This document shows positions 1-64,000 of a DNA stretch of 64,000 bases, in pieces. The position numbers and the translations under genes are program-made. The stretch lies in contig NC_134843.1 of NCBI RefSeq assembly GCF_965363235.1, positions 3,100,001 through 3,164,000 of the forward strand, written 5' to 3'. Below the pieces are notes generated by a model that was not told where the DNA came from, did no database searches, and saw only the letters and a program-made list of their open reading frames with translations. How positions within the stretch are numbered: the stretch's first letter is position 1; every line of letters begins with the position of its first letter. Source of the stretch: Mytilus galloprovincialis (Eukaryota > Mollusca > Bivalvia > Mytilida > Mytilidae).

Positions 1-1674
1 AACTGTCCAAAATGCAATAGAAAACTCTTATCTAGGGGAGTATTTTGTATCAAAGGAAACCACTGGATCCACTATGCTTGTGAGAAACTAAAAAAAGAAG
101 AAATAGAAAAACTTGAATGCGACAAAAATAACATCCAGTACATCTGTACTATATGTAGTAAAGCTGACTCTATCTCATCAGAGATTACGGACATGCAACA
201 ACATCTCCCAAGGAATAGAAAAAATGGAAACAACCAAAGCACTGATCAAATCCAACAACAAAAGAGATGCATGCCAGTTGTTGTCCCGGAGATATATTCA
301 ACTGATGCTTGTGGAGTAACTGGTGCAATGGCAATTCTTAATGAAGAATCAACTATCAGAAATCAACTAGATGATAAAGCTCCTCCAATCGAACAACACT
401 CTCCAATAGCAGCAAAAACAACTCTAGCAGCTCCGATCTCTAATATCAGAAATAAAACAGATATATCAAGCTCTCAACCAGATAAAGAATTGCGACAAAA
501 AGAAAATAAGCTTCGTAAAATGGAAGAAGAGCTGAAAAAGGAGAAGGTCATAATTAATGATGCTATAAAAGATCAATCGCATCTCAAATCTTATTCCCTA
601 AATCTAGAGGCAAAAGTTAAAGAACTTGAAAATTCCAATCGTATTTTACGAATGAAGATTGTAGGAACACAACCACTAGATGTAAGCAGTTCAACAACCG
701 GACAAAAACCATCAAATACACAAGACAATGGTCCATCATCATGTGCTAATGGACATACATCCAATTTTGCTAATGGGCATGCATCCAACTTTAATACACA
801 TATCTCAACTTTAGAGAACAATATTATTAACGATCGTATAACTCACATAGAGAATACCCGTCAATTATACAGACAGATGCATGACATGGAACTTCAATCA
901 ATTCAGCAAAGACTCAAAAACTTAGAAGCATCTCTACAGCAACAATCCTTTAGACCAGAATATCAACCATGTCACTTTAATCCATTTTCAATGCAGCATC
1001 CTACATCTCTTGGTTCTACATACATGACAAGAATGCCAGGTCATCTTCCTCATCATAGACCTATGCATCCATATTGGCCAGGTTCACCGCAATTGGTGCC
1101 AACTCATCAACCTTATCTACACAGGCCACTCCAATCACAAATACCACCACATGTATGGAATATACCACCTCCGAATTATCAGTACAGACAACAAACAACT
1201 GATACTTCAAACAAACAGCACTCAACGCATCAAAACTTGCAAGGTGCAAATTTACAATATGGACAAGAGAGTGTCAAAAACATCGACAGTAGTACTCAAC
1301 ACAAATTAGATCATTCTGCACCATCCAGTCATATCATGAATCAAGAAACTTCTATCCAAACTAAACCCTATACAGAGAAAACATCATCAAGCCTAGATAA
1401 GGATGTCATCATAACTTTAAATAAGATAGAACAGGAAAAGACTATATCAGAAGCTCAGTTACCGCAAATTCTCCAAACAGATTCTAAAAAAGAGTCTTAT
1501 ATCTTGGTCCCTGACCTTCCTAAACCTATCTGCATTATTGATGACTCTGATATGGAAGAGGTACAACCTCAAGGAGAAGCTACTAGGTCCGATACCCATT
1601 TACTGGATAATATTACTGATACCAAGTCGAATTGTTTTTTAGAACTTTGCCAGAAACCTCCGATGATCCCATAG
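1..1674 (+). CDS. LINE ORF1: PHD-finger and coiled-coil protein (5' partial)
   Basis: The frame is already open at base 1, so the true start lies outside the window; an internal ATG at 193 is not the real start. The first ~60 codons form a C4HC3 (PHD/zinc-ribbon-like) finger: CPKC, a later Cys, HWIHYAC, then CTIC. A Lys/Glu-rich heptad region at about 481-660 predicts a coiled coil, and a long Gln/Pro/His-rich low-complexity stretch follows (roughly 850-1260). ORF1 proteins of LINEs bind element RNA and form the RNP; PHD-like fingers in ORF1 are known from some LINE clades and could bind histone tails or RNA. It overlaps ORF2 by 55 bases of open frame. The stop is TAG at 1672-1674. The function of the finger here is inferred from its pattern only. 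Confidence 0.88.
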   Translation, partial: NCPKCNRKLLSRGVFCIKGNHWIHYACEKLKKEEIEKLECDKNNIQYICTICSKADSISSEITDMQQHLPRNRKNGNNQSTDQIQQQKRCMPVVVPEIYSTDACGVTGAMAILNEESTIRNQLDDKAPPIEQHSPIAAKTTLAAPISNIRNKTDISSSQPDKELRQKENKLRKMEEELKKEKVIINDAIKDQSHLKSYSLNLEAKVKELENSNRILRMKIVGTQPLDVSSSTTGQKPSNTQDNGPSSCANGHTSNFANGHASNFNTHISTLENNIINDRITHIENTRQLYRQMHDMELQSIQQRLKNLEASLQQQSFRPEYQPCHFNPFSMQHPTSLGSTYMTRMPGHLPHHRPMHPYWPGSPQLVPTHQPYLHRPLQSQIPPHVWNIPPPNYQYRQQTTDTSNKQHSTHQNLQGANLQYGQESVKNIDSSTQHKLDHSAPSSHIMNQETSIQTKPYTEKTSSSLDKDVIITLNKIEQEKTISEAQLPQILQTDSKKESYILVPDLPKPICIIDDSDMEEVQPQGEATRSDTHLLDNITDTKSNCFLELCQKPPMIP

Positions 1675-4600
1675 CAAATGAACATTCTGCGCTTCTAAGA
1701 ATAGCTACGTTCAACTGTAAAAATGTATATAACTCTCAAGCGTGTATAAAGAATATTTTAGATTTTAGTGATTTTATATGTATCCAAGAACATTGGCTGT
1801 TTAAATTTGAACAAGAAAATATTGGTGACCTGTTTAGCAAAACTTCATGGACATGCAAATCCGTTGATGAAAACAATCCAATACCACCAACACAAAGACC
1901 AAGAGGATATGGCGGTGTAGCTATTCTCTGGAAGCAAAGTATGGATCATCTCGTAGAACAAATTGAGGATGGATCAGAAAGAATCATATGTATTAAACTG
2001 AAAGTTAAACCAAAACCAATTTTACTGATATGTGCTTATATGCCCTGTAATGGATCAAAACAAGCAAACACCCATTTCAAAGAATGTTTAGATCAACTTC
2101 ATGAGATAATTACCAAATACTCAGATACATGTACTCCAGTTTTATGTGGAGACTGGAACTGTGATTTGATGAAATCCTCAAAGAAACCGGCAAGATCAAT
2201 CTGGATGGAAGAATTTATCAACTCTAAAAAACTTGCATTTAAACCTACTCCTCTAACATTCATCCATCCGAATGGCAATGAGTCATCTACAATTGATTAT
2301 ATCTTTGTGCATAGCAACTTGGCCGACAAAGTCAACAACACCATTAGGCTAGACATGTTACCAAACAATACCTCCGACCATTATCCTTTATTAACAGAAA
2401 TTGAAATAGAAATGGATTCGGGGAAAGAAAAAGATCAAAATTTTACTTCAAACAAAATTAAATGGGATAAAATTGATTTACTTCAATATCAAGAATGTTT
2501 AACCAAAAGCCTCCAAGAGAATATAATTGATTTCGAAAATGATCCAACTGCAATAACTAAACTAATGGATACCATCATAGCTACTCAAGAAAGTATTGTA
2601 CCAACATCAAAAAAGTCATCACAACGTAGCAAACATATATGGAATGATGAGATTGAAAATTCCTTAAAAACGAACAAAAAAGCACTCTATGAATGGAAAA
2701 TGGAGGGAAAACCACAGATTGGTGAAACTATGCAAGTCAGAAAAAGAACCAAGAAACAACTGCGAAAAGCCAGAAGACAAGAAATTGCACGACAAAGGGA
2801 TGAATCATTACAGACAATTATGAATGCAAAACAAAGAGACAGTAAAATCTTCCACAAACTAGTTAATGCGCAGAGGAAGTCGAAAAGAAATGGCATATCA
2901 GATCTATGCGTAGAAGATAAAACGTATTCTACAAGAGAAGAGATACTCCAAGGCTGGAATGAGCATTTTAGCAAGCTTGCAACACCGGAAACTACTGATC
3001 TCAAATCTGATACCAACAAGAAATTTGATATTGATATCATTGAAGAAATTTGCAAAGAAAATGCGGAACCTCTAGTCTTTACATCAGAAGAAGTTGACAA
3101 AGCTATAAACCAGCTTAACACCAACAAAGCGCCAGATATATATGGCATAACAGCAGAACACATTAGATATGGTGGTGATGCTTTACTACAAGGAGTTACA
3201 GCAATTATTAACAACATCTGCAAGGAAGCCTCAGTTCCAGATTGCCTAAAACATGGAATACTAACCCCAATCTTCAAAAATAAAGGGTTGCCAACAGATG
3301 CAAAAAATTACCGAGGTATCACTGTACTTCCAATTATCGGGAAAATACTAGAAATACTCCTCAGACAGCTGATCAGAGACATTATTGATATTCTTCAAAA
3401 TCGTCTACAAAGAGGCTTTACTCCCGGAGTTTCTCCACTATACAGTGCTCTCATACTATTAGAATCAATTGCAGAATCCATGGACCAAAAACTACCTATT
3501 TTTGTTGCTCTACTGGATGCTAAGGCTGCTTTCGATGTCGTCAACCATGATAGCCTGCATCGTAAACTCTTCTTATCAGGAGTAGGTGGAACACTCTGGC
3601 TCTTAATACGCCAACTTAGTACTTATGCCATAACCTCCATCAAATGGAATGGTTTAATATCAAATCCATTCCCTGTTCACCAAGGAGTACGACAAGGTGG
3701 AATTCTCAGTACCGAACTCTACAAAGTTTATATAAACGACATTCTAGACCAACTGGAAAATAGCGGTCTGGGTTCCTACATTGGGAATATATATTGTGGT
3801 TCGCCAACCTGCGCTGATGATGTCGCCCTGTTTGCAAATTCACCTTCAGATCTCCAGTCAATGATAAGTACAGTTGAAAACTACAGTATTCAGGAAAAAT
3901 ATAAACTCCAACCCACCAAGAGTCTCGTACTGAAAAATGTGCCCTCCACACGAAATACAGACTTTGAATTTGAGATCAATAATACAGCTATGCTTCAGCC
4001 AAGCTCGGCTCTTCATATAGGAATCAAACACAGCTCTGACTTAAAGAAAACAATCAATATTCATATTGAAGGAAATATATCTAAAGCCAGACGGACAATG
4101 TATAGCCTAATGGGTGCTGGTCTTCACGGAAAGAATGGTCTCAACCCAATTACTTGTCTACATATCTTTCAAATATATATCCTACCTGTCCTTATTTATG
4201 GACTAGATATATTACTTCCAGACAAAAAACACATAGAGCCATTAGAAGTATTCTATAGGAAAGCAATGAAACAAATCCTATCACTGCCAAATAATACTGC
4301 AGATGCAGCTGTCTATACTATGACAGGAGTAATTCCAATACAAGGAACAATACATAAAGCTGTCATAAATATCTATAACAAAATATGTGGAATGGAATCC
4401 TCAATAGAAAAGGAACTAGCTGAACGACAACTACTTATGTCTGGTTTCAACTCTCAAAGCTGGTTCTCAAAAGCAAGATGCATTCTAGCCCAATATAATC
4501 TACCTTCAGCTCATGATCTAATGCTCAATCCGATCAACACAAATCGATGGAAAACACAAGTAAAAAAAGCAGTTGACAGTGTCTGGCATGATCAATTGAG

Positions 4601-5144
4601 AACAAAAGTATCCCTATATAGTTCTCTCAATTATCTATCCACTAACAATATACTCTGGCGAAACACTCATCCTTGTCTTGCAAGTGTAGGCACATCATCT
4701 CAGGATATAAGTCGTCTTCAAACAAAACTAAAGCTTCTTACAGGCACCTACTATCTTCAAAGCAACAAAGCTTCATTTAATCAAAATAGCGTAGATCCAA
4801 CCTGCTTACTATGCAAAGAATCCGCAGAAACGGTAGATCACTTCCTTCTGGAATGTAAGACTCTGCATGATATCCGCATACCATACCTGCATGAACTTGA
4901 AAGCTTTCTTTGTAGCTTTAGAAACTGTACCAAATGCTTTAATCTTACTAACGTTGTAATAGACGCACAGCTCATTTTAGATCCGAGTCACTTATTATGT
5001 GCTTGTGGTTGCAGATGCAAATGCACTGACAATTGTTTTATGGTAGAATACATATCCAGAAAATTATGCTATGCGTTACATGCCAAGAGAAACGAACTCT
5101 TAAAGACCTTACCGTCTAGCAAGAGCAAGAGTCAAAGACTGTAG
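1620..5144 (+). CDS. LINE ORF2: endonuclease / reverse transcriptase polyprotein
   Basis: This is the replication enzyme for target-primed reverse transcription. Counting from TTG at 1632, the endonuclease/exonuclease/phosphatase domain spans about residues 24-255, with the ordered motifs TFNCKN, IQEHW, GDWN, IDYI and SDHYP. The reverse transcriptase lies about 480-800, with NYRGITVLP, DAKAAFD, VRQGG and the catalytic ADD at about residue 728 (near 3813-3821). A C-terminal knuckle CLLC-x9-H-x4-C follows, and a second Cys-rich stretch sits near the end. The frame is open only from 1620 (a TGA lies at 1617-1619) and has no ATG before the endonuclease starts. It is in -1 frame relative to ORF1, so expression by frameshift or reinitiation is expected. 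No internal stop is present. Confidence 0.95.
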   Translation, partial: YQVELFFRTLPETSDDPIANEHSALLRIATFNCKNVYNSQACIKNILDFSDFICIQEHWLFKFEQENIGDLFSKTSWTCKSVDENNPIPPTQRPRGYGGVAILWKQSMDHLVEQIEDGSERIICIKLKVKPKPILLICAYMPCNGSKQANTHFKECLDQLHEIITKYSDTCTPVLCGDWNCDLMKSSKKPARSIWMEEFINSKKLAFKPTPLTFIHPNGNESSTIDYIFVHSNLADKVNNTIRLDMLPNNTSDHYPLLTEIEIEMDSGKEKDQNFTSNKIKWDKIDLLQYQECLTKSLQENIIDFENDPTAITKLMDTIIATQESIVPTSKKSSQRSKHIWNDEIENSLKTNKKALYEWKMEGKPQIGETMQVRKRTKKQLRKARRQEIARQRDESLQTIMNAKQRDSKIFHKLVNAQRKSKRNGISDLCVEDKTYSTREEILQGWNEHFSKLATPETTDLKSDTNKKFDIDIIEEICKENAEPLVFTSEEVDKAINQLNTNKAPDIYGITAEHIRYGGDALLQGVTAIINNICKEASVPDCLKHGILTPIFKNKGLPTDAKNYRGITVLPIIGKILEILLRQLIRDIIDILQNRLQRGFTPGVSPLYSALILLESIAESMDQKLPIFVALLDAKAAFDVVNHDSLHRKLFLSGVGGTLWLLIRQLSTYAITSIKWNGLISNPFPVHQGVRQGGILSTELYKVYINDILDQLENSGLGSYIGNIYCGSPTCADDVALFANSPSDLQSMISTVENYSIQEKYKLQPTKSLVLKNVPSTRNTDFEFEINNTAMLQPSSALHIGIKHSSDLKKTINIHIEGNISKARRTMYSLMGAGLHGKNGLNPITCLHIFQIYILPVLIYGLDILLPDKKHIEPLEVFYRKAMKQILSLPNNTADAAVYTMTGVIPIQGTIHKAVINIYNKICGMESSIEKELAERQLLMSGFNSQSWFSKARCILAQYNLPSAHDLMLNPINTNRWKTQVKKAVDSVWHDQLRTKVSLYSSLNYLSTNNILWRNTHPCLASVGTSSQDISRLQTKLKLLTGTYYLQSNKASFNQNSVDPTCLLCKESAETVDHFLLECKTLHDIRIPYLHELESFLCSFRNCTKCFNLTNVVIDAQLILDPSHLLCACGCRCKCTDNCFMVEYISRKLCYALHAKRNELLKTLPSSKSKSQRL
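1635..1641 (+). promoter_or_regulatory. Putative -1 ribosomal frameshift site T TTT TTA
   Basis: Within the ORF1/ORF2 overlap, ORF1 reads TGT TTT TTA GAA, giving the heptamer T TTT TTA in the canonical X XXY YYZ register. This is the same heptamer used by HIV-1. Slipping back one base moves the ribosome exactly into ORF2. It sits 15 bases after the last ORF2-frame stop and before the ORF1 stop. A downstream stimulatory structure is not obvious; CAGAA at 1651-1655 could pair weakly with TTCTG at 1685-1689. Confidence 0.6.
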
Positions 5145-5276
5145 CCAACGTACACCCCACGGGGCGTACATTTATATTTATATTTTTATTTTTTCAAACT
5201 AAGTGTGTATAGACATATATATTCATTGTGAAGTGCTCCTTTGAAGGAGGGATTTCCTAATACAGATACAGATACT

Positions 5277-6911
5277 GCTTCACGTAAAAAAAAATGTATA
5301 GAATTGAATTCGACTACAGTTCAGCATAAAAAAACGTGAATATGCAAAAGTCTGATAATATGTTAATGAAAAAGTGTGTATAAATTTTCGTAAACGAAGT
5401 TACCTGTATACTTCACCAAGAACTACATTTGAGCGCAAAGATCGTATGTGTGATTCGGCTTATGTAACAATCGTCAATCGGAACTACTCGGCTATTCACT
5501 TCGTGCAACCAGAAAGGCCGAGTAGTTCCGATTGGTAACAAAGTACAACATGATTAATGGAATTTTTTGCGTTGCTATTAAATCATTGAAACCACGTGAT
5601 TGAGGCCATCTATTTTTATTGCGGGTTCCACATATCTAAATCGGAATTATAGAAAAAATGGAATTTTGTGAGCAGAATCAAAACAGAAATGATGAACACT
5701 GCAACATTTCCATCAAAATAAAAATAGGATGGAGGATCTGTGTATTCACATTATTTGTAAAACTCTCCTTCTTCCTGTGAAGCGTGTGCTTTACATCGAG
5801 GCTTATTATGCTAAGCATCGACGCCACAGTATTTCAACCAATCAGACAATGTTTATTTGGGGCATTCTATCTAATTTTACTCAGATTTTGGAATATTTTA
5901 ATCGAAATTATAGAAAAATGGAACATTGTTAGTACATATAAAATAGAAAAAGATGAATACTTTTAGCTGGAGATAATTTGGATGGGGGTTCTGTGTATTC
6001 ACATTATTTGCACAACTCTCCTTACTGATGCCATATTTTGGAATTTCCGTGACCTAAATGGTTCGCGAAAATTAATATTTTTATATATAGTATAGTAATT
6101 ACATATTTGGTGAATCCTCTGTAATGTTTTATTGATAAAAATCTATATAACATAAAGACAAATATACAACTTGTATCAGGGTTTATATTCGAGGACAACG
6201 AAAATTTACGACAGCTTGAAGGGGTCATAAAATGGTATCTTTTCCCTGAGGCTTTATAGTGATTTTCTACTAAATTTAAATATTGAACCGACGGCTAGCA
6301 GTCGGTTGGATATTGAATATCAATTATCGAATGTCAAATAATGGACAGACCGCTTACATACATATTTAAAACGGAATGAAATGCTTTAGAAATTAGCAGA
6401 AACCGTGAAATTGTCGATTTCTGCTGTTAGATTGCATTTAACTAAGATTTAGCGATTTTTGGAACGTTTGAGTCTCACGCAGTTTTTTTGGTTTTTAGAC
6501 ATATTGTCAAAATTGGCTGCTGGAAAAAAGTGGCTGCTATCTTGATTGGCCGATAAAAGTGGCTGCCAGCTTGAGTCTGGTGATGATAGTGAGTGATGCA
6601 GCGCACTTAAGAACATCAATTAAATAATGTTTTGCTTATATTTTCAGATATACATGATGAGTACTAGTAATCCTTATAGTTGTACAAGTTGTGTATGTAA
6701 ATGTGTGTATATAAGTATTCTTACCTCTACTAAGGCAATAGGAAAACAAACTCATGGACCATTCAAGTACACCGTAACTTTTCAATTGATTCTTTTTGAC
6801 TTGAATTCCAAGCCATGAGATTTGTTTGATTATTGGTGAAATAAGACGCAAACTGGGTGTAAAAAACTATTGTTTTGATTTTCTGTGTCAAACGTTTATA
6901 AATATAAAAAA
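5277..6911. other. Intergenic stretch with a hairpin and a diverged duplication
   Basis: No gene is seen. 5475-5534 is a perfect hairpin with 18-bp arms (CAATCGGAACTACTCGGC and its complement) and a 24-base loop. 5640-5770 and 5890-6025 are diverged direct copies that share GTGTATTCACATTATTTG. The rest is AT-rich with no recognisable coding potential. Confidence 0.6.
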
Positions 6912-7051
6912 GAAGATTTGGTGTAATTGCCAATGAGACAACTCTAAACAAGAGAACAAATTAAATGACACAGAAATGAACAACTATAGGTCACCGTACG
7001 GCCTTCAACAATGAGCAAAGCCCATACCGCATAGTCAGCTATAAAAGGCCT
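6912..7051 (+). repeat. Mytilid interspersed repeat, family A
   Basis: A ~140-bp sequence with the blocks GCCAATGAGACAACTC, CAACTATAGGTCACCGTACG and GAGCAAAGCCCATACCGCAT. The same sequence recurs at 28876-29011 (+) and 50815-50993 (-), with fragments near 15985, 23695-23793, 25366-25412 and 35730. The class is unknown; no ORF or clear TIR is visible. I recognise the family as abundant in mussel sequences. Confidence 0.8.
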
Positions 7052-7993
7052 AGAAATAACTTTTGTTGCATGGTTGTATTTTTCATGAAAAGTTATTACC
7101 CCTATTTATGTTTTTAAGTGATAAAAATAACAATGTTCCACATGAATGTATGAATAAATATACCATAAAAATCACCTACGTGCCCCATTTTCCTAAAACA
7201 AACTAGAGAAACGTATATTAAATTTTCATGTTCATGCATTAACAATGCTTTTTATATGTAATAATCAGTAACATTTTATAAATGTTGATATTTCCTAGGA
7301 AATCGGTCATGAATGTGGATAAATTGCATGTTTCAATCTTACTTTTGCTTAAGATATCGATCATGAATATGACCAACGAATCGGACAGTATGAAAACATA
7401 CGGTGGCAACGAGGCGGACAGTACACTTTGAATAGAAAAGATTCAATTGTGACAATATAATAAAAAAAATGAACCAAACTTTTGTGTGTGTATGCGGAAT
7501 ATGATTATTCAACTATGTATCGATTAAAAATCTTGAAAATGTTTGAATTTTCGGAGTTTTGTTAAGATTTATGACTCGAAAAATCGCAAAATTTTGACCC
7601 CTCTTCATGATCAGGAGTTATTTTAAAAAGACGGTTGATGCTAAAAGCATAAAATAAGCTTTAAATGGTCAAAAATACATCATTGTAGTTATTCACTTAC
7701 CTTGAGCTGCTGAACAATCCATTATGGGACACTTTGTGTTGATATTCTATATTTTTTTGAAAAACAACGAGCCGATCGCCGTCGGACAGATCAGCAACTT
7801 CCGTTTTGTGTCACTGTCCGCTTGTACACTGTGTAAAAGCTCTACTTTGAGGTAGATTTTGCATAATCTTTTCTTCAAATAAGACTCCTCCCCAAATTTT
7901 TACTTGAATGAGCAACATGGCAGGTGCCACATGTGGAGCAGGTTATGAGTTTGAATATCCCTTTGGTATCCCTTCATTCTTTCAGGAAATATT
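7052..7993. other. Gene-free intergenic stretch
   Basis: No coding or RNA gene is recognised. CGGACAGT occurs at about 7400 and, in inverted form, near 7815, which may be the ends of a decayed small element; the support is weak. Confidence 0.4.
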
Positions 7994-7998
7994 ACAAT

Positions 7999-8043
<45 letters not shown>

Positions 8044-8045
8044 AC

Positions 8046-8098
<53 letters not shown>
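7994..8098. repeat. (AT)n microsatellite, two blocks
   Basis: Two long AT dinucleotide runs are separated and followed by GCAACTGTTT, so the pair itself looks like a duplicated unit. The short ORF across it is an artefact of the repeat. Confidence 0.95.
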
Positions 8099-8100
<2 letters not shown>

Positions 8101-8254
8101 ACTGTTTATATTATATAAACATTCACTGTCACAAAAAATATATGAAATCAATTTTAAACGTTATGGTTTGTTTTTTTTTCAAGGAACATCACTTTCATGT
8201 TTTTCATTCTAATAATTTAGTTAAAGTACTTTAGGGCATAGCCAACTGTATATG

Positions 8255-9350
8255 ATTTTAAGGTTGTATAGCTTTTGCCATCACTTGGTGGCTGTGCATG
8301 TTTGTCCCTCTGTCTGTCATCATGAACTATTTTTAAAATCTTCACTGAAACTACTGGGCCAAATGTTGCCAAACTAACCAGATTGTTATTTATCAATCTA
8401 GATTAAAAAAAAGTGTTTGCTTGAATTTGGTCCATCAATAACATGGCTGCTGGTGCCAAAATTAATTGATTGGTCATTGCTTAATGTCCAGTGGCAAATA
8501 TTTCATTTATTGTCAGGACATGAACAAATTAGCAATAAATACAATAGGTAGATGAAGAAATAGTGGTTTTTCAAAATCAGGTTCGTTAAACTTTGACTGC
8601 CAAATGAAAATTAGGATATTTTAGATAAGGACAGAATCTTGGCAATGCAATAGGTCACCCTCATAGAGTTGTAGCAAGGGTTCTTAAACTAGAACATAGA
8701 GATCAAATGCAGTGTTGTGTGTTTATCTTTCAAAACTTGAGCATTTACTGCAAAGCTGTCTCTGTAAATATGATCAACAGGTCCATGTTTATCTTCTGTG
8801 ACATTTTCAGAATAATTAAAAAAAAATATGGAGTTATTACCTATCAAACTGTCTTTTTTTGGATTTCAATGTTTTTGGATTTTATCTGATAGTTAGAGTA
8901 AAACTGACTTTTCAGATCTCTGAAACTGCAGAGCCAGTTGTTATTAAAACTGTAGCTGTGTGGTCCTCATGATATCTACTTTATTAAGACTTGTATCTGG
9001 AGATTTGATCCATCATCAAACATGGTCACTTGCTAAAAATAGTCGTTAGCTTATATATCGAAAATTCCAGCAGCTAGATCAAATGTGATATGGTTAAAAT
9101 TGTCAGCAGGCTAATGTCTATCTCCTTCAGAATTAAAAAAAATGCATTGAATGTCCCTGAATTGACTTTTTTTGTAAATTTCATAATTTTTGCCCATATC
9201 CCTTATCTCAAGAAACGAAAGCGGAAAGAGCAAATATGACAGGTTCAAATCAATCAGCAGGTCAGGGTCGTCTATCTCCTGATTAATTTTGAGAAAAAAG
9301 GCATAAAGGGAAAATCTGACAAAGTTTGGAATCAATAACAGAAAATTGGG
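8255..9350 (+). repeat. Old, diverged relative of repeat family D
   Basis: Phrases such as CATCACTTGG, TGAAACTACTG, AACATGGC and GATCAAATGCAGT occur in the same order as in the younger family-D copy at 30889-32266. No open frame is kept. The boundaries are approximate. Confidence 0.55.
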
Positions 9351-9659
9351 ACGACTAGTAGATATTGCCTATGAAATTTGTTTGTGTGTGCAAATTTTAC
9401 ATTTTCCTTTTTATTATAGATTTTTTTTTAATTTTCAGAAAAATTAGACGATTGTGTGAGTAGTCAAACATCACTTATGAATCAGTTTTAAATTCCTATG
9501 TTGATTGGGTTGAAATATGTTGACATATTACCGTTCATGGGCCCGAGGATGAAGTTATAAAGCAGCAAAATTCTGAAAGCTTCGGCAAGAACAACTTTTT
9601 GAAATTACAAGTGAACCTAGGGTAATAAGTTATGGAACTTTGAGAGAATGAAAGTCGTG

Positions 9660-10330
9660 ATGGTATGAAATAAGCAACACAGTAAAAAACGAATAGAAAG
9701 TTGGTGTTTCTAGATCTCTAGTAATATAAAGTTAAATCACAAAAATACTTCGAGGAAAATTCAAAACGGAAAGTCCCTAATCAAATGGCAAAATCAAAAG
9801 ATCATACACAATTGATAACAACTGTCATATTCCTGACTTGGTACAAGCATTTTCTTATGTAGAAAATGGTGGATTAAACCTGCTAGCTAAACCTCTCACT
9901 TGTATGACAGTCGCATCAAATTCCGTCATATCTTACAACGATGCGTGAACAAAACAAACAGACATAATAGGTAAAAATGTCATTAATACAGCAGTCAACA
10001 TTGTGCTATAATCATAATCACTGAAAAAAATACAAACATGTAACAAAGAAGCACAACATACCAACCATATTAGTAAAAATTAAAGACAAGAATACACAAC
10101 TTTATTACAAAACAACAACACAACGACGGAATGTACGTACAAGTACACATATGTAATGAAGAAACATAAAAAAGACATATATACAAAGCACATAGCAAAA
10201 ATGAAACTGAGACGAGCAACAGACAATTTTTGAAGTAACAACAAAGGGCATATAGACAAAGCACATTAGCTATAAATGAAAGACAAGAATACGAGAATAT
10301 CATAAACAATAATGATAGAAAGTACCACAG
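9660..10330 (-). repeat. Interspersed repeat, family I (inverted copy)
   Basis: The stretch around 9833-9900 (CCTGACTTGGTACAAGCATT and following) is the reverse complement, with divergence, of 12880-12990. The remainder is rich in ACAAAG and ACAACA blocks seen in complement at 13020-13330. No intact reading frame is seen. Confidence 0.55.
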
Positions 10331-10559
10331 TATCTTAAAAACAAGAAAAAGTATTAGTCCTGACTGACATTTTTAACCAAACTCATGTAATAGTATAATA
10401 GTCCTAGGCATTTCAAAATTCAAACTTCTTCTTAAAGCTTTGCAACTATAAATTAATGTGTGTTTGATCTCTATTCCAACAAGTCCTGATAGATATAATT
10501 ATTGGCCAGACAGAACGTAGCGTAGATGATACCGCTAAGTTGAATGCTGACACCTGTTG

Positions 10560-11790
10560 TTCACTTGTTGTCTTTGTTGGTGTGGTTTATAAGTGTTTTA
10601 TATAGATTATAGGCTGATGGCTTTCAGTCCTGTTTGAATTGCTTTATACTAGTCATTTAGGGTTCTTTTATAGCTTGCTGTTCGGTGTGAGCAAATACAT
10701 CGTGTTGAAGGCCTTACTTTGACCTATAATTGATTAATGTTTGGTTACTGGAACAAAACAGAAACTATCAATTCAGACTTATCAACCAAACTTGATAATA
10801 AAGTCAAAAGTATTACAAAATTCTTCATGTGAAAAATTATTAGGTGTTAAAATTGACAGCACACTTAACTGGAAAAATCAAATTGACCAAGTTTGTGCTA
10901 ATATATCATCCAGAATATACTTTCTTTCTAAAATCAAGAATTTTTTAGATATAAATGCAAGGAAAACATATTACAATGGGTGGGTATATTCTTCCCTTAA
11001 TTGACTACTGCTGTATTATTTGGGGTAAATGTTAAAATGAAGGGATAACAAGAATTTTAAAACTCCCCCCCAAAAAAAAGGCAGCAATATTAATTCTAGA
11101 TGCAGATCCTTTATTCCCCTCAGCCCCCTTATTTAAAAACTTGGGTGGATGACAGTTGACAATAGAATAAAATACCACAAATATTTACTTCTATATAAAT
11201 GTATGCATATGGAAGCACCAATGTACCTAGTTCGAACGTTTAAACTGAAATCAGATAATAATCCTTACTTCTTAAGAGGTGTCACTAAAGGTAATCTGAT
11301 AGTTCCAAAACCAAAAGCTCAGCTATTTAAGAAATCCTTTGTTTATTCTGGATCAATGTTATGGAATGGACTACCACACAAAATGCGTAAAGCTCAAAAC
11401 ACTTTTACTTTTAAGCAAAGTATCAAGAAGTACCTAACACAATCTTGATAAGAAATGTTTGCTACAATGTATTTGTATATTTTTTATTTTCATCCGATTT
11501 TTTTACTACATGTACATCTTAAACAGAATTATATCTTAATCTTATGTTTTAAATAACAATACATTGAACTACATGACTGTAAATTAACTATGTGTAAATA
11601 TCTGTTTTGATTGTATTGTAATTTGTATGTGAGGGCCTCAGGGAAGATTAGTTTATTGTAACTAACTGAGTTTGCCCTTTAAATAAAGAATTTATTATTA
11701 TTATTATTTATTATTTCTACTTTTTGCACATTGGTAGGACATGGATGGAGGTTGTCTTATTGGCACTCATGTCACATCTTCTTATTTCTA
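10560..11790 (-). repeat. Repeat family B, split by a LINE insertion
   Basis: The left part (about 10660-10738) has TAGCTTGCTGTTCGGTGTGA and ACTTTGACCTATAAT. The right part (about 11713-11790) has TTTTGCACATTGG and GGATGGAGGTTGTCTTATTG. Together they make one normal copy of a repeat seen unbroken, in the opposite orientation, at 58554-58715. The 975 bp between them is a LINE fragment. Confidence 0.65.
10741..11713 (+). mobile_element. 5'-truncated CR1-like LINE, 3' end
   Basis: Two in-order open pieces remain, 10741-11004 and 11149-11448, separated by frame changes. The first contains LLGVKIDSTLNWKNQID, typical of the end of a LINE RT domain; between them a DYCC-x-IWG-like stretch can be read. 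The second has SGSMLWNGLP near the C terminus, as in Jockey/CR1 elements. The 3' end is a polyadenylation-like AATAAAG followed by an (ATT)n tail at 11692-11712. It is a dead 5'-truncated copy. Confidence 0.85.
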
Positions 11791-12639
11791 CTCAGTATGT
11801 TATCATACGGGGAGAAATTGATTACATGTGTTGTATTGTATTGGGCTGATAGAAATATCAATTTCCTTAGGAAAAAAACTCGGCCTAAAATGAATTGTAT
11901 ATTGTCATCGAAAAACATTAACTTGTCAGCACTTGGTCTTGTCATTCAAGCCTTGAACTACCGTGTAAAAAATTTAATAATGAAGCTTGAATGCGCTCTG
12001 TTAGTGGTGAAGTTGTTTTGTTTCGATATTTTCTTTAATCTCTTTGTCACATGAAGCTTTAGTTGATGCCTAGAAAAGATAGCCTAGAATGCTACTTTTC
12101 GTATTCAATGCCAAATCATACGCATATTGCTTAGTCTATTTCAGATGTTTCCTATAGTTCAATGTCTGCAATATACAAGTAAGTGCAACGGATCGTAAAT
12201 TTTTAATAACAAGACATCATTTTATGAAAAGTTGTAGATCTTTTTTTTCGGCATTGTGTCAGTTTTGCCGTATCCGTACAAAGCATTCAAAACGGGATGC
12301 ATAGTACATCCATAAATAATGGAAGATAATTTATATAGACATAAAAAATATGTGGTATGAGTACCAAAGTCACATTCAAATCCATCCAAGTCACAATTTG
12401 TAAAAGTTGACCATTATAGGTCAAAGTACGTTATACTTTTTGCGTTGAGGCCTGGACCAAGTCGGGTGTTTCTATTTACTGTGTTACAATGTATTATGTA
12501 TTCGGGTTTTGTTTTCTGTAATTAGTTAAATTAAGACGTCAGTTTTATCATGTAAATCTTTTATATTCATTTGATAAAATTTACTGTTTGCAATAGCATA
12601 AATTGTTCTAAATAATAAGGATGTTATTATCACAAGCAG
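11791..12639. other. Gene-free stretch
   Basis: No gene, RNA gene or convincing element end was found. A 107-codon open frame at 11731-12054 starts inside repeat B and shows no recognisable domain. Confidence 0.4.
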
Positions 12640-13432
12640 AAAACCCTAGCCGTATTTGGCACAACCTTTTTCAACTTTTGATCCTCAGAGCTGTACAACT
12701 TTGTACCTTTTTTTGACATTCGAACTTATATATCTGAGCGTCACTGGTAAGTCTTGTGTGGACGAGGCGCGGTTTTGACGTATTGAATTTTAAACCTGAT
12801 GCCTTTTGTTATCTATTATTCATGTTTTTCTTTGCCTAATACGTTCTCCTATTTATGTGTATTGAAGTCCTGTATTATTATGTTGTCATTTTAATGTTAT
12901 ATTTAACAATGCCATTAAAGTGCGAGGTTTGGCATGCCACAAAACCAGGTTCAACCCACCATTTTTTCTTTAAAAATGTCCTGTACCAAGTCAGGAAAAT
13001 GGCCATTGTTATATCATAGTTCGTTTCTGTGTGTGTAACATTTTTACGTTGTGTTTCCGTTGTGTCGTTTGTTTTCTCCAATATTTGAGTGTGAATTCAC
13101 ATTACTATAAGACGTGTCACGGTACTTTTCTATCCCATATTCATGTATTTGGTTTTGATGTTATATTGGTTTTCCTCATCGGATTTTGTCTTGTGCTTGG
13201 TCCGTTGCTGTGTGTGTTGCATTTGAATGTTGTGTCGTTGTTCTCCTCTTGTATTTAATGCGTTTCCCTCGGTTTTGGTTTGTTTTCCCTGATTTTGTTT
13301 TTTGTCTATGGATTTACGATTTTTGAACAGCGGTATACTACTGTTGCCTTTATTTATACGATCTTCTGTGTCATTTTGATCTCTTTTGGAGAGTTGTCTC
13401 ATTGGCAATCATACCACATCTTCTTTTTATAT
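12640..13432 (+). repeat. Repeat family I composite with hammerhead-like segment
   Basis: It begins with a block I recognise from many mussel sequences (AAACCCTAGCCGTATTTGGC at about 12642) and continues through a GAGCGTCACTGG segment resembling a hammerhead ribozyme core. It then runs into a T/G-rich section (13020-13380) and ends with the family-A terminus GGAGAGTTGTCTCATTGGCA. 13436-13500 is a fragment of family B. No intact reading frame is seen. Confidence 0.6.
12736..12776 (+). ncRNA. Decayed hammerhead-ribozyme-like motif, copy 1
   Basis: The segment reads CTGGTAA, a GTCT/GGAC stem with a short loop, then GAGG, in the positions where a hammerhead has CTGATGA, stem II and GAAA. The flanks match mussel sequences that, from memory, carry the intact core. 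Both catalytic boxes are changed here, so this copy should be inactive. Confidence 0.45.
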
Positions 13433-13873
13433 TCAACACGGAGCCTTGGCTCACACCGAACAGCAAGCTATAAAGGGCACAAAAAAATGTCCACTTAGTC
13501 TATACACAGTAAAGCGCTTACCGCGTAGGCATTGGGGACCATTGATTGTGGAGGTTAAATGAAATCAATTAAGTTTGAATGCCCGTCTAATTTAGTTGTT
13601 TTGCACGGAACTCACTGTTGGTGTGTATGCGATAGCCAGTTAAGGAGCTAACAAGAGCTCATGTTATCGTTTGTTGATATATACACTCACTACTATGTAG
13701 ACTTTGAATAAGATGCTCCAACTATTTAAAGCCTTTTAGAGCTTGCAGTGGAAAGTATTATTCTATTCAGATACTACTAGCCCTGGAGTCTAAAGCTCTT
13801 CTCTAGAAACTTACCGGGCCCTAGAACCATAGCTTACCAATAGGCGGTAACATGACAGCAAGAAGCACTTTGT

Positions 13874-15499
13874 CAGTGGCGAAGCTTGCATGTATGCTCA
13901 GATGCTCAAGCATCCACATCATTTTGACAAAAAAAAATATTATATGATTGCATGTGTTCACAGCAGATACAAACGGAGGTATCCGAATGTAACAAGGGTG
14001 AGGATATGAGAACAGCGTCCAATCATTTCCGAAGCAGTATGCGTGGTTTTTCCTTTAGGATCGTTTAGATTATATAAACAAGATGGATAAATTGCAGAAA
14101 AGTGCTTTCGAATTTTTCGTATAATTACACCTTATGTAAGAATCCTGGGTTTTGATTGGTTGAAAGCCAGTGTATTTTTCACCAATTCACTGTTATCAAA
14201 TGAATATCGTTCATTTTTTAACGCCGCCGGGGTATTTGCCAAAAGGATATGCCTTTTTTACCCTCTCTGCCGTGGTATTTGCCAAAAAATACTCTATCCG
14301 ACTGGACGCTTGTAACGTCACGATCATCAATGCGTTTTTGAACATTAACATTCGGTGTAATTAAACAGATATATCATGTTCTTGAGGGGTATTTGCGAAA
14401 AATACCAGTCTTGAGAATGAATTTCCCTCGCCTTACGGCTCGTGAAATTTAACATTCTCTCGACTGGTATTTTTCGCAAATACCCCTCCTTAACATGATA
14501 TATCTGTTTAAAAGTTTACGTCGTAACGCGCAGTCGGCTACGGCAAGCGCAGATGGTGATGATACACAGACCTGCAGACTTGTTTGGTCTAAAATTGAGT
14601 CAAGCAAAGCGAGGACATAGCAAGATTACGAGTTAACAACTAAACAATCATATCCCGATATGGTTTCCTGTGACATGAAAGACGACGATATAAAAACTCT
14701 ACTAGAGAGTATTTACTGTAATGGAGTGTGATAAATACCCATTTCAGTTTAGGTTCAAATATTCAATTTTATTTTCAATAAAATAACAGAGTTTCAATGT
14801 TCCCGCATTGCACATATTTTATATATCCAAGATACAAGGGCAATAACTAAAAAAGCACTTTTTTCTTTACATTTATTTAATCTCAACATGCTCAAGAGAA
14901 ATAAAAGCTTCATCTAGCAAGCGGAATAGGATTTCCATTATCATTTTATGTTTCCACGGGGCATATATATAATTGGTTAAAAATATTTAATCAGGACTTA
15001 TTTTAGTTAGTGTCAAAGACATTTCTGATATAAGTTTCACACAAACCTTGCAAGAATTGTACACACATTACAGCGTTAACAAGACAGGACGGACGCCCGA
15101 TATTTCCATGAACCCTGTATAACGCGTTAAGACAAGTAATCAAACAACCCATGGGTTGGATCAAATTCCGCTTCCTATATTTCGAAGTTCCATAAATAAA
15201 TAAGTGCCGCTGTAATGGGTCCGTTTTTGAGATGTCAAATATAAGATTTGGTGTGAAACTCTTTCATCAAATATTTCTGAATTAAATGAAGGCAGTTTCG
15301 AGAAAACAATAAAATCTTTTTCGAAATATATATATTGGTGGGTATTTTGAAATTAAACAAAAATTTAGCCAGTTTCTGATTCTAGGGGAATACTCATGCA
15401 TACAGGGAAAATCATCCGAAAAATAACTTTTTCTGCATAAAATACTCCGCTCGGCGACAGTTTCGCATCCACATCTATTTAACCCTGGCTACGCCACTG
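13874..15499. mobile_element. Non-autonomous TIR element with internal palindrome
   Basis: The ends are CAGTGGCGAAGC and, in complement, CAGTGGCGTAGCC, followed by similar GATGTGGATGC or ATCCACAT blocks. The 5-base sequence TTTGT lies directly outside both ends, a possible target-site duplication. No transposase frame was found in the 1.6 kb. It contains the long palindrome at 14363-14509. Confidence 0.65.
14363..14509. repeat. Long near-perfect palindrome (M1)
   Basis: The outer arms start AAACAGATATATCATGTT and mirror to the end; inner arms contain GGGGTATTTGCGAAAAATAC. The centre is CCTCGCCTTACGGCTCG, a small GC-rich quasi-palindrome. The whole unit could form a hairpin of about 65 bp. 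Confidence 0.9.
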
Positions 15500-15984
15500 T
15501 TTGTTGTATTATAGTATTGACTGCAAAGGTATGTAATAATGGGTGACAGTTACACTTCTCGACTATCTTATATTCAATCATTCTATAATTGAAACTTTAT
15601 ACTTATATGATATTCTAAATGATAACTCGTAATTGGGAATTCCTTGTGTCACAAAAGCCACATCTTTTCTAATTCCCAAACATGGTTAAAAACAAAAACG
15701 AGATCAACGCACTACAAATAAGACAGGTTTATAAATTTTCATTCCATACAGAACATTAAAAAGATCTTTTGCATTTAATATACATAGATTTTACAGAACC
15801 ATGCAGTATATATAAATATCGCTATTTTGTGCATTTTTCCTTTGATCTTTTTTGTGATATTTTTTCATATCATGCTACTCGCTTGAGATGAAAAATAATC
15901 GTTAGAATCTAAGGAGGCACATGGCGTTGTTTATGAAATTGACATGAAATTGACAACGTCATCATAGGTAAAATAGCAATAAAC

Positions 15985-16252
15985 AGATTGTCATGGCAAT
16001 CATACCACATCTCTTTACATTTTTTTTTTTTTTTTAGAAAATACGTGATGCTGAAACTAGGATCGCCAGTATTTCAGTACTGTACTTCCTAACACAAAGT
16101 TCTATGGAATATATAAAGAACCGAAAAACTACCATGTAAACACAATCAATACTTCGGGTGAAGAGTATTACGATTTTGTTTGTAAACAGCAACACACGAC
16201 AACTGTTGTATTACAAGCTCCTCGGTGACTTTGGACAAGCACATAAGAGTAC
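15985..16252. other. Repeat A fragment and poly-T; no gene
   Basis: A 30-base family-A end (TGGCAATCATACCACATCTC) is followed by a T run near 16020. Nothing else is recognisable up to the next element. Confidence 0.5.
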
Positions 16253-16428
16253 AGTGGCGGATCCAGAACTTTTCATAAAAGGGGGGGGGGGGGGGGGGTA
16301 CTGACTGACCTAAGGTTAGGGGTGTCCCTCTCCAGTCATGCTTCAGTGATCCTCTATATAATAAATCAAATTTTTCCCACGAAAAGGGGGCCGGGTCCTC
16401 AAGCCCCTTGGATCCGCATATGCAGAAT
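16253..16428. mobile_element. Small TIR element with poly-G tract (P)
   Basis: The left end is CAGTGGCGGATCCAG; the right end in complement begins CTGCATATGCGGATCCAAGG. They share GCGGATCCA. A run of about 17 G follows the left end. It is 176 bp and non-coding, and shares the GGCGGATCCAG end with the larger element at 17531-18513. Confidence 0.6.
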
Positions 16429-16519
16429 AATGTGGGATTAAACAGTTGTAGTTCAAGTTGTTGGTGCCAAATCCTCCTCTTACCTGGTCCAACAGATACG
16501 ACAGTACTACTTGAGACTA

Positions 16520-17195
16520 CTATATATATATATATTAAACAAAGAATTAATGACCAATGTTTGCAAATTCAAAATGCAAATATATTTGAATCAAAAAAGT
16601 TAGACTTTTTCAAGAGTATCTACATAATGGGCAGAAGACCACCCTGTGTTGAAATATTAAAAAAACAGAAGTGACAGAACTGCAATATGTAAGATCCGTA
16701 TAAGCGCTCATATATACTTATGATTGAAAGAGGGAGACATCTAAATATTCCCAGAAATGAGAGATACTGCTCTGTATTTAATTCTGGTCAAATTGAAAAT
16801 GAAAAACATTTTCTTTTACATTGTGAAAAATACTCAACTAAATTGGCCATATTTTACCAAAAAGTTTCAAATATAATCGATGATCCTACAAAATTTCAAA
16901 AACATGAAAATAATATTATCTCTTTATAAATAATAATTCATACACAATCCTAAAATTGACTTCCTCTTTCATTTCAGACAGTTTGAACCTGCGTAAAGCA
17001 GAACAAACTCTATAAAATTGTCAATATGTCTAATTCATAATCATTGTTTATAATACTACATATATTAATATAGTCATTATATGCAATACTTATTATGTTT
17101 GACCAACTATGTAATTGATATATCATGAGCCTTAACCATTTATTGTTGATGAGTTTGTGCTAATAAAATATTTGTATTTGTATTTGTATATATTT
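16520..17195 (+). mobile_element. 5'-truncated LINE, C-terminal knuckle region
   Basis: The frame at 16720-16929 encodes MIERGRHLNIPRNERYC, then a C...H-x4-C knuckle (KHFLLHC), the usual C terminus of several invertebrate LINE ORF2 proteins. An upstream piece (16520-16674) looks like the preceding part in another frame. The 3' end is a (TTTGTA)n tail near 17170-17192. It is broken. Confidence 0.75.
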
Positions 17196-17530
17196 ATCAT
17201 TTTTTACCTGGGAGGGGGCTGGTCATTTTGAAATCAAACATACAAAATTTCTTGATCCCCCCATAATATGTCACCATCTTTATTTGACCCCCCCCCCCCA
17301 GTTAAAACATTTGAAAAATATGATCCCCCCTATATTAAACATGCCACTGAATTACAAAAAAAAAATGAAAAATCATTATGAAATTAATAAATATATTTTT
17401 AATTATTAAGGCAGCAACCATTTGATTTTCTTGGGGGGGGGGGGTTAGCATTACATATAGCATATAGTGGCAGCTAAACTTTTTTTTAAATCACTTATGT
17501 GAGACAATTCCTTGCTGCTACTATACAAAT
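17196..17530. other. Low-complexity C/G-run region
   Basis: It contains poly-C near 17287-17299 and poly-G near 17436-17446, with phrases such as GACCCCCC and GGGGGG seen at other element ends. No gene is present. Confidence 0.5.
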
Positions 17531-18513
17531 CCTTTGTTATCGTCAGAGACATATAATACAATTCAGGGGCGGATCCAGGATTTTAGGTTAGGGGGGGGGG
17601 GGGGGGCGCAAAGTTTTTATTCGCCGAGCGGAGCAAGGCGAAATTTTTTTTTAGGTAAAATTATTGAAATATTCTTCTAAAGGGGTGCAATGTAGATATC
17701 TCGAACTATTGTGTGGTTAAATTAGCGAGAAATTTACGTTTCAAGCTGAAACCGACGAAATCCACCTCTGAAAACAATCTATAATTACCATAATTAACAA
17801 GAAATCTGTGAGCTTCTATTCATTGAGACTATCCCATACATTTACTCTTACAAGTTGGAGAAATCCACAACAATCTCCTAACACCCCTCCCTCACGAATG
17901 CACTAAGGGATTCATATCGTATACATGAGTTTATAAAGCTACAGTTATAAAACTGCAGCCCCAAAAACAGAAGCTGAATATCATGCGAACCTTTTATTTT
18001 GATTCTGTGTTCCTGTGCAAACCAATCTACAATCAAGACACTATCACTTGTAAAATTATCTATATAGCAATATCGGGTAACCTTAAAAGACGTGCTGCAG
18101 AAATACAGGTACACCACAAAAAAAGTTGGTTGGAACTTCGATTATCAAAGAAATTGAAAATAAAAAGCGCAAATATGACAATGAAATAATTAACTGCTAA
18201 AAATATATTATGTTTGTCACCAAACGCAGCTTCGCGTTTGACACCTTCCTTTGGAGTATACAATATTTAAAGAACTTAAATAAATCGTAGGTCAGTTGAT
18301 TAGTAATCACATTAATTCTGTTAAACTGACTGTTATATATACAATATAATATAATGAATGTTAAAAAAGATGGAATGGTATCTTCTGATACTTAAATAAG
18401 TTGAAGACAACCCATGCTTTGCAAATTTTAGGGGGGGGGGACGCACGCCCGCCACGCCCCCGCCTAAATCCGCCCCTGCCAATTTGTATTATATGTCTCT
18501 GTTCTCGTTAACA
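17531..18513. mobile_element. ~980-bp TIR element (Q) just upstream of TOP1
   Basis: The TIRs are about 50 bp: TTTGTTATCG, then CAGAGACATATAATACAA, then CAGGGGCGGATCCAGG on the left, mirrored at 18465-18513. Inside the TIRs are poly-G (17591-17606) and poly-G/C (18431-18440). Two ~68-codon open frames inside match nothing I recognise. It is non-autonomous, of unknown superfamily. Confidence 0.75.
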
Positions 18514-18817
18514 AAAATAAATTTTTCTCCTCTTCTAATCTAAATATCTAATAGCAAGTATTTTTATAGTGCTTTAAGATCTTTTATGTTCGGCAATATT
18601 AGCTTGATATAATAATACATAATTATTAATAAATATATTAGCCATAGGCAAACTTTCAAAAATAGCGTTTAAAATTCCCGCGTTACAATTAAAATCACAG
18701 GTGGTTAAATCCGGGGTTTTTAAACATGCGCAGACAGCAATTCTATGGACTTAGCCGTTTCAGCACAAATTGCTTCGCCATAAAACGTGGACTCTGATAG
18801 AAAAAACTATCTGCGTA
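18514..18817 (+). promoter_or_regulatory. TOP1 promoter and 5' UTR region
   Basis: This is the only non-repetitive sequence between element Q and the TOP1 start. It holds CCCGCG at about 18677 and CATGCGCAGAC at about 18725, which contains a TGCGCA half-site like that of NRF1-type promoters. No TATA box is evident at a fixed distance. The transcription start is not determined. Confidence 0.4.
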
Positions 18818-21800
18818 ATGGAATTTCCGATGGAGACTGAACAACCTGGGATGCTTGAGGTATGTAGAATTAGTATATCTTTAATTATTTTTCATCTTCA
18901 TATATTTTCAATGAGCCTTTTACTCTGTACACATACCAGAAATTATTCGAACAAAGAACCGAGAAAATGACAAAGTCAAGATGGCCGCAAAATTTCTAAG
19001 TCCGACTTTGAAACATTGACTTTTTTGACGATTTTATTTTAGAATTAAACCATTAGTAGGTGGTTGTTGAATATTTGTAATTGGTATATTTGAAGATGAT
19101 ATATAATTGCTTTGTTTTCTTTATTTGAAGGGTGCTGGTGATTTCGTTGAGAGCAAACAAAGCGGTGAGTATTTTTGCATATCTTTGAAATATCGACAAA
19201 ATGGCTAAGTCCAGACTGTAGTCAGTAAAGGCAGGTAACTCAAGCGTGAACTTTTCAATTGTAAGTCGATGTTGGCATCGTTTGCTGATTTCATACATAT
19301 TTAAAAACAAGTGTTGTTGTTGATGAGTAAATGTAAAAAAAAATATTTCCATTAGAAGAAAAAAAGGTGGATTTTAATATTTGCCATCCTAGCAGAAACT
19401 TGCAAAATAAAAAGTGGTTTGTCTAAACTAAATTTTTCTAATTAAAACAAATTACAGAATTTGGCTTTTTATTCCTTGAACATGACAATGAACAGGAAAG
19501 AAGAAACATACATACACATGATATATAAAATAAAGGTTGACAGTACCCCCCCCCCCCCAAAAAAAAAATTTTTAGAAAAAATTCAGTTAATCCATCCCTA
19601 AAACTGCTTGAAGATAATTCTTAACTAAAAAGGTTATTTTGTAGAGATAATTTTAATTAAATATATAAATATTAAAAAAAAATGTCTAGTTATTTATGTT
19701 TTTTTTTTGTCCACTTATACCATGTCCATGAACACCAGTTTTGTTCGTGTTCTAATAATTTTTTTACTCATTAAAAATTTTAGGCAACAAAAAGCTGGGA
19801 TTCTCAAAATTTCGACTTTTCAACCCAAATTCTCAATTTTGGTCAAGCCTGCGTCTTTTGTCAGAAAAGTTTGAAAATTTTTTGGGGTTTCAAGGTTGTA
19901 CAAATTTAAAGATGTCCATTCCAAGTGTTTTTGTACATAAAACGGCATTTCATGTAAAAAAATGTATGGTCATGTATACTAGTCTGGCTTCAATTATTCA
20001 ATATTCTTTAAAAACAAAATTTTCTAATTTTAAATTCTAGTTAAATCCATAAATTTCAACTGATGTTGACACAGTTTGCAACAAACAGAAGCACCATGTT
20101 TACACTTTTATCTTGGTATTAAACAAAGAAACATAACTTGTGTTTCACTTTTTTAAGCGGGAAATACAAAAGATGTATTCAGATCACAGTATAAAAACCG
20201 GGACCCATCATCAGCTATTTGAAGCTTGAATCACGGTAAACCGTTATTCATAGGCAAAAGTGTTAAGAAAATATAAAAATATTTTTCAGAATTTGATTAA
20301 AGGATGACTGTTATATTTTTTCTGTCTATAAAGAAATAACATAAATAATTTGGTGCACACTGAAGAACGGGCATAGCGGGTTATTTAACAGTGTGCATCA
20401 CATTTTTTATGTTATTTCGAATAGACAGAAAAAATATTACAGTCATTTCTTATAATTTAATTCTAAATTCCATTTTAAACCGTAGAAAACCATGAAAAAA
20501 CGTTGATGACGTCACGGTCACATGACTGAATTATGTCTATGGGCTCATAACAAAATAACGTCAGCCAGTCAGAAGACGTGTTACATCCAAAATTAAATTA
20601 TTATAGTATGTTAACAAGTTGCCCAGTTAAAATTCCATGACAAACTACATTTTGTATGTAAAACTTGTAAAATGTCTTGATTTTGCTGCAGATGAGAACA
20701 ATTTTCAACATGTTCAATGTACAAAGATAATTTCATTTGAAATATTTGCTTGATTTGTTATCTTCACAGTTGCTGAAATGAAAGCTAAATTACATGAGGA
20801 GACCAGCAGTGTGAACCATATTGATGAGTCAAAACAGAATGGACATGTGAGCAACCATAACTCTTCTAGGAAAAGTGAGGGACACCACAGTTCCTCAAGT
20901 TCAAAGCATTCCTCATCCCACAGTTCATCAAAGCATAAAGATGGTTCAAGCTCCAGTAAACACAGCAGCAGCAGCAAACACAAGGATGGGAGTTCTTCCA
21001 GTAGCAAGCATCGTGATGGACATGGCTCAAGTAGTAGCAAAAGCAAGGAAGGGAGCTCATCAAGCTCTTCCAACAAACCTAGTAGCAGCAGCTCTAGTAG
21101 TAAACATAAAGAAGGTGGCAGTAGCTCAAGTAGTAAGCACAGGGAAGGACATAGCTCAAGCTCCAGTCATTCCAAGGATAAGTCGCATAGCTCATCATCT
21201 AGTTCTAGCAAAGATAAAAAAGAAAGTTCTAGTAAGTCGAGCGGCAGTTCAAGTGACAAACACAAATCAGGTAGTAGTTCTGGTGATAAACATAAGTCAA
21301 GTAGCAGTTCTGGTGACAAACACAAGTCAAGCAGCAGCTCAAGTGACAGACACAAGTCAAGTAGTAGCTCAGGTGACAAGCACAGATCAAGCAGTAGCTC
21401 TGCAGAAAAGCATAGGGATGGTTCCCCTAGCAAACACAAAGAGCATAAGGAGAAAGAAAGACAAAAAGAAGATAAGGAGAACAGAGTAGAGAGGCAGAAA
21501 GAATATGATAATATCAAAGAAGAACCCAATGAAGACATCCAGAAAGAGACTATGGAAGTAGGTATCAAAAGTGAACCAGCATCCCCTGTAAAGATGTCTC
21601 CAACTAAAGCTCCTAAGGAAGAAACATTGAGTGATGATGATGAAGATATAGATGTAGATGATGTACCTTTGGTAAGTAAAATTATAATGTAAATCTTTCA
21701 AATTTTCAGGGCCAAAATAAAAAGATTGTATGTTTGCCCAAACGCGACCGACCCAAAATAAACCCTCAGACTCAAATTCTTTTTTTGACGTTTTTTAGAA

Positions 21801-24800
21801 GATTTTTTTTTTTTTTGCGAATTTTTTTCGTGTTCGCTCCGTCATCGTATAAAACTTAAAGTTTGTCGTCTTTGCGTTTGAAAGTAACTGAATACGATTA
21901 AAAGAAAGCGCATAAGAGATGCAGTTAATCGATATTCGATGTTCTCAGTTTTTATCTTCTGACTTATGATGTAACGAACGTAAAGAAGTGAAACATGTGA
22001 AGTGGCACATTTTTTACGCTGTAGTTGTCTGAACTACCAAACCCTTACCTATATGTTCAATGTTAATTTCATCGTGTACTCGAATATCTGATGAGAATAT
22101 TCAGGTAGATTTGTTATAAAAAACCATGTGAAATCGAATATTTTCAATTTTATTCTGACAGGAAATGGAAACGGAAGTTGCGAATTTCCAATCTTGCAAG
22201 AAGATTTTGTTTTTTCTGAATAAAAAGGAATTATTTCTTGATAAATTGTTGTCTTTAATTTAATCTTCCTTTATCATGTGAATTAGATGCCTTTTTATTC
22301 AAATAGTTCAAATTTACAAGTCTCAGTTGACAACGTTGCTGTTTGGGAGAGTTTGATAAAACTATAATTGCTCACAGAATCAGAAATATAATCTTAACTG
22401 AATGTAACTCCTTCTGAATAATTTATTGCAATATAAATATAAATCCCCTTTGACAAGAGAAATCTGGCTTTTGTCAGAAATATTTTTTTTCACATGTGCA
22501 AAAGTAAACACATGTTATGCTGGGATTTTTATACAAATTTGTGAGGAAGCCTCTGGAACCTGATGACCTAAAAATAAAATAGTCTTCAGAAAACGTTAAC
22601 TTTATGCAATTATATTTTATCAATACTGATTATTTTAAAAAATTTAAACTTGATTATTTATAGAAATAAAATTATAACAAATATGTTTTTAGTTTGGAGA
22701 TTCTACAGAACATGCTTTGATCTATTTATAGCCAAATTAGTTTACCTGTGTGATAATGTAAAATATAAATTTGTTTTCAAAACAAAAAAAGACAGAAACT
22801 ATGGATGGTAAATAATAATTCATTTAAAATTTTTTAGGACATTTAATCTATTTTAATAGATATAGGATTTCAAAACTGCAAACAAATGAAATCATTACAT
22901 AGTCAGCTGAAAATTTTTTTACACAAACATTGTGTTGATGTAACTGTTGAAAATCATGTCATAAATCCACCAGCCCTTTCACACATGTAGCAATTGTCAG
23001 GGTTATAAACATCTCAGGATACAAATCATAAAGTAGACTAATTTATTTATCATTTTCTAGAGGTTTTAAATTCATGGCTTTTGGTTGACTCTACAAAGGT
23101 TTCACAAAAAAAACAGATGTACTGTTTTGAGATCTTTTAATATTTTCATGCAAATTCTGAAGGAAAAAAAAAAAGAATTTGCCTACCTACCTACCCACAC
23201 CCAGTCGTCATGGGTCGGGTTTGGGCAAACTGAAATATTTTTAATTGTGGCCCAGGTTATACATGTTCATTGTATGTATAGTATTGTTTAATTTTACAAA
23301 TAAAGAGGAGATTTTTAAAGTGATAATATTTTTTTTTATTTTTGGTGAAATGACTATCTAAGTCAATTCAATTATGTACAATGGTCTTAACTATTTATTC
23401 AGTACAAAAATGATAGAATGTTACTCTTTTTGTCATTTACAGTCTAAAAGAATAAAACAAGAGAAACCAGTAAAGAGAGAACAACCTGAATCTGATGATG
23501 AAGATGATCAGCCACTTTCAGCCAGGTAGTTAAGTTTTGTTTGTCATTTTTGGGTCTTTAATACCTACAAAACCATATGGATTTTTCTCTCATTGTTGAA
23601 GGCAGTACCGTGACATATAATTGCAAAAATTGTTGTAAAATTTGTTTGAATTGTTTCACATTTTGTCATGTTGTTTTTTTTTATTACTGACTATACCTTG
23701 TGGGATTTGCTCATAGTTCAATGCCATACACTGACCTATAATTTGGACTGTTGGATTGTTGTCTGATTAGCAGTCATACCACATATAATTTTATACTGTG
23801 TGCCGTCGAAATTGCAATAATTTCAGTCTTATCATGCTTATTTGCCATGCAGAAATACATGTGTATATGTACTCTTTAAAAAAAGTTTTGAGTGTGTAAT
23901 AATCCTGTGTGTGGATACGAGAGGCAAAATATTAGGAGCTCATAAAATTACATCCTTTAATGGCGCTTGCAAAATGAAAAAGAGACAGTACATGTGATTA
24001 CGATTACATACATATATAACAAAATCGTATACGGACTGAACAGTATTTCCGGAAACGCATATTCAACCCCCTATATATATTACAAGTGATTCTATTGCAA
24101 AACCACCTGTTGTGTGGCTTTCCTATTTGGATTTCTTCCAGACAATAAACATTCTTCAAGACTAATCAAAAGAATAATATTTCTTCAGAATGGAAAGTGC
24201 AAAGAAAGTAAAGAAAGAGAAAGACACCAAAAAAGCAAAGAAAAGGAAATCCTCAAATTATGATGATGACTCAGAGGAGGAAAAGCCATTGGTAAGTTTA
24301 ACAAAATTATTCTTAATATTAAATATCTGTCATGGAAAGTAACCTTTTACAGTCTTAAAGGATCAGAATAATATGCATTGTGCCATTGAAGATTTTTTGA
24401 GAATTGTTTGCTCATATTGCAACACAGCTATCAATCCGTATTTGGATATGCACTTCTTGTAACAAATAAAAATTATCACATCAAAATAAGAAAATTTTAA
24501 ATTAATATGCATATACAGCTATAACCTAAGTGACTGTTACAAAATCAATTGGTAAGTTAACATAACACTTGAATACTCAGTATTATGACAAACTTTAGAA
24601 ACTATATTTTAAATTGGTAATATCTGCTATCTAAATGACTAATTTTATTACAGAAAAAGAAAAAGAAAGTAAAAAATGTAGTTAAACAAGAAGTTGCATC
24701 TCCTAAAAAGAAAAAGAAGAAGGGGGAAGAGGAAAAGCAGGAAGTTTGGAAATGGTATGCCTTTATTCAAATAACTAGTCATTTGTATACATATTTGTTC

Positions 24801-27800
24801 AACTAATAGTTATATGATCATGACCTGTTTATTGTATGAAGAATCATCACAAAGTAGCATGTGATATATTTGCCTAGGAAGTTCAGCAAACAAATACATG
24901 TATCATGGAAAAATTAACTAGAACAACAGATTTAACTTGGTCTAAATTTATCTAACCATTGGTTGAATAATCTCTTTGAAGCCCAATTTCACCATCCTGT
25001 TTGATAAAACTAATATTTTAGGGGTCCATTTTTCACTTTTAATTGCAATACTATGTTAACACAATAATTTTTTTCATAAATAACGTTTTAAATTAATCTT
25101 TTGAACTTGTTACAGGTGGGAGGAGGAAAGAAGAGCAGACGGTGTCAAATGGAACTTTTTAGAACATAAAGGAGTTGTATTCGCCCCTGAGTATGAGCCC
25201 CTTCCAGATGATGTTCACTTTTATTATGATGGTAAGGAAATGTTATAATTATTATCTAGATAAACAAAATTAGGCACTTATGTGTAAAAAATGTCAGACT
25301 TGTACCTGCTTACAGTATATTCACAAGGAAATAAAATCTAAAAAAATCGATCTTATCTGTGTCATTTGCTCTCTTGTGGAGAGTTGTATTATTGGTAATC
25401 ATACCACATCATCTTATTTTTATATTGATGATATATTTTATTATTAGATAATAGATGTCTAATAAAACTACATTTCTGTCTGATTAGGATTTTCAGGAAC
25501 ATTAATTTAATACTACACATATTGTAACAGAAAATGAATATCTACTGCTATACTATTGAGAACTTATTTACCATTGATAGGAAAGCCAATGAAGCTTAGT
25601 GAAGAAGCAGAAGAAGTAGCTACATTTTATGGTAGAATGTTAGATCATGACTACACAACTAGGGATGTCTTCAATAAAAACTTTATGAAGGACTGGACAA
25701 AGGTAAGAAAGAAATGAAAGAACAAAAATAGTACACCAAATCATTTAACAACTGATATAAAACAACACTAAATTTTTAGATTTACAGATTTTTCAAGTAT
25801 AAAAATACATTTAAATATCTCTTTACAACTCTGATAACAAAGTATAATTGACAAACTGGAATTTTATGGAAAATATAAAAACAAAACAAAAACTAATTAA
25901 ATATAGTACTCATTCAAAATATCTGACATAAATAATCTAGTTTAATGTCTGTTTAGTGAAGATTAACTTTTATCAACTCTATTTTTGCATTATTTTGTTC
26001 CCTTATTTCCACTTACCAATCTCCTGAAATATTTACAATTTCCTTTACCCTCCCCATACTCTAGTTCGATCTTCCAATAGCAACCTCATAGATGTAGTAT
26101 TTTCAACCAGAGCATACCTTTACAAATATCTGGTAAATGCATTTCTAATGTAGAAACCAGATTAAAAATTTCAATTAGAATTGAAAGTCTTGTTTGAACT
26201 GCATCCAAGATCCTAGGTCATGTAAGTTGATATGGGATTTGAGTTAGCTGTATGATGTAATAATGTTATTCCATTTTGTCTTGAATTTAGGTTATGACAT
26301 CAAAAGAAAAAGAAAAAATCAGAGACTTGAAAAAGTGTGACTTCAAGGAGATTGATGCTTACTTTAAAAGGAAAACTGAGGAGAGGAAAGCTATGACTAA
26401 GGAAGAAAAGCTGGTAAAGACAGTATTTTTGTTATTGAAGATTTTTTATTTTTCCAAACAAAATTTAGCATAAAAAAAAATCAAACAATTTTTCATACAA
26501 CAATTTTAAATATTGGCATTCTTATGAATTACATCTACAGCAAATATAGATAAATACTTCATATTATATAAGTGCATTTTTAAATTACAAAAATCACATG
26601 TCCAAAATTTTCTTGTACAATCAAAAGTGCCAGATTTGAATTTATCTTTGTTTACATAACAGTGTTTGTGGTTATATATTGCTGAAATTTACAACTGACA
26701 AAAATAGTTAATGTAGATTCTGTTAGTTCTAGCATTACTTTAGTTGAGAAAAACTTGAATGCATACAGATAGGTTTAATGTTTTTTAAAGGTGATAAAAA
26801 AGAAAAATGAAGAAATTCTACTAGAATATGGTACATGTACTATGGATGGACACAAAGAAAAGATAGGTAATTTCAGAATAGAACCCCCAAGTCTATTCAG
26901 AGGTCGTGGTGATCATCCCAAACAGGGCATGTTGAAGAAAAGAGTTTTGCCACGAGATGTCATCATTAATTGCAGCAAGTAAGTACTACAAACTTAGTTT
27001 ATAGATATCAGTACTAATTTTATTTGGAAAGGGTAATTTTAAGTTCTCTGTGTTGAAGAAAATGCTTATAATAAGCTGCATTTAATAGTTATGTTCTATT
27101 ATATAATTTTTAAGATGACTGGGGCAAGGGTCCGGAAACGGTCATATTTGCCAGTCTTGTATTAAACTAAAGTATTTTGTCTTAAATGTGTAATTGGGAT
27201 TTAGGTCAAATTTTATTTTTCAACAGAAATAATTTTGGTCATTTCAAAATCACCATTTTGTACATATATTTGTTTTGTTATCGAAATTTATGTAATTAAA
27301 CTGCCACTCAAGTAAACTGTTATAATCCTGAGGGCCCTCCTAATAACTATATTAATGCCTCGGGGAGCTATTGGCTAATGATCGCTAATCTCTTTACCTG
27401 TGTTTTTAATTCACACCTGGCTTTTAATCACAAGCTACGAACTAATATTATAAAGAAATTAAAATTCCATACCAACTGTCTTCATTATTTAATATCTTTA
27501 ACTTGATTTAATTTACTAGAAAACAAATTTTTTTCACTACTAACACACATGCTTTGTTTACGATGTAATACGCATGCTTGAAATTCTCTTCCTCAGATAA
27601 GACACTAAATCATAAATTTAAAATGATTTCATGCTAAATTAAGCAAGTGCAACTATTTTCATTTATATCCTTACACTATTAAAGGTAAAATATTAAAAAG
27701 CCGATGAATTCCTGTGAATTTGATAAACAAAACTCATCCTGGAAATGAGTTTGGAATTGTTCGGTTTAGTATTGTCGCATTACATCCGGGTTTGAATTTT

Positions 27801-30800
27801 GACTCGAAAGAAACGTAAGCGATGACTGAGAAAATTATCGTTTCAAGTCATTAAAATCATGTTATTTTTGGGGATGGGGAATTTAAAATCAGATCAGAAC
27901 ATGACATTTTTATAGTCCATACTGCCGTCGTCTCATTTGGGCTCTGAGACAAAGGGCAAGTTTCTATCTGAAAACAGTATAAGATTTATTTTCAAGTACA
28001 TAGATTATACATTATTTGATTTCTTATTTATTTTTCTCAACAAATATGTTACTTTTATTCCCAAACCAATTCCTGAAGTGCAACCCTAAGTACATAGATT
28101 ATACATCATTTGATTTCTTATTTTTTTTACTCAACAAATATGTTACTTTTATTCCCAAACCAATTCCTGAGATGCAAATGACAGCTATATTCCCTTCAAC
28201 CCTCTAATTTGTTTCTGCTTTGTCAACTTCATCACATTACTTGGTTTGTTTCATTCTGTGTTGGTATTGGATGAATTAATTTTAAGTGTGATTATATTTT
28301 AGAGATTCTGAAATACCAAAACCACCTCCTGGACATAAGTGGAAAGAAGTTCGACATGACAATACTGTGTCGTGGTTGGCTAGCTGGACTGAAAGTATTC
28401 AAGGGCAAACAAAATATGTCATGTTAAATGCAGCTTCTAGACTCAAGGTAAGTTTAACATGCACAGAACCTACAGATTTACTGTAAATTCAGAGTTGTAA
28501 ATGCAATAATTTAAACTCGCATTTTGAAATTTGAATTAAACAGCATTTTTCTCAAAATCGTAAAAATTAAAATCGTGTTGAAGTCTAAAATGACAAACCG
28601 GCAATAATAAATGCACACAATAATTTCTGAATGTACAGTAATTTGCATAATTGCTCATAATAATAATTTAATGGGAAAATTTGTACCCAAGAAAACTAAA
28701 GGGGGGAAACCTGATTGTAGAATAAAGGAGTATGCACTTCATGTAATTTATTATTTAGATTATCAGTGAAAAAAGCAATGTTTGCAGTCCTAAATCCTAA
28801 ATCCTAAATACAAAGACTGAGGAATAAAGAGTCTTTTGGGATATATTTTGCCGTAAAAGATAGTTCTAAATATAAAAAAAGATGTGGTATGATTGTCATT
28901 GAGACAACTCTCCACCAGAGACCAAATGACACAAAAAATAATAACTATAGGTCACTGTACAGCATGCAACACTGAGCGAAGCCCATACCACATAGTCGGC
29001 TATCAAAGGCCCATATATATATGACTTGTGTTTGTTATTGTAGGGAGAAAAAGATTGGCAAAAATATGAGACGGCCAGAAACTTGTACAAATGTGTTGAC
29101 CAGATACGTGAAGGATACAGAAATGACTGGAAATCTAAAGAGATGAGAATAAGGCAGAGATCTGTAGCTATGTATTTTATTGATAAGGTAATACCTTGTA
29201 TGTACTAACTTCACTTGTTGGTAATAAGTTGTATGTACTAACTTCCCTTTTGATATAGTGAATAGTTTATAATTATATTCAAATCACTCTTGTTTCAAAG
29301 TAAATAAGTGAATATGCAAATTACGATATTGAAGGAGGATTACTTGCATATAAATTCGAATTATTTTAATGTTATACATTGTATGATACATCTTTCAATT
29401 ATCAGAATATATATAAAAAAAACACAATGTTAAATGGGAAAATGTTAATGCTTAATATTTATTTTATTAGCTTGCCTTGAGAGCTGGTAATGAAAAGGAA
29501 GAAGGAGAAACAGCAGACACCGTAGGTTGTTGTTCACTTCGAGTGGAACATCTAAAACTCCATGAGAAATATGATGATCAAGAATTTGTTGTGGAGTTTG
29601 ACTTCCTTGGTAAAGATTCCATTAGATACTATAACAGATTACCAATAGAGAAAAGAGTGTTTAAGAACTTATCATTGTTCATGGAGAACAAACAGCCAGG
29701 AGATGATATATTTGACAGATTAAATGTAAGTTACTTACTATATACTGTTTGTTTGTACATACACAATTTAGAGAAGAAAGCTGTTTATATAGACAAAAAC
29801 ATCAAATTCAGAATGGAAATGGGGAATGTGTCAAAGAGAGAACAACCTGACCAAAGAGCCGTAAATAGCTGAAGGCCACCAATGGATCTTCAACACAGCG
29901 AGAAAATCCTTAAGGCATGCTTCACATGAAACATTTCACTGTCCTATATCCTGATGTTCGTATAAAGAACTTCTTCTTATAATTGCATTTATATAATTTA
30001 CTCTTGGTTTTTTCCCCAATCATACCAGATTATTTGTCATGCTTGGTAGTAAAAATTACTGTTTTTGTCGAGCCTGCAACTTTTGTTGCAGAAAGCTCGA
30101 CATAGGGATAGTGATCCGGCGGTGGCGGTGTTAGCTTAAAAGCTATATATTTTAGAAGGTGGAAGACCTGGATGCTTCATATTTTGTATATAGATGCCTC
30201 ATGTTACGAAGTTTCCGTCAGTCACATGTCCATTGTCCTTGACCTCATTTTCATGGTTCAGTGACCACTTGAAAAAAAAGTTCAGATTTTTTGCAATGTT
30301 AAATTCTCTCTTACTGTAAGTAATAGGATAACTATATTTAGTATGTGCGTACTTTGCAAGGTCCTCATGCCCGTCAGACAGTTTTCACTTGACCTCAACC
30401 TCATTTCATGGATCAGTGAACAAGGTTAAGTTTTGGTGGTCAAGTCCATATCTCAGATACTATAAGCAATAGGTCTATTATATTCGGTGTATGGAAGGAC
30501 TGTAAGGTGTACATGTCCAACTTGCAGGTGTCATGACCTTGACCTCATTTTCATGGTTCAGTGGTTATAGTTAAGTTTTGTGTTTTGGTCTGTTTTTCTC
30601 ATACTTTATGCAATAGGTCTACTATATTTGTTGTATGGAATGATTGTAAGGTGTACATTTCTAGCGGGCAGGTGTCATCTGACCTTGACCTCATTTTCAT
30701 GGTTCAGTGGTTATAGTTAAGTTTTTGTGTTTTGGTCTGTTTTTCTCATACTTTATGCAATAGGTTTACTATATTTGTTGTATGGAATGATTGTAAGGTA

Positions 30801-30938
30801 TACATGTCTAGCGGGCAGATGTCATCTGACCTTGACCTCATTTTCATGGTTCAGTGGTCAAAGTTAAGTTTTTGAGTTTTGGTCTTTTTAGCTCACCTGG
30901 CCTAAAAGGCCATGTGAGCTTTTCTCATCACTTGGCGT

Positions 30939-30969
<31 letters not shown>

Positions 30970-33900
30970 TAACAATTTTTCAAACATCTTCTCCTCTGAA
31001 ACTACTGAATGGATTTGAATGAAACTTAGCATGATTGTTCCTTAGATTATCCTGCACAAAGTGTGTGCTTCGATTTTTGATCTGTCAAAAAACATGGCCG
31101 GCGTTACTTAAAATAGAACATAGGGGTCAAATGCAGTTTTTGGCTTATATCTCAAAAACGAAAGCATTTAGAGCAAATCTGACATGGGGTAAAAATGTTC
31201 TTTAGGTCAAGATCTATCAGCCCTGAAATTTTCAGATGAATCAAACAAACCATTGTTGGGTTGATGCCACTTAGTTGGTAATTTTAAGGAAATTTTGCAG
31301 TTTTTGGTCATTATCTTGAATATTATTATAGATAAAGATAAACTGTAAACAGCAAAAATGATCAGCAAAGTAAGATCTACAAATAAGTTAATATGACCAA
31401 AATTGTCAATTGACCCCTTAAGGGGTTATTGTCCTTTAATGACAATTTTTCACAATTTGTTCATCATATTTGCTAACTTTAAAAAATCTTTCCTCTAAAA
31501 CTACTAAACCAAATTCAACCAAACTTCAACTGAATGATCAGTAGGGTGTATAAAATAAAGTTTGTGCTTTATTTTTTATTTCGTCAAAAAACATGGCCGT
31601 CATGGCTAAAAATAGAACACGGGTAAAATGCAGTTTTTGGCTTATATCTCAAAAACTCCAGCATTTAGAGCAAATAAGACAAGAAGTTAAAGTATTTATT
31701 AGGTCAAGGTCTACCTGTCCTGAAATTTTCAGCCGAATTGGGTAACTGGTTTTTCAGGTATAATGCCCCTGAATTGATGATTTTAAAGAAATTTTGCAGT
31801 TTTTGGTTATTATCTTGAATATTATTATAGATACAGATAAACTGTGAATAGCAAAAATGTTAAGCAAAGTAAGATCTACAAATAAGTCAATTTGACCAAA
31901 ATTGTCAATTGACCCCTTTATGAGTTATTGCCCTTTAAAGACTTTTTTCACAATTTGTTCATCATGTTGACTTACTTTAAAAAAATCTTCTCCTTTGAAA
32001 CTGCTGTATCAATTTCAGTCAAACTTAGGCTAAATGAGTTTCAGAGTATCTAGTATAAATTTTATATTTCATTTCCTTGTATGTCAGAAACATAGCTCCT
32101 ATGGCTAAAATAGAACATAGGAGAAAATGATTTTTTTTTTGCTTTTGAAGAAAATAGGACGATTCAAAGAACATTTAAATAAATTGAAAAGCCAAAATAA
32201 TCATTGATGAGAGATTTAACCAAAAAAATTAAGGTGAGCGATTCAGGCTCTTGAGAGCCTCTTGTTATCTAATACTATGTCATAGGTCAACTATATTTTG
32301 TGTATGGAAATATTTTATGATCTATATGTCAGTCGTGCAGGTTTTATTTGACCTTGACCTGGTTTTCAAGGTTCATTGCTCAGTGTTAAGTTTTTGTGTT
32401 TTGGTCTATTTTCTTAATCTTAAAACTATAAGCAATAGGTCAACTATATTTGTTGTATGGAAGCATTGTTAGCTGTACATGTCTGCCTGGCATATGGTTC
32501 AACTGACCTTGACCTCATTTTTATGGTTCATGTTAAGTCTATGTGACAGTCGTAATAAAGCTTTAGATTTAGGAGTATCAACATAATATCAATGATTAGG
32601 AAAGAAGGCGAGACATTTCTGTGTGTGCACTCTTGTTATTATTTTTTAGACTGGAATTCTGAACAAACATTTACATGACTTGATGGACGGTTTGACAGCC
32701 AAAGTCTTCCGTACTTTCAATGCCTCAAAAACATTACAAGAACAGCTGAAATTGTTGACAGATCGTAAGTATTAAAGTTATCTTTAAGTCAAGATTAGAA
32801 TAGCTAAATAAACGATGTAGTTCAATAATGGTCTATGTAAGAAACAAGAAAACACTTTTCTATTTCTTTTCAAGTAAAATGTTCCTTCTGGTAATGTTTT
32901 AGGTTAATTCAAAGTAAACTTTGTGAAAAAGAATTTTTGCAGAAATCTTGTCAATTGTACAGAATTATTAAAGATTAATGAATAAAGAAATAGATTTTCA
33001 AACAGTGTGATGCTAGTATCTATCCTATTGTTTTGTAAAGAAAACTTTGTGGTGAAAAAAAAAAATATTCTACTGTTTTATATTTAATTTGTAGCTGATG
33101 ATCCTATTCCTGCTAAATTACTCTCATACAACAGAGCTAATAGAGCTGTGGCTGTATTGTGTAACCATCAACGTGCAGCACCCAAAAACTTTGACAAACA
33201 GATGGAAAACATGCAGAATAAGGTAAGTAAACAGTAGAAATTGACTAAGTTGTAGAAGGAGTTTTGACTTTTGATACAGATTGCTGTCAGATACATCCCT
33301 AGCCAGTTCAAGCCATATAAATTGGCATTTGCTTCTTTTTCATCAAACATGGGCACATAGTGGTTAGATCCAATGAATGGTTGGTTCAATGTGTAAAAGT
33401 GTTCATGTTGTCTGACTTGTTTCTCAGTGTCTCAGAGTATTAATTATATTTATACATAGAAAATCATTGACAGAAATATTAAAATGTATCTGAAGTAGGA
33501 AGTTTTGAACAAACAAATTTTTAGATCCATATATTTTACATGTCTATAGATTTGACTATAAAATTTATTTTCACTCGAAAATTGCAAAATCCAACTTATT
33601 AACCTTTGCTGTTTTATATATTTTATTACAAAGTGTATTTTCTGTAGATTACTGCCAAGAAAGATGCCATCAAAGAAGCTAAGAAAGGAGTGAAGGATGC
33701 TAAGGCTGATTATAAAGCCATGAAATCAGAAAAAGCTAAACAGTAAGTGTTAAGGCTACCCATCAACACATTGTTACCAAATATCAACGTCCAGGGCTTA
33801 CAAAATACCAAACAGGGGTTCATTATAACAATTTTTAAGGTAGTTATCTGCTCTTCTGTTATTTTACTTAGTGTCAGATATTTGGAATCCTCTAGCCTTA

Positions 33901-36182
33901 TCCATGTAGTGCCAGCAACAATTTTTTCCACTAACCACTACTTTTCTTTTCATAATTTTGACATAGTAATTTTGACATCAAGTTTAGGGGCCAGCTGAAG
34001 GACGCCTCCGGGTGCGGGAATTTCTCGCTACATTGAAGACCTCTTGGTGACCTTCTGCTGTTGTTTTTTTCTATGGTCGGGTTGTTGTCTCTTTGGCACA
34101 TTCCCCATTTCCATTCTCAATTTTATTAAATAGCCTCTTTTGAAAATCAATTAAAATCCTTGCTATTTTTTTTATTGTCCCCCATGTAAAGTGTTGCTAG
34201 GAATATGGATATACAACAGTTCGGTAATAAGGAAAAGGTCAGGACAAGCACTTGGAAAATCACTAATTTTCAGCAGATTAAATAGATTCAGCAACTCAAT
34301 TTCAAATAAAACTACATTATCTTAAAAGTTTGACTCTTGTTAACTGAAATATTGTAGGTTCTTCACTTGAATGATAAAATAAAAGTGATGCTTAAAAATT
34401 AGAACATTTCATACAACTGAAATCTTTTCGAATTCAATATTAAGACCATGTCAATTATACCTTGTGTTATAGAAATATAGAGAAAAAGAAAAAGACAGTG
34501 GAAAGATTGGAAGAACAATTAACCAAATTAGAAGTGCAGGCTACAGATAAGGTAATAATGATATAATCAGGAAGGTGTTTAAAAGAGGGGGAAAGATACC
34601 AGAGGGACCATCAAACTCATAGATCAAAAAATAAACTGATAACGCCATGAATGAAGTGAAAAAGATGAACAAACAAATATTAGAGACAAGACACAATATA
34701 GAAATCTAAAGACTAAGCAACATTAAAGTTATGATACAAAGTTATATATGTATAGTGCTTCCTTTGATCTAGTTATATAACCTGATTAGTAACCTGCTCT
34801 GATGGAACACTCCTTAATATAGATTGCTAAGAGTGGCTTATTTTATGATAGGTCTCAGGTTCAATTACCAGTGTTGCTGATAAAATTTTAGAAACAAATA
34901 ATATCTAACTTATACTTAAGAAATAATTCATGGGGGCTTGAATATATCGTGATTTTACCCTTGGGTTGGTCCTTTATGACAAATATTTTACCCTGAGCGA
35001 TAGGGAAAGGGACAACCCGTGGTAAAATCACGGTATTTTCAAGCCCCATGAATTATTTTCATTCTAATAGGACAAATACAGCATTTTTTTGAATCGAAGC
35101 GCTCTAGGTAAAGGCATTATTTGTTGTGCCCATAAATAAACGCACTATTAATTTGACATAAAATAACAGAGCAAACTGAATAAGTGACATGCTTAAACTA
35201 TTTAAAATAACATATTTAGATAGCTTTGGATGAATTCAAATAATAATTGTACTTAAATGTGTTATATGTTTACAAAAATGGCTTATATAACACATTTTGG
35301 CATTGTTTGTTTACATTTCCTTGTGATGATTTTCGGTTTCACACGTGTGTATTTTCCCGTAAAATGCTTATATTCCGACATCAACGTTCTATGACGTCGG
35401 GTAGGTCATTCATAAAAGAATCGGAACAGCCCAAACAATATATTCATATTTTACCACGGGTGTGTACTCAAAGCGTTCGAAGGACGTCATGTTAGAATGA
35501 AGAATATCTTCATTGAATAGTAATTTTTTAAGGTACATTCAAACTAGAAAAAGATTATTATACAATGAATTAAATTGGATTTGTTTATCTCTATTTACAG
35601 GATGAGAATAAAGAAATAGCCTTAGGCACTTCCAAACTGAATTATTTGGACCCCAGAATCTCAGTGGCCTGGTAAGTACCTGGAAACATGCATTGTTGCT
35701 TACATTCACTTCATTTGAATATTTGGTTGATAGTTGTCTCATTGGCAATCCTAATCTCTTTATTTTTATATTGTGTACAGTTACTAAGAAATTTCAATTT
35801 ATCTGACTCTTTTTAACTGTGGAAAGATTTTTTTCTTTTGATCTGATGAATAGGTGAGTTGTGTTAATAATAATGCTCAATGGATCCTGGATAGGAGCGA
35901 AGTCACAAATATGAGAAATTTGGCAGCTGCCTCTTTGGTGCAAAATTTAAATGGATTTATTTTAAGATATCAAATTAATGGCCTTCTGACATTGTTTTAA
36001 TGTTGAGGATATCAGCTTGTGTATACAATAACATTGTCAATTTGTTTAACTTCTTGTTATAAATATATTTATGTTTCAGGTGTAAAAAGTGGGAAGTCCC
36101 TATAGAGAAAGTATATAATAAGACCCAGAGAGATAAGTTCCGATGGGCTATAGACATGGCAGATGAAACATTTGAATTTTGA
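18818..36182 (+). CDS. TOP1: DNA topoisomerase I (type IB), 19 coding exons
   Basis: The enzyme relaxes supercoils by nicking one DNA strand through a 3'-phosphotyrosine link in the nucleus. Exons: 18818-18859, 19131-19164, 20770-21671, 23443-23525, 24189-24291, 24654-24754, 25116-25231, 25581-25702, 26291-26413, 26791-26978, 28303-28447, 29044-29187, 29471-29725, 32650-32764, 33095-33222, 33648-33742, 34473-34551, 35601-35671, 36080-36182. They total 2,949 nt (982 residues), all GT-AG and in phase. The core starts at WKWWEEER. The catalytic pentad is Arg705 (LALRAGN), Lys749 (FLGKDS), Arg807 (VFRTF), His849 (CNHQR) and Tyr940 (LNYLDPR), matching human 488/532/590/632/723 with constant spacing. 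A charged linker lies between His849 and Tyr940. Exon 3 adds about 300 Ser/Lys/His-rich disordered residues, so the protein is ~217 longer than human TOP1. The start is the first ATG in a frame open from 18755. Confidence 0.97.
20293..20606 (+). mobile_element. Palindrome-bearing non-autonomous element K, copy 1
   Basis: Lies in TOP1 intron 2. One half is a hairpin with TTTTTTCTGTCTAT and AAATAACATAA arms around GGTGCACACTG and a short GC-rich centre. The other half has GATGACGTCACGGTCACATG. The same ~310 bp recurs inverted at 48447-48757. Weak AT-rich TIRs (AATTTAATTTTGGATGTAA-like) may mark the ends. Confidence 0.75.
21707..23256. mobile_element. 1.55-kb TIR element in TOP1 intron 3 (R)
   Basis: The left end CAGGGCCAAAATAAAAAGAT and following GTTTGCCCAAAC match the complement of the right end (CTGGGCCACAATTAAAAATA, then GTTTGCCCAAAC) over about 45 bp. 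Between them no transposase frame is seen. It fills most of the intron between 21671 and 23443. Confidence 0.65.
27410..27880 (+). repeat. Diverged repeat H, copy 1
   Basis: Lies in TOP1 intron 10. Blocks in order include GAACTAATATTA, TCAGATAAGAC, AAATGATTTCATGC, CTGGAAATGAG and TTTAGTATTGTCG. The same order occurs at 53800-54250 (+) in SUPT16H intron 1. There is no open frame. Confidence 0.6.
27996..28180 (+). repeat. Two-copy tandem duplication in TOP1 intron 10
   Basis: A unit of about 91 bp beginning ACATAGATTATACATTATTT is repeated once with a few differences. The small ORF across it is an artefact. Confidence 0.85.
28876..29011 (+). repeat. Family A repeat, copy 2
   Basis: A full-length copy (GATGTGGTATGATTGTCATT to GTCGGCTATCAAAGGCCC) ends about 32 bases before TOP1 exon 12 (29044). 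Confidence 0.85.
29800..29950 (+). repeat. Interspersed repeat C, copy 1
   Basis: Starts near AGAATGGAAATGGGGAATGT, then CAAAGAGAGAACAACC and CAACACAGCGAGAAAA. It is inverted at 33985-34132, and a short fragment lies at 40763-40826. It lies in TOP1 intron 13. Confidence 0.75.
30062..32637 (+). repeat. Repeat family E, copy 1, split by family D
   Basis: It begins with a 37-base hairpin at 30066-30102 (TGTCGAGCCTGCAAC and TTGCAGAAAGCTCGACA). A GGCGGTGGCGGTG run follows, then a core of about 146-bp tandem units starting GACCTTGACCTCATTTTCAT (30535, 30681, 30828). It resumes after the D insertion at about 32267 and ends AGGCGAGACATT...GCACTCTTGTT at about 32634. There is no reading frame. It is the bulk of TOP1 intron 13. 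Confidence 0.8.
30889..32266 (+). repeat. Repeat family D, copy 1, inserted in family E
   Basis: The left terminal hairpin is at 30890-30920 (AGCTCACCTGGCC / GGCCATGTGAGCT), followed by a (GTC)n run at about 30940-30969. The core has two ~600-bp related blocks (CTTATATCTCAAAAAC, GACCAAAATTGTCAATTGAC). The right end is AGGTGAGCGATT plus the hairpin AGGCTCTTGAGAGCCT (32245-32260) and CTTGTT. Other copies: 42555-44577 (-) and a fragment at 53597-53730. Confidence 0.8.
33985..34132 (-). repeat. Interspersed repeat C, copy 2 (inverted)
   Basis: The reverse complement of the 29800-29950 repeat: TTTCTCGCTACATTGAAGAC, GTCGGGTTGTTGTCTC and CCCCATTTCCATTCTCA. It lies in TOP1 intron 16. Confidence 0.8.
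34922..35505. mobile_element. Palindromic element M2 in TOP1 intron 17
   Basis: 34922-34959 (AATAATTCATGGGGGCTTGA and onward) pairs with 35021-35057 as a ~37-bp hairpin stem; the inner loop contains GGGTTGGTCC and GGGACAACCC. The block ACCCGTGGTAAAA (35017) recurs inverted near 35450, and TTCATTCTAA (35058) recurs inverted at about 35494. The full element may therefore reach 35505. There is no ORF of note. Confidence 0.6.
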
Positions 36183-37825
36183 TGATAGTCCACATTAGAA
36201 TGCAATGTCTACATAATCTTTCAAAGTTAAACAGGTATCCAGTAACTTGTGTTCTCTAAACCAACCAAAATGCTTGTGTTCTGACGTATCCCTCCTAGCT
36301 AACAGATACTATGATACTATCAGCTCTACATTGAGTGTAGTAGGTAGATATCATGATATTTACAGACCCTCATTGCAAAGTGTCCACAAAACCTCTTCTC
36401 TATTTAAGTTATTTTATATTTATTTTAATTTAAGATGTAACAGAAAAACAAAGTTTGAGGTAGAAGTTGCTAAAGTTGGCGAGCTGAACTGTTATATGAA
36501 ATTGTATTTTAAAACTGATTGTAAATATGGAGTGTACGTGTGTGAAAGGAATTGTATTTGTATGATATGATTGGGAGATGTCTTTTTCTGATTTAAACCA
36601 AAATGATAACTTAGATAAATACCTTTTATGTTTGAAAATGTGTTTGTGTGGAAATGTAGTACTTTAGAATTTAAGCAAACTTTTACATGTATGAAATTGG
36701 TGAGATAGAAGTAGCAGTAGAGTGGAACAATTAAATAATTATGTTTACTTTGTGTTGACACTGTCTCTTGTTACTTGTCAATTAGGCTAGTAGTCACAGC
36801 TCAGTGGCAAATGATTTTTAATTATTGGATTGAAACCAGTTCTTTATTGATTAGTCATGGCCACAAACTTAGTTCATCTTGTTCTTATTGCATGTCCATA
36901 TACACAAGTCCCGCTTAAAACTTTTGGTTGCCTGAACTGTATGTTAGATGAATGTGAATTTATATTTGATTTTGCTTGCAGTACCTTTAGTTCTCAAATG
37001 TATTGTTTTAAACAACTTGTTTATTATATGGTGAACAAATATTGGAATTGTTTGTATCAATAACATGCTGGTATGTTTCATTTGTATTGTGGGGACCTTT
37101 TCTGGAAAAATATATTAAAGGTAAAGAAGATAGGTGGCTTTGTAGCTTTTCTCTTGGATCATCACCTTATTAAAGGTAAATAAGATAGGTGGCTTTGTAG
37201 CTTTTCTCTTGGATCATCACCTATCTACATTTCATTAAATGCAGTTTTTTCTGGAATGGCACTCCACATTTTTATTTTATATGAATAAATTTTATGAATG
37301 AAATAGGGTGAGCTCAAATAACCAAATGTTCGTTTAAAAGATTTTGACAGTTAATAATTAGAGGAAGTCTCATGAACTAATGCATATTGTAAATATTATA
37401 TTTGTATGTTACATTTTCCAAATCATGGGACCAATTATAGAAATTAGTCTGTGTAATTTAATGAATTTTAAGTAAAAATTTGTACATCTATTATGACATT
37501 GATTGAAACCTCTTGTGTTTGAAAATGTAATATTCTGTATAATTTGTTGTGTCGACTTCTAGAAGTACCTTTATATATAAGATCATTTATACATCAAGAT
37601 TTATCTCAATTTTATTTCCACTGTCTTCATTTATTAGAATATAAAAGTCAGAATTACAAAAAGACTTGCTGATTGATATTTATGTAAGGAAATCCCTTGT
37701 TGCATGTAAAAAAATTTCAACTATTTTTAATTTAGAATAGTATTTAAAAACTGGTTCGTGTTTACAGTGTCGCATGATATTGCTCTAAATATACACTGTT
37801 ATCAATAAAAACGAAGTGTGATCTA
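36183..37825 (+). other. Probable TOP1 3' UTR
   Basis: No splice acceptor or coding exon was seen after the TGA at 36180-36182. AATAAA signals occur at 37284-37289 and 37804-37809, either of which could end the transcript. A 56-bp unit containing GATAGGTGGCTTTGTAGC is duplicated in tandem at 37114-37223. Confidence 0.55.
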
Positions 37826-39880
37826 ATGTTTGTAATATTCTATTTCACAAGTTATATGTATTTGTATATCATATTTTTCATCTTTTTGATATTTGTTACA
37901 CCAAGCTAGTACATGTATTTCATGAATGACAAATTAGTCTATTTTAAGATTTTAAACATTGTTAATTTCTTTTCGCGGAAAAAACAGGTATTTGAATAAT
38001 TTTTCCTGAAAAGTTTTTACTGCATTTGAATAGTAATATTTTATGACAAGTTTAAAGTATTTTTTAATTGTACAATTTTATGTGTATTTTAACAGATTAC
38101 TCTGTTTTAAGGTTGATTGTTGATTTATTTGTCTTTGTCCAGAATGTCATATTGAATTGTGTTGAATATTTTATCTGTACTTGTGGTTAATTTATTTTTA
38201 GTTGCTGTATGTCAAGGTCACTATTTTATGTTGCTTAATCTGAGAGGGGGGGGGGTGGGGGGGTGTCACTTTTGGGATGTGGGTAATTAATGGCAAACAT
38301 TGGATACAGGTAGTTAGAAAGAGCAGGCTGAGGGGATCTTGGGAGAAAAGGCAGAAAGCGGGGGAAAAAAAATAAAAAAATAGATGCCTATTTTTGGATA
38401 TGAGCACCCCAGTGATACCCCCCTCAGATCTATTATCATATAAAATAAATTGTGTGCAAGATTCTGTTATAATCTATGTATAAGCTAAGCTAAATCACAT
38501 GCCAAAAAAAGCATTATTTTCAGTCTTGGATGAATTTAAGAAAACAGTATTACAGAGTAAATCAAATTGTGTATTAACATCCAAAATATTCGTTATATTG
38601 TATATTCCATCTTGTGATAAGAAGACACATATGAATGACATTTTCCGTCCAAATAATACTTGCTGTAAATTAAAGCTGAAAATTTCATTATACCTTAGAT
38701 CCAGGGACAGTACTTTTAAGATAATTATTACTTCAGCTAAACCATTGGACAAAACAATTTCTTCTATTTGAATGTAATTTGTGTGTGGGGGACATTTTAA
38801 TATGTGTATGCATGAAATGAATGTAATTATTTGTACTCATAAAAAAAGTTGTAAAAGATGAATTGATGTCTTGAATGTCTGTCTCATATGATGCATTAGA
38901 TTATTTTGAACTGTTCCTTGTATTAATCATGAAATAGTAGCAAAAGAAACAGCAAAGCATTCATATATGCAATGATACATTGATGTAAAATTATTTGTTA
39001 TGGTACTCTTAACGTGGGAATTTTAATTAATTAGTATACAAATGTTTAGATGCAGTTTTCATTTTAACCAAATGGGGTATTCAACTTGTTTAGTTTAGTT
39101 TAAACAGTATTTTATTCAAATTAATTGAATTGGATTGGGCAATAGGCAAAGCTTATGTAAGCCCTCTCCACAACTTGTTAAGGTTAATTGATTCAAATGC
39201 ATTTTATTATTAGAAATTGGTTTTAAACTTGTCTGACTATGATAAAGTGCCATTGTTGTTACTCCACAGAATGTTATTGGATCATTGTTTCTTGTTTGTA
39301 TCCCACACATTGTCTGTACCGTCTGATATTAAAAATGATGTAAAAAAAACTACAGACTTCAGTTATTTTTACCCAGACTGTCAGAGGGAATAATGTACAA
39401 TGTCAAAAACTAGAAGTTATTGATAGCCAGACTTTATAACACTGCCATACAAACTAAAAGTTATTTAAGCCAAACTGTATTATGACACACTGCCATACAA
39501 ACTAGAGACTATTTTTTTCCCAAAAGACTACAATTCTGTCCAGATGGAATAATGCCACATAAAAGAAGATGTTTGAATAACTATTGAAAACAAGATATGT
39601 TTGCCTGTCTTCAGAGTTGAGACCATATACATTTGTCAGTGATCTTATCTGAAATTTCTCTAGGTTCCTCAAGAAAAAGAATAATTGTTCTTTGATTGTC
39701 CAAGGTAAGTTAACTAAGTGTGCAGATACATGACAGGAATGCATATACATTAGTATTATTCTTTCTATGCAGGCATTTTAGTATTTGTCCCAAGCTTGGA
39801 TCATGACAAATTCGTCTCGCCTGTTAAGAAAGACTGACTGCGAGACCGAGATTACAATCTGATTGCAGCAATGGTTTAAA
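37826..39880. other. Intergenic, no gene seen
   Basis: AT-rich sequence with a G-run near 38246-38262 and scattered short open frames that show no domain or splice context. I find no gene, RNA gene or bounded element. Confidence 0.45.
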
Positions 39881-41480
39881 CTATTTGTATATAACTAATT
39901 TTCAAAAAAGCTGGATACTTGATACCTTGTATGCAGCACCCTAATTTTGCTAAGAAGTTTCCATCAGGCATATTACGGTATACATTGTCCTTATTTTCAT
40001 GGTTCAGTGCCTGCTTGAGACTTGTATATTTTTTTCATGTGAAACACTTATGAGTAATAGGATAACTATATTTGGTATATAGGATCCTTGCAAAATCTAC
40101 ATATCTTTTTCAGACAATGTTTATTTTACCTCAACTTGAGCTCATCCTCATTTTATGGAACAACGATCTAGTTCGAAGTTTTCTTGTTCAAAACTATCTT
40201 TGATACTTTTAGTAAGAAATTGACTTTATTGAGTGTTCAAAATAATTTTAAGGTGAATCAGGTTTCATCTGACCTTGACCTCATTTTCATGATTCATAGG
40301 TCAATGTTAAGTTTTCATGGTTTTCATGGTCACCAACATGTCGCAGAAAGCTCGACATAGGGATAGTGATCTGGGGGCGGTGGCGTTAGCTAACTTAAAA
40401 GCTTTATATTTTAGAAGGTTGAAGACCTGGATGCCTCATGTTACGAAGTTTCCGTCAGTCTCATGTCCTATGTCCTTGACCTCATTTTCATGGTTCAGTT
40501 ACTATTTGAAAAAAAAGTTAAGATTTTTTGTAATGTTAAATTCTCTCTTATAAGTAATAGGATAACTATATTTGCTATGTGCGTACCCTGCAAGGTCCTC
40601 ATGCCCTTCAGACAGTTTTCACTTGACCTCGACCTCATTTCATGGATCAGTGAACAAGGTTAAGTTTTGGTGGTCAAGTCCATATCTTAGATATTATAAG
40701 CAATAGGTCTAGTATATTCGGTGTATGGAAGCACTGTAAGGTGTACATGTCCAACTGACAGGTAAATAAAATTGAGAATGGAAATGGGGAATGTGTCAAA
40801 GAGACAACCCGACCATAGAGCAGACATGGTTCATTGGTTAATGTTTTGTTTTCTTGGTTAATGTTAAGTTTATGTGACAGTTGTAATAAAGCTTTATATT
40901 TAGGACTATCAACATAATATCAATGATTAGTAAAGAAGGCAAGACATTTCTGCGTGTGCACTCTTGTCTTTTTATTATTTACTGTAAGCAATATGTCTAA
41001 CAATATATGGTGTATGGAATGACTGCAAGGTGCGCATATCTGTCTTTCAGAATTCATCTCTGACCTTGACCCCATTTCATGGTTGTCTATTTCTCATATC
41101 CATAAAGTAGTAAGTCAACTATATTTGATGTATGGAATGATTGCTTGGTGTAACTGTCTCTTTAGCAGGGTTCATCAACTTTTACTTCATTTTATGAGTT
41201 GTGGGTCAATGTTCAATTTTGTCGAATATTTCAAGCAATATAGCATCATAGTTTTCCAACCATTCGCTCAATATGGGAACGGAAATGATGATGCCCCTAT
41301 ACGCGCATATGATGTTCACTAAAACTACAGAAATGCATTGTACTCGAAAGTTGTCTTTAAGGTGTAAGTAACAACTAAGTGGTGTATATTGCTGTTTGAC
41401 AAGGTTCATCAGACCTTTTCTTTATTTTCATTTTCATGGAACATTGATATTGTTAATTTTTATGGGATACTTGTAGTAAA
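39880..41480 (+). repeat. Repeat family E, older plus younger copies
   Basis: Degenerate E units (39880-40310) precede a cleaner copy whose start hairpin is half lost (GCAGAAAGCTCGACATAGGG at about 40344). It runs through GACCTTGACCTCATTTTCAT units to AGACATTTC...GCACTCTTGT at about 40967. Further worn units continue to about 41480. A fragment of repeat C (40763-40826) is inserted in it. Confidence 0.7.
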
Positions 41481-41542
41481 ACCAACATATTTAAGGCATA
41501 CTCTGGTTTAAATATTTGAGGGCCTTTTATAGCATACTGTAT

Positions 41543-41548
41543 TTTATT
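41543..41548 (-). terminator. Candidate TRAPPC2L polyadenylation signal
   Basis: AATAAA on the - strand about 490 bases after the TRAPPC2L stop codon. A second candidate lies at 41421-41426. No transcript evidence is available. Confidence 0.3.
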
Positions 41549-42038
41549 GATACTTTTTAGCACATCCAAGAGATGAATTTCTTTGGCGTTTGAAAGGGTG
41601 CCATAACAGAATCTATAAAATGCATGTTAGAAGACACAAAAATCAGCTGCTTATCAGCCAGCAGAAAAAAAAACACTGACTGGGTTGTGATGTAATGTCA
41701 TATACATTAGGCTACTTGGGTATTTTTAAATGAAAATTATGTTTCATCTGACTCACAACCTTTTTCAACTATGCCAGTCAAAATTCTAATTCTGAAGTGA
41801 CCACAGCTTGACTAAAGCTTTGGAGTTGTATTTTTGGTATTAATTTTTTCAAACTCAGTTTCATTTAAATATTTTAATTTTGATCATATTAAACAACAAT
41901 CAACCATTACATATTGCACATGTTTCTCTCTCAAGGGAATGTATCACAGCTAGTAGAGTTATAAGTCCATTCTACTGTTCCAGCTTACAAGCTGATTTAT
42001 AATAAAGAGGACACGTTTACAAAAATATCTACAGTCCT

Positions 42039-45000
42039 TCAATCTTGAACCATCATTGATCTAACAGTGTTCTCAAAAGATCTGTAAAAGATAAAAATAA
42101 TGTAAATATATAAAGGGTATTTTAAACACATGAAAATAAACAAGAATAAAAACTTGAATAATTCGAAAGGGTTCTGCAGAACCCAGAGTCTCACCTACTT
42201 TATGAATCTAATAAATATTTTAAGAATTTTAACTGTAGACTGTATATAATGTTAACTGGAAGAAAAACTAAGTCCATTTATAAGTAATTTATGGAAAAAC
42301 AGAAAATATTTTTCTTTCTTGATACTAGCTTTTGATGATTAACAAAATTCTGTCCAAGTTTGGTACAATTCCAGGATAAAAAGTTATGCAAATTATCAAA
42401 CTTAACCATAGTGAGGGCATAGTTTACTGGCAGAAACTGTCTATTTATAATAAAAATATGAATAAACATGATTTATTTTTTACACAATTTACTTCTGGAT
42501 ACTATCTTATGATCATAAACACTTATTTAATATTTCCAAAGGGCGTAACTCATTTAAAACTAGAGGCTTTTAGAGCCTGTGTCGTTCACCTTGGTCTATG
42601 TGCATATTAAAAATAGGACACAGATGGATTCATGACAAAATTGTGTTTTGGTGAAGGTAATGTTTTTGTAGATCTTACTTTACTGAACATTCTTGCTGCT
42701 AAGTGCTTACAATTATCAATTATCTCTATCTATAATGAACTTGGCCCAGTAGTTACAGTGGAAAATATTTTGTAAAAATTTACAAAATTTATTAAAATTA
42801 TTAAAAATTGAATATAAAGTGCAATAACTCCTTAAGGGGTCAATTGACAATTTTGTTCAAGTTGACTTATTGGTAGGTCTTACTTTGCTGTACATTATTG
42901 CTGTTAACAGTTTATCTCTATCTATGATAATATTCAAGATAATAACCAAAAGCTGCAAAATTTTCTTAAAATTACCAATTCAGGGGCAGCAACCCAACAA
43001 CAGGTAAAAACTGCATTTCATCCTATGTACTATTTCAGCCATAACCGCCATCTTAACTCGTGGGTGGGGTCATCGGACACAATTTTTAAACTTGATACCC
43101 TAATGATGATTGTGGACAAGTTTAGTTAAATTTGTCTTAGTAGTTTTACGAAAAATTGTTAAAAATTGCCTATAAAGAACAATAACTCCTTAAGGGATCA
43201 ACAGACCAATTAACTTATTTGTAGATCTTACGTTGCTGAACATTATTGCTGTTTACATTTTATCTCTATCTATAATAATATTCAAGATAACCAAAAAACG
43301 GCAAAATTTCCTTAAAATTACCAATTCAAGGGCAGCAATATACCGACTGGTTTAGGTTATCCGATTCAATTGAAAATTTCAGGGCAGATAGATCTTAACC
43401 TAATAAACAATTTGAACCCTGTCAGATTTGCTCTAAATGATTTAGTTTCAGAGATATAAGCCAAAATCTACATTTTACCCCTTTGTTCTATTTTAAGACA
43501 TGGTGGCCATCTTGGTTGGTTGGCCAGGTCAAGGGACACATTTTTGTCGAGCCTTCGACTTTAGTCGAAAAAGCGAGACTAAGCGATCCTACATTCCGTC
43601 GTCGTCGGCGTCGGCGTCGTCCACAAATATTCACTCTGTGGTTAAAGTTTTTGAAATTTTAATAACTTTTTTAAACTATACTGAATTTCTACCAAACTTG
43701 GACTGAAGCTTGTTTATGATCATAAGAAAGTATCCAGAAGTAAATTTTGTAAAAATAAAATTCCATTTTTTCCATATTTTACTTATAAATGGACTTAGTT
43801 TTTCTGTGAGGAAACATTACATTCACTCTGTGGTTAAAGTTTTTAAAATTTTAATAACTTTCATAAACTATCCTTGATTTGTACCAAACTTGGACAGAAG
43901 CTTGTTTATGATCATAAGATAGTATCAAGAAGAAAATTTTGTAAAAATAAATTTCCACTTTTCCGTATTTTACTTATAAATGGACTTAATTTTTTTGCCA
44001 GAAACAAAACATTCACTCTGTGGTTTAAGTTTTTAAAATTTTTATAATGTTCTTAAACTATCCTGGATTTCTACCAAACTTAGACAAAAGCTTGTTTCTG
44101 ATCATAAGATATTATTCAGAAGTAAATTTTGTAAAAAAAAATTCACTTTTTCCGTATTTTACTTATAAATGGACTGAGTTTTTCTTCCAGTTAACATTAC
44201 ATACAGTCTACAGTTAAAGTTTATAAAACATTTATTAGATTCATAAACTATCCTGGATTTTTTTACCAAACTTGGAAGCTTCTTTCAATCAAAAGACAGT
44301 ATCGAGAGGGAAATTTTTAGTGATGTTTTTCCTCATTTTTGTTGAGTCTGCGATTAACAGCAAAAGTAGGCGAGACACTGGGTTCCGTGGAACCCTTATG
44401 AATTTTTTTAAACTAGATACCTCCAATGATAATTGTGGCCAAGTTTGGTTAAATTTGGCTACGTAGTTTCAGAGGAGAAGATTTTTGTAAAAGTTAACAA
44501 CGACGGACGATGACAGACGACGGTCACCTAGAGATGAGAAAAGCTCACTTGGCCATTCTGGTCAGGTGAGCTAAAAAGTCGATTGTACCTGTGAGAGCGT
44601 TAACGAGGCCCTTTTCCATAAATACCGGTATGTACTTACTTTGATGTTATATTTTCTCCAGGTGTGTACTTACTTTGATGTAATATTTTCACCAGGTGTG
44701 TACTTACTTTGATGTTATATTTTCACTAGGTGTGTACTTACTTTGATGTTATATTTTCTCCAGGTGTGTACTTACTTTGATGTTATATTTTCTCCAAGTG
44801 TGTACTTACTTTGATGTTATATTTTCTCCAGGTGTGTTCTTACTTTGATGTTATATTTTCTCCAGGTGTGTACTTACTTTGATGTTATATTTTCTACAGG
44901 TGTGTACTTACTTTGATGTTATATTTTCCCTAGGTGTGTACTTACTTTGATGCTATATTTTCTCCAGATGTGTACTTACTTTGATGTTATATTTTCCCCA

Positions 45001-48000
45001 GGTGTGTACTTACTTTGCTGTTATATTTTCTCCAGGTGTATACTTACTTTGATGTTGTATTTTCACCAGATGTGCTTACTTTGATGTTATATTTTCTCCA
45101 GGTGTGTTCTTACTTTGATGTTATATTTTCCCTAGGTGTGTACTTACTTTGATGTTATATTTTCACCAGGTATGTACTTACTTTGATGTTATATTTTCTC
45201 CAGGTGTGTACTTACTTTGATGTTATATTTTCACCAGGTGTGTACTTACTTTGATGTTATATTTTCTCCAGGTGTGTACTTACTTTGATGTTAAAATTTC
45301 TCCAGGTGTGTACTTACTTTGATGTTATATTTTCACCAGGTGTGTACTTACTTTGATGTTATATTTTCCCCAGGTGTATAAAATGGATTACATATCATGT
45401 CAACATAGGCGTTATGCAACTTTCTAAACATCTGAAAAAAGAAAAACAAAATAATCTAATGATTGCAGAATGAAGGAACAATGTATGTAAAACATTCACA
45501 GTGGAAGAAATACTCCCAAATAAACTTTCCTTAAACCATTGCAGCAATTTTTTGAGTTAAATAGATAAAAAACTGACAAAATTAAGAAAATAATACAGTC
45601 AGAGCCATGAATCTGCTAATGAAAAAGAAAAATGGTAACATTGAAAACAGATACAATGTAATCACCAGGGAAGACATATGTGTATTTCTTTGCTGCCACA
45701 TTGATATTATAGTTGTTATGACAAAGTTCTACAAATTACTTATCATCCTTCATACACAATCTCAGCTCAGTTTAAATAACTCTTACAGTTTGAATAGATT
45801 AGGAAGTGATGAAGAAGTTCACATTGTTTCAATGGCTCTAAAAAATTCGTAAGGGTTCCACGGAACCCAGTGTCTCGCCTACTTTTGCTGTTAATCGCAG
45901 ACTCAACAAAAATGAGGAAAAACATCAATTAATTTCCCTCTCGATACTGTCTTTTGATTGAAAGAAGCTTCCAAGTTTGGTAAAAAATCCAGGATAGTTT
46001 ATGATCTAATAAATGTTTTATAAACTTTAACTGCAGACTGTATGTAATGTTAACTGGAAGAAAAACTAAGTCCATTTATAAGTAAAATACGGAAAAAGTG
46101 ATTTTTTTTTTTACAAAATTTACTTCTGAATAATATCTTATGTTCAGAAACAAGCTTTTGTCTAAGTTTGGTAGAAACCCAGGATAGTTAAAGAACATTA
46201 TAAAAATTTTAAAAACTTAAATCACAGAGTGAATGGTTTGTTTCTGGCAAAAAAACTAAGTCCATTTATAAGTAAAATACGGAAAAGTGGAAATTTATTT
46301 TTACAAAATTTTCTTCTTGATACTATCTTATGATCATAAACAAGCTTCTGTCCAAGTTTGGTACAAATCGAGGATAGTTTATGAAAGTTATTAAAATTTT
46401 AAAATCTTTAACCACAGAGTGAATGTAATGTTTCCTCGAAGAAAAACTAAGTCCATTTATAAGTAAAATACAGAAAAGTGGAAATTTATTTTTACAAAAT
46501 TTTCTTCTTGATACTATCTTATGATCATAAACAAGCTTCTGTCCAAGTTTGGTACAAATCAAGGATAGTTTATGAAAGTTATTAAAATTTTAAAATCTTT
46601 AACCACAGAGTGAATGTAATGTTTCCTCGCAGAAAAACTAAGTCCATTTATAAGTAAAATACGGAAAAAATGGAATTTTATTTTTACAAAATTTACTTCT
46701 GGATACTTTCTTATGATCATAAACAAGCTTCAGTCCAAGTGTGGTAGAAATTCAGTATAGTTTAAGAAGTTATTAAAATTTCAAAAACTTTAACCACAGA
46801 GTGAATATTTGTGGACGCCGCCGACGACGGAATGTAGGATCGCTTAGTCTCGCTTTTTCGACTAAAGTCGAAGGCTCGACAAAAAGGTTCTGATTCAATT
46901 CTTATTGACACCCTTTTAAAATACCAAAATTATAGTTCAGTACACCAGACAAGTGTTTGATCTACATGAGGCTCATTAGTGGTATTCAATTAAAAACAGC
47001 TAGAAGACAAGCCTCGCATTCTACTTGTTATGAAGCCTTATACAAATAAATTAAGTATTTTGAGACAGTGTATAGTTATTCTATAAATAGCTGTATAGTT
47101 ATTCTATATATAGCTGTATTGTTATTCATTATATAGCTGTATAGTTATTCTATATATGCTGTATGGCTGTATTTTTATTCTATACATAACTGTATAGTTA
47201 TTCTATATATGCTGTATGGCTGTATTGTTATTCTATATATAGCTGTATAGTTATTCTTTATATAGCTGTAAAGTTATTCTATATTTAGCTGCAATACTTA
47301 CAGATCTTATTTCATTGTCTCTCAGGGAAGAATTTGTTGATTCTACTACAATGACAAACTTTACTTTAGTGTTGGTTACATAGCCATATCTGAATTCATG
47401 TTAAGAAAGAAAATATCAATATGGAAAATAATTAAGGGATATAAGGCTTTTTTTCAAGGAACAGTAAATCTTAGATGTTACAGAATTTTGTAAGAGTAAA
47501 TTTCAATTTGGCCTTTTTGAAGTTTAAAAAGTTCTGGTTAAATTGCTTTCAAGTTGTATTTTTGCTATAACATAAGCTAAAAATCTTGGACACAGATTCC
47601 TGAAAGATATAAATTATCCTGATTCTTCAATTGTTCCTTACTGTAGTAATGCAAAATATATAAATCCAAACCATATTTTGAAGGGGCACTAGCTACATGA
47701 TATATAAAAAAATTTAAAAAATGATTTTTTTCTTGTTCAATCATCAATGAAAGTGAAAAAGTGGAATAATATATCGCTTTTAGCAGCCAGTAAGGTTCAA
47801 TCTTGTCAAAATCAGCTAAAAACCCCATTGATGATACATTATTCACTTGCAAGTGCATAACTCTACCTCATGGAGAAATCCGTATTAATGTGAACTTCAA
47901 TGAACATGAATTTGACAGCTAGTGCAGCTTTAAGTCACTTCAGAGGAATATAAAATCTCTTTATTCTCATTTGATAAATGTAAGGATACACTTTGTAATC

Positions 48001-51000
48001 TTCTGTAGGATATAGTAATCCAAGATACAGTTCCCTCAAATCATTGACATTTTTTCCAACTGATGATATCTTCTCCTCTACAACATCTAAAGATGTATGA
48101 ACTGTGTAATAAAATCTCAGCTCATTTTCTGCATGGACTGTTTTTATAAACAATGGATAATTCTGTAAAAAAAGACACATTTTTTTTCAAATATATAAGA
48201 TTTTTACCCTGATTAATCATTTTGACAACATTAATAGTTTTTACCAGTAAATCACAGACCTTGAGAAATTAAATGGCTTCACTTGACAGCCTATTTGACA
48301 AAAATAATACTAATTTATGATCTTAAACAACTTTTACCTCAAGCTTTGGGTATTTTCAATACACTTCAAAGAAATTCGGGTTACTTCCCCTGTTTAATAC
48401 TGTTTTAAGTTGCACTCCTTAAAACAATGTTAATTGATAAAAGAATATAATTTAATTTTGGATGTAACGCGTCTTCTGATTGGCTGACGTTATTTTGTTA
48501 TGAACCCATAGACATAATTTAGTCATGTGACCGTGACGTCATCAACATTTTTTCATGGTTTTCTACGGTTTAAAATGGAATTTAGAATTAAATTATAAGA
48601 AATGACTGTAATATTTTTTCTGTCTATTTGAAATAACATAAAAAATGTGGTGCACACTGTTAAATAACCCGCTACGCGCATTATTCGGTGTGCACCAAAT
48701 TTTTTATGTTATTTCTTCATAGACAGAAAAAATATTACAGTCATTCCTTAAATAAATTAAATACAAATTGAACAAAGAATCATAAAAGGATTGTTATTTA
48801 ATGATTTTGAATGTCTTAGGACAAATAAAATAAATTGCTATGCTGAGCAGATGTCCAACCCTGAAAAGTTGGGGCCAAAATGGACACAATATTCATGCTT
48901 GATAAAGGTCTGGATTTGGATTGTAATTAAATTTTTTGACACATAATAGGTTTCTAACACAGAATAGTGTAATCAAATAACTTCAAATTGGTTATATGAT
49001 TTGAATTTACATTCATTGTTTTTGTACAATACACTATGCTGTTGCAAATTGCCCCAACACCCACCCCACAAAAAAAAGATTTTACCTGTTGTTTTTTTTT
49101 TTGCTTTTGAGCAATATACTACTTGTATGCTGTTGAATATTAACCCCCAAAAAAAAAATTTGAAGAAGTTTTCGTTCAATTTCTGAAATCTGAAATGAGA
49201 AAATTTGCCCCTCCCCCTCCAATTTTTGTTCACCTCCCCCACTCCCTTATTCCTAAATAATATCTTTCCCTCAAGATATAGTCAGTATCTCAATTCAAAT
49301 TTCTAATGGAGTTTGCAACCATAATTACCCCTTTAAATACATCATAAAAGTCTTAAAATACAAACTGGCTTAAATCAATATTAATTAATAGCAACTGCTA
49401 AAAATAAATTGACAGCTTATCACCTCAAGACAATCATCATTTCTTAAGACATAATTTAAAATTGATTTGGATTACCTTCCTTACCCTGCTTTAAATTGTC
49501 TACCCTTGTTTTCCCCCTAATTCCCAAGTGGTTTAACCCTTTCCTCCATAATGACGCCTTTTGACGCCACCCCCTTTACTCCATAATGACGTCTTTTGAC
49601 GCCTAGGTAGTACCTCAGTTGAAACGCTATGTCTCCAAAATGTATCCAATATGAAAAGGAGATTCATGAGAATATCCGACTAGAATTTCATTGATGAAAT
49701 ATTAGTTTTCACAGTGCATTAACACTTTAAACCTGATGATTTTTTTTACTGAAAAAAATCCTATGCGAATCAAGTATTTAAAAAAAAAATATCCATAGAG
49801 TAAAGGGTTAAGCCGTAATCCCTATAGTCAATCCTAACCATCCCTCTGTAGTATGGAGGCTTGTGGTATAATTTCAGAGAGATTTATACACTTTAACACA
49901 AGTCATTGTCTGGAAACTTACAAAAATGTTTATTTGAGCCCCTTTTTTGGCCCCTAAACAGTTGGGACATTAGGGACAATAACCCCAAAAATCATTTTCA
50001 TTAAACATTTTTTGTAGAGTGCAGTCCAATGTATCTGCACACCTAAGACTTATGACTTCATTCAACTTAATTAACCAATAATCGGATAATATTGTGTAAA
50101 CACATTCATAACATACTTTTATTTCATAAAATCTTCTGTTTTTATGTTTTCATTCTCAAGATTTTGTGTAATGTGTGTACAAAGTTAGTGAAACCCCTGT
50201 TTTGAGAGTTCCTCTAATGTCCTGTGATTTCGTGCATGCCTTACAAAAAATAGCTTAGTTTGAATGAAGGACATATTTTATAGTATGAAATATAGTTGCA
50301 TTTGAACCAATCACACTGCCAAGGATGCAGAGCAAAATTTATTTCAAATTGATTTGTATTTGACTTAAAAAAAAAATGATGTAATTTTTTTTAATGAATT
50401 TCTGCTAAATAGGGTAAATCATGGGATTGCAGTTATAAATTAACTGATCATGAATAAATCTTGAACTTCTCAATGTTCTTTTTCTAAGGCTAAATTAATT
50501 ACACAAACAATTTTATTTGTGTTTTTGTGCAGATATGACGAAATCAGCTAATGCACAATATCACCAGCCGTGGGGACACTGGCTGTCACTACATACTCCA
50601 CCGTACATTTATTAGGCAGTTAAGTTTTTTTGTTTAAATACACCTTATCGCTATTTTGTCTGCCATTACTGGATATCACACAGGTTCCTGTAAAATTTTG
50701 ACATCATAAAACAAAATATCTGACGCCACAATGGAAAAGTGATTGTTGTATGCGTCAAAAAGTTCAGCTGGGATTAGCGATAAGGTGTATTGTTTCACAT
50801 TTGCCATTTCGGTGCCTTTTTAATCCCTTTTATAGCTGACTTTGCAGTATGGGCTTTGCTCATTGTCGAAGGCTGTACAGTGACATATACATGTATAGCT
50901 GTTAATTTCTGTGTCATTTGGTCTGTTGAGTGTTGATTGTTGTAGAGTTGGCAGTAAATTGTCTCATTTGGAAACAATACCACATCTTCTTTTTTTTTAA

Positions 51001-51132
51001 TATTAATTAAACTTTTGAACTGGACGACGGACGACACGCAGTGGTATAAGCCTAATTATCCAAAAGTGACAGTGAGCTTTATAAAAAAACAGAAATAACC
51101 TCTTTTGCAATAACTGCAACACAAACTGCCAT
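42039..51132 (-). CDS. TRAPPC2L: TRAPP complex subunit 2-like protein, 5 coding exons
   Basis: A sedlin-family (longin-fold) subunit of the TRAPP tethering complex, which acts as a Rab-GEF in ER-Golgi traffic. Exons on the - strand: 51132-51100 ([11 protein letters not shown]), 48162-47990 (NYPLFIKT to PTEDYK), 47389-47302 ([12 protein letters not shown] to RDNEIRS), 45431-45352 ([12 protein letters not shown] to PGENITS), 42081-42039 ([13 protein letters not shown], stop). The total is 138 residues, against 140 in human; phases 0/2/0/2 all match and the protein aligns without gaps by eye. Donors include GTATCC (exon 2) and GTTATT (exon 1), weaker than usual; exon 4 has GTAAGT repeated in a minisatellite. 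It is convergent with TOP1 and divergent from SUPT16H. Exons are tiny (33-173 nt) against introns of 0.6-3.3 kb packed with repeats. Confidence 0.95.
42160..42545 (-). repeat. Repeat family F, partial copy 3
   Basis: Starts with the terminal hairpin GGGTTCTGCAGAACCC (42169-42184), then one and a half core units (AACTAAGTCCATTTATAAGT). It abuts the family-D copy beginning near 42555. It lies in TRAPPC2L intron 4. Confidence 0.75.
42555..44577 (-). repeat. Repeat family D, copy 2, interrupted by family F
   Basis: An inverted copy relative to 30889-32266. The left end is AGGCTTTTAGAGCCT, then GTTCACCTTGG; the right end is the hairpin 44542-44572 (AGCTCACTTGGCC / AGGTGAGCT) followed by AAAAA. 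The core has GGGGTCAATTGACAATTTTG blocks. A family-F element occupies 43541-44400. Confidence 0.75.
43541..44400 (+). repeat. Repeat family F, copy 1
   Basis: The left end is TGTCGAGCC with the hairpin CTTCGACTTTAGTCGAA and a CGTCGTCGTCGGCGTCGG run. The core is about four 180-bp tandem units (CATTCACTCTGTGGTTAAAG, ACCAAACTTGGAC, CTTATAAATGGACT). The right end is GGCGAGACACT plus the hairpin GGGTTCCGTGGAACCC (44380-44395). Confidence 0.8.
44629..45376 (-). repeat. 34-bp minisatellite repeating the TRAPPC2L exon 4 splice donor
   Basis: There are 22 head-to-tail copies. On the - strand each unit contains the last ~25 bases of exon 4 (ending ATAACATCAAA) followed by GTAAGTACA, so the exon/intron boundary is repeated. 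The copy at 45352 is the true exon end. CAAAGTAAG is present without change in 22 of 22 copies, while other positions vary (CTCC/CACC/CCCC, two GTAAGAA, one GTAAGCA). Confidence 0.97.
45846..46885 (-). repeat. Repeat family F, copy 2 (inverted)
   Basis: A complete copy in opposite orientation to 43541-44400: GGGTTCCACGGAACCC (45853-45868), AGTGTCTCGCC, about five core units, GACGCCGCCGACGACGG, then the hairpin arm and CTCGACAAAAA. It lies in TRAPPC2L intron 3 and, with copy 1, flanks exon 4 and the minisatellite. Confidence 0.85.
46945..46989 (-). ncRNA. Decayed hammerhead-ribozyme-like motif, copy 2
   Basis: The - strand reads CACTAATGAGCC, a short loop, AGATCAAACACTTGTCTGG. The positions fit a hammerhead core CTGATGA...GAAA with substitutions in both boxes. 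The flanks (CAGTACACCAGAC on +) match the block downstream of the copy at 12736. Stem II is poorly paired here. Confidence 0.45.
47070..47296 (+). repeat. ~22-bp minisatellite in TRAPPC2L intron 3
   Basis: About ten irregular copies of AGCTGTATAGTTATTCTATA. The array ends a few bases from the intron-side end of exon 3's donor (47301), but the unit does not include the splice site. Confidence 0.85.
48447..48757 (-). mobile_element. Element K, copy 2 (inverted)
   Basis: The reverse orientation of 20293-20606: GATGTAACGCGTCTTCTGAT, GTGACGTCATCAAC, then the hairpin AATATTTTTTCTGTCTAT...ATAGACAGAAAAAATATT around GGTGCACACTG and CCGCTACGCGC. It lies in TRAPPC2L intron 1. Confidence 0.8.
49533..49811. 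mobile_element. PiggyBac-type miniature element with TTAA target sites
   Basis: The element body 49537-49807 starts CCCTTTCCTCCATAATGACG and ends ACTCTATGGATA in complement after CCCTTT. It is flanked on both sides by TTAA (49533-49536, 49808-49811), the piggyBac target duplication. It is 271 bp and non-coding. Confidence 0.75.
50638..50790 (+). mobile_element. Miniature TIR element J, copy 1
   Basis: The ends are ATACACCTTATCGCTA and TTAGCGATAAGGTGTAT, with TA on each side if the TIR is taken from CACC. The interior has GCCATTACTGGATATCACAC. It is 153 bp with TA-type target, as in Tc1/mariner-derived MITEs. It lies in TRAPPC2L intron 1. Confidence 0.8.
50815..50993 (-). repeat. Family A repeat, copy 3
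   Basis: An inverted copy: TTTTATAGCTGACTTTGCAG, GGGCTTTGCTCATTGTCGAA, ATTGTCTCATTTGG and ACCACATCTTCTTT. It lies in TRAPPC2L intron 1, about 110 bases from exon 1. Confidence 0.8.
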
Positions 51133-52420
51133 TTTCCTGGTATTTGTGTACCTGACTGGAAACCAGTTCCCTATTTTAATAGAATGTGTTCATTTAAAGT
51201 TTTTTGATTCAACCTCTAAAATTTATTACAGCAGATAAAAGAAATAGGATTAATATACAGTTAATCAAAAATTATTTATTTCAACAGGAACATATATATT
51301 AAATATACTGTTCCCAGATTTCAATAACATTAAATGAATACTTTTTAATAATTATCGTATTTCGATAAACTCTAAACATTAAATCAACACTTTAAGCAAG
51401 TGGGGGAAGCAGGACAAGTCGCCCCACTGGCAAGTCGCCCCACACCAAGTCGCCCCACTTTTTCACCAACTCGCCCCACTTTAAAAAAAAAACGCCCCAA
51501 GCTGGATCACCAACTCGCCCCACTTTTTAAAAAATCGCCCCACATGTGAAATTGGTTAAATCATGTTTAATATTACTCCTGCCAACTCGCCCCACTTAAT
51601 GGAAAACGGAATAATATAAGAAGTTTCTATAAGGTTTTCAATGGGATAGCAAATAAGTGGGGCGAGTTGGCAGGAGTAATATTTACGGAATTTAACTTAT
51701 ATACAACGGGATAACATCTTTTTCCATAAGTGGGGCGAGTTGGCAGGAGTAATATTTACGGAATTTAACTTATATACATCGGGATAACATTTTTTTCCAT
51801 AAGTGGGGCGAGTTGGCATTACTACATTCATCCTGGTTAATAATATAATATAAATCTAGATATTATCGTTTTCTTTCAAGTGGGGCGAGTTGGCAGGAGT
51901 AATATTCACGGAATAACATCTTTTTCCATAAGTGGGGCGAGTTGGCATTAATACATTCATCCTGGTTAATAATATATTAATCTAGATATTATCGTTTTCT
52001 ATAAGTGGGGCGAGTTGGCAGGAGTAATATTTACGGAATTTAAGTTATATACAACGGGTTAACATCTTTTTCCATGAGTGGGGCGAGTTGGCTTTACTAC
52101 ATTCATCCTGGTTAATAATATGTTAATCTAGATTTTATCGTTTTCCATTCAGTGGGGCGAGTTTTCAGGAGTAATATTAACGGGATTTAACACATTTCAC
52201 AAGTGGGGCGATTTTTTAAAAAGTGGGGCGAGTTGGTGATCCAGGTTGGGGCATTTTTTTTTAAAGTGGGGCGAGTTGGTGAAAAAGTGGGGCGACTAGG
52301 AGTGGGGCGACTTGCCAATGGGGCGACTTGTCATGGATTCCAAGTGGGTTCACGACTCCCGCCATTATTGTAATAATCAGCCTCACAAAACAGATGAATT
52401 AATCTTTTGCGTAATTCACG
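51133..52420. promoter_or_regulatory. Divergent TRAPPC2L/SUPT16H promoter region
   Basis: The two start codons are 1,288 bp apart, head to head. A 926-bp foldback element takes up most of the space, leaving about 280 bp next to TRAPPC2L and 84 bp next to SUPT16H. The SUPT16H side has CTCCCGCCATTATTG (52357-52371), which resembles an E2F/YY1-type promoter block. Transcription starts are not known and could lie inside the foldback. Confidence 0.5.
51411..52336. mobile_element. Foldback element with reiterated GTGGGGCGA motifs
   Basis: The terminal inverted repeats are about 190-200 bp (51411-51610 and 52130-52336) and nearly identical, each built from ACAAGTCGCCCCA, CACCAACTCGCCCCACTTT and AAAATCGCCCCAC. 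The interior (51650-52150) has two ~73-bp unit types that both start GTGGGGCGAGTTGGC: type A continues AGGAGTAATATTTACGG, type B continues ATTACTACATTCATCCTGG. Their order is A A B A B A B. About 23 GGGGCGA-like motifs occur in all. No ORF and no clear target duplication are seen. Confidence 0.9.
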
Positions 52421-62655
<10,235 letters not shown>

Positions 62656-62837
62656 GTACAGTGATATTGTTGTCTTTTTTCAAAACTACCTCTACCCTTT
62701 TTTTTTGGGAAAATGCATCGGTTTATTTGGAAATTGGGAAATTTTTAATAAGAATTAATAGTACTTAAAGTTGAATTTTAAGCTTTATATAATTAATAAG
62801 TCAAGTCATAACAGTTCATGTTTTTAATTTTTAATGT

Positions 62838-63147
62838 TCAAAGCTCCATTTTCCTGTCCTTCAACCCTTTGAACATATCAACAAGCTCATTCAAGTCGTT
62901 GTCATTTAAATGATGATTGAATGAGCAAATTCTCATGGTTGCATCTAGATTTCGCTGAGTCATCCTATTCCTTTTTGGAGTAAGAATGTTTGACATTAAG
63001 GAGAAGCTTCTCTCTACTACTGCAGTTGATGATGGTATACACATGCAGTAGTAGTACATCTTGTACACTAGAGGGAAGCACTCCTTCAAAACATCATCTC
63101 TCAGGAACTGGTTGTATACTGCAGAGGTAGTAGTATGTCCATTTCTT
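62838..63147 (-). pseudogene. hAT transposase C-terminal dimerisation exon
   Basis: The - strand frame encodes PSSTAVVERSFSLMSNI and NRMTQRNLDATMRI, the hATC dimerisation signature, and ends at a natural stop (62838). At 63147 a good acceptor (TTTTTCTTCAATTCACAG) precedes the frame, so this is a spliced terminal exon of a hAT element or a hAT-derived gene. It is antisense in a SUPT16H intron; upstream exons would lie right of here and none is seen up to 64000. It may be a fragment or part of a larger gene. Confidence 0.7.
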
Positions 63148-63179
63148 CTGTGAATTGAAGAAAAATACATTTTATTCAA

Positions 63180-64000
63180 TTTAACTTTACTTACTTGTAA
63201 AACTAATAAAGATACTAGTTACAGTGACCTCACTTTCAGCTCAATATTTAATTATTTATTATGTTTTACAATTTAGTCCATGAACTTAACATTGACAATT
63301 GAATTGGAAATGGTAAAAGATAAATTGCTGATTTAAAAAAAAAAAAAATAGAAATCATTTAGCTTTTAAGCACTGCAGTCAAATAACATAACATAACACA
63401 GTCAGTTAAAGTTTAGTTTATCATTTAACCAGTTAAAATATCATCAATAAAAACTGCATGGTTGTGATTGGATTGTTCACAAAACTTAAAATTGTCAAGT
63501 CAAAAAGTTGCTGCTAAAATAATTACATATCATATGGTAACTACTTTTAAAGATCAATAAATTATATGAAAACAATATACCTGTCTGGCTAACTGTGATA
63601 AAGTTGTATTAACAATGAGTTGTTAGGATATAACATAACTGTAAAATTAAAAGAAGTGAACTAACAAATTAACATAACAAGAAAATAAGAAAAATAATGT
63701 ATAAGTATTCAATGAATATTATCTGTTTTTTAATTTACTACATGATCATGTTATATTAATACATAAACTATAATTTAATAAACTTCAGATCATTTGTCAC
63801 TGATATTTAATTCTGTTTAAATTCTTCTTATCTAAATGAATATACTTTTAATTTCAAATAATATTATCAATCTACATTTCAAAATTCAGATAATCATAAA
63901 AGAAACAATTTAAATAAACAACATTATAAATACAATTACATTTATACCCTGAAAATAAATTGTATTTATAATGAAAAAAAAAACAAACAACATGCATACT
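63180..64000. other. SUPT16H intron 9, AT-rich, no exon seen
   Basis: No exon matching the next SPT16 segment (KKGMVFS-like) and no bounded element is recognised before the window ends. Confidence 0.45.

Follow-up and report, generated by a model that had tools for sequence, protein, structure and literature searches.

A minisatellite of 22 tandem splice donors at a TRAPPC2L exon end in Mytilus galloprovincialis, most likely tolerated rather than selected

Results

The window analysed here, a 64,000-nt stretch of the Mytilus galloprovincialis genome, contains exons of TRAPPC2L on the minus strand and of SPT16 on the plus strand, and in each gene a minisatellite lies across the end of a coding exon (Table 1). 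The joined TRAPPC2L exons 3-5 match the chain named TRAPPC2L in PDB 7b6d, a Drosophila complex (E 6.9e-25), and the Pfam family Sedlin_N (3.8e-20). Exon 4 is bounded by long introns on both sides, intron 3 of 1870 nt and intron 4 of 3270 nt, and so is the SPT16 exon with the array, whose flanking introns measure 399 and 551 nt.

Table 1. Positions of the TRAPPC2L and SPT16 features in the window.
Feature	Positions	Strand	Basis
TRAPPC2L last coding exon (exon 5): 13 residues past the split codon, and stop	42039..42081	-	
Minisatellite, 22 units of 34 bp (exon 4 end and GTAAG donor)	44627..45377	-	TRF, motif positions
Donor 1 (GTAAGT), inferred functional 5' splice site	45346..45351	-	gap-free protein alignment when joined
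TRAPPC2L exon 4, 80 nt; last 26 nt form the exon half of unit 1	45352..45431	-	
TRAPPC2L exon 3	47302..47389	-	joined-exon protein match
SPT16 exon; its end forms the exon half of the 25-bp unit	54912..55076	+	
Donor minisatellite in SPT16, 12 units (most of 25 bp), AAG or AGG then GTATGT	55065..55358	+	
Following SPT16 exon, in frame if joined to the first donor	55628..55687	+	

The repeat unit in TRAPPC2L is composed of the last 26 nt of exon 4 followed by 8 nt from the start of intron 4 (ACACCTGGAGAAAATATAACATCAAA on the exon side, GTAAGTAC on the intron side), reiterated on the minus strand from the exon end to position 44627. TRF places the array at 44627-45377, with a period of 34, 22.1 copies, 92% matches and a score of 1292, and successive units are spaced by 34 nt in 20 of 21 cases and by 32 nt in the other. 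The tandem array crosses the exon end and the beginning of the next intron; GTAAG is present in all 22 units, and their computed U1 pairing of -4.5 to -7.5 kcal/mol classifies them as near-consensus donors. Residues from the exon half of the unit fall inside the 7b6d alignment, and since they are conserved there, the coding sequence is the source and the array its product. The original prediction of 22 tandem donors in 34-bp units that arose at the exon 4/intron 4 border is thus borne out. The exon-side flank TATACACC and the intron-side flank GTACATACC nearly match, and this similarity could have seeded the first duplication. In a DNA search with a tool that skips very common words, the array matched the 1.385-Gb assembly at one place only, within the window.

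The TRAPPC2L array has company, both in the window and across the genome. The SPT16 array consists of 12 copies of a unit resembling ACAAGGGATAAG (exon) followed by GTATGTAATAGAG (intron). Its exon matches Pfam FACT-Spt16_Nlob (4.5e-17), and three exons joined at first donors match SPT16 of PDB 5umt (E 2.4e-38), with no gap at the array junction and one two-residue gap elsewhere.

We searched the genome for three copies of a donor word with gaps of 6-36. For AGGTAAGT the pattern occurs at 245 places, 100 of which were listed; these form 22 arrays, all of which were read and 10 of which end a coding frame. For AGGTATGT there are 688 places, and the 100 listed form 18 arrays; 14 were read, leaving out three of one repeat family and one in a locus already read, and 7 lie at exon ends. 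Among the matches listed, a non-random sample from contigs C1 to C5 in contig order, 17 of the 36 donor arrays read outside the window therefore end a coding frame, as judged by eye from an open frame and usually a plausible acceptor. Nine of the 17 show homology at E <0.001 (L037, L042, L044, L046, L048, L051, L054, L056 and L067), with the families FLVCR, poly(A) polymerase, sialin, TSP1, MORN, BORCS8, SNF2, ECM29 and 5'-nucleotidase. For the others, the assignment is based on the open frame and plausible acceptor: L050 has a weak EGF match (0.0047), and a Pfam search at 0.01 gave nothing for L032, L040, L049, L059, L062, L063 and L065. The number of near-identical units reaches about 37 (L032). 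As for arrays of the acceptor word TTTTCAGG, five of 20 were read as exon starts, none of them on C1-C4: L080 and L083, both uncertain, and L084, L085 and L087, which had no Pfam match.

Joining exons at the first donor gives a gap-free alignment across the junction in four genes, namely TRAPPC2L, SPT16, sialin and poly(A) polymerase. Our best inference from the sequence is that donor 1 is the splice site used in TRAPPC2L. Predicted U1 pairing is -7.0 kcal/mol for 18 of the 22 donors; one other donor has -7.5 and the remaining three have -4.5. Since most copies pair nearly equally, strength cannot single out donor 1. The TRAPPC2L donor AAA/GTAAGT (-7.0) is predicted to be weaker than CAG/GTAAGT (-13.2), the donor of the minigenes described in PMC9225289.

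As had been predicted, reading past donor 1 in TRAPPC2L meets a stop at once (AAG TAA). Of the 19 arrays at exon ends, 17 outside the window and two inside it, 18 run into an in-frame stop once the first donor is passed, the sole exception within the stretch covered being L062. In 11 of the 19 this stop precedes the next GTAAG or GTATG. The modal unit length is divisible by three in only four of the 19. Together, these two counts give no sign of frame-keeping isoforms, and they are what one would expect if the later donors are unused for protein. In TRAPPC2L, the distance from the TAA to the junction is 30 nt with donor 2, 64 nt with donor 3 and at least 64 nt beyond. By the usual 50-nt rule for the distance between stop and junction, transcripts spliced at donor 2 would escape NMD while those of donors 3-22 would be targets. 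Hence the suggestion that the array yields NMD isoforms would hold from donor 3 onward but not for donor 2.

The donor had also been described as invariant. CAAAGTAAG is indeed found in 22 of 22 copies on the minus strand, and 14 of the 34 unit positions vary. However, the sixth intron base is among those that vary (GTAAGA in copies 8 and 16, GTAAGC in copy 9), and the statistical significance of the pattern is weak. The expectation of a lower substitution rate at the donor bases is not supported: nine donor bases picked post hoc gave a Fisher P of 0.004, the standard donor window from -3 to +6 gave P 0.050 and the longest invariant run 0.062. In the wrap-around alignment, which is the result we rely on for conservation, the TRAPPC2L donor window has a mid-rank of 0.22 among all rotations. 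The same alignment was applied to 29 arrays, leaving out L033, L035, L038, L043 and L047, which are irregular or have few copies, as well as L040, L042, L052 and L059, which were too short. Mismatches were 39/1349 at the donor vs 194/4784 elsewhere in 16 exon arrays, and 20/704 vs 67/2318 in 13 other arrays. The donor window was not significantly quieter in exon than in other arrays (mean mid-rank 0.376 vs 0.461, P 0.22). All arrays except the two of the window were found through intact donors, which biases the sample towards donor conservation. An ungapped comparison of the two groups, with the donor placed at the centre of the unit, gave P 0.038, but this method is biased towards central positions. 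We note that the exon arrays do lean towards quieter donors. Selection on the donor bases is not established, either in TRAPPC2L (P 0.050 and 0.062) or across the 29 arrays (P 0.22).

Donor words are less frequent in the assembly than their reversed forms (39,604 AGGTAAGT vs 72,798 of its reverse, TGAATGGA; 49,074 AGGTATGT vs 82,731 reversed), and the acceptor word is more frequent (78,510 TTTTCAGG vs 66,579 reversed). Per 10,000 occurrences, triple-pattern places number 62 for AGGTAAGT (40 reversed), 140 for AGGTATGT (47 reversed) and 10 for TTTTCAGG (19 reversed). Because such places are clumped, we counted arrays instead. On C1-C4 there are 21 AGGTAAGT arrays vs 18 reversed, about two-fold per occurrence (P 0.0185, with genome-wide word counts as exposure), and 12 TTTTCAGG arrays vs 8 reversed (P 0.66); on C1 and C2 up to 29.55 Mb, AGGTATGT has 7 vs 6 reversed. 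The two-fold excess of AGGTAAGT is only a hint, since the reversed control words differ two-fold from one another (18 per 72,798 vs 8 per 66,579). A strong enrichment of donors in arrays was not found.

On C1-C4, 10 AGGTAAGT arrays lie at exon ends vs no TTTTCAGG array at an exon start (11 of 12 read). This contrast has P 0.002 at equal exposure and 0.037 at 2:1, both exposures being assumed; expressed as shares of arrays it does not reach significance (Fisher P 0.16 and 0.20, with three unread donor and two unread acceptor arrays scored as non-exonic). That donor arrays at exon ends are commoner than acceptor arrays at exon starts is suggestive only.

TRF found three arrays (period 14-44, at least three copies) outside the central part in 125 kb of loci L032-L051. 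With about 250,000 introns, we roughly estimate that arrays would by chance cross donors in a few hundred genes, and scaling up the pattern counts, also roughly, leads to a figure of similar magnitude. The recurrence of these arrays requires no special driver, and a mild one may exist.

Discussion

We propose that the TRAPPC2L array is the product of ordinary minisatellite growth across the exon 4/intron 4 junction, tolerated since, under exon definition, the foremost in a row of equal donors is chosen; we give this reading a probability of about 0.7. Tandem duplication would have started across the border and extended the array into the intron. Exon 4, lying between long introns, would be recognised as a unit, so that the donor nearest its acceptor wins and the other 21 act as mostly silent decoys, making the array nearly neutral. 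On the rare occasions that a later donor is used, the TRAPPC2L protein would end in ...NITSK, without its last 13 residues.

Support for donor 1 comes from PMC9225289, where each of five minigenes, carrying a pair of identical strong donors between 365-nt introns, was spliced exclusively at the upstream donor and where human near-equal donors between long introns favour the upstream one. On this basis, exon definition between long introns predicts the use of donor 1 in TRAPPC2L, although its donor is the weaker one (-7.0 vs -13.2). In the same paper 3' splice sites also prefer the upstream site, less so under exon definition, so that acceptor arrays would be less tolerable.

Several observations count against tolerance. 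According to the same paper, the human preference for the upstream of near-equal donors is only about 60% overall. The TRAPPC2L donor is predicted to be weaker than that of the minigenes, and in the larger constructs weakening the donors caused the exon to be skipped. Downstream units are used as donors in the human IFI6 minisatellite, as PMC4526556 reports. Separately, strict neutrality does not need the two-fold excess of the donor word (P 0.0185).

The use of IFI6 units would agree with an alternative that we nevertheless regard as unlikely, namely that the array is a length-dependent brake in which later donors are used, the TAA stops translation, transcripts from donor 3 onward are degraded and array length tunes the TRAPPC2L dose. 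That most donors are predicted to pair with U1 almost equally well, and that a stop comes immediately after donor 1, also speaks for such a brake. However, the exon-definition minigenes of PMC9225289 used the upstream donor only; moreover, the donors lack significant conservation and arrays of this kind are found in unrelated genes.

Less probable still is a function as a U1 landing pad, in which U1 bound downstream would strengthen exon 4, whose donor has an A at -1, while those sites stay uncut. The array offers 22 U1 sites within 750 nt, and PMC4822034 reports that exon skipping is corrected by modified U1 bound downstream of the donor; against this, arrays follow AG-ending donors too, and donor conservation is again not significant. 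We consider it very improbable that donor 2 is used purposefully, in the manner of IFI6, for a decay-escaping TRAPPC2L lacking the last 13 residues: its stop does lie just 30 nt before the junction, but one or two units would be enough for this rather than 22, and donor 2 is not predicted to pair better than the others. The least probable explanation is an assembly artefact that inflated or collapsed the array, which is known from one assembly but spans about 750 bp, has copies differing at 14 of 34 positions and resembles arrays at many other exon ends.

Considering all the above results, the TRAPPC2L donor minisatellite is most likely tolerated rather than selected. A broader view would be that it belongs to a genome-wide class, perhaps of a few hundred genes, which favours 5' splice sites over 3' splice sites and elsewhere, and whose copy number sets the rate of premature stops so that array length commonly varies expression; we find this doubtful. 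The choice among equally strong donors has so far been studied with designed pairs, and natural arrays of up to about 37 units behind many exons provide a test of it through RNA reads, which could show if the first donor is invariably chosen and if decoy arrays become costly as they grow. Such arrays may also mislead annotation into calling false alternative donors.

The minisatellite of human IFI6 has a 12-bp unit. The minisatellite of this gene (also 6-16 or G1P3) provides several splice donors and is the subject of Turri, Cuin and Porter 1995 (doi 10.1093/nar/23.11.1854), a work cited by PMC2572611 and PMC4526556; PMC4526556 specifies two downstream repeat units as donors and three mRNA species. 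A feature of this type is therefore not without precedent. By titles and abstracts among the matches listed, only these IFI6 citations fit donor arrays, and many donor arrays in one genome were not found in the literature searched. We also set aside the earthworm metallothionein repeats (PMC12783039), which lie inside an intron in units of about 180 bp.

In TRAPPC2L, as in the minigenes of PMC9225289, a single exon set between long introns is followed by equal donors; the difference is that there are 22 natural copies instead of designed pairs. As in intron gain by tandem genomic duplication (PMC4974935, PMC3443670), the duplication carries splice-site sequence; unlike there, TRAPPC2L multiplies an existing donor and no intron is gained. 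Within the array, read on the sense strand, the AG contexts that are common have no pyrimidine tract. Structurally, the TRAPPC2L minisatellite is like that of human IFI6 in that it puts several splice donors in a transcript. It differs in its 34-bp unit, in the stop met at once on read-through and in that its later donors are not known to be used. Unlike the IFI6 minisatellite, donor arrays in the mussel recur in many genes of one genome, and this recurrence seems to be the new part.

Arrays and inverted repeat around splice sites in the window

Besides the 34-bp donor array of TRAPPC2L exon 4 and the donor array closing the SPT16 exon 54912-55076, we found further tandem arrays beside splice sites (see table). 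In TRAPPC2L, one begins 10 nt into intron 3, adjoining the exon 3 donor at 47301. In SPT16, a 36-bp array ends 10 nt short of the next exon, so that both sides of that intron carry arrays adjoining splice sites.

TRAPPC2L exon 4 and its donor array both lie inside a large inverted repeat, whose arms reach up to 400 nt at 95% identity, with several shorter blocks at 94-100%. This arrangement would allow the TRAPPC2L transcript to fold into a long hairpin whose loop holds exon 4. Such a hairpin, if formed, might favour exon 4 skipping or circular RNA.

Read on the plus strand (44629-45376), every unit of the exon 4 array looks like a 3' splice acceptor, with TTATATTTTCTCCAG and then G, a likeness that is probably a by-product.

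Coordinates of repeat features (window positions unless a contig is named)
Feature	Position	Location or remark
Tandem array, periods 23-76 bp	47067-47291	TRAPPC2L intron 3
36-bp array, 3.1 copies	55505-55617	Upstream of SPT16 exon at 55628
Large inverted repeat	43538-44408 and 45840-46888	TRAPPC2L introns 4 and 3
L036, 36-bp repeat	C1:118395200-118401200	Frame stays open for 102 codons or more (SSSSYNSTG...)
43-bp array with TGTATGGA	G000 C2:29541962-29550766	>8.8 kb long

Related arrays elsewhere in the assembly

The 43-bp array accounts for most of the TGTATGGA matches listed. The L036 repeat contains the donor words AGGTAAGT or AGGTATGT and keeps its frame open, possibly a case of donor words within a coding repeat. 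At another locus, L037, units of about 42 bp (from position 2965) read TACAG, CGGCTGAG, GTAAGT; since the acceptor-like TACAG precedes the donor by 8 nt, each unit could, from its sequence, represent an 8-nt microexon.

A Pfam search of three loci with arrays at exon starts (L084, L085 and L087) returned no match. In these TTTTCAGG arrays the last copy lies ahead of an open frame, as it does, less surely, at L080 and L083. As read from sequence, we regard such exon-start arrays, again with less certainty for the latter two, as the mirror of the donor arrays at exon ends.
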